64,000 nucleotides of DNA from Candidatus Endolissoclinum faulkneri L2. GTDB taxonomy: Bacteria; Pseudomonadota; Alphaproteobacteria; Thalassobaculales; Thalassobaculaceae. The stretch covers positions 537,015 through 601,014 of the forward strand of contig NC_019566.1 of the NCBI RefSeq assembly GCF_000319385.1, written 5' to 3'. The position numbers and the translations under genes are program-made. Shown here in pieces: positions 1 through 64,000 of this stretch (the stretch's first letter is position 1; each line of letters opens with the position of its first letter). Under the pieces are notes generated by a model, which worked only from the letters and a program-made list of their open reading frames with translations, was not told the origin of the DNA and did no database searches.

Positions 1-866
1 CTATAAGAATAAAATTTCTATTTTTATGTGGACTTATACATAATACATTATTAAATTTAGTAAAGATCAATTATGCAAACATTTTTATCGAAAACCAGCA
101 ATAATTAACATTATTTTTTTATTATACGTACAAAACATAATTAATTTTTTAATTACTTGCTAAAAGCAAGTTTAATACACTAGGTATGTTTCTAATTTTA
201 TTATATAATTAAGCTATATTTAAATCCAGAAACATTTAAAAATAGCAATAATTTTAGATTATTATGTTTTAATGTATTAGCAATGTCTTTTTTTTTTACA
301 AAAAAACAGAAATAATGATAACAATCAATACTCATAGAGTATAACATTGGTTATGTAGTTAAGCTATTTTAATTCGTCAGATTATACAAATGCCTATTCT
401 TTTAATAAGTAAGTCCTATAATTAAAGAGCAATGGCGATCTATCTTATAGATAACACACAATTTCTACAATGCAAAAAGTATTGCAGTTGAAGTTATAGT
501 TATAAAGAGTTCCTTTATTATGATGACTAAATTATTACCTCTCATAGAAAGGTTAACGTAATAAAATTATCATCTTTATACCCAAAGATACAATTATATG
601 TTTTAAAGTTACGTTTCAGTACAGACTAAGAAAAAGATTGTTAATTAAAATAATAAACCGATACTAGCAAAAAGCATGATCAATTTTCAAATTGATTGCA
701 TCAAAAAAAAACTTAATTCAAGATTATTATAGTTAAATTAACAACAGCAAGATTGTCTTTAATGATTAAAAAAAATATTACAGCAAGGTATTGTAATTTT
801 GTTTACACTTGGAGTAAGTTTTGTAGTTAAGGTTGTTTTATGAAGCAACGTTTGCTTGGTAATTGG
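1..866. other. Non-coding AT-rich stretch downstream of the nuo-coaX-rnj operon
   Basis: No reading frame with recognisable coding character is seen on either strand. The only structures are small: a 6-bp hairpin just past the rnj stop (about 843-858) and a better one at 674-702, listed separately. In many Alphaproteobacteria other genes follow rnj, but no remnant of one can be recognised here. Confidence 0.6.
674..702 (-). terminator. Possible terminator of the nuo-coaX-rnj operon
   Basis: An 8-bp perfect stem (679-686 with 689-696, 2-nt loop) lies about 165 nt past the rnj stop. Read on the minus strand, the stem is followed a few bases later by five T. The stem is AT-rich and the T-run is not immediately adjacent, so this is a weak candidate. 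Confidence 0.3.
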
Positions 867-2549
867 TTATATTCTAACAACGTTAACGTTAGTTAGTGGA
901 CGTTTGTTAAGTTTATTACGCACAATTCTTCGAACTATTTGACGTGCAGCTTCGCGAACTTTTTGGTTCTTACGCCTATCGGTATTAGATAATTTACGCA
1001 ATGCTCCATCAACGGCATCAGCTGCATTTATTGCTAAGATTTGAGCATTAGCACGATCAGCAACACCGATTAGCGATACAACAGGTGCTGTTTTTAAATT
1101 ACCCTTAACGTCAAGTACTAGAAAAACGTTAACTGTTCCATTATGGAGCATTCTTCGACGATCGTTTAGGATTTCCGACTGTAGATTAATTATTTGACTA
1201 CCATCAACTACTTGTACTCCATTTCCTTTTATCCATTCAATAATTTCAGCATGTCCTTTACTAGATAAACGTACCAAACTGCCATTGGAGGGCACCAAGC
1301 TCTCGGGGACATTGCATTTTTCTGCCAGCCTAGCATGTTCACGCAAATGACGAGCATCTCCATGAACCGGAATAGCAATCTTTGGTCGTAGTAGCTGGTA
1401 CATCTTAATAAGCTCTTCTCTTGCTGGATGACCAGAAACATGTATTCCTGGCAGATTATCGCTATTGATTACTTCCACCCCTTTGCTCGATAATCGATTT
1501 TGTAACCTAGCAATTGCTCGCTCGTTACCGGGAATTTGACTTGAAGAAAAAATACAGACATCACCTGCATTAAGTGATACATGAGGGTGAGATCCATTGG
1601 ATATTCGTGTTAATGCAGCTTTAGACTCTCCCAAGCTGCCTGTGCAAATAAGCACAATCTTATCCTCTGGAAAATATCCGGCCTCCTCCTCTTTTATGAA
1701 AGTCGGAGCGTCTTGAAGATAGCCGTTATCTTTAGCGCTATCATGCATTTGCCACAACGAGCGACCTACCATAGCACATTGTCGATTATTATTAGCAGCA
1801 GCAAAAGCAATGCTTTCTAGTCTAGCTATATTAGATGCAAAACAAGTAATTGCGATCCGTCCTTTTCCGTCATATTGAGCAAATAGTTTTTTCATCTTCT
1901 TTCGAACATCCATTTCGGATCCAGTGTTGCCAGGTATGAATGCGTTAGTGCTATCACCGATTAGGGCTAACACGCCTTTCTTGCCTAAATTGCTAATAGC
2001 ATTAAAATTAGTTGGTTGACCAACACAGGGATTGGGATCAAATTTCCAATCGCCGCTGTGCACAATCGTGCCGGCTCTACAGTGCAAGATGACCATGTTG
2101 GATTCAGGAATAGAATGTGTTATACGAATTATTTCGATTTCAAATGGTCCTATGATTGTTATGCCGTTTATGTCAATCTGAATAAGCCTAACTTCATTCA
2201 GTATTCCAGCATCAAGCAACTTACGACGTACCAGTGAGGCAGTAAAAGGCGTGCAATAAATGGGGCATCCTAATCTCTCCCACAAATATGGTACGGCGCC
2301 TATATGATCTTCGTGTCCATGCGTGAGCAGCAAGCCGCATATATCATTGCGATGCGGTTCAATGAATGAAATATCTGGTAAAATGATATTGACTCCCGGA
2401 GTTGTATCGTCACCAAAGGTTATTCCGAGATCGATAATTAGCCATTTTCCAGAATAGCCATAAAGGTTAACGTTCATTCCGATTTCATCAGAACCGCCAA
2501 GAGGTAAAAAATATAAATTTTCATAGCTTTCATCTATTGTTAAATTCAT
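867..2549 (-). CDS. rnj: Ribonuclease J
   Basis: 560 aa, the usual length for bacterial RNase J, a 5'-3' exonuclease and endonuclease for mRNA decay and rRNA maturation. The N-terminal metallo-beta-lactamase fold carries the zinc motif H-G-H-E-D-H at residues 77-82, preceded by the family's G-G-x-x-E-I-G near residue 18. The beta-CASP part follows, and a Lys/Arg-rich C-terminal domain ends the protein. Its ATG overlaps the coaX stop by four bases, so it is the last gene of the long minus-strand operon starting at nuoA. No truncation or missing catalytic residue is seen. Confidence 0.96.
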   Translation of the reverse strand: MNLTIDESYENLYFLPLGGSDEIGMNVNLYGYSGKWLIIDLGITFGDDTTPGVNIILPDISFIEPHRNDICGLLLTHGHEDHIGAVPYLWERLGCPIYCTPFTASLVRRKLLDAGILNEVRLIQIDINGITIIGPFEIEIIRITHSIPESNMVILHCRAGTIVHSGDWKFDPNPCVGQPTNFNAISNLGKKGVLALIGDSTNAFIPGNTGSEMDVRKKMKKLFAQYDGKGRIAITCFASNIARLESIAFAAANNNRQCAMVGRSLWQMHDSAKDNGYLQDAPTFIKEEEAGYFPEDKIVLICTGSLGESKAALTRISNGSHPHVSLNAGDVCIFSSSQIPGNERAIARLQNRLSSKGVEVINSDNLPGIHVSGHPAREELIKMYQLLRPKIAIPVHGDARHLREHARLAEKCNVPESLVPSNGSLVRLSSKGHAEIIEWIKGNGVQVVDGSQIINLQSEILNDRRRMLHNGTVNVFLVLDVKGNLKTAPVVSLIGVADRANAQILAINAADAVDGALRKLSNTDRRKNQKVREAARQIVRRIVRNKLNKRPLTNVNVVRI

Positions 2550-3364
2550 TCTGGCTCCATTATAGCCCTATTATAGTTATATATCATGCGTAACCCATCT
2601 AGTGTTAATTCGCTGTTTACTATTTCAATTGCTGAACTCCAACCAGCAAACAACTCAGCTAGTCCTCCTGTCCCTATGACTTTCATAGGATGTTTGTATT
2701 CAGCGCGAATGCGAGACACTAGTCCCTCAATCATAGCTAAATATCCCCAAAAAATTCCGGATTGCATGGCAGTGGTTGTACTATTACCTATTACTCTAAT
2801 CGAGTTATTATCTTTGGAATTACCTTCTGGAGGACTAATAGTTACTCGAGGAAGTTGTGCAGCTGCCATGTAAAGCGCCTCCAAGCTAAGATTGATACCA
2901 GGACAGATTATACCTCCTGCATACCCACCATCTGCATCTATTACGTCGAAAGTAGTAGCTGTGCCAAAATCTACGATTATTAACGGACCTACATAAAGCT
3001 TATGAGCTGAAATCGCATTCACCAAGCGATCAGCGCCAACCTCTGCAGGTTGATTTATCCTTACCTCAAGATTAAGCTTAGTGCTAGATTCACCAATGAA
3101 CATTGGACTAATATCAAAATGCTTGTGACATAACTTTTTTAAATTAAAGCTCGTCGCAGGTACCACAGTAGCGATTATCACATTTTTGATATCGTAAATA
3201 TTTATTTTGTTGAGTGTCATAAGTTGAGTTAAACAAATAGCATATTCGTCTGCCGTTCGCTCAGCGTTTGTCGATATTCGCCAATGACTCATTGGTTTTT
3301 CAATTCCATCTTCATAAACGGCAAATACAGTATTTGTGTTACCGCAATCGATTACTAGCAGCAT
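2546..3364 (-). CDS. coaX: Type III pantothenate kinase
   Basis: 272 aa. It phosphorylates pantothenate, the first step of coenzyme A synthesis. The N-terminus has the ASKHA phosphate-loop motif D-x-G-N-T (residues 6-10). G-A-D-R (110-113) and D-F-G-T-A-T-T (132-138) are the other family signatures, and G-T-G-G stands near the C-terminus. It overlaps rnj by four bases and lies only 43 bases after nuoN. In many Alphaproteobacteria birA stands between nuoN and coaX; here it is missing. Confidence 0.96.
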   Translation of the reverse strand: MLLVIDCGNTNTVFAVYEDGIEKPMSHWRISTNAERTADEYAICLTQLMTLNKINIYDIKNVIIATVVPATSFNLKKLCHKHFDISPMFIGESSTKLNLEVRINQPAEVGADRLVNAISAHKLYVGPLIIVDFGTATTFDVIDADGGYAGGIICPGINLSLEALYMAAAQLPRVTISPPEGNSKDNNSIRVIGNSTTTAMQSGIFWGYLAMIEGLVSRIRAEYKHPMKVIGTGGLAELFAGWSSAIEIVNSELTLDGLRMIYNYNRAIMEPE

Positions 3365-3407
3365 TTTTTGTTTCCATAGTTGGTAATTATCAGCATTTTA
3401 CGAAATA

Positions 3408-4862
3408 TTAAGATAGATTAAATCCCAATATGCTAGATGAAATTGCGGTATTGTATACCGGGGTAATGGCAAAGAAAAAGAATACTATTATCATTGCAGA
3501 TCCACATAAAGTTAGTTGTAGTTTCTTGTCACGAATTGCATCAAGTGGCTGCGCTGCTTTTTCAAAATACATTATTTTTATGATACGCAGGTAGTAAAAC
3601 GCGCTGATTACACTTGATAGTATACCAATTGTAGCTAAGACATATAAGCCAGCATCGATCGCTGAGATAAAAACAAACCATTTACCAAAAAAACCGGCAA
3701 GTGGTGGGATACCAGACATAGATAACATAAAAATCATCAAAGCTAATGCCATCATCGGATGGGTATCCGATAAGCCTGTAAGATCTGATATATTCTCTAC
3801 AGGACTATCGTTGCGTCGCATGCAAAGTATGAAAGAAAAGATACCGATACTCGTAAATGTATATGTCGTTAGATACATTAAAATGCCTGTTACACCTGTT
3901 TCATTGCCAGAAGCAAGGCCAATGAGGGAATAGCCCATATGAGCGATGGAGCTATATGCTATAAGACGCTTGATATTGGTTTGCATAATTGCAGCTAATC
4001 CGCCAACCAAAACAGATGCGATCGAAAGAAATACTATTAGTGGTTGCCAGGAGATTAATAAATCTCTAAAAGGATCAAGCATTACTCGCAAAAAAAGAGC
4101 TAAGGCAGCTATTTTCGGGGCAAGAGTGAATAAAGCAGTTACAGGAGTCGGAGCGCCTTCATATACATCCGGTGCCCACATGTGAAAAGGCACAATGGAA
4201 ACCTTGAACGCTAGGCCAGAAAATAAGAATATCAAACCAATTATTAAACCAACAGATGTGGAACGGCTAGTGCTTACAACTGTAGCTATACCATTAAAGC
4301 TGGTAGTACCAGTAAATCCATAAATTATGGAACAACCGTAAAGCAATATACCTGAGCTAAAAGCACCAAGAACAAAATATTTCAAACCAGCTTCAGTTGA
4401 CTTCAAAGTATTGCGCTGAATAGTTGCGAGAACGTAAAGAGCAATGCTCTGGAGTTCCATACTCATGTATAACAAGATAAGATTATTGCTTGACACCATT
4501 AGCATCATACCTAGTGTAGCGAACAAAATCAGTATGGGATATTCGAATAAATTATTTTCACTACGCTTTAAATAATCGAAAGACATTATTATGGAAAATA
4601 TAACCCCAATAATAATTAATACCTTGATAAAACGAGCAAAACTATCGCTGATAAATAATGCTTGAAAAGCAAGAGCATTCTCAGATTGAATTAGCACTAG
4701 TGTAGCAGTTACTAGTAAAATAGCTATTGTAGAATAGGAAATTATTTTTAAGGTATTTTTATTTATGAATAAGCCTGCCATGAGCAATATTAAGCCGGAA
4801 ATAGCTAAAAAAATTTCTGCTGAAGCAGGAGCAATTATGGGAAGAGTGGTAGTTAAGTTCAT
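3408..4862 (-). CDS. nuoN: NADH-quinone oxidoreductase subunit N
   Basis: 484 aa, one of the three antiporter-like proton-pumping membrane subunits of complex I, with about 14 hydrophobic segments and the conserved proton-antiporter stretch in its middle, including Lys and Glu/Asp residues inside membrane helices. The frame is open from a TTG at 4877, but ATG 4862 has a GGAAG purine run eight bases upstream and gives the usual N-terminus, so I prefer it. It is the last of fourteen nuo genes. The spacer to nuoM is 20 bases. Confidence 0.95.
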   Translation of the reverse strand: MNLTTTLPIIAPASAEIFLAISGLILLMAGLFINKNTLKIISYSTIAILLVTATLVLIQSENALAFQALFISDSFARFIKVLIIIGVIFSIIMSFDYLKRSENNLFEYPILILFATLGMMLMVSSNNLILLYMSMELQSIALYVLATIQRNTLKSTEAGLKYFVLGAFSSGILLYGCSIIYGFTGTTSFNGIATVVSTSRSTSVGLIIGLIFLFSGLAFKVSIVPFHMWAPDVYEGAPTPVTALFTLAPKIAALALFLRVMLDPFRDLLISWQPLIVFLSIASVLVGGLAAIMQTNIKRLIAYSSIAHMGYSLIGLASGNETGVTGILMYLTTYTFTSIGIFSFILCMRRNDSPVENISDLTGLSDTHPMMALALMIFMLSMSGIPPLAGFFGKWFVFISAIDAGLYVLATIGILSSVISAFYYLRIIKIMYFEKAAQPLDAIRDKKLQLTLCGSAMIIVFFFFAITPVYNTAISSSILGFNLS

Positions 4863-4882
4863 ATTCTGTGCTTCCAATAATT

Positions 4883-6397
4883 TTAGCCAGCAGTTAAATT
4901 GCTCATAGCATTTTCGTTGAGAGCTGCTTTGTAATTTGTTATTAAGCTCTCTACCGAAGCAGACATCATATCGGTGAAGATCGAAGGATAAATACCCATA
5001 GATAGGATTAGAATGATTAATGGAGTGAACATAGCTATCTCTCTTGGACTAAGGTCTAGAAGTATATTAAGTTGTTCATTCTCTAATTTACCGAAGAGGA
5101 CGCGGCGATAAAGGTAAAGCATATATGCGGCACCTAGTATAAGGCCGCTTGCTGTGAAAGCTGCAATCCAAGTATTTACCTGGAAAGCGCCGGTTAGAAT
5201 TAACAATTCACCAATGAAACCTGATGTTCCAGGCAAACCAACGGATGCTAGCATAAATATCATAAAAATCATTGCATATCGCGGCATATTTTTTGCAATT
5301 CCACCATAGAATTTTATTTCACGGATACGCATGCGATCGTATATAACTCCAACGCAAAGGAATAGAGCACTTGATACTATACCATGCGATAACATATAAA
5401 ATATCGACCCATCTACCCCCATTATATTCATGGTGAATATGCCGACCGTTACAAATCCCATATGAGCAACCGAAGAGTAAGCGATCATCTTTTTCATATC
5501 CTGCTGGACCAATGCCACCAAAGATGTGTAAATTACTGACATAACACTCAGAGCATAGACCATTGGTGTAAAATCAGCTGATGCCTCTGGAAAAATTGGT
5601 ATGGAAAATCGAAGAAAGCCATAACCGCCAATCTTTAGTAAAATTCCTGCTAACATAACTGAGCCAGCTGTCGGTGCTTCGACATGTGCATCCGGCAGCC
5701 AAGTGTGTAATGGCCACATCGGTACTTTTACCGCAAAGGAAAAGAAAAAAGCTAGCCACAACCAAGTTTGCATTTCTGGTAAAAATCTTGTTTGCATGAG
5801 AGTAAGTAAATTTGTAGTGCCCGTGTAGCAATACATCGATATGATTGCTAGTAACATTAATACCGAACCAACTAAAGTATATAAAAAAAATTTAAAGGCA
5901 GCGTAAAATCGATGAACTCCGCCCCATACACCAATTATTAAGAATATCGGGATTAATAATGCTTCAAAAAAAATGTAAAATAATAAAATATCTAAAGCGC
6001 AAAACATTCCAATCATCATAGATTCTAGTACGAGAAAAGCGATCATGTATTCTCGTACTCTTTTTTGAATTGCTTCCCAACTTGCCAAGATGCAAATTGG
6101 CGTTAGTAGCGTAGACATCATAACAAACCATATGGATATGCCATCCACTCCAATGTGATAGGAGCTTGATAAACTTGGTATCCAATTGATTTTTTGGACA
6201 AGTTGAAACTTGGCAGAATCTTGTTCAAAAAAGGCCAATATTAGTAGGGAAATTAGAAAAATTATACTTGATGTAATCAGTGCTAAGCAGCGCGAAGAGT
6301 ATGCTATCTGATCTGTCCTACCTCGTAATGTCATAATAAACGCTGCACCTAGCATGGGGCCAAAAATTACAATTGTCAGCAACCATTGCTTAATCAT
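4883..6397 (-). CDS. nuoM: NADH-quinone oxidoreductase subunit M
   Basis: 504 aa antiporter-like subunit of the complex I membrane arm, hydrophobic throughout with about 14 helices. The conserved stretch with P-L-H-x-W-L-P-D-A-H near residue 230 and the K-K-M-I-A-Y-S-S-V-A-H-M-G segment around 305-320 are the family hallmarks. A GTG at 6400 is in frame, but ATG 6397 with GGGAG eight to nine bases upstream is the better start. One base separates the 3' end of nuoL from the frame opening. Confidence 0.96.
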   Translation of the reverse strand: MIKQWLLTIVIFGPMLGAAFIMTLRGRTDQIAYSSRCLALITSSIIFLISLLILAFFEQDSAKFQLVQKINWIPSLSSSYHIGVDGISIWFVMMSTLLTPICILASWEAIQKRVREYMIAFLVLESMMIGMFCALDILLFYIFFEALLIPIFLIIGVWGGVHRFYAAFKFFLYTLVGSVLMLLAIISMYCYTGTTNLLTLMQTRFLPEMQTWLWLAFFFSFAVKVPMWPLHTWLPDAHVEAPTAGSVMLAGILLKIGGYGFLRFSIPIFPEASADFTPMVYALSVMSVIYTSLVALVQQDMKKMIAYSSVAHMGFVTVGIFTMNIMGVDGSIFYMLSHGIVSSALFLCVGVIYDRMRIREIKFYGGIAKNMPRYAMIFMIFMLASVGLPGTSGFIGELLILTGAFQVNTWIAAFTASGLILGAAYMLYLYRRVLFGKLENEQLNILLDLSPREIAMFTPLIILILSMGIYPSIFTDMMSASVESLITNYKAALNENAMSNLTAG

Positions 6398-6401
6398 CAC
6401 C

Positions 6402-8336
6402 TCAACTCCCGAATGCTAATTGCCAAGAAATTAGCGCTACGAGACCTATCAATATAGCAAATGCGTAGTGATAAAGATAACCGGTTTGCCATATTGATAC
6501 TTTTTTGGCACACCATTTAGTTACCATACTGATGCCATCTGGGCCAAAACCATTGATAATCGTATTATCACCAGTTTTCCAAAATAACCAACCAACTCTA
6601 AATGAGTTACGTACGAACAAGTAGTTATATAATTCGTCAAAAAACCATTTATTTAACAAGAATATTTGCAATGGACGAATAACATTTTTGATTTTATTAG
6701 GTATGCTAGGCTGCAATATATACATTATATAAGCTAAACTTATACCAATGAATGCAACTAGAATAGGTAGTAGTTTAACCCAATTGGGGGTATAGTGGTG
6801 GGCGGCTTTTATTGTGTTATGTTCTTCTAGAATCTTGATAGTTGATCCCCAAAAAACATGCATTTGAGTACCAACGAAATATTTATATCCGATAATGCCA
6901 CTTAATAGTGCACCGACGGCCAATACTAAAAGCGGTATAAGCATTATAGGTGATGGATCATGGATATTTTTAAAAGTATAATGATTTATTCTTGACTTAC
7001 CATGGAATGTCATAAACAGCAACCTGCATGAGTAAAAAGCGGTGAGCAAAGCTGTCACTATTCCCATCCAGAATGCAAATTTTCCACCTCCTGTATGAGA
7101 AGCAAAAGCTGATTCTAGTATTGTATCCTTCGAGTAGTAACCAGCAAAGAATGGGATGCCAATTAGCGCTAGGGTACCAATCCAAAACATGACATATGTC
7201 CATGGGGTTTTGCGCCACATTCCACCCATTTTTTTCATATTTTGTTCATTGTTGATTGCATGGATAACTGATCCAGCTGAAAGGAATAGCAATGCCTTAA
7301 AAAAGGCGTGAGTTACTAGGTGAAAAATTGCCGCTGGATATGCAGACACGCCAAGCGCGAAGAACATATAGCCCAGTTGAGAACAGGTTGAATAAGCGAT
7401 AACACGTTTTATATCATTTTGAATTAAGGCAATAGTAGCTGCAAAAAAAGCAGTAGCGGCACCAATATAAGTGACGACAACCAAGGCTTCTGGCGCAAAC
7501 TCAAACAATGGTGACATACGTGCTACTAAGAATACACCTGCGGTTACCATAGTAGCAGCATGGATTAGTGCGGACACTGGTGTCGGACCTTCCATAGCAT
7601 CAGGTAACCAAGTATGAAGCCCAAGTTGCGCTGATTTGCCCATGGCTCCCAAGAAAAGCATGATGGAAATTACCGTAACGGCGTTTATATTCTTCCAGAA
7701 TAGAAAATTGAATGTACTGTTGGCCATCTTAGGGGCTACCATGAATATCGTATTGAAATCTAGCGAATCAAAGATTACGAAGCAGGAGAAAATGCCTAGC
7801 AAAAATCCAAAATCACCAATACGGTTCATCAAAAATGCTTTTATAGCAGCAGCGTTTGCGGAAGAACGATCGTACCAAAAGCCAATCAATAAATAGGACA
7901 TAACTCCTACGCTTTCCCAACCAAAAAACAATTGTATCAAATTATCAGAAGTTACCAGCATAAGCATAGCAAAGGTAAACAACGATAAATATGACATAAA
8001 TCGTGCAATTGATGGGTCGTCGCTCATGTATTCTATGGAATACAAGTGCACGCAAAACGAAATGACACTAATTACAATTACCATTACAGCAGTTAAACTA
8101 TCCCAGCGTAATGCCCAATTAACCTCTAAACTACCAATCTTTATCCAAGTCAATAGCTTGATAGTTTGGTATTGGCCATTCAAAGCAACTTCCCAGAAGG
8201 CAACCGTACTTAATATAGCCACTATAAGGATGCTAGTGCAGGTAACGATTTGCGCTCCTTTATCCCCCAGTTTATTTTTCCCAAAAGCACTAATCAAAGC
8301 GCTGATTAATGGAAGAAAGACAATGGCAATGTACAT
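6402..8336 (-). CDS. nuoL: NADH-quinone oxidoreductase subunit L
   Basis: 644 aa, the distal proton-pumping subunit of complex I. It contains the antiporter core (H-T-W-L-P-D-A-M-E-G-P-T-P-V-S motif near residues 245-260, and a later K-R-V-I-A-Y-S-T-C-S-Q-L-G segment). It also has the long C-terminal amphipathic region that in NuoL runs laterally along the membrane arm, ending in a last hydrophobic anchor. Length fits the family. The gene sits between nuoK (8 bases upstream) and nuoM. Confidence 0.97.
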   Translation of the reverse strand: MYIAIVFLPLISALISAFGKNKLGDKGAQIVTCTSILIVAILSTVAFWEVALNGQYQTIKLLTWIKIGSLEVNWALRWDSLTAVMVIVISVISFCVHLYSIEYMSDDPSIARFMSYLSLFTFAMLMLVTSDNLIQLFFGWESVGVMSYLLIGFWYDRSSANAAAIKAFLMNRIGDFGFLLGIFSCFVIFDSLDFNTIFMVAPKMANSTFNFLFWKNINAVTVISIMLFLGAMGKSAQLGLHTWLPDAMEGPTPVSALIHAATMVTAGVFLVARMSPLFEFAPEALVVVTYIGAATAFFAATIALIQNDIKRVIAYSTCSQLGYMFFALGVSAYPAAIFHLVTHAFFKALLFLSAGSVIHAINNEQNMKKMGGMWRKTPWTYVMFWIGTLALIGIPFFAGYYSKDTILESAFASHTGGGKFAFWMGIVTALLTAFYSCRLLFMTFHGKSRINHYTFKNIHDPSPIMLIPLLVLAVGALLSGIIGYKYFVGTQMHVFWGSTIKILEEHNTIKAAHHYTPNWVKLLPILVAFIGISLAYIMYILQPSIPNKIKNVIRPLQIFLLNKWFFDELYNYLFVRNSFRVGWLFWKTGDNTIINGFGPDGISMVTKWCAKKVSIWQTGYLYHYAFAILIGLVALISWQLAFGS

Positions 8337-8344
8337 AAAAAGCC

Positions 8345-8653
8345 TTAGCCTTTCATCAGGTTAATGTCATCAACTGATATTGAGCCGCGATTGCGGAAAA
8401 ATACTACAAGTATTGCAAGTCCCACAGCTGCTTCTGCTGCTGCAACTGTTAACACTAATAGTGCAAAGACTTGACCTACAAGGTCACCGAACTGCGTTGA
8501 AAAAGCTATAAAATTAATATTGACAGCGAGTAACATAAGCTCGATCGACATTAGAATAATAATAACGTTTTTCCGATTTAGAAAGATGCCAAAAATGCCT
8601 AAAGTAAATAAAATTGCTGCAACTATTAGGTAGTGATTAATAGTAATTGCCAT
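8345..8653 (-). CDS. nuoK: NADH-quinone oxidoreductase subunit K
   Basis: 102 aa with three membrane helices, exactly the usual NuoK size. The conserved membrane glutamates are present: one in the helix with M-S-I-E-L-M-L (second helix, near residue 38) and one in the [10 protein letters not shown] stretch (third helix, near 74). These are part of the charged axis that links quinone reduction to proton pumping. One base separates it from nuoJ. Confidence 0.97.
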
Positions 8654-8654
8654 C

Positions 8655-9263
8655 CTAGACTCCTCTACCGCGAGTCACTTTAACTAGTTCAACTACTTCT
8701 TCCGGAAGACGAATATTTTGTTTGTTTATCGACTGACGTTTGACATCTGTGCGTTGCCGTAATGCTAATACGATAGCACCAATCATAGAGACAAGCAGCA
8801 CAATGCCAGCAGTATGAAAAGCTAGTACATAGTCCGTGTAAATTACACGTCCAATCGCTTCTGCATTAGTAATTTGGTATGAAATTGGCGAAGTAGCAGC
8901 CGCAGTAACCTTTAATTCAGTACCTCCTAGTCCTATGACCATGATTATTTCAGCCAATAGAGCGAGAACGATCATTCCACCAATCGGTAAGTAGCTTGTA
9001 AAGCCTTGGCGTAGAACAACTAAATTAATGTTAAGCATCATAACTACGAACAAGAACAAAACAGCAACAGCGCCAATATAAATGATAAGCAGAATCATTG
9101 CTAAAAATTCAGCGTTCATCAGCAGAAATAATCCAGCCGCATTAAAAAAAGTTAAGATTAGAAAAAGCACAGCATATACCGGATTGCGGGATGTAACAAC
9201 CATAACAGCTGATGTTATTGTTACGATAGCTAATATATAGAACACTAGGGGTAGTATAGCCAC
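8655..9263 (-). CDS. nuoJ: NADH-quinone oxidoreductase subunit J
   Basis: 202 aa with five predicted membrane helices, the NuoJ pattern. The [17 protein letters not shown] segment near residue 60 is the conserved third helix whose pi-bulge moves during complex I turnover. A soluble Arg/Lys-rich tail follows the last helix. It is preceded by a 95-base gap after nuoI, the largest spacer inside the nuo genes, in which I see nothing. Confidence 0.96.
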
Positions 9264-9358
9264 GCCGATTTATTTCCTGGGTATTTTAATAAGCAAAATT
9301 TTTCACTTAAAATGCATGTAAGATTGTTAGGTTTTTATTAATCGTTAAATGTTTCTTT

Positions 9359-9847
9359 TTAGCGATAGGACGCGTCAGAAACTAAGTTTTTATTAATTTC
9401 TACTTCCCATCGGTCACCATTTGCGAGTAACTTCTCTTTATTATAAAAGAGCTCTTCTCGACTCTCAGCCGCAAATTCAAAATTTGGCCCCTCAACGATA
9501 GCGTCAACCGGACAAGCTTCTTGGCAGAAGCCACAATAGATACATTTAGTCATATCAATGTCATAGCGTGTGGTGCGGCGAGAACCATCAATACGTGGTT
9601 CAGCTTCAATGGTAATAGCTTGAGCGGGACATATAGCTTCACACAGCTTACAAGCAATACATCTCTCTTCACCGTTTGGATACCGACGTAACGCATGCTC
9701 ACCTCGGAATCTTGGACTGATTGGTCCTTTTTCATGAGGATAATTGATAGTTACTTTGGGACGAAATAGATACTTTAATGTTAATGTCATACCTTTTATT
9801 AACTCGATTAACAGCATATTTTTAATATGATATTTAATGTAAGCCAT
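9359..9847 (-). CDS. nuoI: NADH-quinone oxidoreductase subunit I
   Basis: 162 aa peripheral-arm subunit carrying iron-sulfur clusters N6a and N6b. Two ferredoxin motifs are visible, [12 protein letters not shown] (about residues 63-74) and [12 protein letters not shown] (about 102-113). These pass electrons toward N2 in NuoB. The N-terminal amphipathic helix that docks on the membrane is present. An AGGA stands about seven bases before the ATG. Confidence 0.97.
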
Positions 9848-9878
9848 GAATCATCCTAATTGCTTTATTTTACCTAAC

Positions 9879-10877
9879 TTAGTCGAAAAACATTATTTTT
9901 ATACTTGCAGTGATTACTACCCACAGCATCGATAAAGGCAGAAAAACTTTCCATCCTAAACGCATGAGCTGATCGTAGCGATAGCGTGGAAATGTAGCTC
10001 GGACCCATAAAAATACAAAAAGCACTAGAGAGACTTTTATAACAAACCACAGTAGATTTGGGATCCATTTAAATGGGAATATATTAAGTGGCGGTAACCA
10101 ACCTCCAAGAAATAATATAGAGGTCATAGCACTCATCAGTATCATATTAGCGTATTCACCGATAAAGAAAAAAGCAAAGCCTATTGATGAATATTCGACG
10201 AAATAACCTGCAACTAATTCTGACTCACCTTCCGGTAAATCAAAAGGTGCACGATTCGTTTCAGCAAGTGCAGAGATAAAAAATATTAAGAACATCGGCA
10301 ACATTGGAATTATAAACCACACAGTTTTCTGTGCTTCAACTATCTCGGTTAAATTCATCGATCCAACACAGAGTAGTACACTAATAATAACTAAACCGAT
10401 CGAAATCTCATAGGAGATCATTTGAGCAGTAGAGCGTAAAGCTCCGAGGAATGCATATTTTGAATTTGAGGCCCATCCAGATATAATCACTCCATAAACA
10501 TTGAGTGAGCTAATGGCTAATAAATAAAGCACACCGACATTAATATTAGCTAGTACTATTCCTTCATCAAAAGGGATCACTGCCCAAGATACTAAACTAA
10601 GTATAAAAGTTATAATTGGTGCTAAAATAAATATTATCTTATTTGCACCACTAGGAATGATAGTTTCCTTTGACATCAGCTTGAGCACATCAGCAAACGG
10701 CTGAAACAGGCCAAATGGACCAACTAAACTTGGGCCTTTTCGTAACTGTATAGCTCCGATTACTTTGCGTTCAAAAAAAGTAAGGTATGCTATAGCGATC
10801 AATAGCGGAAGCAAAATAGATAACATTTGAGCAAATAAGATGGCTCCTGGAATCACATATGCGTCGATAAATTCCAT
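9879..10877 (-). CDS. nuoH: NADH-quinone oxidoreductase subunit H
   Basis: 332 aa with about eight membrane helices. NuoH forms the quinone entry chamber and links the peripheral arm to the membrane arm. Conserved loops are visible: [13 protein letters not shown] near residue 37, the [20 protein letters not shown] loop near 205, and P-R-Y-R-Y-D-Q-L-M near 295. Fourteen bases separate it from nuoG. Confidence 0.97.
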
Positions 10878-10891
10878 AGCTAGCCTAGGCT

Positions 10892-13024
10892 TTATCCTAC
10901 AACCGACTTATCAATTTGTCTTTCTTTCGAAAGACAAGTACTATTATGCCTCTGCAATACAAAGGCTTCTGTGCACTCAGACATAGTCCTAGAAGCTCGG
11001 CTAATCACATCAGTCATGTAAAAATTGTTGATTGGATAAGTAAACGGTATATCAGTAATTACATGACTCGTTCCAAACATTTCGCCCCATTTAGCTGGCT
11101 GAATAGCATCAATCGTAGAGAAAGTTGGATATTCAGCACATAGCGCAGAACGCACGCACTCAAGTGTGGAAAATGGAATAGTTTCACCAACTCTCTCAGA
11201 TAGAGCACGCAAAATTTTCCAATCATCGCGTGCTTGCCCAGGTGGAAAGACAGCTGCTATACCCATTTGAATTCTTCCTTCAGTATTTACATAAATGCCA
11301 TCCTTCTCCGTATACGCTGCACCTGGGAAGATGACATCGGCTATATGAGCACCTCTGTCGCCATGATGTCCTTGATAAATTACAAAAGCATCTCCAAAAT
11401 CACTATCTACCTCATCAGCTCCCAACAGATAAACTAGTTTCACAGTACCTGATTTTACTCCTTCGATTATGCCAGCTACGTCACGTCCGTCATTATGTGG
11501 TAAAAAACCCATATCCAGACCAGCTACACGAGAAGCAGCGGTATGTAGAACATTAAATCCGTTCCAGATTTTTATAGGAATACTATTTTTTTTGTTATCT
11601 ATATGCCCACTATTGAGCATACCAGTATTGCTTGCTATCTTGAGAGCAGTATCAAGAATAGCTGAACCGTCGCTACGCGCAAGCGCACCCATACCTACAA
11701 TAATCATCGGTCTTTTAGCATTGTTTAGAATGTTTGCGAAGCTATGAGATCCATTCATAATTTCAACTAAGGTCTTCGGCCCTACACCAATATGATCGTA
11801 GTCATAATTCAAATTAACCTTCTTGCCTATCAAAGCAATATCAATTGGTCCAGCCATCCAGCGCTTACGAATACGTGCATTAATTAATGCAGATTCCCAA
11901 CGTGGATTAGTTCCAACCATAAGGATAGCATCGGCATATTCAATTCCAGCTATAGTAGTGTTAAACAAGTAGGCAGCTCGCATATTGCCACCAACTTTTG
12001 CTCCATCTTGTCGGCAGTCAATATTTGGGCATTCTAGATTGTTCATTAATCGCTTCAGGGTATACATGGACTCTGCGTCAACTAAATCTCCTACAATTGC
12101 TGCCATTTGTCTACCTTGTAGATTTTTTATGGCTAAAGCAGCGGTAGTAAGAGCTTCTGACCAGCTTGTAGATTCTAACTTGCCATTTTTCCGAACATAA
12201 GGTCGATCTAGGCGTTGTTGTTTTAATCCGTCACAAGCGTATCTTGTTTTATCTGAGATCCAATCCTCGTTTACATCCTCATGTAAACGAGGAAGTATTC
12301 TTAACACATCAGATCCACGAGTATCGATACGTATGCTAGAACCTACTGCATCCATTACGTCGATACTATTGATCTTCTTTAGTTCCCATGGGCGAGCAAC
12401 GAATGCGTATGGCTTAGATGTAAGAGCGCCAACAGGGCAAAGATCAATGACATTTGCTGAAAGCTCGCTGTTTAATGCCTCCTCTAAATATGTAGTGATT
12501 TCTGCACCTTCTCCACGGTTTAACATACCCATTTCTTTTACGCCAGCGATCTCGGTTGAGAAACGCACACACCTCGTGCAGTGGATGCACCTAGTCATAA
12601 TTGTTTTTATTAGAGGACCCATGTACTTATTAGTTACTGCCCGTTTATTATCCCGGTATCGCGAGGAATGAAATCCATAGCCCATCGCCTGGTCCTGTAG
12701 GTCACACTCACCGCCTTGATCACATATTGGGCAGTCCAGTGGATGGTTAATTAACAAAAACTCCATAGTACTTTTCTGCGCTTTAAGAGCCAAATCTGAT
12801 TTGGTTTGGATTACCATTCCCTCCTCAGCCGGAAAGGCGCAAGCTACAATTGGTTTTGATCCATTCTCCAACTCTACTAAGCACATGCGGCAATTACCAG
12901 CAATCGATAATCGGCTGTGAAAGCAAAAGTGAGGCACTTCGGACCCAACAGATTCACAGGCCTGCAAAACTGTTGCTCCTTGTGGGACAACAGTTTCAAT
13001 TCCATCAATCATCAGTCTTGGCAT
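10892..13024 (-). CDS. nuoG: NADH-quinone oxidoreductase subunit G
   Basis: 710 aa, the largest peripheral-arm subunit. An N-terminal 2Fe-2S ferredoxin domain has its Cys set at C33, C44, C47 and in the A-C-A-F-P turn. Next comes the His/Cys 4Fe-4S segment ([14 protein letters not shown]) and a second ferredoxin-type segment (C-I-H-C-T-R-C...C-P-V-G-A-L). A molybdopterin-oxidoreductase-like domain with no cofactor role fills the rest. Length fits alphaproteobacterial NuoG. It lies 43 bases after nuoF. Confidence 0.96.
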
Positions 13025-13067
13025 CAGCCATCTTTCTTAATAAAATAGCATAATCTGCTTTAGTAGT

Positions 13068-14360
13068 TTAAGTAATGCTTTTTACTTGTTGATTAGCTTT
13101 GTAAGCTATTATTCGACGTTCCATTTCAGGACGAAAATTTCGGATCATTCCTTGAATTGGCCATGCAGCTGCGTCACCCAATGCGCAAATTGTATGACCT
13201 TCTACTTGGCGGGTTACGTCTTCCAGGATGTCAATTTCCTCGATATCAGCATCACCACGCACCATTCTTTGCATGACACGAGACATCCACGCGGTACCTT
13301 CGCGACATGGAGTGCATTGACCACAACTTTCGTGTTTGTAAAAAGCACTTAATCGAGCAATCGCTTTTATTACGTCAGTTTGCTTGTTCATGACAATTAC
13401 TGCTGCAGTGCCAAGGGCAGAGTGCACCTCACGTAATGAATCAAAGTCCATAAGAATCTCGTCACAAGTTGATTTTGGTAATAACGGTACTGAGGAACCA
13501 CCAGGAATCACTGCAAGCAAGTTATCCCATCCGCCAATTACGCCACCTGCATGCTTATTAATCAATTCCTTGAGAGGAACGCCGAGCTCCTCTTCTACAT
13601 TGCATGGATTGTTCACATGCCCAGATATAGAAAAAATCTTTGGACCATAATTCTTTGGCCTACCAATGCTAGCAAACCATCCTGCTCCTCGTCGCAGAAT
13701 AGTGGGAATTACTGCAATTGACTCTACGTTGTTAACTGTGGTGGGACAGCCGTACAGGCCAATACTCGCGGGAAAAGGTGGTTTTAGACGCGGTTGTCCT
13801 TTTTTTCCTTCCAGTGATTCTAGCAGAGCGGTTTCTTCTCCACATATATAAGCACCAGCACCTCGGTGTAGAATAACGTTGAAGTCGTAGCCTGAACCGC
13901 AAGCATTCTTACCGATTAAACCAGCATCGTATGCTTCGTCGATAGCTTTTTGTAGAATTAATGCCTCATTGTAAAACTCGCCGCGAAGGTAAATAAATGC
14001 TGTTGAGGCACGAATAGCAAATCCTCCGATGAGGCATCCTTCAATTAACTTATGAGGATCGTGACGCACAATCTCACGGTCTTTACAGGTACCTGGTTCT
14101 GACTCATCGGCGTTAACTACTAAGTAATGCGGCCTTTCTTTTACTTCCTTTGGCATAAAGGACCACTTTAAACCAGTTAAAAATCCTCCACCTCCGCGCC
14201 CACGTAAGCCGGAAGATTTAACCACATCGATTATCTTCTCCTGGGACATCTTTAATATTTCTGTCGTATTAGACCAGTCGCCGCGTTCTCGCGCACCCAC
14301 AATATCCGATCTAAACCAACCATAAAGATTAGTAAAAATTCGATCTTTGTCTTTCAGCAT
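13068..14360 (-). CDS. nuoF: NADH-quinone oxidoreductase subunit F
   Basis: 430 aa, the NADH-binding flavoprotein of complex I. The glycine-rich [10 protein letters not shown] near residues 50-60 is the FMN site, and [13 protein letters not shown] near 166 binds [16 protein letters not shown] near 345 with a later Cys in H-T-I-C-A-L-G-D ligates the N3 4Fe-4S cluster. It directly follows nuoE with 11 bases between. Confidence 0.97.
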
Positions 14361-14371
14361 CTTAGCAACTT

Positions 14372-15037
14372 TTACCCCTTAGCCGCTGGTTTTTTTTTTG
14401 CCCACCAAGCTGGTACTCCATCGCTTTTTTTCAACGAAATCAACGATGTCGGGCCGTCCTTTGGCATTGATCCCTGGCGATTTGACATTGAACCATATTT
14501 AGGCCTTTCCCCGTTCTTTAAGTTCTGAATGAGTTTTGCTGTTAGATCATAATTAAGGTCTTCGTAGACATTATCGTTTATTTGCAATACAGGCGCATTA
14601 GCACAAACACCCAAACATTCAACTTCCAGTAAAGTAAACTGACCGTCTGACGTAGTAGCGTAATCTTCGAATAGGCCGAGCTTGTCTTTAATACATGACA
14701 TTACTTCGTGAGAGCCTCTCAACCAACATGGTGTAGTGGTACATGGTTGTAAAAACCACTTACCTACTGGAATAAGGTTAAACATTGTATAAAATGTCGC
14801 AACTTCTAAAACGCGAATCCTTGGCATATCAAGAGTATCTGCAATCAATTCTATCGCTTTTATTGGCAACCAATTAGAATTCTGACGTTGAGCAATATTC
14901 AATAATGGGATTACAGCGCTGGCTTGACGTCCAACTGGATACTGCTTTAATGTATTATCAATCATTAATTGACTTTCATCTGTCCACTCGAAGCTTTTCG
15001 GTTGGAGATTATCATCAGCTATCTCCTTAATGGTCAT
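14372..15037 (-). CDS. nuoE: NADH-quinone oxidoreductase subunit E
   Basis: 221 aa thioredoxin-like 2Fe-2S subunit (cluster N1a). The ligands are the C-T-T-T-P-C pair and the C-L-G-V-C pair, about 40 residues apart. The C-terminus carries a tail of about 45 residues rich in Lys, Pro and Ser, as in alphaproteobacterial NuoE. Its ATG overlaps the nuoD stop by four bases, which suggests translational coupling. Confidence 0.96.
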
Positions 15038-16212
15038 CGATCAATTTCTCCAAATACAATATCTAGCGAGCCAATGATTGCAACCGTATCCGCTAGCATA
15101 TGCCCTCTTCCCAAAAAATCTAATGCTGCTAAAAAGGCAAATCCTGGTGCTCGTATTTTGCAACGATATGGCTTGTTAGTTCCGTCAGATATTAGAAAAA
15201 CGCCAAATTCTCCCTTAGGAGCTTCGACAGCAGTATATGTTTCGCCTGCTGGTACTCTATAGCCTTCAGTATATAGTTTAAAGTGATGGATAAGGGCTTC
15301 CATAGAAGATTTCATCTCATTCCGTTTTGGGGGAGTGACTTTGTGATCCAGTGCTTTGACTGGACCATCTGGCATCTTAGCGATTACTTGATGAATGATC
15401 TTTAGTGATTGACGCATTTCCTCGATGCGCACCAAGTAGCGAGCATAGCAGTCACCTGTTTTGCCAATAGGTATATCAAAATCAAAATCTTCATACGAAT
15501 CGTAAGGCTGCGCCGTACGTAAATCCCAGGCTGCTCCGGTTCCACGCAGCACAGGACCTGAGAAACTCAGATCTAAAGCTTGCTCATAGGTTACTACGCC
15601 GATATCGACAGTGCGCTGTTTAAATATCCGGTTGTTTGTTAGAAGGTTTTCCAGATCATTAATGAATTTCGGGAAGTTGTCAGCCCAAGATTGTATGTCC
15701 TCAAGCAAGCTTGTTGGAAGGTCTTGATGCACTCCACCTGGACGAAAAAAGGCCGCGTGCAAACGTGCTCCTGAGGCACGTTCATAAAATTCCATAAGCT
15801 TTTCCCGCTCTTCAAATCCCCACAGCATCGGCGTCATAGCGCCAACATCAAGAGCAAAGGTTGTTATGTTTAGTAAGTGGTTCAACAGACGACCAATTTC
15901 TGCGTATAGCACCCGGATGTATTGTGCTCGCTTTGGCACTTCAAGTTCAAGCAGTTTTTCCACCGCAAGCGCGTAGGCATGTTCCTGATTCATCGGTGCA
16001 ACGTAGTCAAGTCGGTCAAAATACGGCAATGCCTGCAAATATGTTTTGTGCTCTATCAATTTCTCAGTTCCACGATGTAGCAGGCCAATATGAGGATCTG
16101 CACGCTCAACTACTTCGCCCTTCATTTCAAGCACTAACCTCAAAACCCCATGAGCTGCAGGATGCTGTGGTCCAAAATTTATTGTGATTGGTTTAATTTG
16201 CAACTCTGCCAT
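15034..16212 (-). CDS. nuoD: NADH-quinone oxidoreductase subunit D
   Basis: 392 aa, the 49-kDa quinone-site subunit related to hydrogenase large subunits. It begins with the family N-terminus ([14 protein letters not shown] near residues 12-25), which contains the quinone-site His. The [18 protein letters not shown] stretch follows. It ends in the usual D-I-V-F-G-E-I-D-R. It is a separate gene from nuoC, as in other Alphaproteobacteria. Confidence 0.97.
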
Positions 16213-16223
16213 TATTCACCAAA

Positions 16224-16856
16224 TCATTTTTCAACTTTTTTATTCTTGAGATCAGACAACAGCGGACGCGCTCCCTCCCAAGGACTTAAAAAGTCAAAAT
16301 TGCGAAACTCTTGTACTAATGAAACCGGTTCATATACGACACGTTTTTGCTCATCATCATAACGAACCTCAACATGTCCAGTTAGCGGAAAATCCTTACG
16401 CATCGGATGACCATCAAATCCATAATCGGTTAATATTCGGCGTAAGTCAGGATGATCAGAAAAAAAAATACCATACATATCCCATACTTCACGCTCCCAC
16501 CAATTAGCGGAGCGAAAAACGCTAGTAGCCGAGGGAACCGAAGTATTATCGTCAGTTGACGTCTTTAGTCGGATACGTGTGTTATAGCTAGTAGAAAGCA
16601 AGTTATATACTATGTCAAACCTATTTCTACGTTCCGGATAATCTACTCCACAGATATCTATCAGAGCTTTAAAATGACATTGAGTATCGTCACGTAAAAA
16701 AATTAATACTTTGATAAGATTGCTTAATGAGCAACGCAGTAAAAGTTCTTCTTTGTTAATAGCGATCTCACTCAAAATACTACCAACTTGCATTTTGATG
16801 TAGTTGGCTAATTTCTTAAGCTTTTTTTGCGTCTCTGTTTTTTTGCTTGTTATCAT
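16224..16856 (-). CDS. nuoC: NADH-quinone oxidoreductase subunit C
   Basis: 210 aa, the 30-kDa subunit. Its signature [12 protein letters not shown][10 protein letters not shown] is present near residues 120-142, followed by D-Y-G-F[13 protein letters not shown]. The first 25 residues are Lys-rich and not conserved, so an internal start is possible. A 53-base spacer separates it from nuoB. Confidence 0.95.
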
Positions 16857-16909
16857 CCTTAGACACTAAGCGGCAAAAGTTTACTAAACTAATTTAAAAT
16901 TTCTACAAT

Positions 16910-17449
16910 TTAACGAGCAATTGTTGTAGTGCGGCGGATTTTTCGTTGAAGTTGCATAATGCCATACAACAAGGCTTCGGCTGTTGGTGGACAGCCTGGC
17001 ACATAAATGTCTACCGGCAAGATTCTATCGCATCCTCGCACAACTGAATAGGAATAATGGTAATATCCACCACCATTAGCGCAAGAACCCATGGATATTA
17101 CCCATCGCGGTTCAGCCATTTGGTCGTAAACTTTGCGCAATGCTGGCGCCATTTTATTAGTTAACGTACCAGCGACAATCATAACATCAGACTGGCGTGG
17201 CGAAGGACGAAAAATGATACCGAAGCGATCTAAATCATATCGGCTTGCCGCTGTGTGCATCATTTCAACTGCACAGCACGCCAGACCAAAAGTCATCGGC
17301 CAAAGTGAACCAGTACGTGCCCAATTAAAAAGCTTGTCAAGCTGGGTAACAAAAAATCCCTTGTGTTGTATTTGTTCACCAACGCTGGACAGGACAAGAT
17401 CCTGATTATTATCAGTTGGAATTAAATCGCTGGATGGCATTACTCCCAT
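16910..17449 (-). CDS. nuoB: NADH-quinone oxidoreductase subunit B
   Basis: 179 aa subunit carrying cluster N2, the last iron-sulfur cluster before quinone. The ligands are the tandem Cys in [10 protein letters not shown], the Cys in M-G-S-C-A-N-G-G, and V-P-G-C-P-P. The frame is open 37 codons further upstream inside nuoA, but that part is nuoA read out of frame. I chose ATG 17449 because GGAG lies seven bases before it and the protein then starts as NuoB usually does. The gene overlaps the end of nuoA by 10 bases. Confidence 0.95.
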
Positions 17450-17805
17450 TCTAAAGCTCCTTTCTTCCATTCGTAGATGAATCCTACTGTCAGAATAGCA
17501 AGAAAAACCATCATCGACCAAAACCCAAATGAACCAATGTTTGAAAGCGAAATTGCCCAAGGGAATAAAAAGGCTACTTCAAGATCGAAAATAACAAACA
17601 AAATAGCGACCAAATAAAAACGTACGTCAAATTGCTGCCTAGAATCATCAAAAGCTTCAAAGCCACACTCATAGGCAGAAAGTTTTTCTGAATCAGGACG
17701 TCGAACACCAATAACAAGAGACAATATGAGCAGTACAATCGATAATACTATAGATAACATGATTAGCATTAGTATAGGAAGGTATTCAGTCAAAGTGGAT
17801 TTCAT
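17440..17805 (-). CDS. nuoA: NADH-quinone oxidoreductase subunit A
   Basis: 121 aa with three membrane helices. The conserved Y-E-C-G-F-E loop between helices 1 and 2 (near residue 45), then [22 protein letters not shown], identify NuoA. It is the first gene of the minus-strand operon running to rnj, so its promoter should lie in 17806-18028. No clear -35/-10 pair is evident there. Confidence 0.97.
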
Positions 17806-17931
17806 AGAAAGTCCAATCTTACATTACGAGTAGATGGCACTAATTTGTTGTAATATTTTATTCTGTATTTGCTACGCGATATAATAAATAATAGAGCAAT
17901 TTGCCTTATTATCCTTTGCGCCTATCTGCCG

Positions 17932-17952
17932 CATATATTTACTAAATATATG
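17932..17952 (-). other. AT hairpin between tRNA-Asp and nuoA
   Basis: A 9-bp perfect stem with a 3-nt loop (17932-17940 with 17944-17952) sits about 75 bases past the tRNA-Asp 3' end and 125 bases before nuoA. It may end the tRNA transcript, but there is no T-run beside it. Confidence 0.25.
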
Positions 17953-18028
17953 AGATTTTCTTAATCAATGATGTAAAAATATTTACAAAGATTTAATTTG
18001 TCCACCACCGCTACAAAAAGCTATTATA

Positions 18029-18105
18029 TGGCGGGAGTGACGGGACTTGAACCCGCGGCCTCTGGCGTGACAGGCCAGCGCTCTGACCAACTGAGCTACA
18101 CCCCC
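18029..18105 (-). tRNA. tRNA-Asp (anticodon GTC)
   Basis: 77 nt including an encoded CCA end (18031-18029). On the minus strand the acceptor stem pairs with one G-U, the D-arm reads TAGCTCAGTTGGTCAGAGC, the anticodon loop is CTGTCAC, and the T-arm contains GGTTCAAGTCC. Lying upstream of nuoA is its usual alphaproteobacterial place. Confidence 0.97.
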
Positions 18106-19248
18106 TTTTAAGACACTTTAAAAGTAATTCAATACTTAAAGTTTAGTAATTGCGTTATAACCAACACTCAATCCATTGTGCTGACATTTTATTAAAAGAA
18201 CGTTACTCAGGCAACAGTAAAGAGCTATGGTCTAAAAATTATTTAACTACTATAGTTATACTAAAAATATGCATTTAGATATAAAATGCATATAGCAAAG
18301 CTAATTTGACAAAATCTCAACCACATAATTTAACCATAGACATAATACTCTGTATTAGTATTCACGGGCAAGAAAAAAAACTCTTTAGTGTGGCCTACTG
18401 AGACAGGAGCAGTCATATGACTGCTCCTGTCTCAGTATTATAACTGCTAATAAAGTTATTGCTATAGTAATTAGAATATGCAAATGATTAATATCTGTTT
18501 GTTGTTCATTAATACGCATTTCTATGCGTATCCAAGATAATCATTAAACAATCCTAAAAAAGACATTTATCTAATTATAATACACCAGTTACACAATTCC
18601 TTTAAAATCAGAATAACAATTAATGCATACATTACTATATAAGTTTTACAATAATATTTTTATCTAATTAATTCTGCTTTGGATTATCCTAACAAGAAAG
18701 TTATTCTCTAAATTGTCCAATATAAAAAACATTCCGCAAAACCTCCTCATCAGTAAACATTTAGTTCATTTAGAATTCTGATAAAATCATTAAGTAAAAA
18801 ACAAATCGATAATAGTTTTAGCTAAGATTGCTGTCAATTTGCGCAGCATACCAAAATAATTACAGCTATTAGATGAGCTCATCTTTGATACAGATAGTTA
18901 GGAGACGATTTAGTTATCGAATAAACTAAAAACTAGCATTTCAACTTAAAATATTAAATGCCAGCATAGTGTTATTCAAAAAAACACAGCTGCTCACTAA
19001 CATAATCAAATTTGCGCCAGCATCTATATCGTAATAACGATTTGCAGTAAATATGTACTAACTCATTGCTTATTAATGGCAATTATTAATAAGATTTCAT
19101 AGTCTGCTCTTTGGATATTTACTAAATAAACGCCAATTATTTTTTTTCTTATAGCATTGCGGCACAACATTTCATCGCAGATAATATCACTGCATTAAAA
19201 AACACGCGTACAACCAACAATTTTCAATGAAACAGTTTGACTAAAAAG
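18106..19248. other. Non-coding spacer between tRNA-Asp and tRNA-Val
   Basis: 1.1 kb of very AT-rich DNA without a recognisable gene. In relatives these two tRNA genes are usually close together. The only striking structure is the perfect palindrome at 18396-18437. Confidence 0.6.
18396..18437. repeat. 42-bp perfect palindrome
   Basis: The 21 bases 18396-18416 are the exact reverse complement of 18417-18437, centred on CATATG. The arms contain GAGACAGGAGCAGTC and are far richer in G and C than the surroundings. It stands alone between two minus-strand tRNA genes. It could act as a cruciform or a strong RNA hairpin; no T-run follows on either strand. Confidence 0.9.
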
Positions 19249-19324
19249 TGGTGGGCGGTGACGGGTTTGAACCGCCGACCTAGCGGATGTAAACCGCTTG
19301 CTCTTCCGTCTGAGCTAACCGCCC
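19249..19324 (-). tRNA. tRNA-Val (anticodon TAC)
   Basis: 76 nt with encoded CCA. The acceptor arms GGGCGGT and ACCGCCC pair perfectly, the anticodon loop is TTTACAT on a 5-bp stem, and the T-arm holds GGTTCAAACC. It lies downstream of lon, as is usual in Alphaproteobacteria. Confidence 0.97.
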
Positions 19325-19728
19325 TGAAAAATCATTTTTAAACTCTCAACTAATAAACTAAAACAATCTAGATTAAAAGCAAAGTTTAACAGATTTTTAA
19401 AAATCTACCTTAAAAACTAATTGCATCTTCAGTTACTAATTACTCGTATTAAGAAATCTAGTAGTGAGATACTCAAAATTTTTAACTCCATTGGATGGTA
19501 AATTCTAGCTACATTATCCAGATTAAACGAGTAACAAAATCTTTTTAAAGATATAGACTTATTGTAAATATTTTAAGCATTAATGGTTTATACTTTTCTT
19601 TTGCAGTCAAAGTTTGTTACAATAACAAAGATTTGCTAGGTAAGTATCATTACCTTATAGTCCAACTAAGTTACATGTATGACAGATATGTATTAAAATA
19701 AATCCTGTTAAATATAGCACTCCTAGCT
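19325..19728. other. Empty spacer where hupB is expected
   Basis: 404 bases between the lon stop and tRNA-Val. In many Alphaproteobacteria the HU gene hupB (about 270-300 bases) stands exactly here. I read both strands and found no HU-like frame or fragment. A weak 5-bp hairpin surrounds the lon stop (about 19718-19736). Confidence 0.55.
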
Positions 19729-22143
19729 TCAGTGCGTCACTATATTTTTTACGCATTCAAAAGTTATCGGTTTTGATAAGTTTTCTATACTAGAATTGTC
19801 TGAAGATATGTTTGTAGTATTAATTGGCACTGGTTGTGTTGTCAGGGCTTGTTCAATTACCTCGTCAACTGTCGAAACTTGAATAATATCCATAGCTTGC
19901 TTGACATTATCTGGAATTTCCGCCATGTCTTTGTCATTTTCTTTAGGAATCAATATGGTTTTTAGACCACCTCGTAAAGCAGCGAGAAGCTTTTCTTTTA
20001 ATCCACCTATCGGTAATACTCTACCTCGAAGTGTTATCTCTCCGGTCATAGCTAAATCCCTACGTACTGGAATACCAGTTAGAACAGACACTATGGAAGT
20101 AACCATAGCCACGCCTGCCGACGGCCCGTCTTTTGGAGTCGCACCTTCTGGTACGTGAACATGTATATCGCAATCTTCAATAACTCTAGGTTGAATTCCA
20201 AAGGTAAGCGATCGGGATTTTACGAATGACTCAGCTGCTTGAACTGATTCTTTCATCACATCACCAAGTTTACCAGTAGAAGTTACTTTACCCTTACCAG
20301 GCAAAGTCAAAGCTTCAATCGACAAAAGTTCGCCACCAACTTCAGTCCAGGCTAGACCAGTGGTAACACCTATCATGTCAGACTCTTCTATCTCGCTGGA
20401 GCGATATCGACGTACACCTGCAAAATCTTCAAGATTTTCCAGGGTAACAGATACCTCTTTCTTATCATTCTGTAAAATTTCTTTAACCGCTTTACGAGCT
20501 AGATTGGCCAGCTCACGTTCCAAATTACGCACGCCAGCTTCGCGAGTGTAATAACGTATTAGGTCGTACAGAGCTTCATCAGAGATTGTCCACTCATCTT
20601 TTCTTAAGCCATGATTTTCAACTTGCTTATCGATTAGATGATGACGCGCGATTTGCGCCTTATCATACTCAGTGTAGCCAGAAAGCCTGATAATCTCCAT
20701 GCGGTCAAGCAACGGCTGCTGCATTCGAAGAGTATTTGCGGTAGTAATAAACATCACTTCTGAAAGATCATAATCTACTTCGAGATAATGATCTTGGAAA
20801 CTATTATTTTGTTCTGGATCAAGTACCTCTAGAAGGGCTGAAGATGGATCACCTCGATAGTCTTGACCAAGCTTATCGATCTCGTCAAGTAGAAATAACG
20901 GGTTAGAAGTTTTAGCCTTCTTCATACCTTGAACGATCTTACCTGGCATAGCGCCTATATAAGTTCGTCGGTGACCTCGTATTTCAGCCTCATCGCGCAC
21001 TCCGCCAAGAGACATACGAACAAAATTGCGACCAGTTGCCTTAGCAATTGATTTACCAAGTGAAGTTTTGCCAACGCCTGGAGGACCAACTAAGCACATT
21101 ATAGGACCTTTTATTTTCCCCACTCTAGCTTGAACTGCAAGGTATTCTAGTATTCTTTCCTTAATTTTTTCTAAACCATAATGGTCGGAATCAAGTACCA
21201 CTTCTGCATGAGAGAGATTGCTTTTTATCTTGGAACGTTTTTTCCAGGGAACATTAACTAGCCAATCAAGGTAGTTACGTACCACCGCCGTTTCAGCGGA
21301 CATTTGACTCATGTTACGGAGTTTTTTGAACTCCTGAACAGCTTTTTCCTTGGCTTCTTTAGAGAATTTGGTCTTGTTGATTCTCTCTTCTAACTCAGAC
21401 AGGTCATCGCGCCCCTCATCAGTTTCTCCTAGCTCTTTCTGAATAGCTTTTATTTGCTCATTAAGATAATATTCGCGCTGAGTTTTTTCCATCTGCCGCT
21501 TCACTCTAGTGCGAATCCGCTTCTCCACTTGGAGAACGCTAATTTCACCTTCCATAAAGCCGTAAACACGTTCTAAACGATCCATTACCCCAACACTTTC
21601 TAGAAGCTCTTGCTTGTCAGAAATCTTTAAAGCAAGATGCGATGCAATCGTATCCGCAAGTCGTGCAGGGTTTTCTATTTGGTTCACAGACATTAGTACT
21701 TCGGGTGGAATTTTTTTATTGAGCTTTATGTATTGCTCAAATTGACTAATTACTGCACGAGACAAGGCTTCAACTTCTTGCTTATCTCCCTCATCTTCCT
21801 CTATAACTTCTGCTTCAGCTTCAAAGAAAGCTACATTGGAAGTGTAGCGGTGAATTTTCGCTCTACTCCCCCCCTCAACTAAGACCTTTACTGTTCCATC
21901 CGGGAGTTTTAAAAGCTGCAAAACAGTACCTATGGTACCAATTTGATATATATCATCTGGTGCAGGATCGTCGTCGGCAGCATTACGTTGAGTTACGAGC
22001 AGAATCTTTTTATTATCACTCATAACGTCTTCGAGGGCCCGCACAGACTTGTCTCGCCCTACAAAGAGCGGTACAATCATATGCGGAAACACTGCGATGT
22101 CTCGGAGCGGTAGGACTGGGTAGACCTCGTTTCCTGCGGTCAC
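19729..22143 (-). CDS. lon: ATP-dependent protease Lon
   Basis: 804 aa from the chosen start. It degrades misfolded and short-lived regulatory proteins in the cytoplasm. The N-terminal substrate domain begins Y-P-V-L-P-L-R-D-I. The AAA+ module has Walker A G-P-P-G-V-G-K-T (near 330), and the protease domain has the catalytic Ser in P-K-D-G-P-S-A-G and the Lys in G-G-L-K-E-K. The frame is open from a GTG at 22224, but that codon has no ribosome binding site. GTG 22143 has CGAGGG eight bases upstream and gives a normal N-terminus. A structured leader precedes it. Confidence 0.95.
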   Translation of the reverse strand: MTAGNEVYPVLPLRDIAVFPHMIVPLFVGRDKSVRALEDVMSDNKKILLVTQRNAADDDPAPDDIYQIGTIGTVLQLLKLPDGTVKVLVEGGSRAKIHRYTSNVAFFEAEAEVIEEDEGDKQEVEALSRAVISQFEQYIKLNKKIPPEVLMSVNQIENPARLADTIASHLALKISDKQELLESVGVMDRLERVYGFMEGEISVLQVEKRIRTRVKRQMEKTQREYYLNEQIKAIQKELGETDEGRDDLSELEERINKTKFSKEAKEKAVQEFKKLRNMSQMSAETAVVRNYLDWLVNVPWKKRSKIKSNLSHAEVVLDSDHYGLEKIKERILEYLAVQARVGKIKGPIMCLVGPPGVGKTSLGKSIAKATGRNFVRMSLGGVRDEAEIRGHRRTYIGAMPGKIVQGMKKAKTSNPLFLLDEIDKLGQDYRGDPSSALLEVLDPEQNNSFQDHYLEVDYDLSEVMFITTANTLRMQQPLLDRMEIIRLSGYTEYDKAQIARHHLIDKQVENHGLRKDEWTISDEALYDLIRYYTREAGVRNLERELANLARKAVKEILQNDKKEVSVTLENLEDFAGVRRYRSSEIEESDMIGVTTGLAWTEVGGELLSIEALTLPGKGKVTSTGKLGDVMKESVQAAESFVKSRSLTFGIQPRVIEDCDIHVHVPEGATPKDGPSAGVAMVTSIVSVLTGIPVRRDLAMTGEITLRGRVLPIGGLKEKLLAALRGGLKTILIPKENDKDMAEIPDNVKQAMDIIQVSTVDEVIEQALTTQPVPINTTNISSDNSSIENLSKPITFECVKNIVTH

Positions 22144-22207
22144 GTTAATTGCCCTCGATAATAAGCGTTCCCCTCGCGATGTACAACATCGTAGCGCTTC
22201 ACGAGGG
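22141..22207 (-). promoter_or_regulatory. Structured leader over the lon start, possible translation switch
   Basis: In the mRNA, CCCTCG (22207-22202) can pair with either of two identical CGAGGG copies. One is at 22176-22171, stacked next to a CGATGT/ACATCG hairpin (22191-22186 with 22182-22177). The other is at 22157-22152, the lon ribosome binding site. The second pairing is helped by AAGCG/CGCTT (22199-22195 with 22167-22163). The leader is unusually GC-rich for this genome. If translation really starts at 22224 the region is coding instead. Confidence 0.45.
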
Positions 22208-22272
22208 TCATGAACAATGCGCACGAAACATATTAGGTGGCGCGCGACACCCTAAGGATCAAGACTTTTGAT

Positions 22273-23541
22273 TTACACACCAGTGTTTGCTTCTTCGGAA
22301 CGTTCTCCATAAACAAATATTGGCTTGCCATTTGCAGCAATCACATCAGCATTTATGATAATTTCTTCAACATCCTCTGCGTTCGGTAGATCATACATTA
22401 GATCAAGCAAGATACTTTCCAGTATCGATCGCAGACCACGAGCACCAGTTTTTCGCTCGATAGCCTTCTGTGCGATAGCACACATAGCATCATCGCGAAA
22501 CTCAAGCTTTACGTTTTCCATTTCAAACAGCTTTTGATATTGCTTGATTAAGGCATTCTTTGGCTTAGTAAGAATCTCGATTAATGCTGATTTATCCAGA
22601 TCTTCAAGTGTTGCTAAGACGTGCAATCGGCCGACAAACTCAGGTATTAAACCAAATTTAAGCAAATCATCTGGTTCGATATCTTTTAATATTTCGCTTG
22701 TACGACGATTATCTGCTGGTCGGATATCAGCTTCAAATCCAATCGAAGAATCCTTAGAAATAATCTTTTCTATTCCATCAAAAGCACCACCACAAATAAA
22801 CAAAATGTTAGTTGTATCTACTTGCAAAAATTCTTGCTGAGGATGCTTGCGCCCCCCCTGGGGAGGCACACTAGCAACAGTACCTTCCATAATTTTCAGC
22901 AGAGCTTGCTGAACTCCTTCGCCCGATACGTCACGGGTTATTGAAGGATTATCCGATTTGCGACTAATTTTATCTACCTCATCGATATATACAATACCGC
23001 GCTGAGCTCTGTCAACGTTATAATCAGCAGCCTGAACCAGCTTAAGTATTATATTTTCTACATCTTCACCTACATAACCGGCCTCGGTTAAGGTAGTAGC
23101 ATCTGACATCGTAAATGGTACATCAATGATTCTGGCTAAAGTATGAGCAAGCAAAGTCTTGCCGCAACCTGTTGGACCAATTAGCAAAATATTTGACTTT
23201 GCCAGCTCAACGTCGTTGTTTTTTTGGCTGTGCTTAAGACGTTTATAATGATTATGCACAGCTACAGCAAGTATGCGTTTAGCTGTAGACTGACTTATCA
23301 CATAATCATCAAGCACTTGACAAATCTCTTGAGGAGTGGGAACGCCATCACGGGACTTAATTAGTGTTGTCTGATGTTCCTGGCGAATAATTTCTGTACA
23401 TAAATCGACGCATTCGTCGCAGATAAATACAGTCGGTCCAGCGATTAGTTTGCGTACCTCGTGCTGACTCTTTCCGCAGAATGAGCAGTACAAAGTACTC
23501 TTAGATTCGCTGGAGTCTTTGCCGCTAGCAGGCTTGTTCAT
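22273..23541 (-). CDS. clpX: ATP-dependent Clp protease ATP-binding subunit ClpX
   Basis: 422 aa. ClpX unfolds proteins and feeds them to ClpP. The N-terminal zinc domain has C-S-F-C-G-K (near 20) and C-D-E-C-V-D-L-C (near 41). Walker A is G-P-T-G-C-G-K-T, Walker B is [10 protein letters not shown], and R-K-T-G-A-R-G-L-R near the end is the sensor-2 region. AGGG stands about nine bases before the ATG. It lies between clpP (upstream) and lon (downstream). Confidence 0.97.
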
Positions 23542-23702
23542 GGTTTACAGCCCTATATACCTAATTCAACGCAATTGTAATGTTCTTACTTGTAGTATAT
23601 AACTACAGTGCAAACATCATTTTTTGACGGTAAGTGATGAATGTGGACTTAGGCTAATTTTAGTTTTCGATATATTTAATTCATAAATAATCTATGCCAA
23701 TA

Positions 23703-23726
23703 TCCTCCTCTCCTCAGAGAGGAGGA
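23703..23726 (-). other. GC-rich hairpin between clpP and clpX
   Basis: A perfect 10-bp stem (23703-23712 with 23717-23726) with a 4-nt loop stands about 50 bases past the clpP stop and 160 bases before clpX. It has no T-run, so it may protect the clpP 3' end or divide the transcript by processing rather than terminate it. Confidence 0.45.
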
Positions 23727-23775
23727 ATCAAATTCAGCTTTTCATGTATTATGATAAATAATGCCATCGCTTTTG

Positions 23776-24411
23776 TTAGACCATATCATCTTTTATAAGA
23801 TCAGTACGTTTGTTGATTACTTTGTCAATTGTGCCAAAACTTTTTGCGATCTCTGGTGTCATAAAATTATCTCTCTCCATAGCTTCCTCGATTTTGTGCA
23901 ATTTCTGGCCAGTATGTTTCACGTAAATTTGATTAAGACGTGAGCGCACTGCTAATATTTCACGGGCATGTATTTCAATATCAGTAGCTTGACCCTGAAA
24001 TCCCCCAGATGGCTGATGAATCATTATTCTAGAATTTTTTAGTGCATAACGCTTTCCAGCTGTTCCGGCGGTTAACAACAAAGATCCCATTGAAGCAGCT
24101 TGACCAATGCAAACAGTTGACACATCAGGGCGAATATATTCCATTGTGTCGTACATAGCTAGCCCAGAAGTAACTATTCCACCAGGCGAATTAATATACA
24201 TAGAAATATCTTTAGTCGGATTTTCAGCCTCCAAGAATAACAGCTGTGCACATACCACGCTTGCAACTGCATCATTCACTGGTCCCATAACAAAAATAAT
24301 TCGTTCTTTGAGTAAACGAGAGTATATGTCGTAAGCACGCTCACCACGATTTGTTCTTTCAACCACCATTGGCACTAGGTAGTTCATGTAAAATTCGGCC
24401 GGATCGGCCAT
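23776..24411 (-). CDS. clpP: ATP-dependent Clp protease proteolytic subunit ClpP
   Basis: 211 aa serine peptidase that forms the ClpXP chamber. The catalytic triad is visible: Ser in G-Q-A-A-S-M-G-S (near 106), His in M-I-H-Q-P-S-G-G (near 131) and Asp in F-G-T-I-D-K-V (near 180). AGAGG lies four bases before the ATG. The family's N-terminal [18 protein letters not shown] is intact. Confidence 0.97.
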
Positions 24412-24670
24412 TGCACCTCTTCCTTAATTCCTGTTAATACCGTTATTTTCCGGCTATCAATTATTACTCAATCTAAATTTTCTCTATCATACAAAGGACA
24501 ATATGGGCCATTGAAAGCTTCAGCACCAGTATCTCTAATAGTTAGATGGGCAATTAAGCGGCAGCATTGTTAAACCAATCTAATCTTGCGTACTTAGAGA
24601 TTAAGGTCATTTTTAACATTAAAATAGCTGAGGTTTTTTCTTGCTATCTATGTTAAGACTAAGATCTCTA

Positions 24671-26107
24671 TTATTTTTCTTGACTTTCTTCTTGTTTACT
24701 CATCGGCTTTAAGCCCTGCTTGTTAGCGTCCAAAGCGCAAAAAAGTTCATCCACACTTACGTTATTGTCCTTAACTTTAGCAGACTTCATCACAAAATCG
24801 ATCACTTTATCTTCTAACAGCAATGCTCTAACTTGACCTATAACAGCTTTGTTTTTACGATATGAGTCAAAGATAACATGATCCTGACTCAGAAATCTGC
24901 TTGCTTGTTCAGAGATCGAACGCGAAACTTCCTCATCAGTCACTTGTATATTATTTTGACGGCCAATCTCGGATAATAGCAAGCCAAGGCGCACTCGGCG
25001 TTCAGCAATGCTCTGATAATTAATTTCATCTTGCTCAGATAATCTATAATTTTTGACTATCTTAATAGCACTATGATCGTATTTATGGTTTTTGTTTTTT
25101 TTCTCTTCGGGCAGCGCAAGAAAACCATCTTTTTTGCTTGAATATTGAAAGGCCTGACTAACGATTTTATCGTATTCTTTTTTCACCATTTGCGATGGAG
25201 CTATAAAGGAGATTTCTTTAGAAAGAACGTCAAGTAACTGGAATTTTAGGTGATTGCGCGTAGCAACTAGACATTCGCTTTTTATTTTTTCGCCAATCGC
25301 TTTTTTTAAGCTATTCAGTGAGTCCATTCCAAAGATTTGAGCGAAGGAGTTATTAATTTCAATTGGCTTTAGCTCGCGGATTTCCTTTATTGTAACATTG
25401 AATCTTGCTTCTTTACCAGCCAGAGCGGAGTCGGGGTAGTCTAGAGGAAGGCAAACAGTAATTAATTTATTACTCTCGTTAGCTCTCGTATTCATTAACT
25501 GTTCTTCAAAGCCTGGGATAAATTTGTTAGAGCCAAGTTTAATATAATAATCCTTTCCTATACAGCCTTCAAATGATTCGCCGTTAATTTTACCATCAAA
25601 ATCTATGACTATTACATCACCTAACTTAGAAAGTCGTGATTTTTTTATTGGTACGGACTCTCTTTGACTTTCTGCCATTCGATTAATAGTATCATTTATT
25701 TCGCCATCATTAGGTAGTGCTATCAAACGCTCAACCTCTATTTCAGAAAAATCAATATCTTTAATTTGAGGCATAAGCTCGACTAAAAGCTTGTATTTTA
25801 GGTCACTATTCTTTTCGTAAGAGATAATCTCAATGTTCGGTTGATGTGCGAGACGAAGTTTGTGCTCCTCTATGGTACGTTGTGAGCTTTTGATAACTGA
25901 ATTCTTAACTATATCGTCAAGAAGCACTTCACCGTAGCGCTGTCTTAGCAGAACATGTGGAACTTTGCCAGGACGAAATCCTGGCAAAGTTACTTGCTGA
26001 GCGAGTTTAGCTAACTGGTCAGTTAGCTCAGCTTCTAATTCTTTGGCTGAAATAACTATAGTGAATTCGCGCATCATTTCAGCGCAAAGGCTTTCCGTCA
26101 CTTGCAT
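24671..26107 (-). CDS. tig: Trigger factor (ribosome-bound chaperone, peptidyl-prolyl isomerase)
   Basis: 478 aa, normal to slightly long. It binds nascent chains at the ribosome exit. The ribosome-docking signature G-F-R-P-G-K-V-P is at about residues 43-50. The FKBP-like isomerase domain follows (about 150-240), then the helical C-terminal arms with a Glu/Lys-rich tail. It is first in the tig-clpP-clpX-lon order. A 259-base spacer separates it from clpP and holds nothing recognisable. Confidence 0.96.
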   Translation of the reverse strand: MQVTESLCAEMMREFTIVISAKELEAELTDQLAKLAQQVTLPGFRPGKVPHVLLRQRYGEVLLDDIVKNSVIKSSQRTIEEHKLRLAHQPNIEIISYEKNSDLKYKLLVELMPQIKDIDFSEIEVERLIALPNDGEINDTINRMAESQRESVPIKKSRLSKLGDVIVIDFDGKINGESFEGCIGKDYYIKLGSNKFIPGFEEQLMNTRANESNKLITVCLPLDYPDSALAGKEARFNVTIKEIRELKPIEINNSFAQIFGMDSLNSLKKAIGEKIKSECLVATRNHLKFQLLDVLSKEISFIAPSQMVKKEYDKIVSQAFQYSSKKDGFLALPEEKKNKNHKYDHSAIKIVKNYRLSEQDEINYQSIAERRVRLGLLLSEIGRQNNIQVTDEEVSRSISEQASRFLSQDHVIFDSYRKNKAVIGQVRALLLEDKVIDFVMKSAKVKDNNVSVDELFCALDANKQGLKPMSKQEESQEK

Positions 26108-26205
26108 AAATTAGAATCCCGCTCGAAAATATGCACACATTAAAAGTTATTAAGTTAAATAGCGTAGACACTATGCTCAAGTAAATATTTTACTTTAATG
26201 TTATG

Positions 26206-26291
26206 TGGTGCGGGTGGAGGGATTTGAACCCCCAAGGCTTTGAGCCACTGAAACCTAAATCCAGCGTGTCTACCAATTTCACCACACCCGC
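26206..26291 (-). tRNA. tRNA-Leu (anticodon TAG)
   Basis: 86 nt with a long variable arm and encoded CCA. The acceptor arms GCGGGTG and CACCCGC pair perfectly, the anticodon loop is TTTAGGT, and the T-arm holds GGTTCAAATCC. It lies about 100 bases upstream of tig on the same strand. Confidence 0.96.
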
Positions 26292-27311
26292 TTTTCCAAA
26301 ATAAAGCTACTTTTATTTTGAATGTGATGCGTAGTTATCTACTGATATAGCAAGGAGATGATTTTCTCATTTTTTAGCATAATGACCCATTTTTAGACAA
26401 AATCAACAGATATGAATTTAATTAATCAGCAATTTGTTTTGTACAATCATTTTAGTTATATCAAAATTTTAATCATCACTTTAAAAACATTTAATGTATT
26501 TGATGAAATAAAAAATAATTACACTATACATTTTAGTTGATTTAAAACTAATTAAAGCCTTATTGCTTAAAATAAGTATAATTAATGCATAGTATTTTTA
26601 ATAAAACGCAACATTTTTTATAAAAAATAAAAGCACAATAACATTCGTAGTTGAGATACTCAATAATTGTTAAATTAACTAAGAATTATTTATTAATAAT
26701 GAATATGATATTCTAAAAAATATATATGTTTTCGTTTAACGATACATTTTAAATTTTTTTTACAAAACTATTAACCTATATCGCTATCATAAATCTACAC
26801 TAGTGGTTAATCAAGTAATAGCCTTAAAATATTTTTTCTTAATTAAAGATGAATTAATTTTTTTTGTAAGATTTGATCAAATTTTGTATTAATAAGTTGC
26901 AAAATGCTTAATTCCTAAACCTTTTTGTCAAAAAATATTTTAGTGTGTCGAACTCTGTCCTTGTTTGTCGGATTAGTAGAATATTTTTACCGTTTTATGG
27001 AAACATAAAAATGCTCCACATTTCCTGAAAATTATATTGCTCGCTAGAAATTTAGTACTTTGGGTGAACTACAAAGAAGGATGACATGAGGATTTATAGT
27101 GATTATGCTATATATTAGGTAAGTTAATTTTGCTTGTTGATTACTAGCTAAAAATTACTTTCCACTTGATTTTTTTCCTAAAAATACTCACCTTACCGGG
27201 TAACTTGGTTAGATGATTTTTATGCACCATTTTGAGTGTTGTATTATCGATAGCTATGAAGAAAATCTGTAATTTTTATCTGATTAAACCAAGCTGCGAA
27301 AATTTTTGTAC
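26292..27311. other. Non-coding stretch upstream of ccoS
   Basis: 1 kb of very AT-rich DNA. ccoS normally follows ccoI (the copper-export ATPase for cbb3 assembly), often with overlap, so this is where ccoI could have been. I find no P-type ATPase motif on either strand. In the ccoS frame a stop at 27285 directly precedes nine sense codons, too little to call a remnant. Confidence 0.5.
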
Positions 27312-27485
27312 ATGATAATATTATCGATACTAATTCCTGCAGCCCTGGCTCTTGGTTTGATTGGACTCTTAGCTTTTCTTTGGGCTCTTAGATCAGGGCA
27401 ATTTGATGATTTAGAAGGAGCTGCGGAACGCATTTTGCTGCCGGATAACTATATCACAGATAATTCAAGTGATCTAAAAAAGTAG
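27312..27485 (+). CDS. ccoS: cbb3-type cytochrome oxidase assembly protein CcoS
   Basis: 57 aa, the normal size. CcoS is needed to insert haem b and copper into the cbb3 oxidase. It has a single membrane helix (about residues 4-27) ending in the family signature L-W-A-L-R-S-G-Q-F-D-D-L-E-G-A-A-E-R-I-L. The gene lies about 3.9 kb before ccoN and is separated from ccoNOPGH by pyrC and folE. No ribosome binding site precedes its ATG. Usually it follows ccoI, which is absent here, so its translation may once have depended on coupling. Confidence 0.93.
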   Translation: MIILSILIPAALALGLIGLLAFLWALRSGQFDDLEGAAERILLPDNYITDNSSDLKK

Positions 27486-27840
27486 CTGCTGTTTTGCTGG
27501 AAGAGTGAGCACGAGGCTTCTATTATAATTTACGTTTTTCTATATAATCAAACGCAACAAAATGCTCTTATTCTACCATTTTGTAAAATTGTGTAAGCGC
27601 CTTAAAAAGAAAAAGGAAAATTACTTTTTAGACTACTATACTAGTGATTACTTAATTTTACAGTAATCATCAATTTAGTAGATTGGATAAAGCATTAGGA
27701 TTTGTTTACACGCTTAAACAATAGAAATATCGAATATTGCATGTCTTTTTTTTACAGTATTTATTGTATCAGGATTAAATTTTAGGTGTTTTATGATGCC
27801 AACACCATCATCCTGCTGTTAAAAAGTTTTGAGAAATATC
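27486..27840. other. Non-coding stretch between convergent ccoS and pyrC
   Basis: 355 bases with no gene. An 8-bp inverted repeat (ACAAAATG and CATTTTGT, near 27558-27587, 12-nt loop) might serve as a weak terminator of ccoS. Confidence 0.5.
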
Positions 27841-29178
27841 TTAGAAGTTTTCTAAGCTTGACTGGAAACGTACTGGTTTGCCGAGAGCGCTTCCTATAAG
27901 CTCATCTTCGCGCATAATAATATTTCCACGCAAAACGGTAAATATTGGCCATCCAATTACCGTTTTGCCATCAAAAGGCGTCCATCCACACTTACTCTCA
28001 ATCCATTTGTTGGTAATTTCACGCTCGGCATTGAGGTCAACTAATGTTAGGTCAGCATCCCAGCCCTTGGCAATTCGCCCCTTACCGACAATGCCGTAAA
28101 TTCGATTTGGTCCTGTTGAGGTTAAGTCAACTAATCTGGCTAAAGTCAAACGACCAGCATTCATATGGTCTAGTAGCAATGGGAGCATTGTTTGTACTCC
28201 AGGCAAACCAGAAGGGCTAGATGGATAAGGTAGCTGTTTTTCCTCTAAGGTATGTGGTGCGTGATCGGATCCTATTACATCTATAGTGCAGTTATCGATC
28301 CCCAACCAAAGGGCTTGTTGATGATTTTTCGTGCGTACTGGAGGATTTATTTGAGCTAGTGAACCAAGCCGCTCGTAACATTCTGGACCAACCATGCTAA
28401 GGTGATTGATGGTGGTTTCAATTGTGGTAATATCTTTGTGTTCAGCTAAAAATTCTATTTCTTCAGCACAGCTGATGTGTAACATGTGTAACAAGCGCCT
28501 TGATTGAGTACTTAACCGAATAATTCGTTGGGTGGCTTTCAATGCAGAATCTGATGATCGCCAAATTGGATGAGCGCGTGGATGACCACAAATTTTAGCA
28601 ATTTGCTTTCTTTCACGGAGTATGCAATCGTCCTCTGCATGAATGGCGACTCTTCGTTTACCGTTGTTTAGAACTTTGGCTAGCAGTTCTTCATCGTTTA
28701 TTAGGAGACAGCCAGTGGATGAACCCATAAATATCTTAATACCAGCACAGCCGCTGGCCAGTTCAAGATTTCTTAACGTGCGAATATTCTCTTGAGTTGC
28801 ACCTATAAAATAAGCGTAATCGCACCAGGCACCTTTTTGTGAACGTGCAAGTTTGTAATTAAGCTCAATTTCAGATACAGTAGGTGGTAGTGTATTTGGC
28901 ATTTCAAAAATTGTGGTGACTCCACCTTTAGCAGCTGCACGACAGCCGTGGTAAATACTTTCTTTGTGTTGGAAACCTGGTTCACGAAAATGAACGTGAG
29001 TATCAATTACGCCTGGTATAACAGTTAAGCCCGAGGCATTGATTACTTCATTGGCTTCGTTTGTTGCTAGGCTTCCAATCGCAGAAATTTTACCGTCATT
29101 TATTAAGAGATCTATCCGCTCTAGTCCTGATGGAGTGAAAACTTCACCGCCTCGCACAATAAGATCACAGTATTCCAT
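27841..29178 (-). CDS. pyrC: Dihydroorotase
   Basis: 445 aa amidohydrolase that cyclises carbamoyl aspartate to dihydroorotate in pyrimidine synthesis. The metal motif D-T-H-V-H-F-R-E-P-G is at about residues 59-68, K-I-F-M-G-S-S-T-G near 148 is expected for this class, and G-S-D-H-A-P-H-T near 305 gives the catalytic Asp. The class is the long AllB/PyrC type; lack of hydantoinase-specific context and the small amino acid signatures favour dihydroorotase. It stands alone. Confidence 0.9.
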   Translation of the reverse strand: MEYCDLIVRGGEVFTPSGLERIDLLINDGKISAIGSLATNEANEVINASGLTVIPGVIDTHVHFREPGFQHKESIYHGCRAAAKGGVTTIFEMPNTLPPTVSEIELNYKLARSQKGAWCDYAYFIGATQENIRTLRNLELASGCAGIKIFMGSSTGCLLINDEELLAKVLNNGKRRVAIHAEDDCILRERKQIAKICGHPRAHPIWRSSDSALKATQRIIRLSTQSRRLLHMLHISCAEEIEFLAEHKDITTIETTINHLSMVGPECYERLGSLAQINPPVRTKNHQQALWLGIDNCTIDVIGSDHAPHTLEEKQLPYPSSPSGLPGVQTMLPLLLDHMNAGRLTLARLVDLTSTGPNRIYGIVGKGRIAKGWDADLTLVDLNAEREITNKWIESKCGWTPFDGKTVIGWPIFTVLRGNIIMREDELIGSALGKPVRFQSSLENF

Positions 29179-30240
29179 AATTTCACTCTTCTATAAGTTA
29201 AATTCTCGAAGAGTCTAGTGTATGCTAGTATTAGAAAACAAGTTTTAATTGCGCTAGAAGTATTTGTAGTAATTTTGATCAATATATTTTTTATACAAAA
29301 TAGATTTACTAGTAGTAAATAGTTTTATTTAAAATAATAAAGTTAAGGAATAATTACTGGCACAATTAACTTGCTACTAAAAGCCAAAATTAATCAAAAT
29401 ATTTTTTGTGTCAGTTTTTTAATAGGCAAGTTGCAATTAAGCCTTGTTAGCGAAATGAAAATTTCAGCTAATATTTACTGTTTTCATTAAAATATTAATA
29501 AATATTAATTGTTACTAAAATAAATATTAAGTAAGATTTAATGCAACGTAGTAAACTTTAAAAATACTAAAAATTATTATACAATACTACTGACGAAAAG
29601 TTAAAGTGACAATTCGAATCCACCTCAACTAATCAATTTATTCATTCATATAACCAATTTTATCTTGGTCTTATTCAATAAATAATTAATTATGAAAAAC
29701 AATATAAAACTGCTATTAACGAATTACAGATTATACCAAAATTATATTAGATTAAGCAATGTTTTATCTAAACATTATGAAAAGACTATCCAATATAGAT
29801 ATTCTTATCTGTAATTTTTTATAGCAATAAAAATTATTAAGTTTTTTTTGTTGGTGCTCCTAATAATTAATTTAATTTCAGCTAAAAATAATATTGCCAG
29901 ATAAATTGTTTTATGCAGAAATGTACGATTATTTTGCTGTGTAATTATCGCTTGAGTGTAATTCAATTACAGTGATAAAACAAAGTCATTAGAGATAAAG
30001 TAGTTAACGATTTATCAAGCATAATTTTCCACTAAGCAAAAAATTTTTGTATATAACTATATTCGCAGTGTACGGTTAAATTTGTTTTTTCTTTTATTGC
30101 AAGAGGGTATTTAACAGCTAGCAACTATCTTCGCAATCCTCCTTTTCGTATCGCAAACACATTCTACCCCTAATTCCAGTGAAGCAAAGGATTATCAGTA
30201 TGCTTGCGTATGAACAATTCATCGTTATGATGAGACAGCA
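29179..30240. other. Non-coding stretch between divergent pyrC and folE
   Basis: 1.06 kb, very AT-rich for its first 900 bases, with no recognisable gene. The last 100 bases before folE are less AT-rich and contain a 15-codon mini-ORF at 30200-30247 that ends just inside folE. Confidence 0.6.
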
Positions 30241-30834
30241 ATGGTAGTGACGACTAGCAAAAACCGCCCTACGCGTGATCAGGCTGAGCGTGCGGTACGT
30301 ACACTAATTGAATTTGTTGGAGAAAATCCAGATCGCGAAGGTCTCCAAGATACTCCAAAACGAGTAGTTAATTATTATAATGAACTATTTTCTGGATATC
30401 TCTACAATCCAGACGAAATTTTATCTCATACATTTCAGGAAGTTGATGGATATGACGAAATTGTATTGCTGCGTAATGTTCGCTTTAAATCGTTCTGTGA
30501 ACATCATATGTTACCAATTATTGGTATTGCTCATCTGGGATATTTTCCCAGTGAGCGAGTTGTCGGCATTTCTAAATTAGCTCGAGTAGTAGATGTTTAT
30601 GCCAAGCGTATGCAAATACAAGAAAGATTAACAGCTCAAATTGCTCAGGCGATTGACAATGTGCTAGCTCCTAAGGGGGTCGCTGTAATCATCGAATCTG
30701 AACATTACTGTATGAGCACTCGAGACTTACATAAGCCAGAAGTAAGCATGACCACAACGCGCATGCTGGGTTGCTTTAAAGACAATTATGAATGTCGCCG
30801 CGAATTCTACCAACTCGTAGCAAAAAGCGAATAG
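30241..30834 (+). CDS. folE: GTP cyclohydrolase I
   Basis: 197 aa, slightly short at the N-terminus but complete. It makes dihydroneopterin triphosphate from GTP, the first step of folate synthesis. Zinc ligands are visible in S-F-C-E-H-H-M-L-P (near 84) and E-H-Y-C-M-S-T-R (near 155). N-P-D-R-E-G-L-x-D-T-P-x-R-V marks the N-terminal domain. The pteridine-reductase-like gene at 62690 may act in the same pathway. Confidence 0.96.
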   Translation: MVVTTSKNRPTRDQAERAVRTLIEFVGENPDREGLQDTPKRVVNYYNELFSGYLYNPDEILSHTFQEVDGYDEIVLLRNVRFKSFCEHHMLPIIGIAHLGYFPSERVVGISKLARVVDVYAKRMQIQERLTAQIAQAIDNVLAPKGVAVIIESEHYCMSTRDLHKPEVSMTTTRMLGCFKDNYECRREFYQLVAKSE

Positions 30835-31189
30835 ATTTTTAGTTTTTTATTTATAAATTTTTTAAAAAATCCTAATTCTACAAGATTATTCTTGTTTATT
30901 TTAAGGTATACTTGTAATTAAATTCATAACTTAAACTTACAAAGTTTGTTAAGTGTGGAATTTTTTTCTGTGTGTGTTACTCAATGCACAGCTCTTCAAT
31001 TTTTTTGATTAAAATTTTGTTGAATTCATGTTTGCCAAGAGTACAGCAAAAATAACTAAAGCATGCTTTTAAAATATTATTGTGCATTAAATACTATATT
31101 CTTTAATAACAAATTAAAAAATAACAGTTTTGGGGAAAACTACTTTTCCCTTTTACTGAAAAGAAAATTAAGTTAAGAAATTAAGAATC
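30835..31189. other. Leader region of the cco operon
   Basis: 355 bases without a gene. The FNR/FixK box TTGAT-N4-ATCAA that controls cbb3 operons in many relatives is not present. A 6-bp hairpin with a T-rich tail (30880-30895) could end folE, and a stronger hairpin stands just before ccoN. Confidence 0.55.
31133..31154 (+). terminator. Terminator-like hairpin just before ccoN
   Basis: GGGAAAA (31133-31139) pairs perfectly with TTTTCCC (31144-31150) across a CTAC loop, followed directly by TTTT. It lies 36 bases before the ccoN ATG, so it would be inside the ccoN leader if the promoter is upstream. It may be an attenuator or simply the end of an upstream transcript. Confidence 0.4.
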
Positions 31190-32779
31190 ATGCATAAAGC
31201 AATTAAACTTTCCATAGCAGCCTGCGCTGGTTTTCTAGCCTTATTCATGGCAGCCAACGCAAAAGATGTGGTTTATGAGTTTCATTCTTACCTTTTCTTA
31301 ATTTTTGCGGTTGCGATAGCATTTTGGTTGATTGGTCGTGACGAAGATAATATTAATCTAAATAGTTACATGGACGGTCCAATACGCAGTGGTGTAGTTG
31401 CAACTGTCTTTTGGGGTGTCCTTGGATTTGCTGTAGGTGTTTTCGCATCTTCTCAGCTTGCTTGGCCAGATTTTAATATTGCACCATGGTTTAATTTTGG
31501 ACGTGTCCGTCCTTTACACACCTCAATAGTAATCTTTGCTTTCGGTGGTAGCGCACTGCTTTGTACCAGTTTTTATGTAGTGCAACGCACATGCCGTGTT
31601 CGCTTATTTGGCGGTGATCTTGCCTTATTCGTTTTTTGGGGATATCAACTATTTATCGTCCTAGCGGGAACTGGCTACCTACTTGGCAATAGTACATCCA
31701 AGGAGTATGCCGAGCCAGAATGGTACATCGATATTTGGCTTACAGTTGTTTGGCTTGCTTATTTGGTCGTATTCCTCGGCACAGTCATTAAACGTAAAGA
31801 ACCGCATATCTATGTAGCTAACTGGTTTTACTTAGCGTTCATTTTCACAATCGCTGTATTGCACGTGATAAATGCCTTAGCGATTCCTGTATCACTAACT
31901 GGCTCAAAAAGTTATTCACTATTTTCTGGCGTACAAGATGCAATGATTCAATGGTGGTATGGGCATAACGCGGTTGGATTTTTCTTGACTGCCGGTTTTT
32001 TAGGCATGATGTACTATTTTATACCTAAGCAGGCTATGCGGCCAGTGTATTCTTATAGACTTTCCATTGTGCACTTTTGGTCGCTGATCTTTTTATATAT
32101 ATGGGCAGGTCCACACCATCTACACTATACTGCTCTGCCTGATTGGGCACAAACTCTTGGCATGGTATTCTCGATCATGTTGTGGATGCCATCGTGGGGT
32201 GGGATGATTAACGGACTAATGACCCTGTCCGGGGCATGGGATAAGATCCGCACTGACCCAATCATACGCATGATGGTAACGGCACTGGCATTTTACGGAA
32301 TGTCAACATTTGAAGGACCTATGTTAGCTGTGAAAAGTGTCAATGCTCTAAGCCACTATACTGAGTGGACCATAGGTCATGTACATTCCGGAGCACTTGG
32401 TTGGGTAGGCATGATCTCTTTCGGAGCTGTTTATTTTTTAACTACGAAAGTATTTAGAAGCGATAATTTATACTCGTTAAAGATGGTAAACTGGCACTTC
32501 TGGCTTGCTACATTAGGAATAGCTATCTATGCTAGCGTGATGTGGGTTAGCGGAATTATGCAAGGCCTCATGTGGCGCGAATACGACCCTGAAGGTTTTT
32601 TGGTCTACTCATTCGCTGAAACTGTTGATGCTATCCATCCTTTCTACGTAGCACGCACCATTGCCGGCATCCTATACCTATTGGGTGGTTTAGTCATGGC
32701 TTATAATATAGGTATGACTATACTAGCTAGTAAAAGTAATGCGAAGGCAAGCCTCACTGTATTGGAGCGCCCTGCTTGA
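31190..32779 (+). CDS. ccoN: cbb3-type cytochrome c oxidase subunit I (CcoN/FixN)
   Basis: 529 aa, the catalytic haem-copper subunit of the high-affinity oxidase, with about 13 membrane helices. Metal-ligand regions are visible: R-P-L-H-T-S (low-spin haem His), Y-G-H-N-A-V-G-F-F (CuB His), [13 protein letters not shown] (CuB His pair), and [12 protein letters not shown] (haem His). The N-terminus has two extra hydrophobic segments, as in other proteobacterial CcoN. It is the first gene of ccoNOPGH. Confidence 0.97.
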
Positions 32780-32795
32780 ATTTAGGAGAAAGCTA

Positions 32796-33521
32796 ATGTC
32801 GATCCTAGACAAGCATCATCGTGTTGAAACTAATGCGACGCTATTACTCATCCTTTCTTTTTTAGTGATCAGCATAGGCGGAATTGTTGAAATTGTTCCT
32901 CTATTTTATCTACAAAATACTATTGAACGAGTGGAAGGCATGCGTCCATACTCACCATTAGAATTAAAAGGTCGTGCAATTTATCAGCGTGAAGGTTGCT
33001 ACGTATGTCACAGTCAAATGATCAGACCGTTTCGTGATGAAGTGGAGCGTTATGGCCATTATTCTCTAGCAGCTGAAAGTATGTACGATCATCCATTTCA
33101 ATGGGGATCTAAGCGAACCGGTCCAGACCTAGCTCGTATCGGAGGGCGATATTCTAACAAGTGGCATGTTCAGCACCTGACAGATCCGCGTTCATTGGTA
33201 CCGGAATCAATAATGCCATCTTACAAATTTCTAGCAAAAAACAAGCTCTATGTAAGCGATATTATAAACCACTTGGAAACTAATCAATTACTTGGAGTCC
33301 CGTATAATCAGGAGATGATCGAGAACGCATTTGCCGATATAAAAGCCCAAGCAGATCCAAGCGCTGATACAACAGGACTGCTAAAGCGTTACCCTAAGGC
33401 TAAAACTGGCGATTTTGACGGTAATCCAACCCAACTCACAGAAATGGATGCCATAGTTGCATATCTACAGATGCTTGGGACTTTAGTAGATTTTTCAACT
33501 TTAGATTTAGGGCAAAGATGA
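32796..33521 (+). CDS. ccoO: cbb3-type cytochrome c oxidase subunit II (CcoO/FixO)
   Basis: 241 aa mono-haem cytochrome c with one N-terminal membrane anchor (about residues 13-37). The haem site is C-Y-V-C-H (near 68-72), and the distal Met lies in E-S-I-M-P-S-Y. The frame is open from 32739 inside ccoN, but ATG 32796 has TAGGAGAA eight to nine bases upstream and gives the usual N-terminus. It starts 16 bases after ccoN. Confidence 0.96.
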
Positions 33522-33700
33522 ATTTAGAATAATTTTCATAAGCTTAATGTAATAAACCTTAAGCTTTAATGAGCTATAAGTTATGATATACTTTGTATAT
33601 AGTTAATTTTTTATACTTATGAATTTTTCACTCATTTTGACTTAGTAAATTTTACTCTACTAACATGAAGCTTTTATTCATAATTAACAGCAAATAAATA
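33522..33700. other. Gap where ccoQ is expected
   Basis: 179 bases between ccoO and ccoP. The small subunit gene ccoQ (about 50 codons) usually stands here. The longest frames with an ATG have fewer than ten codons, so no intact ccoQ is present. A 7-bp inverted repeat (AAGCTTA and TAAGCTT) lies in the first half. Confidence 0.6.
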
Positions 33701-34570
33701 ATGAGCAAAAAAGAGGATCATGTTGTCAACAAAGTCGAAACTACTGGATACGAGTGGGACGGAATTAAAGAACTCAATAATCCCCTTCCTCGCTGGTGGC
33801 TTTATGTATTTTATACTACCATACTATTTGCTATTTGTTATGCTGTTTACTATCCTGCTATTCCCTTAATAGAAAGGAATACTGAAGGCCTTTCTAATTA
33901 CTCCAGTCGCAAAGAACTAGAGAATGAGATGGCAGCAGTGAAATCAAGTCACGCAACAATGTTAGAATTGATTAAGACCATGGATGTAAGTGATATTCAG
34001 TCTGATCCTAAGCTGGCTCGCTTCGCAGCAGCAGGCGGTGCCTCGAATTTTAAAGTTTACTGTTCACAATGCCATGGTTCTGGAGCACAAGGTGGAGTTG
34101 GCTATCCCAACTTAAACGACGATGATTGGCTATGGGGTGGATCCATCAACCAGATCGAGACAACAATCCGCCACGGCATTCGTTATGAAGCCGATGAAGA
34201 TACTAGATATTCTGAAATGCCTGCCTTTGGACGTGACCAAATCTTGTCAGAGGAGCAAATAATAGCGGTGGCTAACTATGTTTGTTCACTATCTGGCTTA
34301 GAACATGAAGAAAGTGTGATAGCTCTAGGAGCTATGGTTTTCACTGAAAACTGTTCTTCATGTCATGGCGATGATGGCAAAGGAATCAATGAAGTAGGAG
34401 CCCCAAATTTAGCAGATAAACTTTGGCTATATGATAAAAGTAAAAAAGCAATTTTATCCCAAATAATTAACCCACAACATGGTATAATGCCCGCTTGGGG
34501 TAATCGTCTTGGTGATATTATAGTGAAAGAACTCGCCGTATACGTACATGGACTAGGAGGTGGCGAGTAA
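33701..34570 (+). CDS. ccoP: cbb3-type cytochrome c oxidase subunit III (CcoP/FixP)
   Basis: 289 aa di-haem cytochrome c. One membrane anchor lies at about residues 30-55 after the conserved W-D-G-I-K-E-L-N-N-P-L-P-R-W-W. Two haem sites follow, C-S-Q-C-H (near 122) and C-S-S-C-H (near 213), with the axial Met in E-M-P-A-F and I-M-P-A-W. It passes electrons from soluble cytochrome c to CcoO. There is no clear ribosome binding site. Confidence 0.96.
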   Translation: MSKKEDHVVNKVETTGYEWDGIKELNNPLPRWWLYVFYTTILFAICYAVYYPAIPLIERNTEGLSNYSSRKELENEMAAVKSSHATMLELIKTMDVSDIQSDPKLARFAAAGGASNFKVYCSQCHGSGAQGGVGYPNLNDDDWLWGGSINQIETTIRHGIRYEADEDTRYSEMPAFGRDQILSEEQIIAVANYVCSLSGLEHEESVIALGAMVFTENCSSCHGDDGKGINEVGAPNLADKLWLYDKSKKAILSQIINPQHGIMPAWGNRLGDIIVKELAVYVHGLGGGE

Positions 34571-34602
34571 TCGATATTAATACTTTATGAGCTAAGAATG
34601 TG

Positions 34603-36165
34603 ATGAACAATATTGGTATAAAAGATATCGAACAATTTGATGCTGAGCCTGTCAACCGCTACGACAAGCAACAGCCCCTTTACGTTTCACGTAAAAAAAT
34701 TTATCCAAAACGTATAAACGGTATATTTCGTCGATTTAAGTGGATAGTAATGCTAATCACTCTTAGCATTTATTATGTTACCCCTTGGCTGCGTTGGGAT
34801 CGCGGAGAATTTTCTCCAAATCAGGCAGTACTTGTCGACTTGTATCATCGCCGTTTCTATTTTTTCTGGATCGAAATCTGGCCGCAAGAATTCTATTATA
34901 TCGCTAGTCTGTTGATAATGGCGGCACTTGGTTTGTTCATGGTCACATCTTCAATCGGCCGCGCATGGTGCGGTTATACTTGCCCACAAACTGTTTGGGT
35001 TGACTTGTTTCTTTTAATTGAGCGTTTTATAGAAGGAGACCGTAATAAACGCATGCGTCTGGATAAAGAAGCCATTAGCCCAACAAAGATAGTTAAAAAA
35101 ATCAGCAAACATATTGTATGGCTGCTGATAGCAGTAGCAACCGGGGGGGCCTGGATTTTATATTTTGCTGATGCACCAACACTGCTATTAAAAGTGTTAA
35201 ATGGCAGCGCATCAATAGTTGCCTATGGAACTATAGCTGTTCTCACCTTCACTACATATTCGCTGGGTGGTTTAATGCGCGAACAGGTATGTACCTATAT
35301 GTGCCCTTGGCCACGCATCCAAGCGGCTATGCTAGATGAAAATTCGTTAACAGTAACATACAATAACTGGCGTGGTGAACCTCGCTCTCGTCACTCCAAG
35401 ATCCATAAGCCTATTAGCGCCTCAGACAATATCCCTGTCTCTCGTGGAGATTGCGTCGATTGCAACGCTTGCGTTGCTGTCTGTCCTATGGGAATTGATA
35501 TTCGTGATGGTCAACAACTCGAGTGTATTACTTGCGCACTGTGTATTGACGCATGTGATAAAGTGATGGAAAAGTTAGGTAAGCCAAAAGGGTTAATCTC
35601 CTACTCTACGCTAGCTAACTATAAGCAAAACATGAAGCTGGCCTTTGATAACATTAATTCTGAATTAGTTCATGAACATAAAGAAATTTTAAAACCTAAA
35701 TTTAAGCATACGACTATAAGCACAATCCTGCAGCAGCCAAGAACGATTATATACTTTGCTATATGGGTGCTAATAGGCTTTACCATGCTTATCATGTTGA
35801 CCACACGCTCTCATTTGAAGATTAACGTCCTGCATGATCGTAATCCCGTATCTGTACGCCTATCAGACGGTAGCATTCGTAATGGCTATACTGTAAAAAT
35901 ACTGAATATGATTCCAAAACACAGAACATTCACCCTAACCGTTAATGATTTCATTGATGGGGAGATAATAATGCCACAGAAAAAAAATGACCGATTCCAT
36001 AAAATATCGCTTAATGTTAAGCCAGATAGCCTGCTAGCTCAGCGGCTATTTATAATTGCCAATCCTAAAAGGAATAAAGTTGTAGAGAGAAAATTTCGGT
36101 TCCAAATACAAGATAATACTAGCTCTGAATCAGCTGAATATACTGCTACTTTTTCTTATAGATAA
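34603..36165 (+). CDS. ccoG: cbb3 oxidase accessory protein CcoG (FixG/RdxA family)
   Basis: 520 aa membrane ferredoxin-like protein that helps copper delivery by reducing copper for cbb3 assembly. It has several hydrophobic segments in the first half with G-Y-T-C-P-Q-T-V-W and T-Y-M-C-P-W-P-R motifs. Two 4Fe-4S motifs follow (C-V-D-C-N-A-C-V-A-V-C-P and C-I-T-C-A-L-C-I-D-A-C). A last helix and a C-terminal immunoglobulin-like domain end it. GTG 34600 is an alternative start. It begins 32 bases after ccoP. Confidence 0.95.
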   Translation: MNNIGIKDIEQFDAEPVNRYDKQQPLYVSRKKIYPKRINGIFRRFKWIVMLITLSIYYVTPWLRWDRGEFSPNQAVLVDLYHRRFYFFWIEIWPQEFYYIASLLIMAALGLFMVTSSIGRAWCGYTCPQTVWVDLFLLIERFIEGDRNKRMRLDKEAISPTKIVKKISKHIVWLLIAVATGGAWILYFADAPTLLLKVLNGSASIVAYGTIAVLTFTTYSLGGLMREQVCTYMCPWPRIQAAMLDENSLTVTYNNWRGEPRSRHSKIHKPISASDNIPVSRGDCVDCNACVAVCPMGIDIRDGQQLECITCALCIDACDKVMEKLGKPKGLISYSTLANYKQNMKLAFDNINSELVHEHKEILKPKFKHTTISTILQQPRTIIYFAIWVLIGFTMLIMLTTRSHLKINVLHDRNPVSVRLSDGSIRNGYTVKILNMIPKHRTFTLTVNDFIDGEIIMPQKKNDRFHKISLNVKPDSLLAQRLFIIANPKRNKVVERKFRFQIQDNTSSESAEYTATFSYR

Positions 36166-36226
36166 CTGTAGCAAGTAATAAATACTAAACTGCTAGTCAT
36201 TTCTAGGCGGACGAATTGTTTTAAAG

Positions 36227-36688
36227 ATGACTGACCGGCGTGTCTTGATGATCTTAATTTTTTTCTTTGGACTTATAATAACGGTTAATGTGATACTGGC
36301 TATCCTAGCTAATAGAACTTGGCCTGGTCTAATAGTAGATAATTCTTATGTGGCAAGCCAGCAATTTAACACTCGCATCGCTGATGCACGTGAGCAACAG
36401 GCTTTAGGTTACATTTTAACTTTTGAACAGGTAAAAAATCAACTTACTCTAGCTCTTTCCGATAAATCTGGACAGGGCATTAAGATTCTTAATGGTATCG
36501 TTCGAATCGGTCGACCAGTAACACGTACTGAAGACCGTATAATTAATATTCCCTTTGTATCAAGTGGCCGATTTAGAATACCAAACACTTTAGCTCCAGG
36601 TATTTGGATAGCTGACATCGCTCTCACGCTAAGTAAAGATCGCACTTGGCGATCTGAAAGAAGGTTTTCTGTAATAAAAGGTAATTAA
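36227..36688 (+). CDS. ccoH: cbb3 oxidase assembly protein CcoH (FixH)
   Basis: 153 aa with one N-terminal membrane helix (about residues 5-27) containing F-G-L-I-I-T-V-N, then N-R-T-W-P-G-L-I-V-D-N-S-Y-V-A-S-Q-Q-F-N, the FixH family core. CcoH stabilises the cbb3 subunits during assembly. Its normal follower ccoI (and then ccoS) is missing: 2.4 kb of non-coding DNA comes next. Confidence 0.92.
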   Translation: MTDRRVLMILIFFFGLIITVNVILAILANRTWPGLIVDNSYVASQQFNTRIADAREQQALGYILTFEQVKNQLTLALSDKSGQGIKILNGIVRIGRPVTRTEDRIINIPFVSSGRFRIPNTLAPGIWIADIALTLSKDRTWRSERRFSVIKGN

Positions 36689-39058
36689 CTTATTATATTG
36701 TTAGTTTTATATAGTTTGTCTTTAAAACAATCACCTTCTAGCTAAGACAATTGATATGATTTTTAAGAAGCTACTGTGTCTTAGCCTGAGTGATATGCTT
36801 AGCTTGATTTTTGAGAAATAACTGCTGTATATTACTTAATTTTTTAGTTTGTATATGCTATCAGCATAGCTGAGTTCATGGGTTTAGAGAAGAAAATTAA
36901 TTGATTCTAAATAGGGCTAAGCTAAAATTTATCTACTCGAACTGACTAGGGGTATCGTGTATATATCAAATATAATATTGAATAATACTAAATAATACTA
37001 AATATTGCTATACAACATTAGCAAATTGCTGTTATATTGATGGTCAATATAAATTTTTTCTTGTAATATAACATTACGGTTAATTGATTATTCCGCTACT
37101 TGTTACAAAATTATATATTTTGATACGTTAAAGCAATATCCTAACGGTTTTAATGACCTAATTTATTATCAATTTTATTATTTATTTATCAAACATACAT
37201 TTAAATTCTTCGGAAAAATTTAATGTGAATAAACTTTTTTAATTAAATAAGTTAAACTAAGCCAAAGAAAATAGTAAAATTTTCATATAAAAACTATCAT
37301 TTTACAAAAAAAAATTTTTCCCGCAAATTTATAATTTGCGTCAATTGTGACCTATTCAATAATAAAAGCAGCAATCTATACAAAAATTCTCATTAAAGCT
37401 GAGCACCTTTAAAAAGTAAACAATTAAAATGTACAGGCTATGTAAAAGATTTGTATCTAATTATTAGTTAAATAAGAATAACTATTCTGCAGATTAATTA
37501 ATCATGATTATAGATTACTAATAAATGCTTTTAAGCTAAGTTAAATCAATTATTTAAGAAACTAAAAATTGTTTTAGAGTAAGCAAAGTAATGCACTAAT
37601 TCTATTTTCAGATCATACTAGTAAATCAATTGATACCCAAATAATGATCAAAAAAATTTTGATTAATCTAAAGCTTACTTGTACTAGATTAGTCAATGTT
37701 TACAATGAAAAAAGAAACAATATGTTAGATTAGAAATACGCTCGAAAATACTTTTGTATTTATTATCAATCGGATTGATATGTTAAATAAAAAATAGTAT
37801 TTAATTTCCTTTTTGGCCAAGGTTTAAATTAATTAATTTTTGCTCTAAAAACGCTTAGATTATAAAATACGAAGCATAAAATTAAATCATATCTTAAATA
37901 GAAGATATTGTAATTTAGATTTTTTTATTCTTTAACATTATCGATTAATAAAGTGATTATATTGATTTTATCATGTATTTAACGAATAAAGTTTTTATCA
38001 CAGCCTGCTGTAAGGATATTTTTTTCGAAAAGCAATTCATTATAAGCAAAATCAAACATAACATCTGTTAATCTTAATTAAGTTGAAAATAACTATCTAA
38101 GTGAATGCAGTTGGCTACAAAAGGTTTTTAGTTTTAATCAAATATTTGATAGATTTTAATTTATTTGTTACTAACTGTCCTTACTTTATTGGCGTTAGTA
38201 GAGACATTAGAAAGTTTATTTAAAAAATAATATTTATATTATTTTAAATTGATTTAATTATTCTACTTTATATATCTTAAGAAGATATTGGTTAAGGCGA
38301 ATCAAGTAGTCCATTTCGCTCTAAAGTAATACTTTAAAGATGATTTTGTTTACTTTCTACTTGTTTAACTAGACTTTTTTATAAAAAAGCAAGAAGTTAA
38401 AGTTTTTTTTTTTGAAAAAGTCGCTTAATTGGCTCGCAAGAAAGACTCAATAAATTCAAAAAAATAATCCTTAATTTATTCATTGGTTCAATTATTTTTA
38501 AAGCTTTTGCACAAGGCAATTTTTGTCATGTATTCTCAGATGCAATACTAAAGCGATTTTATAGAGAAGAATATTTCTTAATAATTGAGAATTGCTTTAT
38601 GATGTTTTATGTTCAAGTTATTAGGTAGCAACGATCGTAATAAAGCTAATTAATTAGCTAGAAATGTTATAGACTAATCAAGCAAGCATTAAGCAATTAT
38701 TTTAATGCTAAGGCTAGTGTTTTTATCAGTGAGCATAGCATACAAGTTAATAACTTGTATGCTATGCTCAAAAATTAGCTTCATTTACTAAATTTGCTTG
38801 CGCTAATAGCAAGATAAAAATTAATAATCATTATATTTTCTATTAATAATGCATACATCCCATTTATTGTAGAAAAATAAGATGAATTACATATAATATG
38901 ATTATAGTAATTTAATTTGTATTAGTAATATTATATATATAATATATAAATTTTGATGGGAAAAATAAAAAAGAATGCTCGTTTTGTAATCGCAAAAAAT
39001 TAAATTCTATTTTCTCTTATTTATAAGGAATTTAACAGATATTAAGAACAATTATTTT
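36689..39058. other. Non-coding stretch between convergent ccoH and tpiA
   Basis: 2.37 kb with no recognisable gene on either strand and no copper-ATPase motifs. It contains short AATAATACTA-type tandem repeats near 36980-37005, an 8-bp hairpin at 37322-37340 (CGCAAATT and AATTTGCG, 3-nt loop), and a 20-bp inverted repeat at 38730-38770. Confidence 0.6.
38730..38770. repeat. 20-bp perfect inverted repeat with a 1-nt centre
   Basis: 38730-38749 is the exact reverse complement of 38751-38770, with one A between. The arms contain GAGCATAGCATACAAG. It lies between the convergent genes ccoH and tpiA, 290 bases beyond the tpiA stop. No T-run follows on either strand. It may be a bidirectional transcription block. 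Confidence 0.9.
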
Positions 39059-39802
39059 CTATGACATTTCCTTAGCAATAGCAAGAAAATCCTCTGCTTG
39101 AAGTGAAGCACTACCAACTAAAGCGCCATTTATATTAACCGCCGACATTAATTTTTTAGCGTTATCTGGTTTTACGGAACCGCCATAAAGTAATCGAATA
39201 TTAACTGCGTCGCAGCATATATCACTAAGGATTTTGCGAATGTGGGAATGAATTGTTGATATGTATTCAATATTCGGTATGCAATTTGTACCGATTGCCC
39301 AAACTGGCTCGTAAGCGATAACCACATCATTACTGTTTATTTGTTCAGGTAGTGAGCCACGGATTTGATTATCAACTACTTCTAATGCTTTTCCTGCACT
39401 TCGTTCGATTTCGGTTTCGCCCACGCAAATAATAGGAATAAGTCCAGCACGTATGGCTGCCTTTGCTTTAGAACGTATAACAGCGTTATTCTCGCTGTGA
39501 TAAGTTCGTCGTTCAGAGTGACCCAAGATTACATAAGTACAACCAAGATCAACAAGCATTTCTGGTGCGATATCGCCAGTATGAGCTCCGCTCTTGTAAT
39601 TATGACAATCCTGACCTCCCAGGACAACTTTACTAGAGCTGAGCAATAGACTTACTGGCAATAAATAAACGAAAGGGGGACAAATTGCTAATTCAATGGC
39701 TATTGAACGAACATTTCGTGTAATATTTACCACTAATGCCTTGCTGGAAAGGCAATTCATATTCATTTTCCAATTGCCAACAATCAAAGAGCGAGGAGCC
39801 AA
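39059..39802 (-). CDS. tpiA: Triose-phosphate isomerase
   Basis: 247 aa, normal length. It interconverts glyceraldehyde 3-phosphate and dihydroxyacetone phosphate. The N-terminal G-N-W-K-M-N contains the substrate Lys, Y-V-I-L-G-H-S-E-R-R contains the catalytic His (near 93), and A-Y-E-P-V-W-A-I-G-T contains the catalytic Glu (near 163). The start is TTG 39802; AGGG stands eight bases upstream and no ATG fits. It is transcribed away from secG. Confidence 0.96.
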   Translation of the reverse strand: MAPRSLIVGNWKMNMNCLSSKALVVNITRNVRSIAIELAICPPFVYLLPVSLLLSSSKVVLGGQDCHNYKSGAHTGDIAPEMLVDLGCTYVILGHSERRTYHSENNAVIRSKAKAAIRAGLIPIICVGETEIERSAGKALEVVDNQIRGSLPEQINSNDVVIAYEPVWAIGTNCIPNIEYISTIHSHIRKILSDICCDAVNIRLLYGGSVKPDNAKKLMSAVNINGALVGSASLQAEDFLAIAKEMS

Positions 39803-40357
39803 TAACAGTACCCTAATATTGTTTAATTTTTTTTAAAAAGTCTACTCTATTTTAAGATAGATGTTTTACAAAAGTAAAGTCGCTAATTTAAACAGTAAGT
39901 GCAATAAGTTCATTATATAGCTCGACTACATAACGTTGGCAATACTAAAAACCATAGTCAAGAGTTATCTTTAAAGTTGAGTACGTTCGATAATAAAACA
40001 TTGAGTATTATAAAAAATTAACGATCGATATTTGACAGACTTAATAGACATGATCCAAGCTGATCTCTTTAGTGTGAAAATATAACCACTACTGTCAAAG
40101 AGGTAGTAATGCGTAAGAAAACTCTCTGTATTATTGCAGAAAGACTAATTGTATTCAGCAACTATCACAGATACACAAACATAATCTTATTAGATTATTC
40201 GCTATAAATTTTTTATAATAAAAATCTTTTATTTAATTTGTTAGTCGATGTTTATTATAAAATGTTTCAAATAGCATTTTGCTTAAAAGTACTTTGTGAT
40301 CAGGGAAAGAACAACACACATGATTGATCTATAGCATTTTAATCCAAACCTACAGCC

Positions 40358-40402
40358 TTAACCTAGGTTAATTATGATATATTTAACCTAGGTTAAATAT
40401 AT
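40358..40402. repeat. Tandem palindromes TTAACCTAGGTTAA
   Basis: The 14-bp palindrome occurs at 40358-40371 and again inside a 26-bp perfect palindrome at 40377-40402. The two centres are 25 bases apart, about two and a half helix turns. Paired palindromic boxes of this kind look like binding sites for a dimeric regulator, between the divergent genes tpiA and secG. No regulator gene is in the window. Confidence 0.6.
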
Positions 40403-40927
40403 GTTTTACTCAAGACAGTCATGCTAATCCTAATTCTATTGTTGAGACTTTAGTATGCGCAATGAGATAATGGCAGTATCGATAACCATCCATTTGAAAT
40501 ATTGCTAACATTTATAGTCAACTTATAACGCTGCTGACAATGGAATAGACAATGAACTATATAATTTCTGTGTCTAGAATGTTTAAAATATTAAAATCGC
40601 TTTTATCGCAGTCGAAAGTGTATCAAGCAATGATTTCAGAAAATCAAATTCAATGTACTGACATTTTCAATATATAGAATACGATGTTCTATTTATTTAA
40701 TTATAAAAGTTATAGTTTATTAAACCAAGCCTCATCAAAGTTTTGGTTTAAAATGTTAATTAAAGTATTTATTAATGTGATGTTTTGTGATATTTTATTT
40801 TTGATTTAGCAAATAGTGATCAAACATTATTTACGGTTGTTCTATTAGGTAGTGTAAAATTTAAGCGTTATATTATGGTTATGTTTTATCATCATAAAAA
40901 CTGTTAATAAACGTGGTTTTTTTTGAC

Positions 40928-40975
40928 ATGACAATAGAAGTCAGCAAATTGTATTTTGCTGACTTCTATTGTCAT
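40928..40975. repeat. 21-bp perfect inverted repeat, 6-nt loop
   Basis: 40928-40948 is the exact reverse complement of 40955-40975. The arms contain GACAATAGAAGTCAGC. It ends 64 bases before the secG start, so a transcript reading into secG from further upstream would carry a very stable hairpin. There is no adjacent T-run. Confidence 0.9.
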
Positions 40976-41039
40976 TGAAATGGTTAAATTTTTACAAAAT
41001 TTATTGCAATAATTTTTTCAATAAAAACTTTAGTATAAC

Positions 41040-41351
41040 ATGCAGATAATTATTTTATTTATTCACCTAATGATTACACTCGCCTTGATCTTTACTGTAC
41101 TAATTCAGCGCAGTGAGCATGGCGGTATGGGAGTAGGAGCTGGTAGTCGCATCGATTCTTTTATGTCTGCGCGAAGCAGTGCGAACGTGCTAACCAAAAT
41201 CACGACAATTTTAGCTGCCTGCTTTATGGCAACTAGCTTAACGTTGGCAATCATAGCTTTCCAGGCTAAAAAATCATATATAGTGGATCAGATTATAGAT
41301 AATAAAGCATTTATGAACTCTTCATCTCCAGCTGCACCATTTTCTCAGTAA
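41040..41351 (+). CDS. secG: Protein translocase subunit SecG
   Basis: 103 aa with two membrane helices (about residues 2-20 and 55-75). The family motif V-L-I-Q-R-S-E-H-G-G-M-G-V-G lies between them. SecG assists the SecYEG export channel. The C-terminal tail is low in conservation. It heads the secG-pyrG-kdsA-eno order typical of Alphaproteobacteria. No ribosome binding site is obvious. Confidence 0.94.
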   Translation: MQIIILFIHLMITLALIFTVLIQRSEHGGMGVGAGSRIDSFMSARSSANVLTKITTILAACFMATSLTLAIIAFQAKKSYIVDQIIDNKAFMNSSSPAAPFSQ

Positions 41352-41425
41352 TTATGAATAATTGTAGTATTTTGCCATAAATCAAGTTTTGTTGTAGCGC
41401 TGGATTAGTGTATGATGAAATTAAG

Positions 41426-43060
41426 ATGACACGGTTTATCTTTATCACCGGTGGCGTGGTTTCCTCTCTTGGAAAGGGACTCGCCACTGCTTCTCTAGGC
41501 GCTTTGTTGCAAGCACGGGGATATACGGTTAGGCTACGTAAGCTGGATCCTTATTTAAACGTTGATCCAGGAACTATGAGTCCGTATCAACATGGTGAAG
41601 TCTACGTGACTGATGATGGGGTAGAAACCGATCTAGATCTTGGTCATTATGAGCGTTTTACTGGCGTTTCCTCTCGTAAGAGCGATAGTATCACGACTGG
41701 TCAAATTTATATGGACGTGATTACAAGGGAGCGTCGCGGTGATTATCTTGGTGCTACCATCCAAATCATCCCACACGTTACTGATGCTATCAAAGAATTT
41801 ATAAAATGTGATATTGCTGACGATGACTTTGTTCTTTGTGAGATTGGCGGTACAGTAGGAGATATCGAAGGTTTGCCTTTTTTGGAAGCTATTCGCCAAC
41901 TAGGTAATGAGTTAGGACATGATAATTCTTTACGCTTACACTTGACCTTACTTCCTTATATCTCTTCGACTGGTGAATTAAAAACCAAGCCAACTCAACA
42001 CTCTGTTAAGGAATTACAGAGTATGGGTATTCAACCAGATATTTTGCTTTGTCGATGCAATCAATATATTCCGATCGATCAACGCTGTAAAATCGGGCAA
42101 TTTTGCAATATTCGCACTGAAGCTGTCATTACGGCGCTAGACGCATTTTCGATCTATGAAGTGCCATTGCGCTATCATGACGAGGGTCTTGATACAGAAG
42201 TCCTGCGCCATTTTGACATTCTGCGAGAAGATGCTAAGCCTAATTTGGTACGTTGGACTGGTATTATGGAGCGAGTTTCCAATCCGGAAGGTTGGGTTAA
42301 AATCGCTGTAGTAGGTAAATACACTAGTTTATTAGATAGCTATAAATCGCTAGCCGAAGCACTAATTCATGGTGGAATAGCTAACAAGGTAAAAGTTGAG
42401 CTTGATTGGGTTAATAGTGAGATTTTTGAAAAAGAAAGCAAATCTCTTATTCGACTGAATGATGTTCATGGTATCTTGGTTCCTGGTGGTTTTGGTGAAC
42501 GTGGTTCTGAGGGAAAGATTGCGGCAGTAACCTTTGCTCGCGAACGGAAAATTCCATATTTTGGAATCTGCTTTGGTATGCAGATGGCCTGCATTGAAGC
42601 GGCGCGTTCAGGCGGTGGAGTGCTAAATGCTAGCTCAAGCGAGTTTGGCCCTTGTGAAGAGCCAGTCGTTGCCCTAATCACTGAATGGATGAATGCTAGT
42701 GCAACAGAGATTCGCAATTTTGATAATGACTATGGCGGTACAATGCGTCTTGGCTCATATAAGTGTCAATTGGATGAGAATAGCCTAGTGTATAATATCT
42801 ACGGTAATACTTTGATTGATGAACGTCATCGCCATCGTTACGAAGTTAATATCAACTATAAATCCTTGTTAGAAAAAGCCGGGTTGCGTTTTGCTGGTAT
42901 GTCGCCTGACGGATTACTAACTGAAATAATTGAGCGGACAGATCATCCTTGGTTCGTTGGAGTTCAGTTTCACCCAGAATTAAAATCTAAACCCTTTGAC
43001 CCACATCCACTATTTACCGGATTCATTGCTGCGGCGTTAGAGCAAGCACGTTTAGTATAA
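41426..43060 (+). CDS. pyrG: CTP synthase
   Basis: 544 aa. It aminates UTP to CTP using glutamine. The N-terminal synthetase domain starts [17 protein letters not shown], the family hallmark. The C-terminal glutaminase domain has the nucleophile Cys in G-I-C-F-G-M-Q and the His-Glu pair in F-H-P-E near the end. The frame opens at a GTG (41408), but ATG 41426 gives the conserved start. It lies 74 bases after secG. Confidence 0.97.
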
Positions 43061-43090
43061 TATTTAAAGTAAGGTTTTTTTAATTTTATT

Positions 43091-43939
43091 ATGACTGCCT
43101 CGCATACTGTACAAATTGGTGAATTGTTGGTTGCTAATGACCGTCCTTTTACCTTGATCGCTGGTCCTTGCCAAATCGAAAGTCGCGAGCATGCACTAGA
43201 GGTAGCTAGTGAATTGGTTAAATTGACTAGTGAAGTTGGTGTATCCCTGGTATTTAAATCTTCTTTCGATAAGGCAAATAGAACTAGATTGAATGCAAGG
43301 CGTGGAGTTGGTATAGATAATGGACTCAAAATTATGGCTGAGGTAAGAGAGACTTTTGGCTGCCCCGTATTGACTGATGTGCACGAAAAAAAGCAATGTC
43401 ATATTGCTGCTGAATACGTTGACGTAATTCAAATTCCAGCCTTTCTTTGTCGACAAACAGATCTAGTAGTTGCAGCTGGCGAAACTGGCAAGGTAGTTAA
43501 CATAAAAAAGGGGCAGTTTCTTGCTCCTTGGGATGTAGTTAATATTGTCGCAAAAGTGCTTGCGACAGGTAATAGTAATATTCTCCTGACCGATAGAGGT
43601 ACAAGTTTTGGTTACAATACCCTTATTTTTGACATATGTGGCATATCAGAAATGGCTCGTAACGGATATCCAGTAGTAATCGACGCCACCCATTCAGTGC
43701 AGCAACCGGGTGGTATGGGTGATTCGTCAAGCGGCAAGCGAGAGTTTGTCCCAGTTATAGCCAGAGCTGCCCTTGCTGTTGGTGTCGCCGCTGTGTTTAT
43801 GGAATGTCATCCAGATCCTGATGTTGCTCCCTCTGATGGGACCATTATGATTGGACTAAAACAAGTTGCTAACTTGTTGAGGACATTCAAGGCTTGCGAT
43901 AGCTTTGCTAAAGCAAACCCTATTATTCCTTTATGCTGA
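43091..43939 (+). CDS. kdsA: 3-deoxy-8-phosphooctulonate synthase (KDO 8-P synthase)
   Basis: 282 aa, normal length. It condenses phosphoenolpyruvate with arabinose 5-phosphate, the first committed step of KDO for lipopolysaccharide. Visible motifs are I-A-G-P-C-Q-I-E-S (near 24), F-K-S-S-F-D-K-A-N-R (near 55) and D-A-T-H-S-V-Q-Q-P-G (near 200). Its presence suggests the cell still makes a KDO-containing outer membrane. Confidence 0.96.
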   Translation: MTASHTVQIGELLVANDRPFTLIAGPCQIESREHALEVASELVKLTSEVGVSLVFKSSFDKANRTRLNARRGVGIDNGLKIMAEVRETFGCPVLTDVHEKKQCHIAAEYVDVIQIPAFLCRQTDLVVAAGETGKVVNIKKGQFLAPWDVVNIVAKVLATGNSNILLTDRGTSFGYNTLIFDICGISEMARNGYPVVIDATHSVQQPGGMGDSSSGKREFVPVIARAALAVGVAAVFMECHPDPDVAPSDGTIMIGLKQVANLLRTFKACDSFAKANPIIPLC

Positions 43940-44972
43940 TGATAAACAAGAGTTTTTATATTATTTTCAGTCAGAGTAGCTAAGATGTAGTATAGAATTA
44001 GAATATCCTAACGATAAGGAGTTATTATCTTATTAATACTAGAATAATTGATTATTTATTGCTTTTCACGCACCCTGGAAGATCGATAGTAAATAGGTAA
44101 GTTATATTTCATATAACAATATATAAATATAGTTTGCTGACTAACTTAAAAAATGATTGTTAGATGAAATAATAATCAACTGATTATTACTAGGTAAAAA
44201 GGAACAAATTAATGATTATGCTAGTCAGGGTAATTATAGGATTGTTTCTTTAAGAAATATTTATTGTACCATGCACAACATATAAATGATTAAACTAATG
44301 AATATTGCTAATAATCTCTTTATTGAGAATAACAGCCTTTTAAAATGAGATATGAAAGTATTTCGATTGGGTTGAATAATTCTGATAGCTTATAGCACAC
44401 AGTGTTGTGAACAAGCTAAAGAGCTGTAATATTTTTACTGAATTTTCATTCACTTGTGGTATAAAACTGGAAAAGCAGATTGGGTGGTGATTAAGATATT
44501 GTTTTCTATCATTTTCTAGCCAACGAGTGTAAATAAAAATTTTGTAGTAATACAACTTAAAGCAGCCAATCTTTATGATTTTTGGAAATTCAATGTATAA
44601 TTTTTATTGTAATATTTATATCAGTTTTTAAATTAACTTATTTATTGAAATAATAATAAGAGTTGTAGTTGCGGGCAATATGTGGGCGAATTTCACAACT
44701 GTAAATCATTTGAATTTTGTTGTAGTTTTTAGGAGTAAAGAAAATTCGACGTTAGTTAAGTAAACAGATTACTAGGATAAAAACAAGATGTATTTATTAA
44801 TGTTATCAAGTTTATATTGATTTTTATCCGGAATACCAAAGCATACTTGTTTTTGCTATATTTTGTATCAAATAGCTTACCATAAACAAACTTGTTTATG
44901 ATTCTAAAATCACACGTATCGCGTTAATTAAAAAATGCTATTTATGCTTTTCCATTAACTGTAAGGATGATT
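43940..44972. other. Non-coding stretch between kdsA and eno
   Basis: 1.03 kb without a recognisable gene. In relatives kdsA and eno are usually near neighbours. A 9-bp inverted repeat with a 2-nt centre (44881-44900, CATAAACAA and TTGTTTATG) stands about 70 bases before eno and could be an operator or part of the eno leader. Confidence 0.55.
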
Positions 44973-46259
44973 ATGAGCGCTATCATAAATATTACTGCTC
45001 GTGAAATATTGGATAGTAGAGGTAATCCAACCGTTGAGGTGGATGTAGAACTTGAGACAGGTGCTTCTGGTAGGGCGGCGGTTCCATCGGGTGTTTCTAT
45101 CGGATCTTATGAGGTAGTGGACAAGCGCGATAATAATGTTAAGCGCTATGCTGGCAAGGGCGTACAGTCTGTTATTGACGTAGTAAATAGCGATATTTTT
45201 GATACCTTGTCTGGTCGTGAAGCTTCAGAGCAAATTCTTATAGATCAAGCGATGATTGATTTGGATGGTAGCGAAAATAAGGGCCGTCTCGGCGCCAATG
45301 CGTTACTTGGTGTATCGCTGGCAGTTGCTAAAGCACAAGCAAAAGAAATAAAACAGCCTTTGTGGCGATATTTGGGCGGCATCTATGCTCATGTATTACC
45401 AACTCCAATGATCAATGTAATCAATGGTGGAGCTCATGCTGATAACGCGATAGATTTTCAGGAATTCATGATCATGCCGGTAGGTGCACCGTCTTTTTCC
45501 GAAGCGCTTGCCTATAGTGCGGAGATATTCTATGCTTTAAAGAAACAGCTAATTGCTGCTGGACACAATACTAATTTGGGCGATGAAGGCGGATTCGCAC
45601 CAAATTTACATAATGTTAATGAGGCGCTGAATGCCATCATGAAAGCAATTGAAGACGCTGGTTATATTCCTGGTAAGGACGTTATGATAGCTCTCGATCC
45701 TGCATCAACTCAGTTTTTTCATCACGATAAATATGTTTTAAAAGGTGAACAAAAGACCCTGGACACCGATTGCATGATTAGGTTTTATGCTGAGTTATGC
45801 GATAACTACCCTATCGCTTCAATCGAGGATGCTTTATCAGAGGATGATTGGGATGGCTTTAAAGCACTAACAGCTGAAATTGGTAAAAAAGTACAGCTTG
45901 TTGGTGATGACTTATTTGTTACTAACCCTAAGCTATTAAAACGCGGTCTAAAAGAGAAAAGCGCTAATGCCATCTTAATTAAGATCAACCAAATAGGCAC
46001 AATGTCGGAAACATTGGAGACCATTTCTATTGCGCAAGCTGCGAAATTTGGCACAGTGATTTCGCATCGTTCCGGGGAGACAGAAGATACTACAATTGCT
46101 GATATAGCCGTGGCTACTAATGCAGGTCAAATTAAAGCCGGTTCGCTATCTCGTTCTGAGCGAACCGCTAAGTACAACCAACTTATTCGCATAGAGGAAT
46201 CACTTGGTCCGGCCGCTAGCTATGCGGGGCGTAATTTTTTAGCTTCGCTAGCAATTTAA
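44973..46259 (+). CDS. eno: Enolase
   Basis: 428 aa. It converts 2-phosphoglycerate to phosphoenolpyruvate. Visible are the N-terminal [13 protein letters not shown], the acid-base Glu region [10 protein letters not shown], the Mg-binding S-I-E-D-A, and the signature L-I-K-I-N-Q-I-G-T with S-H-R-S-G-E-T. ATG 44967 is also in frame, but it touches the AAGG ribosome binding site. ATG 44973, six bases after AAGG, is the better start. Confidence 0.97.
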
Positions 46260-47363
46260 CAAACTGTAAAAAAAGGGTTTTCTTTACTATAGATACTTGT
46301 ACTTTTATTTCACTGGTTGTTTATTATTATTTCTATGATTGGTGTAACTTTATAATCAGTATGCATTGTATTATTTATCAAGCTTTATTCAAACAAATAA
46401 ACTTAACATCTAAACACCTAAAATTATTCGAATATACCTTAGATACTTATTGTAGAGTATAAATTTTCCAACTGCATTTATCGCCAAATATTACTAGTTG
46501 AGTAACCGTATAACAAGCGTAGAAGAAAAATACTAAGTACAGTATAGGGCAAATTGTTAGATAATTACAATGCTAATATCCTTATATATTATTTTTACTT
46601 TTATAAAAAATTTTTAAGATGCGTAAAAAATAGATTCACATTGAATAAATAGTTAATTATAATTAAAAGCATAATTTATATGTAAATAAAAATTTTGTTT
46701 ACTATTTAATGGAACTATTGCTTAATATAGCAACGATAAATAATTTACTTAATTTAAGTATAAAATAATGTCTGCACTGTTGTAATTTTTGCACTAATTG
46801 TATTATCAAATTAATATTGATCGTCTCTTTCTTAATAAATTGCTGAGCTGAATAAAAGCGATAATAGTTGTATTTAATATTTATTTTCTACTCTTTTTAT
46901 GCTTTATGCTATTATTCGATATTAGAATTAAGAAGAATAAAGATTAGTATGATATTATGGTTAAGGATAAAAATTATCGCTATTAGTTAATTTATTAATC
47001 TAGAAATTAGACTAACTGAGATAAGTTATTTTTTTGCCGCCTTAATTACGATAATGTACCATATATCCAAGAAAGATGATCAAATCACTCAAACCAATTG
47101 AATTGGAGGGGATTATGTGCGCTCGGAAAGTACTTTTGTTTATTTATGTGATTTGATCTTGATTTACTTATCATTTTAGTTTAGCAGTGTATATTATTTT
47201 AACTGCATATGATAATAATCAAAGCTAGTTGATTTAGTACTTAGTTTTTGGAAAATTCTAACAGCATTACGTTAGAGCAAATATACAAATGATTATAGAT
47301 GAGCGTTCTAACTTATTTAAGTCATACGAATACTTCGACAGAAATTGATTTACGATATTGTCT
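46260..47363. other. Non-coding stretch between eno and argH
   Basis: 1.1 kb without a recognisable gene; ftsB and the pyruvate dehydrogenase genes that often follow eno in relatives are not here. A weak AT hairpin (46266-46287, one bulge) may end eno. A nested hairpin with a mini-ORF stands at 47078-47158. Confidence 0.55.
47078..47158 (+). other. Nested inverted repeats enclosing a mini-ORF upstream of argH
   Basis: The outer arms GATCAAATCAC (47078-47088) and GTGATTTGATC (47148-47158) are perfect complements. Inside, CCAATT and AATTGG (47094-47106) form a hairpin. A strong ribosome binding site GGAGGGG then precedes ATG 47115, which opens a 13-codon frame ending in TGA inside the right arm. 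The unit lies 205 bases before argH. Confidence 0.4.
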
Positions 47364-48779
47364 ATGAAACAGGCTACTACAATTAGTCCTATCTGGGGCG
47401 GACGTTTTGTTGATGTGATTGAAGAAGCTGTTGGACGAATCAATTCATCAATCGATTTTGATCGTCGTCTTTGGCGCGAAGATATTATTGGCTCCAAAGC
47501 ACATGTAGAAATGCTTGTTGCTCAAAGGATTATCACTGAAGAAGATGGATATTTAATTGCAAAGGCTCTAGAGGAGATTGCGATGGAAATTGACTCAGGA
47601 GCTTTTAAATTTTTACATTCGCTAGAAGACATACATCTTAATATCGAGCATCGGTTGCATGAAAAAATTGGTGATGCTGCAGGTCGGCTTCATACTGCCC
47701 GTTCACGTAACGACCAGATAGCACTTGATATGAAACTTTGGATTCGTGGTGTAGTAGACTTGCTGGATGATGAACTTAAGGAGTTGCAGATTGTGTTAAT
47801 TGAGCGTGCTGATCAGTACGCTGAAACTATTATGCCAGGTTTTACTCATCTGCAACCAGCACAACCAATTACTTTTGGCCATCATCTTATGGCTTATGTG
47901 GAAATGTTTGGACGTGATCGTACACGGCTGGCTGATGCCCGTCGTCGAATGAATGAGAATCCGCTTGGCGCTGCAGCATTGGCTGGTACACAATTTCCAA
48001 TCGATCGTCATATGACTTCTGCTATACTTGGTTTTGATCGGCCGTCAGCTAACTCGATAGACGCGGTATCTGACCGCGATTTTGTTATGGAAGTGCTGGC
48101 ATGTGCTGGTATATGTGCGGTGCATTTATCACGTCTTGCCGAAGAATTAATTATCTGGACTACATCCCAGTTTAGCTTTGTGCATCTGTCTGATAGTTTA
48201 ACTACTGGTAGTTCAATCATGCCACAGAAAAAAAATCCTGACGGTGCTGAACTGGTCAAGGGAAAGACGGGCCGTATAGTTTCAGCCTTTACAATAATCG
48301 CGATTGTGTTAAAAGGAATGCCGTTATCATACGGCAAAGATATGCAAGAAGATAAGGAGCCATGCTTTGATGCAATTGACAATCTCAGGCTTTGTATTAC
48401 TTGTATTACTAGCATAGTACGTACTTTGCAGGCAAATCAGGAGTCTATGCGTAAGGCTGTATTTACTAGCTTTATCACTGCTACCGATCTAGCTGACTGG
48501 CTGGTGCGCGAGACTAAAATGCCGTTTCGTAATGCTCATTATATAGTTGGCCAAGTCGTGCGTGCCGCTGAGGAAAGATGTTGTGGACTTGCAGATTTAC
48601 CGCTTGATTTGTTACGCAAAATCCATCATGCTTTCGATGAGCAGATATATAAAATATTATCGGTAGATGTTTCACTCAACGCTCGTACCAGCTATGGCGG
48701 TACTGCTCCGGTTCGGGTGCGTGAGCAGATTGTTGAAGCTCGCAAGAGATTTTTAAATGAAGATTGCTTAAAATTTTAA
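47364..48779 (+). CDS. argH: Argininosuccinate lyase
   Basis: 471 aa. It splits argininosuccinate to arginine and fumarate. The fumarase-family signature G-S-S-I-M-P-Q-K-K-N-P-D (near 280-291) is intact, as are the N-terminal W-G-G-R-F and the T-A-R-S-R-N-D-Q motif. A TTG at 47358 is in frame, but ATG 47364 is the natural start. The lipoprotein gene follows 10 bases later, a pairing common in Proteobacteria. Confidence 0.96.
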   Translation: MKQATTISPIWGGRFVDVIEEAVGRINSSIDFDRRLWREDIIGSKAHVEMLVAQRIITEEDGYLIAKALEEIAMEIDSGAFKFLHSLEDIHLNIEHRLHEKIGDAAGRLHTARSRNDQIALDMKLWIRGVVDLLDDELKELQIVLIERADQYAETIMPGFTHLQPAQPITFGHHLMAYVEMFGRDRTRLADARRRMNENPLGAAALAGTQFPIDRHMTSAILGFDRPSANSIDAVSDRDFVMEVLACAGICAVHLSRLAEELIIWTTSQFSFVHLSDSLTTGSSIMPQKKNPDGAELVKGKTGRIVSAFTIIAIVLKGMPLSYGKDMQEDKEPCFDAIDNLRLCITCITSIVRTLQANQESMRKAVFTSFITATDLADWLVRETKMPFRNAHYIVGQVVRAAEERCCGLADLPLDLLRKIHHAFDEQIYKILSVDVSLNARTSYGGTAPVRVREQIVEARKRFLNEDCLKF

Positions 48780-48789
48780 ATGTTAGCTT

Positions 48790-48915
48790 ATGAATAATAT
48801 ACGCCGAAAATTGATATATACCATATTTTTAGTTTTAACAGTTGAGATTTTGTCTTCGTGTGGAAGAAGAGGAGAACCAATTAAGCCAAAAACTATATTA
48901 TCTTTTTGGTTATAG
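48790..48915 (+). CDS. lptM: LptM-like small outer-membrane lipoprotein
   Basis: 41 aa, too short for a usual ORF cutoff. It has a positively charged N-terminus (R5, R6, K7), a short hydrophobic stretch (about 8-21) and a lipobox L-S-S-C with the lipidated Cys at 24. C-G-R-R-G-E-P-I-K-P follows, matching the C-G-x-x-G-x-x-x-x-P pattern of LptM (YifL) proteins. In E. coli LptM helps the LPS translocon LptD mature. It stands 10 bases after argH, its common place in Alphaproteobacteria before lysA, which is absent here. A Glu inside the hydrophobic stretch is unusual. Confidence 0.75.
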   Translation: MNNIRRKLIYTIFLVLTVEILSSCGRRGEPIKPKTILSFWL

Positions 48916-50161
48916 AAGCATAGGGATAAAGAATAATTACTTCAATTACAAAAAATAAATAACTATATGAAATGTTCTAGATAATTATTAATACTTTTTT
49001 GTTGTTTATTGATCTCTTGTTAAGCTGCACTATCAAAATTAAATGTATTGTTATGCTAATTGGTTAATTATAGAAAAATACACAATACAGTTAAATATAG
49101 TACCAAAATGCAATTATTATTTGTATTTGTTAAAATTTGATATACTTTGAATTAAATTTGTAATTTGCATTATGTTTTGAGATCGTTAATTTACTGTTTT
49201 CTTTATGATTTAATATATAGTCATTGGCAGTGCTTGTATTTTATTGGTAAGACATTTGTTTCACTAAATCTTGGTTTTCTATTATCCAAATAACAGAGAA
49301 GATATCAGTTGTACTGAGTATTATTAATGGACTGTTAGATTTTTATTAATTTCTTTTAATAAAGAATAAATTGTATTGTTTACAGCATCCCGATGAGAAT
49401 TTATCAAAACTTATAATATAATTTTTGCTTACGATAGAAGTTTGAATCCTAAAATACAATTTTGTACTTAAGCTATTGATGCTTTATTCTGAATAATATA
49501 TTTCATTTTTCTTTAGCCAGTAAAATTATTTTATTTCTTAGTCTATTTATTCAAATTTTGTTTTCAATGTCATACTGATTAAGTGATAATTTGGCTTTAT
49601 TTGCTGCTATCTATGATATGATTGTAATGCAAATTTTTAGTTACAAGAATTAAGATTTAGTTATCGGTGATTGGATATTCTTGCCTTGTGGATTTCATTA
49701 ATCTTTAATGACCTTCTATGCATTTAGGCTACGGATTGGTAAATAGATTATTTTGTTCTTATAACGATTAAACCAAGTAAATCTATGCTAGATTGTAATA
49801 AACAAGTTGTTTTAATATGCTTTATTGAGATAGCAACTTTTTAGCTATTGTAAAATTAACTAAAACTATCTTTTAAACAAATGCATTAAATATCTGAGAA
49901 TCCATAAGCCTTGAATATTTTTTATTATAATTTTAAATGTCGGGTAATTTATTTCCATTATATCTGGATATAATGTAGTAACTAATCTAGTTTAAAGGTT
50001 TTTTAATCACTTAGCATCTACTTACAGAGCTAATCTTAATTATTAATGGCATAATAGTTGTTTTTATACTCTATCGACCTTATCAAGATTTCTTTCGAAA
50101 AGAAGAGTATGAGTAAGATGTATTAACTATTAGTTTGACATGGCTAGATAGTGTTAGAACA

Positions 50162-50266
50162 ATGAATTTATTAACCAAGGTACTCTCTTCTTTTTTAATA
50201 GTTTGCTGTTTTAGTTTTCTTGATGCGTTTCATGCTGCTTATTGCTCACACAATTTTTTTGCATAA
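50162..50266 (+). pseudogene. Possible 5' remnant of an exported-protein gene
   Basis: A 34-codon frame starts M-N-L-L-T-K-V-L-S-S-F-L-I-V-C-C-F-S-F-L and continues to an A-F-H-A-A cleavage-like site, which looks like a signal peptide. After stops at 50264 and 50273 the same frame continues with residues such as Y-P-I-S-G-A-C-A and S-V-I-Y-A-D-R-Y-Q-N-S. I do not recognise a family. In DNA this AT-rich a hydrophobic start can arise by chance. Confidence 0.2.
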
Positions 50267-51484
50267 ACTAACTAATACTTGGCTTGTACAAAATATCCGA
50301 TTAGTGGTGCTTGTGCATAAAGCGTTATTTATGCTGATCGTTACCAGAATAGTTTATAAACAACCATCAATAATATTCTGATCAATTGTTTATTAGTTTT
50401 TGAATGGTTGAAGATTAGCGCTTCGAGACGAAGATTCTATTTTTTATACCAAACGCTGAACATTCTATTGAGTTAGCGAGTTTATTTTAACTTCATAATC
50501 GCATTAGTCAATAGAATCGTCTGAATGGATTTAATCATGATATATAATCAAACCGTTTACCAGAATAAGACTTAAAAGTGAGAGCTAGCTGTGATGATAT
50601 TATATTAAACAAAACAATGTGAGTGCTTACAATAGGATTGTATTTTTGCCTAATGCTCTGATGAAGAAAAATATCTATAAAGCGGTAAAAATGCAAATCA
50701 AGATTTTATAAATTATAAGTTTGTAAACTAAAGGATATATAAAATATAATTTGGTAAATACCTTTGTGCAATACTAAATAAATGCGAGAGAATAAAAAGT
50801 GCTTTTGATTTTATGCTAATTTTAAAATTATTAACTTTATTGTTAACCAAAATAGTATTAATCAAAGGATTATAACATTTTTTCTAAATGTAGGGATAAT
50901 TTAAAATGCAAGGTTTGCTTCTTACGGCTTACATTCAATAGGTATTGCTTACGGGGTAAATAGTTTGATATATACTTTATAATAAAGTTTTTCTGTAAAA
51001 ATTAATTTGCAGAGATATGCTTATTTATCGATTGTAAATTATACAGAATGAATAATATTCTTCATATTATTAAAAGACTGTAATGTCCTTCTTAGGAAGA
51101 TAAATTGCTTAGAAAGCAGTTTAGGGTGGTTGGGCTTATTTCTAATAAGCATAAGTGTTATTTTTTGATTTGTTTATTGGATGAGAATGATAAGATATAT
51201 TTCTTTATAAATTAGCATACTACTTACTTAGTTGGTTGTAGTTATATAATTAAACTTGAGTATTTTCTACTATTTGCCTACCATGAATTGTACAAATGCT
51301 ATTAAACTAGTCGACAGGTATCTAAAGTAAAGTAATAATATTTGCATTTTATAAAATAATTAACAACACTATCAAATAGTACTATTATAAATTACTCTTA
51401 CTAAACAACTAATCTCTGCTATAAGAAGAAATAGAATTTATTTTATTATTTAGTAAATTTATCGCTTTTATCGAATGCTACTGA

Positions 51485-51511
51485 TTTATAGAATATATAA
51501 TATTCTATAAA
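51485..51511. repeat. 12-bp perfect inverted repeat, 3-nt loop
   Basis: TTTATAGAATAT (51485-51496) is the exact reverse complement of 51500-51511. It is entirely AT except one pair per arm, so chance is a real possibility in this composition. It lies 480 bases before fdxA. Confidence 0.6.
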
Positions 51512-51992
51512 AAACAATTTTTAAATAAATTTATAGAAACTTAATCATTTTTTGTTTTTTCTTTTAAGCGATGAACTTAATCTATTTTACCTAGTTTATT
51601 CGAAATTTTATAGTAATAATAAAAAATATGTTGCTAATATTTGCTACTGAGCAAACTGTTTAATTTAAGTATGTTATACTGAGATAAAGAAAAAGATGAG
51701 GTAGGATATTACTTAGTAAGTATTTGATACTACACGTTATTTTATACTAAGACAAACCTGCTTATTGGCTGATCATTTTTTCATTATTGCCTCGAATAGC
51801 AAATAGCTATGGAAAGAATTAATGAAGTATGTGTGGCTAAGCAGTAGTAGATAAAAGTAATCTTATAGAACTATAATTAAGTAACTTATGCTTAAATTAC
51901 TAACGCTGATTAATATAATATTGGGTTATTACTTGCAAATGAATTACTGATAAGTTAGAAAATAAAGTAATGTAGTTTAACGGAGTTAGAAA

Positions 51993-52331
51993 ATGACCTA
52001 CATTGTTAACGAAAAATGCATTAATTGTAAGTATACTGACTGTGTGGAGGTCTGTCCAGTAGACTGTTTTTATGAAGGTGAAAATATGTTAGTCATTCAT
52101 CCTGATGAATGCATTGATTGTGGTGTATGTGAGCCAGAATGCCCCCCAGAGGCTATTATGCCAGATACTGAACCAGCAGCCGAGAAGTGGATATCACTTA
52201 ACGCAGAATATGCGGAGATTTGGCCAAACATAACGCGTAAAATATCACCGATGCATAATGCCGATGAATTGCAAGAGGAAAGCGATAAATACGATAAGTA
52301 TTTTTCTATTCGTCCAGGTGATGGCAGGTAA
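51993..52331 (+). CDS. fdxA: Seven-iron ferredoxin FdxA
   Basis: 112 aa, the normal size for the alphaproteobacterial 7Fe ferredoxin with one 3Fe-4S and one 4Fe-4S cluster. Cys residues are arranged [14 protein letters not shown] and then [12 protein letters not shown]. The C-terminal extension of about 50 residues is present. GGAG lies seven bases before the ATG. Its electron partners are unknown here. A 6-bp hairpin follows the stop (52338-52351). Confidence 0.95.
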
Positions 52332-53959
52332 CCCTAGCATTTTAGAAAATGATCTTAGCTTAATTTTACAAATATTGGTTATTAAATATTTGATATAGAT
52401 TAACCTTCTTATTATACAGCGTCTACATTAAAAAGAATCTAGTTTGCTTTATTAAGATAGATTGGATCAATATCAATAATTATCTAGTAATGTTTTATAT
52501 TGTGCTTTTCCGGTACGGAATTATGAATTAATTGGGAATTTTTAGCAACGTGTAAAGTTATTCTTATATTTTGCTTTATTTTTTATCACTAAATTTGATT
52601 AATTTTGCTGACTTATAACAGGCATTTTAGTTAACTATTCTTTTATAATTGAATGGATAAATAACATCGTATTAATAGTATCATTAATAATACTACCCCT
52701 GCTAGTATTTATTTAGTGATATGCAATAGTACAATATTGCAACTTTGCTTTGTTAATAGTAGTATATAACTTCGATTGTATGATTCTCCTGCTTTGTTTA
52801 AAATTTTTTCTTGAAATTATTTGTAGATAAAATAAATTAATCAATGCGTTAAAAAAAATCTAATAACTTAATCTTGAATAAGTTTTTAAAAAAATTTTCC
52901 GATTTCATTGGAAAATTTTTGATAGGTACTTCCACTATTTAAGCATTTGCTTTTTAGGTTACAAAATGTTAAATCATAATGTCGTCTATAACACATAATA
53001 GTGATTATGAACTTTTATACAAGCAAATACCTCAGTATAAAATAATGAGGTATTTGCTTGTACCCATAAAATATTAATTTCTACAATTTTATGCTATAAT
53101 TTCTGTTATCATTCTTACTGAAAAGAAATAACTTAGGAATAGCGTATTATACACAAAATATTTGATCTTTGGCTTTCTCACGTTGATAGCTTTGTTTTAA
53201 AAGCAATCCTTTAGATTGTGGCAAATTCGTTACTCCCTATGTTGGATAGGATTAATTTTTATTTATAAAATGTTGGAGTATCTAAAGATATAGGAAAATT
53301 ACTCATAAAAGCATGAATTTAATGCTAGTGATTTTCTATTCTATTCAAGACATGGTTATTCGTTTGATTAAGGTAACAAAGACTCAAAACATCCCGAAAA
53401 CTAAATTTTAACTTTTATTTGTTAATTTCAAACAGAAAAAGATAAATTTGCGTATTCCTTTAACCAAAGCAAAAATAAGTGATTTAAGTTGCTTTACAGT
53501 AGCCGCAAACAGAAGGATGCAGTGACCACTAAGCTTAATGGTTCTACAAAGTAGTTTGTGCTATTATGCGTACTAGCAGTGCTCAAGAATATAAAAAAGA
53601 TTAATTATAGCGATACAATATTTATTGCAAAAGTTATACGTGATTTACAGTATTCCAATCGTTAATCTTGTAACCAACAATAATTTTTGCTTAATATAAA
53701 AATAACTATCTTAGATAATTAGTAATAATATCTAAATAAAGTTGTCACAAAGTAACCATTACTAAAAATAATTATTTCTATGGTTAAGATAATATATTGA
53801 TATATTATCTATCAAGGCATAGGCTAATGTATTTTTATATAAAATTTTAATGGCTACAAATTAGTTATTTTACGTATTTAACAATATTGCTTTAGTACGT
53901 TATGCGAACATTGGTAAGTTGCTAATTATAAAATAGTTATACTAAGATCATTAGGTTAA
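52332..53959. other. Non-coding stretch between convergent fdxA and rpsI
   Basis: 1.63 kb without a recognisable gene. It holds the 17-bp inverted repeat at 53018-53062 and a 10-bp AT hairpin at 53787-53810 about 150 bases past the rpsI stop. In relatives carD is a common neighbour of fdxA; I do not see it. Confidence 0.55.
53018..53062. repeat. 17-bp perfect inverted repeat, 11-nt loop
   Basis: TACAAGCAAATACCTCA (53018-53034) is the exact reverse complement of 53046-53062. It stands between the convergent genes fdxA and rpsI, about 690 and 900 bases from their stops. No T-run is adjacent, so it is not a textbook terminator. Confidence 0.9.
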
Positions 53960-54481
53960 CTAGCGTTTAGAGAATTGAAAACTGCGTCGAGATTTTGCTT
54001 TCCCGTATTTTTTACGCTCTACCATGCGTGGATCGCGGGTTAAAAAACCACTCTTTTTTAGAGCAGTAAGCAAATTTGGTTCAAACAATACTAGAGCTTG
54101 AGATATTCCATGACGCACTGCACCAGCTTGACCGGAAAGGCCACCACCACTAACTGTGCATAAAACGTCAAATTGACTGGATCGCTCAGTTAGCTCAAAG
54201 GGTTGTCCAATAATCATTTGCAGTACTGAGCGAGCAAAATATCTATCGTATGGTTTACCATTAACAATAACATTGCCCCTGCCATGCTTTAGCCAGACGC
54301 GAGCGATTGCTTTTTTACGACGCCCAGTAGCATAGGAGCGACCAAAACTGTCAACCACCTGCTTATTAACTAATAGTACGGGCTCTTTTGCTGAACTATC
54401 ATATGATTTCGACTTTAAAACAGCTAAATGCTCAAAAGATTTAGGTTTATCGGGAATAATAGTTTCACTTTCAATCGACAT
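53960..54481 (-). CDS. rpsI: 30S ribosomal protein S9
   Basis: 173 aa, longer than E. coli S9 (about 130) because of an N-terminal extension of about 45 residues, as seen in other Alphaproteobacteria. The core starts [14 protein letters not shown] and the protein ends in S-K-R, whose last Arg contacts P-site tRNA. ATG 54481 or GTG 54484 may be the start; AGGA lies upstream. It overlaps the 3' end of rplM by 11 bases. Confidence 0.96.
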
Positions 54482-54944
54482 CACTATATTTCCTATTTTT
54501 TCGATTTATGGCATTTATATCAAGAAGATTTGGTTTTTGTGCCCTATGAGGATGGTTCTCACCTACATAAACTTTTAATTTGGACATTTGTTTTCTTCCA
54601 AGAGGACTTCGTTTAATCATCCCTCGCACTACTTTGGTGATTAGCCGTTCGGGATGATCACCATTAAGAATCTGTGCTGCACGGCGTGACTTAATTCCAC
54701 CAGGATAACCTGTGTGCCAATAGTAGCACTTTTGGTTCATTTTATTGCCTGTAAGTTTAACCTTTTCGGCATTAATAACTATGATGTTATCACCGCAATC
54801 CATGTGAGGTGTGAAGGTAGTTTTGTGTTTTCCACGAAGATATCTAGCTATGATAGAAGCAAGTCGACCAAGAACTAACTCGCGAGCATTAATGAGAATC
54901 CAATTACTCTCTATTTCACTTTGCTTGGCAAAATAAGTCCGCAC
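54471..54944 (-). CDS. rplM: 50S ribosomal protein L13
   Basis: 157 aa with the family core L-V-L-G-R-L-A-S and the [14 protein letters not shown] segment. The frame is open four codons further upstream, but those codons are the ribosome binding site itself. GGAGGTGATC (54953-54944 side), a full match to the 16S rRNA tail, ends just before GTG 54944, which gives the normal start M-R-T-Y-F-A-K. So GTG 54944 is the start, with the strongest ribosome binding site in the window. Confidence 0.95.
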
Positions 54945-56118
54945 GATCACCTCCACTTAATATAGCATTTAAAAAAAAAATAAATGGGCTAACCCTTATT
55001 GAATTGTAATTATAACGTAAACTGAACAATATAGCAATTGCACGCGATTATTTTGTTAAATAAATTCCAGAATAAAGTTTTTAACGACTAAAATAATAGT
55101 GCTAGCTATTGCCATGGTATTAGAACATGGTCCTGACATATTTGTATAATAGTCAAACACTTAGTGAAGTATAACAATAAAAACACTAATTAACTAATAA
55201 TTTAAATTATGGTCAGCAATGAAGTTATAATTTTTTAATTAAAATAGCCTTTATACTTTAGTTAACTTGATAATCTTCTAAAATTCCATCAATACTTTAT
55301 AAGTGCTTAGTCTTAATTACCTTATCCATTATATTGTCGTGCAATAGTTTTTAAACTAATTTATTAAGAGTTAAGGGTTCCTAAAAGAAGAACATAAATT
55401 ATTTTTTACGATAAATTAAATAGACTATAAGATCATAAAGCATACTGATAGATTAAAAAATTATTCGATCAATTTTTACGTTACTTTATTATTGTTATAT
55501 GAAATAAGTATTCTCTTATGGTATCATGATGATCTTCTGTTAATTTAGTATATTCCTCAAAACATTTAAGAATCATGATATTTATTATATACAAATAACA
55601 TGTATTGGTATTTTTAAGCAAAACTTAATTATATTAAACATTTTTAGTATTATAGTCGATACCATTTTATGTAGGTAAAATTTTTTTTAGAACTGCAGTT
55701 ATTAGCTAAAGTTTTTTTTATTCTTTGTAAATTTAACATAGTAGTGCAATAAATTAACTATCTTCACTAAAACTATCTAGTTTGTTCATAAATTTTTATG
55801 TAATTAAAAATTAATATTGATTATTGTAATTATTCAATCAAACATTTTTTTAAAAATTATTAAATTTGACGTTTATCAAAAAAAAAAAGAATATGAGCAT
55901 ATTGCAAGCATCATATTTTAATCGACAATAATGCTTCTACTGATTTTAATTTATGGCTAAATAACTGGTTAAACTATTTAACCTAAATTAATATTTAGAT
56001 ATCAGCAATAATTAAGCGAATAACAAAGCATTATAAATTACTATTAGCTAAAATAACAAATTTACTAAGATTATTTTTTGCATTTTTAATAGTTTATTAT
56101 TGATAGAAATTAAAGATT
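54945..56118. other. Non-coding stretch between pntB and rplM
   Basis: 1.17 kb upstream of rplM and downstream of pntB. Apart from the rplM ribosome binding site at its right-hand end, I see no gene, RNA or clear promoter. It is very AT-rich throughout. Confidence 0.55.
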
Positions 56119-57516
56119 TTAGTTGAGAGATTGAATTATTTTCTCGCACATTTTTTTAGCATCGCCGAATAACATCAGTGTATTTTTTCGAAAGAATAAA
56201 TCGTTTTCCACACCAGCATATCCAAACGCCATAGAGCGTTTCGTAAATAACACCGACTTAGCATTTTCCACATCCAGTATAGGCATACCGTAAATTGGAC
56301 TTGAAGGATCGTTTTTAGCTGCAGGATTAGTCACGTCATTAGCGCCTATCACAAAGGCTACATCAGTTTGTTCAAATTGACTATTAACTTCTTCTAGCTC
56401 GAGTACTTCTTCATACGGTACATTTGCTTCAGCTAGTAGCACGTTCATATGTCCAGGCATTCGGCCAGCAACTGGATGAATTGCATAACGCACAACCACA
56501 CCTCTATCCTTTAACAAATTTGCCATTTCACGTAATGCATGCTGCGCTTGTGCAACAGCCATACCATATCCAGGAACTATAACGATTGAAGATGCCTTCT
56601 TTAATATTAAGGCTGCCTCTCCTGCATCACCCTCCCTTACTGAAATTTGATTGCTTGCTGGTTCACTTTTTTGAAAATCTTTGCTCTTATTTCCAAAACC
56701 ACCTATAATGACACTAAAAAACGATCGATTCATTCCTTTACACATAATATAACACAATATAGCTCCAGAAGATCCTACTAATGCGCCGGTTATGATCATT
56801 AGGTGATTACTAAGTGTAAAGCCGATTCCTGCTGCAGCCCATCCGGAGTATGAGTTGAGCATTGAGACTACAATTGGCATATCAGCACCGCCAATTGGCA
56901 AAACAAGACAGAAACCGAGTGTAAGCGCAACAAAAAATATTAGCCAAAAAGCTACTGGACTCTGGCTAAAGCATAATAAGATAACTAGAGTTATTACTAT
57001 ACCGCACATGAGTGCATTAATCGCATGTTGTCCAGAAAAAACAAGCGGATTGCTGGTAATAGTGCCTTGTAGCTTGCCAAAGGCAACAATCGAGCCAGTA
57101 AAGGTGATACCGCCAATAGCTAAACCCAAAGCAACTTCAAGAAGCGCTCCCGGTTTCATTAATCCAAGTTTACCTATGCCGTAAGCTTCTGGCTGGTAAA
57201 ATGCAGCAATTGCTACAAAACAAGCGGATAGACCGACAAGACTGTGAAAAGCTGCAACAAGCTGGGGCAGGGCGGTCATTTGTATTTTGCGGGCAATAAT
57301 TGCTCCAATTACTCCACCAATGAGGAGTCCTATGGTAATCATTGCATAATTCTGAACTACGTCTAGCGTTAAGGTAGTAAAGATAGAGATTAGCATTCCA
57401 ACTACACCACAATAATTTCCTGCTCGTGAAGTAGATGGATGAGATAAACCTCGTAGCGCTATGATAAAACAAATACCTGATATTAAATATAGAAACGAAG
57501 AGATAGTGCTACTCAT
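56119..57516 (-). CDS. pntB: NAD(P) transhydrogenase subunit beta
   Basis: 465 aa, normal length. The N-terminal half has about nine membrane helices forming most of the proton channel. The C-terminal part is the NADP-binding domain III, with P-G-Y-G-M-A-V-A-Q-A-Q-H and G-A-N-D-V-x-N-P-A. The enzyme uses the proton gradient to make NADPH from NADH. AAGGA lies eight bases before the ATG. It is the last gene of pntA1-pntA2-pntB. Confidence 0.97.
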   Translation of the reverse strand: MSSTISSFLYLISGICFIIALRGLSHPSTSRAGNYCGVVGMLISIFTTLTLDVVQNYAMITIGLLIGGVIGAIIARKIQMTALPQLVAAFHSLVGLSACFVAIAAFYQPEAYGIGKLGLMKPGALLEVALGLAIGGITFTGSIVAFGKLQGTITSNPLVFSGQHAINALMCGIVITLVILLCFSQSPVAFWLIFFVALTLGFCLVLPIGGADMPIVVSMLNSYSGWAAAGIGFTLSNHLMIITGALVGSSGAILCYIMCKGMNRSFFSVIIGGFGNKSKDFQKSEPASNQISVREGDAGEAALILKKASSIVIVPGYGMAVAQAQHALREMANLLKDRGVVVRYAIHPVAGRMPGHMNVLLAEANVPYEEVLELEEVNSQFEQTDVAFVIGANDVTNPAAKNDPSSPIYGMPILDVENAKSVLFTKRSMAFGYAGVENDLFFRKNTLMLFGDAKKMCEKIIQSLN

Positions 57517-57532
57517 GCTATGAGTCCTTCTC

Positions 57533-57973
57533 TCACTTTAAATTTTTATTGAACATGGTAAGCATACGCTCAGTTACTAAAAAACCACCAGCGATGTTCA
57601 CACTTGCTAAGATCACAGCAAAAAAGCCAATGATTGAAGAAAAATTCATACTATTAGGACTTGCTGCAATCAGAGCTCCAACGATAATTACGGACGAGAT
57701 GGCATTAGTGATAGCCATTAGCGGTGAATGCAGAGCTGGAGTCACACGCCAAACAACATAATAGCCGACAAAACAAGCTAGTGCAAATATTGTTAGCCCA
57801 ACTACCGTCGGGTTAAATCCACTATCATGCAAGATTGGCATCGATTTTGCTTGGCTATAATAGTCTATCGTAGCTGTGTTAGCCTGGGCAGATAAATTAG
57901 CGGCCTTCAAAGCAAGATTACTGGCCTCCTCTGCAAGGTTATTTAGTTTATCCGCAAAAGAAATATTTGACAT
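57533..57973 (-). CDS. pntA2: NAD(P) transhydrogenase subunit alpha part 2
   Basis: 146 aa membrane part (domain II, alpha side) with about three helices in the last 100 residues, after an Ala/Asn-rich N-terminal stretch. It is a separate gene, as in Rhodospirillum-type three-gene transhydrogenases. ATG 57979 is also in frame, but ATG 57973 is eight bases from AGG while the first is only two, so I chose the second. 16 bases separate it from pntB. Confidence 0.93.
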
Positions 57974-58057
57974 TAACATGACCTATCTGCAGCTAAAAAA
58001 AGATGTTAGCACGTTTGATTTTATAAGTTTTTCTTAGGTAATGATTATCGTTCATTT

Positions 58058-59197
58058 TTATTCATTTATAGATAAAACTAACTCGTTAGTAATCATACCG
58101 TTGTTAATTATGCTGGATGACTTAATTATCTCATCATTTTCGTTTATGTTAATATTTTGGCTATCTTTATCGATGATAAGTGTCAGAAAATTTAGTAGAT
58201 TTCTAGCGTAAAGTGCACTGGCGTCAATTGCTATGCGGCTTGGAGCGTCATTGTACCCAACTATAGTGATTCCATAGGCTTTTACTACTGCTCCTATCTT
58301 GGATAATCGGCAGTTACCGCCTTGCTCAACTGCTATATCGACTATAATTGATCCTGGTTTCATTGATTTTACCATACTCTCAGTAATCAAGACTGGGGCT
58401 GATTTGCCGGGTATTAAAGCCGTAGTGATCACAATATCCTGATTAACTATTGTTTCTCCAATCAGAGCAAATTGTTTATTTTTATACTCATCACTCATCT
58501 CATTAGCATAACCGTCATCTATCTTAGATTGTTTATAATCCATACTTTTGACACCTAAGAAAGTTGCTCCTAGGCTTTCAATTTGCTCTTTTGTATCTAC
58601 CCGAACGTCCATAGCAGATACTATAGCACCCAGCCGACGAGCGGTAGCGATTGCTTGCAAACCAGCAACGCCGGCACCTATTACTAAAACACGAGCTGGT
58701 GGGATAGTGCCGGCGGCCGTTGTCATCATTGGAAAAGAACGACCAAATAAGTTGGCAGCGTCAAGTACGGATTTGTAGCCGACTAAATTAGACTGGGAGG
58801 ATAGTACGTCCATCGACTGAGCACGGGTAATTCTAGGAACTAATTCTAGAGCAAAGGTGCGCACACCTTGTTTAGCAAGGGTGTTTATTATGTCTTTATC
58901 CTTGTAAGGCTCCATTAAGGAAATCAGCAATGCACCATGTTTAAAAAGTGTAATCTCTTCAAATGTAGGTTTTCTAACCTTCAGTACTATATCAGCATCG
59001 CCAATCGCTTCTCTTGCGTTGTTGACGATATTTGCTCCAGCAATAGTATACGCTTCATTGGTTATTCCAGCTGATAATCCCGCATCGCACTCAATTGCTA
59101 CGTTTGCACCGAGGTTGATGTATTTACGCACCGTTTCTGTAGATACTGCGACACGTTTTTCGCCATCTCGACGTTCCTTGACGATACCAATTTTCAT
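58058..59197 (-). CDS. pntA1: NAD(P) transhydrogenase subunit alpha part 1
   Basis: 379 aa soluble NAD-binding domain I. It is related to alanine dehydrogenase, starting M-K-I-G-I-V-K-E-R-R-D-G-E-K-R-V-A. The NAD site is V-L-V-I-G-A-G-V-A-G-L-Q-A (near 170), and the R-Q-D loop region S-Q-S-N-L-V-G-Y-K lies near 135. The C-terminal 35 residues are Asn/Ile-rich and poorly conserved. GAGG stands seven bases before the ATG. Confidence 0.96.
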   Translation of the reverse strand: MKIGIVKERRDGEKRVAVSTETVRKYINLGANVAIECDAGLSAGITNEAYTIAGANIVNNAREAIGDADIVLKVRKPTFEEITLFKHGALLISLMEPYKDKDIINTLAKQGVRTFALELVPRITRAQSMDVLSSQSNLVGYKSVLDAANLFGRSFPMMTTAAGTIPPARVLVIGAGVAGLQAIATARRLGAIVSAMDVRVDTKEQIESLGATFLGVKSMDYKQSKIDDGYANEMSDEYKNKQFALIGETIVNQDIVITTALIPGKSAPVLITESMVKSMKPGSIIVDIAVEQGGNCRLSKIGAVVKAYGITIVGYNDAPSRIAIDASALYARNLLNFLTLIIDKDSQNININENDEIIKSSSIINNGMITNELVLSINE

Positions 59198-60486
59198 CTT
59201 AAGACCTCGATTAAATTACTTTATACCAATCAATTATGCCATTGAGTGCACATGGTATGCAAACCAATAACACAATCTGATGATACCCTTAATAAGATAA
59301 TAAAATTAAAAGTTTATAATTATTCACCGAATTATAGATCTTTTTGAAAATCCAATTAGCTATAAAATTAATTAGGGATTAACTCGAAAATACATTATCC
59401 ATCTTGTTGCTGTTGTTAACAAAAGCATTTGATTTAATGGCTAGATCAAGATTTCTTAAAGGCAAATGTTTTTTTTGCTTACAGTAAATTTAAGTGTAAA
59501 TTGTTCTATGTTTGACATTTAGTTAGAATAATTTTAGAAAATTTTATTCTACTCGAATAAGAATCGATAATAATAAAGCTTCATTTCATGTAAAATCTCA
59601 GTGTATAGAATGATCCTACAATGACTTTCTAGTTCTTAAGTATTCAATGTTATGGCAAAGTTAATAACGCTATTTACTTTTTTAAAGTCCAAATGACTTA
59701 TAGAGCATTATAGCAAGTGCGATTGCAGCATAAATAGTTTATTTTTATGAATACAACTAACGTGAAATTCCTTAGTTTCTTAATAAGGCAAGCAACATGC
59801 TATAAAAATACAACTAATTTAAAATATTACTGTTTAATATAAAAAATATATTATCGTTATTCAGTACGTAATCCATTATATTACACAGATACTTGTCGAC
59901 ATGAAGAAAGATAACCGTAGAAAATTCTTAAATTATAAATTTGTTCTGTAGATAAAAATATCATAAATCGTATCCTATTTTGGTTTATCATGCTAATTAA
60001 TAGTTTTAATTTTAATACAAAAATCGTAATTTTTTCATTAACTTTCCCTTAGGTCACAGTTTTTGCGTATTAATTGACCATAGCATATAGGTTTGATTTG
60101 CTAGTTAAGCGAGAAATTTGATAAAATCATCTCAGCATTTTTTTCATTAATTTATTTGATAAATAGATTAGTCTTCTCTGGAAGATATTATGAATTTTTG
60201 TCAGTACTACATTATAGTATCTATGTGTATAATTAAAATACTAACGAATAATCATATCTCAATATTTTAACTTACTGCCTGCACCAAACATTTAATCCCC
60301 ATAATAGCAAATTTATTTCGAATCAAAATATGAATATTAAATATTTATTGTCTTGTTAAATTTACTATAGTTACACGCTAAATCAAGTTTTATAGATTAT
60401 CTGCTGTCAATTAAGTTAAAAGTTCGACACTTAATAAATTTGTATCAGTAAATGTCGGAAATTTTCTAATAAATTTAAATGATTTT
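59198..60486. other. Non-coding stretch between pntA1 and uvrC
   Basis: 1.29 kb without a recognisable gene, RNA or strong structure. The right end is the region downstream of uvrC, the left end the leader of the pnt operon. pgsA and moaD/moaE, which follow uvrC in many relatives, are not here. Confidence 0.6.
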
Positions 60487-62454
60487 TCATTCATCATTGT
60501 GAAAATAACTATAAACTTTTTTTGCTAACGTTGCACTGATACCTTTTACTGCTTTTAGATCGTTAAAGCTTGCCCGGTGAACATCTCGAACTGAACCAAA
60601 ATGGTGAATAAGAGCCTTTTTGCGATTTTTTCCAATACCCATAATTTCATCCAACCGATTGGTGTTAATGCGTTTAATGCGTTGCACCCTATGGTTAGCT
60701 ATAGCAAAACGGTGGGCCTCATCACGTAACCTCTGTAAGAAGTGCAGCACTGGTTCGGATGCTTTCATGATAAATGGTTTGCGACCAGGTAGAAAAAAGC
60801 GCTCTCGACCAGCATTACGATCTTGACCCTTAGCGAGAGCTACTACTGCAATATTGTTGATCATAAGCTTGTGTAATACTTCGCAAGCTACATTTAATTG
60901 ACCCTGGCCGCCATCGATTAATATTAAATCTGGCCAACCTTCTGATATGCAACCTTGATTTTCTTTCGCAACTTGACTAAACCTTCTTGTTAATACTTGT
61001 CGGAGCATTGCATAATCATCGCCAGCTGGCACTTTGTAATTTCCTTCATCTTCAGTAGCTTTTTTTTTGCTAATATTGCTTATGTTAAACTTACGATAGG
61101 CATTTTTAATTAATCCATTTGGCCCTGCTACTATCATAGCACCGACTGCGTTACATCCTTGTATATGAGAGTTATCGTATACTTCAATGCGTTTGAGCGT
61201 AGTATTAATGCCGAAGGCGATAGCAACTCCTTCTAGTAATTTACATTGATTTTCACTTTCAACAATTCGGCGAGCAAAGGCTTGATGAGCGTTAGTTAGA
61301 GCATAGTCTATTAATTTACGACGCTTACTACGCTGTGGGTGCAATAGTTCAACTTTACGTTTAGCTCTTCTGGAAAGGTCTTCAGCTATCAATTCGCTTC
61401 CGGAAACATTATGACTGGTGAGCACTAACTGTGGAGGAACCTTGTTGTCATAGAATTGGCCAATAAATGCTGCTAGCAAGTCTTCTGATCTAGCCTGCTT
61501 ATCATGGTCAAGAAAATAAGCTCGGTTACCAAAATTATTGCCAGATCGGAAGAAAAAGACCTGAATACAAGTTAGTCCGTTTTCTCCGTACATAGCGATT
61601 ACGTCTGCATTCTCCGATTCTTTTAGGTTGATCTGTTGATCAGCCTGGATAATTGTCATTGCGCGTATGCGGTTGCGGTATATGGCTGCGGTTTCGAAGT
61701 CCAAAGCTTCGGCTGCTTTCTGCATTTTATTAGCAAATTCTTGCTGTATCTGGTTGCTTTGGCCAGTTAAGAATCTTTTCACATCTTCTACTTGTTTGGC
61801 ATATTGCTCCTCGTTCACATAGCCGACGCAGGGGGCTGAGCAGCGTTTGATTTGATATTGTATACACGGCCGTTGACGATTGCTGAACATGGTATCGTTG
61901 CAGTTGCGTAATAAAAATGCACGCTGTAGAGCAGTTATAGTACTAGTGACTGAGCTAGCTGATGCGAATGGGCCAAAATAATATCCTTTTATTCGCTGTA
62001 TTCCGCGATGTTTCATTATATGTGGATACTGGTGGTTTTTAGTAAGTAAAATGTATGGGAAAGATTTATCGTCGCGGAGTAATATGTTAAAGCGTGGTTG
62101 CAAATGCTTAATTATGTTATTTTCAAGCAAAAGGGCTTCTATGTCCGTATGAGTACGTATGATTTCCATAGATGCAGTTTCGCTTACCATACAGAAGATT
62201 CGGTATTCTAACTTGGCTGGTTTGGTATAGTACATTACCCTCTTTTTTAAGTTGCAAGCTTTACCAACGTAGAGTACGTTACCATCTGCATCTAACATGC
62301 GATATACCCCGGGAGCATTTGGTAAAGTATGTACTTGGGCTTTGATCACATCTACACCGCGTTTAATATCAGCAACACGCGTGCCACTATCCCTAGTATG
62401 CTTATTTTGTAAGCAAAATCTACTGTACTTATTATTTTTTAATAACCTATTCAT
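60487..62454 (-). CDS. uvrC: Excinuclease ABC subunit C
   Basis: 655 aa nuclease of nucleotide excision repair that makes both incisions. After a Lys/Arg-rich N-terminal extension comes the GIY-YIG domain (G-V-Y-R-M-L-D-x-D-G-N-V-L-Y-V-G-K-A, about 49-66). A UVR motif follows near 245 (A-L-D-F-E-T-A-A-I-Y-R-N-R-I), then the RNase H-like second nuclease domain (Y-D-N-S-H-I-Q-G, and I-D-G-G-Q-G-Q-L). Two helix-hairpin-helix motifs end it. All domains are intact. Confidence 0.97.
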   Translation of the reverse strand: MNRLLKNNKYSRFCLQNKHTRDSGTRVADIKRGVDVIKAQVHTLPNAPGVYRMLDADGNVLYVGKACNLKKRVMYYTKPAKLEYRIFCMVSETASMEIIRTHTDIEALLLENNIIKHLQPRFNILLRDDKSFPYILLTKNHQYPHIMKHRGIQRIKGYYFGPFASASSVTSTITALQRAFLLRNCNDTMFSNRQRPCIQYQIKRCSAPCVGYVNEEQYAKQVEDVKRFLTGQSNQIQQEFANKMQKAAEALDFETAAIYRNRIRAMTIIQADQQINLKESENADVIAMYGENGLTCIQVFFFRSGNNFGNRAYFLDHDKQARSEDLLAAFIGQFYDNKVPPQLVLTSHNVSGSELIAEDLSRRAKRKVELLHPQRSKRRKLIDYALTNAHQAFARRIVESENQCKLLEGVAIAFGINTTLKRIEVYDNSHIQGCNAVGAMIVAGPNGLIKNAYRKFNISNISKKKATEDEGNYKVPAGDDYAMLRQVLTRRFSQVAKENQGCISEGWPDLILIDGGQGQLNVACEVLHKLMINNIAVVALAKGQDRNAGRERFFLPGRKPFIMKASEPVLHFLQRLRDEAHRFAIANHRVQRIKRINTNRLDEIMGIGKNRKKALIHHFGSVRDVHRASFNDLKAVKGISATLAKKVYSYFHNDE

Positions 62455-62689
62455 TATTCGTTTAACGAAATTTTATGTCATTTATTTTCTAAAATTATTA
62501 GGATAATAATACCCTATGAAATTTTAAAAGAAAATCTCATAATTACACTAAAAGTGAGACATTTATAGTTAAGTTAAATTTAAGATAAAAAATAAATTAA
62601 AAGCTAATAGACTACATAAATTTTAATATTTTCTGTTTTTGCATGATTGTACTTTATAGCTCTTTGGTGTTTCAACAAACTTAATCCTG

Positions 62690-63442
62690 CTAATAGCATA
62701 CAAGGTGCTGACCGCTATCTACTGCGATCATCTGGCCTGTTACTGAATGTGCGCTAACTAGAAAAATTACTGCGTCAGCCACTTCATCTGGGGTAGGATT
62801 GTGTTGAAGTGGTGTTGCTTGAGATTGACGATCAAACTCTTCTTTATCTTGGTGAATATTCGGTAAGATGGGACCTGGGCCGATTCCGTTTACCCGAATT
62901 CGTGGCGCAAGCTCTAAGGCGAGGATACGAGTTGCAGCCCATAAGCCAACCTTAGACAGCGTATAAGACAAAAATTTATCGTTTAAATTCCATACTTTTT
63001 GATCAATAATGTTTATTATGACTCCTTCGTTTTTTTTGGGTAAGCGGGTAGCAAAATCTTGCATAAGAAATATAGGTGCCCATAGGTTTGGAATCATGTG
63101 TCGATCCCAAGAGGCTCGAGTAACGGTTACTAGACTATCTTGTTCGAAGATAGAAGCATTATTAACTAATAATCCAATAGGACCGAGAGCAATTTCGCAC
63201 TGGAGAATGAGGGCTTTCAATTGAGATGTATCAGCGAGATTAGCACGGATAGGTTCGGCGTTTACTCCCAAATTACGTAAATTGCGCACTGTAGCTTCTG
63301 CTTCATCAGCTGAATTATCATAATGGACAGCGATATTCCATCCTTTGGAGGCCAAAGCCATAGCAATAGCTTTTCCTACACGACGAGATGAACCAGTCAC
63401 GAGCGCCGTTTTGGGAAGTAACTGATCGATGTAGTTTGCCAT
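62690..63442 (-). CDS. SDR-family oxidoreductase, pteridine-reductase/FolM-like
   Basis: 250 aa classical short-chain dehydrogenase. The cofactor loop is T-G-S-S-R-R-V-G (near 16-23), with the double Arg that favours NADPH and is typical of pteridine and dihydromonapterin reductases. N-N-A-S-I-F follows near 93, and the catalytic Y-T-L-S-K near 168. In many Alphaproteobacteria such a gene stands upstream of uvrC next to folB. A role in reduced folate supply beside folE is inference; another SDR substrate cannot be excluded. Confidence 0.8.
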   Translation of the reverse strand: MANYIDQLLPKTALVTGSSRRVGKAIAMALASKGWNIAVHYDNSADEAEATVRNLRNLGVNAEPIRANLADTSQLKALILQCEIALGPIGLLVNNASIFEQDSLVTVTRASWDRHMIPNLWAPIFLMQDFATRLPKKNEGVIINIIDQKVWNLNDKFLSYTLSKVGLWAATRILALELAPRIRVNGIGPGPILPNIHQDKEEFDRQSQATPLQHNPTPDEVADAVIFLVSAHSVTGQMIAVDSGQHLVCY

Positions 63443-63472
63443 AAAAAAACTCAGTTAGAAAAAATTAAATGG

Positions 63473-64000
63473 TCAAATGAAAAATTGATAAATAATAAAA
63501 ATTACGTAAGTCGTTAAAAATACCATGGCCCAAGTTCTATTAAACTTTGGTAAAACAATGGCCATTGCGATAAACAGGATAGTAACACTCAACATAAACC
63601 ATAAATTTAGTATTGTTACGTCTTGGGGTACAGGCAAAGGGTTGACTAAGGCAGTTATTCCTATAATACCCATCGTGTTAAAAATATTGGATCCTATTAT
63701 ATTACCCAGCGCCAAGTTGTTGTGTCGGTGTAATGCAGCAACGATTGTAGTGGCAAGCTCAGGCAGTGAAGTACCTACGGCAACGATAGTAATTCCAATA
63801 ACTGTTTCTGAAATACCGATATGATTTGCTATGCTCACCGCTCCATCTAGTAAAAAACGAGCTCCAGCAAGCACAGCAATTAAACCTCCTGACATGTACA
63901 AAAAGATACACCATCCTTTTGTTATTAAGAAGTCACTTTTTTCAACTTTCTCGGTACTTAAATCATTATTCTGTCGTTGTTCTTCTCGATAGCAGTAGAA
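63473..64000 (-). CDS. Calcium/sodium antiporter family protein, 3' part (cut by window end)
   Basis: The last 175 codons of a CaCA-family exchanger. The frame has no stop up to base 64000, so the gene continues beyond the window; the TTG at 63901 is not its start. The visible part begins in a charged cytoplasmic loop, then runs through about five helices with the second alpha repeat G-T-S-L-P-E-L-A-T-T-I-V-A and G-N-I-I-G-S-N-I-F-N. This matches the C-terminal half of YrbG-type proteins. The 30-base gap to the SDR gene suggests one operon. Confidence 0.9.
   Translation of the reverse strand, partial: FYCYREEQRQNNDLSTEKVEKSDFLITKGWCIFLYMSGGLIAVLAGARFLLDGAVSIANHIGISETVIGITIVAVGTSLPELATTIVAALHRHNNLALGNIIGSNIFNTMGIIGITALVNPLPVPQDVTILNLWFMLSVTILFIAMAIVLPKFNRTWAMVFLTTYVIFIIYQFFI

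Follow-up and report, generated by a model that had tools for sequence, protein, structure and literature searches.

The leader of lon in Candidatus Endolissoclinum faulkneri L2 is homologous across genera, shows covariation in both helices of a pseudoknot, and is under purifying selection. Taken as a whole, the reading that we favour with moderate confidence is that this leader is a cis-acting H-type pseudoknot RNA lying at or just behind a predicted heat-shock transcription start, where it would serve mRNA stability or act as a ribosome standby site. That the pseudoknot is a real RNA element is very likely on comparative grounds, and it presumably folds in cells; the stability or standby role, taken by itself, is a more tentative proposal that we hold at close to even weight. 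Lon is a central stress protease, whose control would gain a further layer through a conserved leader RNA. Our search of literature titles and abstract openings, from which subscription journals were mostly missing, returned no description of a lon leader pseudoknot, and the word lon is absent from the main text of PMC7247131.

The lon leader and its promoter in two symbiont strains

Positions are those of the window, the whole 64,000-nt stretch of L2 DNA that was analysed. The relevant features are as follows:

22273–23541, minus strand: clpX, the upstream neighbour of lon (NCBIfam clpX TIGR00382, 643.3 bits)
22258–22263, minus strand: CTTGAT, the −35 element of a promoter of the heat-shock type (RpoH, sigma-32); CTTGA in relatives
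22234–22240, minus strand: CCACCTA, the −10 element, at a spacing of 17 nt from the −35 element; similar elements in relatives
22215–22223, minus strand: 5' strand of helix S1 (TGCGCATTG), 10 nt behind the −10 element; from the duplex matrix
22202–22207, minus strand: 5' strand of helix S2 (CCCTCG), within the S1 loop; 6 of 6 pairs in 11 of 11 sequences
22193–22201, minus strand: 3' strand of S1 (TGAAGCGCT); from the duplex matrix, alignment and swap test
22177–22191, minus strand: non-conserved inner hairpin (CGATGT/ACATCG) between S1 and S2
22171–22176, minus strand: 3' strand of S2 (CGAGGG); GGGGG(A/T)GG in free-living core relatives
22152–22157, minus strand: second CGAGGG, holding the proximal Shine-Dalgarno (SD) sequence; homologous to GAGGCC of the core relatives
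19729–22143, minus strand: lon, GTG start (NCBIfam endopeptidase La TIGR00763, 985.5 bits)

GTG 22143 is most likely the lon start, as the first-pass annotation had supposed from the ribosome-binding site (RBS). The frame upstream of it is open in L2 back to GTG 22224, and a stop closes it in all five remaining genomes of the genus without an intervening ATG, GTG or TTG, which supports GTG 22143. The same stops rule out an N-terminal extension of Lon across the leader, the mechanical open reading frame from 22224. Two features of translation starts were noted in other genera. The leaders of genus g3 (L008, L010 and L112) have a TTG in frame, five codons upstream of the GTG and 7 nt behind a GGAGG, a possible alternative lon start that is absent from g1 and g6. 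Those of genus g2 (L013 and L015–L018) have a possible mini-ORF, TTG-AAA-GAC-TGA, behind GGGGAGCGAG, and it overlaps the lon ATG (TGATG) in five of five leaders.

The two symbiont strains provide a clean test case, in which non-coding DNA is decaying and what survives is likely functional, and comparing such strains is a simple route to regulatory RNAs in reduced genomes. The genomes measure 1,481,191 bases (L2) and 1,518,636 bases (sister strain); the genome report gives 1.48 and 1.51 Mbp, describes extremely degraded intergenic DNA, and names Thalassobaculum litoreum as the nearest characterised species (PMC3851785). Between the strains, the leader region (22144–22272, GC 0.49) is 92.2% identical in aligned columns and 88.7% identical counting gaps, against 54.8–70.2% (48.1–62.0% counting gaps) in five neighbouring spacers with a GC of 0.25–0.34, and 82.5–89.6% in four neighbouring coding regions. 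When the whole 64 kb was divided into 438 half-overlapping segments of 82 nt unmasked as coding, the leader and the segment overlapping it had the highest identity (0.927, median 0.732) and were the only two with a GC of at least 0.45; the GC of the leader is 0.51 against a median of 0.26. Some of the 438 segments are coding, namely 17561–17805 (in a 121-aa ORF at 17440–17805) and 27306–27485 (a 59-aa ORF), and these rank below the leader. The leader is thus much less AT-rich than the other non-coding DNA here and, as the first-pass annotation had suspected from this composition, it is under strong purifying selection in a genome with decaying non-coding DNA. Since it stayed conserved while the other non-coding DNA decayed, it probably has a real job in Lon control. 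A repeat or mobile palindromic element was also considered and rejected, since an 80-nt query from the leader has a single match in its own genome, and the leader is uncovered by repeats among the 20 of 43 direct families and the 25 of 46 inverted pairs listed for the window. Elsewhere in the window, the 59-aa ORF at 27306–27485 (plus strand) lies in a stretch conserved between the two strains, and its predicted product resembles CcoS, a cbb3 oxidase maturation protein.

RpoH promoters follow a consensus of the CTTGAA-N16/17-CCATnTA type, and the lon promoter, CTTGAT-N17-CCACCTA (22263–22234), is close to this consensus without being identical to it. L2 encodes rpoH (TIGR02392, 361.3 bits, above the cut-off), and its groES has a similar CTTGAC..TTACAT. 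Counted by eye, 26 of 28 family leaders have CTTGA at the corresponding position (the exceptions are L022 and L027), and the −10 element of the pseudoknot-bearing relatives reads CCACCTA, CCACTTA or CCATTTA, or CCACTTG in G009. From these elements, transcription of lon is predicted to start at approximately 22226–22233. S1 begins 5–10 nt behind the −10 element in 10 of 11 leaders measured and 14 nt behind it in g4, while the distance from the end of S2 to the start codon is 24–30 nt in the core leaders (defined below), 16 nt in g2 and 13 nt in g4. The proximal SD of the core leaders lies outside the pseudoknot. In the sister strain (L003), the promoter spacer and S1 make a perfect 7-bp inverted repeat, AGCGCTC/GAGCGCT (22241–22257 with 22215–22225), both parts of which differ from L2 as if they had changed together; clpX read-through transcripts might disrupt S1 through this repeat.

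Two crossing helices and their covariation

As read from the sequence, the pseudoknot is of the H type: S1 pairs 22215–22223 with 22193–22201, and S2 pairs 22202–22207, in the S1 loop, with 22171–22176, so that the helices cross. S1 has standard pairs at seven of nine positions in L2 (two mismatches) and at eight of nine in the sister strain. Lon leaders were obtained from 31 of 36 family genomes, and the order is represented here by the same 36 genomes. Eleven of these leaders, from genera g1, g3, g5 and g6 (nine free-living and two symbiont), can be aligned with one another and are referred to as the core. The nine free-living core leaders share GTGCGCAGGGT..CATCCCCCGCCCTGcGTGAC...GGGGGaGGCGCTT...GAGGCCA..GACGTG, in which CGCAGGG/CCCTGCG forms S1 and CCCCC in the S1 loop forms S2 with GGGGG downstream; their duplex energies are −13.7 to −18.9 kcal/mol for S1 and −12.3 to −14.7 kcal/mol for S2. 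The pseudoknot layout is common to five genera, and the S1 sequence differs in one of these, g2 (five genomes), where S1 (−18.4 to −21.3 kcal/mol) varies in its letters, for example GGCTG..CCGGG/CCCGG..CAGCC versus CGGTT..CCGGG/CCCGG..AATCG, and S2 (−9.0 to −10.9 kcal/mol) keeps UCCCC/GGGGA. By energy, the single g4 genome also fits this layout (S1 −12.7, S2 −10.4).

A covariance model was built from the nine free-living core leaders with S1 only, leaving out S2 and the symbiont genomes. The best match of this model in each symbiont genome is the lon leader (E 1.6e-6 in L2, 4.8e-5 in the sister strain), the register being unchanged apart from a 2-nt insertion, and across the 36 family genomes the 11 core lon leaders alone match at E 5e-5 or better. 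The model does not detect the g2 leaders, so their shared origin is argued from place and layout. In 385 genomes of the class, 14 genomes outside the family have matches with E-values of 0.005–0.046, where about 19 would be expected at a cut-off of 0.05 (these E-values are rough). The best weaker match in the family, at E 9.8e-4, is in G020 (contig 281, 10236–10307; L143), on a contig other than that of its lon.

In an 11-row alignment (S1 in columns 4–12/27–35, S2 in 21–26/57–62), the pseudoknot positions are paired in 98.2% of cells (S1 97.0%, S2 100%), and 5 of 15 pairs, in both helices, show two-sided changes. None of 500 shuffles reached the share paired, the number of two-sided pairs or the covariation score, and 6 of 500 reached the number of pair types; helices slid out of register gave at most 65.5% paired cells and two two-sided pairs. 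The alignment leans towards S1, to which it was fitted. Because S2 was absent from the model, fitting does not account for its 100% pairing or for the double change from C-G to U-A seen in both symbiont genomes. The two-sided changes stem from the symbiont genomes and g2; within the nine free-living core leaders alone there is none, the changes being one-sided or leaving cells unpaired, and shuffles equal the observed values. In g2, S1 has one two-sided C-G to U-A change, and 101 of 500 shuffles reach column counts as high.

A partner-swap test, which needs no alignment columns, compared each strand's energy with its own and with permuted partners; rows within a clade are related, and the values are therefore not strict probabilities. 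Over 11 lineages, S1 has an own-partner sum of −185.5 versus −137.6 permuted (0 of 50000 permutations as low), and S2 −131.4 versus −107.4 (1 of 50000). For subsets, the counts were 327 of 50000 for S1 in six divergent lineages represented by one row each, 3297 of 50000 for S2 in the core only, and 2072 of 50000 for S1 in four g2 rows, where the own assignment beats the others and the floor is about 1 in 24.

A pseudoknot scan was applied to 41 of 127 leaders (31 family, 10 outgroup), with 60 shuffles each. In 16 of the 31 family leaders, no more than 3 of 60 shuffles equalled the best pseudoknot, and the g4 leader was marginal (6 of 60). The scan found no significant pseudoknot in the 14 leaders of g7–g11, where 6 to 55 of 60 shuffles reach the score. 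Three of the ten outgroup leaders pass with other geometry, and the top pick in two g2 leaders used promoter sequence. A 30-row Lon tree requires two changes of the pseudoknot label when g4 carries none. This fits either a single gain plus a single loss or a pseudoknot gained twice, so the pseudoknot may or may not be ancestral to the whole family.

The conserved sequence could instead be a DNA operator or an extended promoter with no RNA structure, given that the conserved promoter adjoins the leader element and that the sister strain's spacer and S1 form an inverted repeat. We regard this as very unlikely, since a single palindromic operator does not predict two crossing helices that both covary, and the conservation reaches the start codon.

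Proposed pairing with the ribosome-binding site

The first-pass annotation had described a bistable leader in which two CGAGGG copies compete for one CCCTCG, so that the lon RBS is hidden or exposed, with temperature or a ligand as the driver. Every sequence that it named is present on the minus strand: CCCTCG at 22202–22207, CGAGGG at 22171–22176 and 22152–22157, the hairpin strands CGATGT at 22186–22191 and ACATCG at 22177–22182, AAGCG at 22195–22199 with CGCTT at 22163–22167, and the GTG whose first base is 22143. The nested minimum-energy fold of the L2 leader is indeed the RBS-capturing one, which is lower than the RBS-free fold at six of six temperatures from 15 to 50 °C (−18.8 versus −14.5 kcal/mol at 37 °C, the folds being evaluated separately), but the energy is unexceptional (z −1.41; 17 of 200 shuffles fold equally well) and the sister strain has a different minimum. 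In 20000 mononucleotide shuffles of the 129-nt leader, 72% contain a 6-nt inverted repeat, and 1.3% contain one with two downstream partners. With such an ordinary folding energy and inverted repeats so common by chance, pairing alone is weak evidence, and conservation therefore had to decide.

Conservation separates the two pairings. CCCTCG with the CGAGGG at 22171–22176 is conserved as S2, and the covariation search that had been suggested returned S1 and S2; the RBS-capturing pairing is limited to the symbiont genomes and does not covary. CCCTCG pairs strongly with the RBS in only 2 of 16 leaders compared, both from symbiont genomes (−10.8 kcal/mol, against −2.1 to −0.3 in 14 free-living leaders). 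The second CGAGGG is homologous to GAGGCC in the relatives and so is not a conserved partner of S2. In the 11-row alignment, the two helices of the RBS-capturing fold are paired in 69.4% of cells and have no two-sided change, with 500 of 500 shuffles doing as well, and in the partner-swap test over 11 lineages 6671 of 50000 permutations are as low. The inner hairpin, supposed to persist in both folds, has −4.8 kcal/mol in L2 and 0.0 in the sister strain, where it is unfolded; as a conserved element it was rejected, having no consistent fold over 11 leaders.

Nested folding programs forbid pseudoknots. Over 12 leaders, the nested folds keep S1 mostly or fully in seven and S2 in two, and the three with neither helix include both symbiont leaders; in L2, the RBS-capturing fold competes with the pseudoknot. 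From 5 to 50 °C, the mean unpaired probability in the nested, pseudoknot-blind model changes from 0.39 to 0.32 for the SD region and from 0.25 to 0.34 for the start codon, so that RBS exposure hardly changes and the modelled profile is not that of a thermometer. No sign of a known ligand-binding RNA was seen either: at permissive thresholds, Rfam models found tRNAs but no match to the leader in the 64-kb window and at the lon loci of eight relatives. In L018, the rnk-leader model has a match below its gathering score (24.7 bits against 55), at a site away from the lon leader.

A bistable leader therefore appears highly improbable. The RBS-capturing fold is the nested minimum in L2, and the sister strain retains the sequences, with AAGCG/CGCTT becoming AGGCG/CGCTT, which has a G-U pair; however, all 14 free-living leaders in the duplex matrix show weak RBS pairing, the helices of the RBS-capturing fold do not covary, this fold is not the minimum of the sister strain, and the nested ensemble gives no temperature response. 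The extra pairing may be a lineage-specific feature of the symbiont genomes. The lon leader is probably functional in Lon control, though not as the proposed on/off switch.

Possible role and comparable systems

In the pseudoknot reading that we favour, the structure would begin no more than a few bases from the predicted RpoH transcript start and end 16–30 nt before the start codon (13 nt in g4), with the SD and start codon in the linker. S1 would form a hairpin, and a C-rich stretch in its loop would pair with a downstream G-rich, SD-like stretch to give S2. With its 5' end sealed by this pseudoknot, the heat-shock mRNA would decay more slowly, and/or a 30S subunit or protein S1 could dock beside the open RBS. 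The strong helices and the SD outside them lead us to prefer such a constitutive 5'-terminal element over a thermometer or an RBS-hiding switch.

RNA thermometers are built of weak, mismatched helices. A thermometer here would have heat melt S2 or S1 and so expose the upstream portion of the region where the ribosome lands, in keeping with a heat-shock gene behind a heat-shock-type promoter. Nevertheless, the relatives' helices look too strong for easy melting by the modelled energies, the S1 and S2 duplexes being strong in the core and g2, and the proximal SD lies outside the pseudoknot; we consider this mechanism quite unlikely. A regulated sensor, in which a small molecule or protein would stabilise or open the pseudoknot and thereby set Lon translation in the manner of SAM-II and preQ1-II, is a less likely alternative. 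The nine free-living core leaders conserve letters of the loop and S2 (TCCCCCG, GGGGG, GGCGCTT) beyond what pairing needs, and the 3' strand of S2 is G-rich and SD-like in every pseudoknot-bearing clade. Against this, the core S2 ends 24–30 nt upstream of the start codon, farther than a normal SD would lie, with a separate GAGG nearer; the leader has no Rfam match; and lon is a non-metabolic gene. In the 36 family genomes, moreover, the model matches outside the core lon leaders are weak (E 9.8e-4 or worse), so no regulon names a ligand. Rather unlikely, in our estimate, is a new RNA class, a 5'-terminal pseudoknot dedicated to lon in this alphaproteobacterial order that would sense a ligand, a protein or the ribosome state and set the level of the protease. 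If true, this pseudoknot would have been retained even in a symbiont that is reported to lack ftsZ and, in strain L2, also dnaA (PMC3851785).

The lon leader can be compared with four kinds of known systems. First, it precedes a heat-shock gene. The same is true of the ROSE and fourU thermometers, which occupy the leaders of heat-shock genes; it differs from them in having no Rfam match and in having strong crossing helices outside the proximal SD. Second, the SAM-II and preQ1-II riboswitches are H-type pseudoknots whose 3' strand carries the RBS, and the lon leader likewise has an H-type pseudoknot with an SD-like 3' strand of stem 2; in contrast, it lacks an Rfam match, sits in another gene context, and in the core has its SD-like strand too far upstream. 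Third, 5' stem-loops protect mRNAs such as ompA, and the lon structure similarly starts at or near the predicted 5' end, although it is a predicted pseudoknot instead of a simple hairpin. Fourth, a 5' pseudoknot in the E. coli tisB mRNA is proposed as required for 30S and S1 binding (PMC7708055). With its predicted 5' pseudoknot and possible standby role, the lon leader resembles the +42 tisB mRNA. In tisB, which belongs to a toxin-antitoxin system, 100 nt separate the standby region from a sequestered RBS downstream, whereas the lon RBS follows within ~30 nt and the gene encodes a heat-shock protease.
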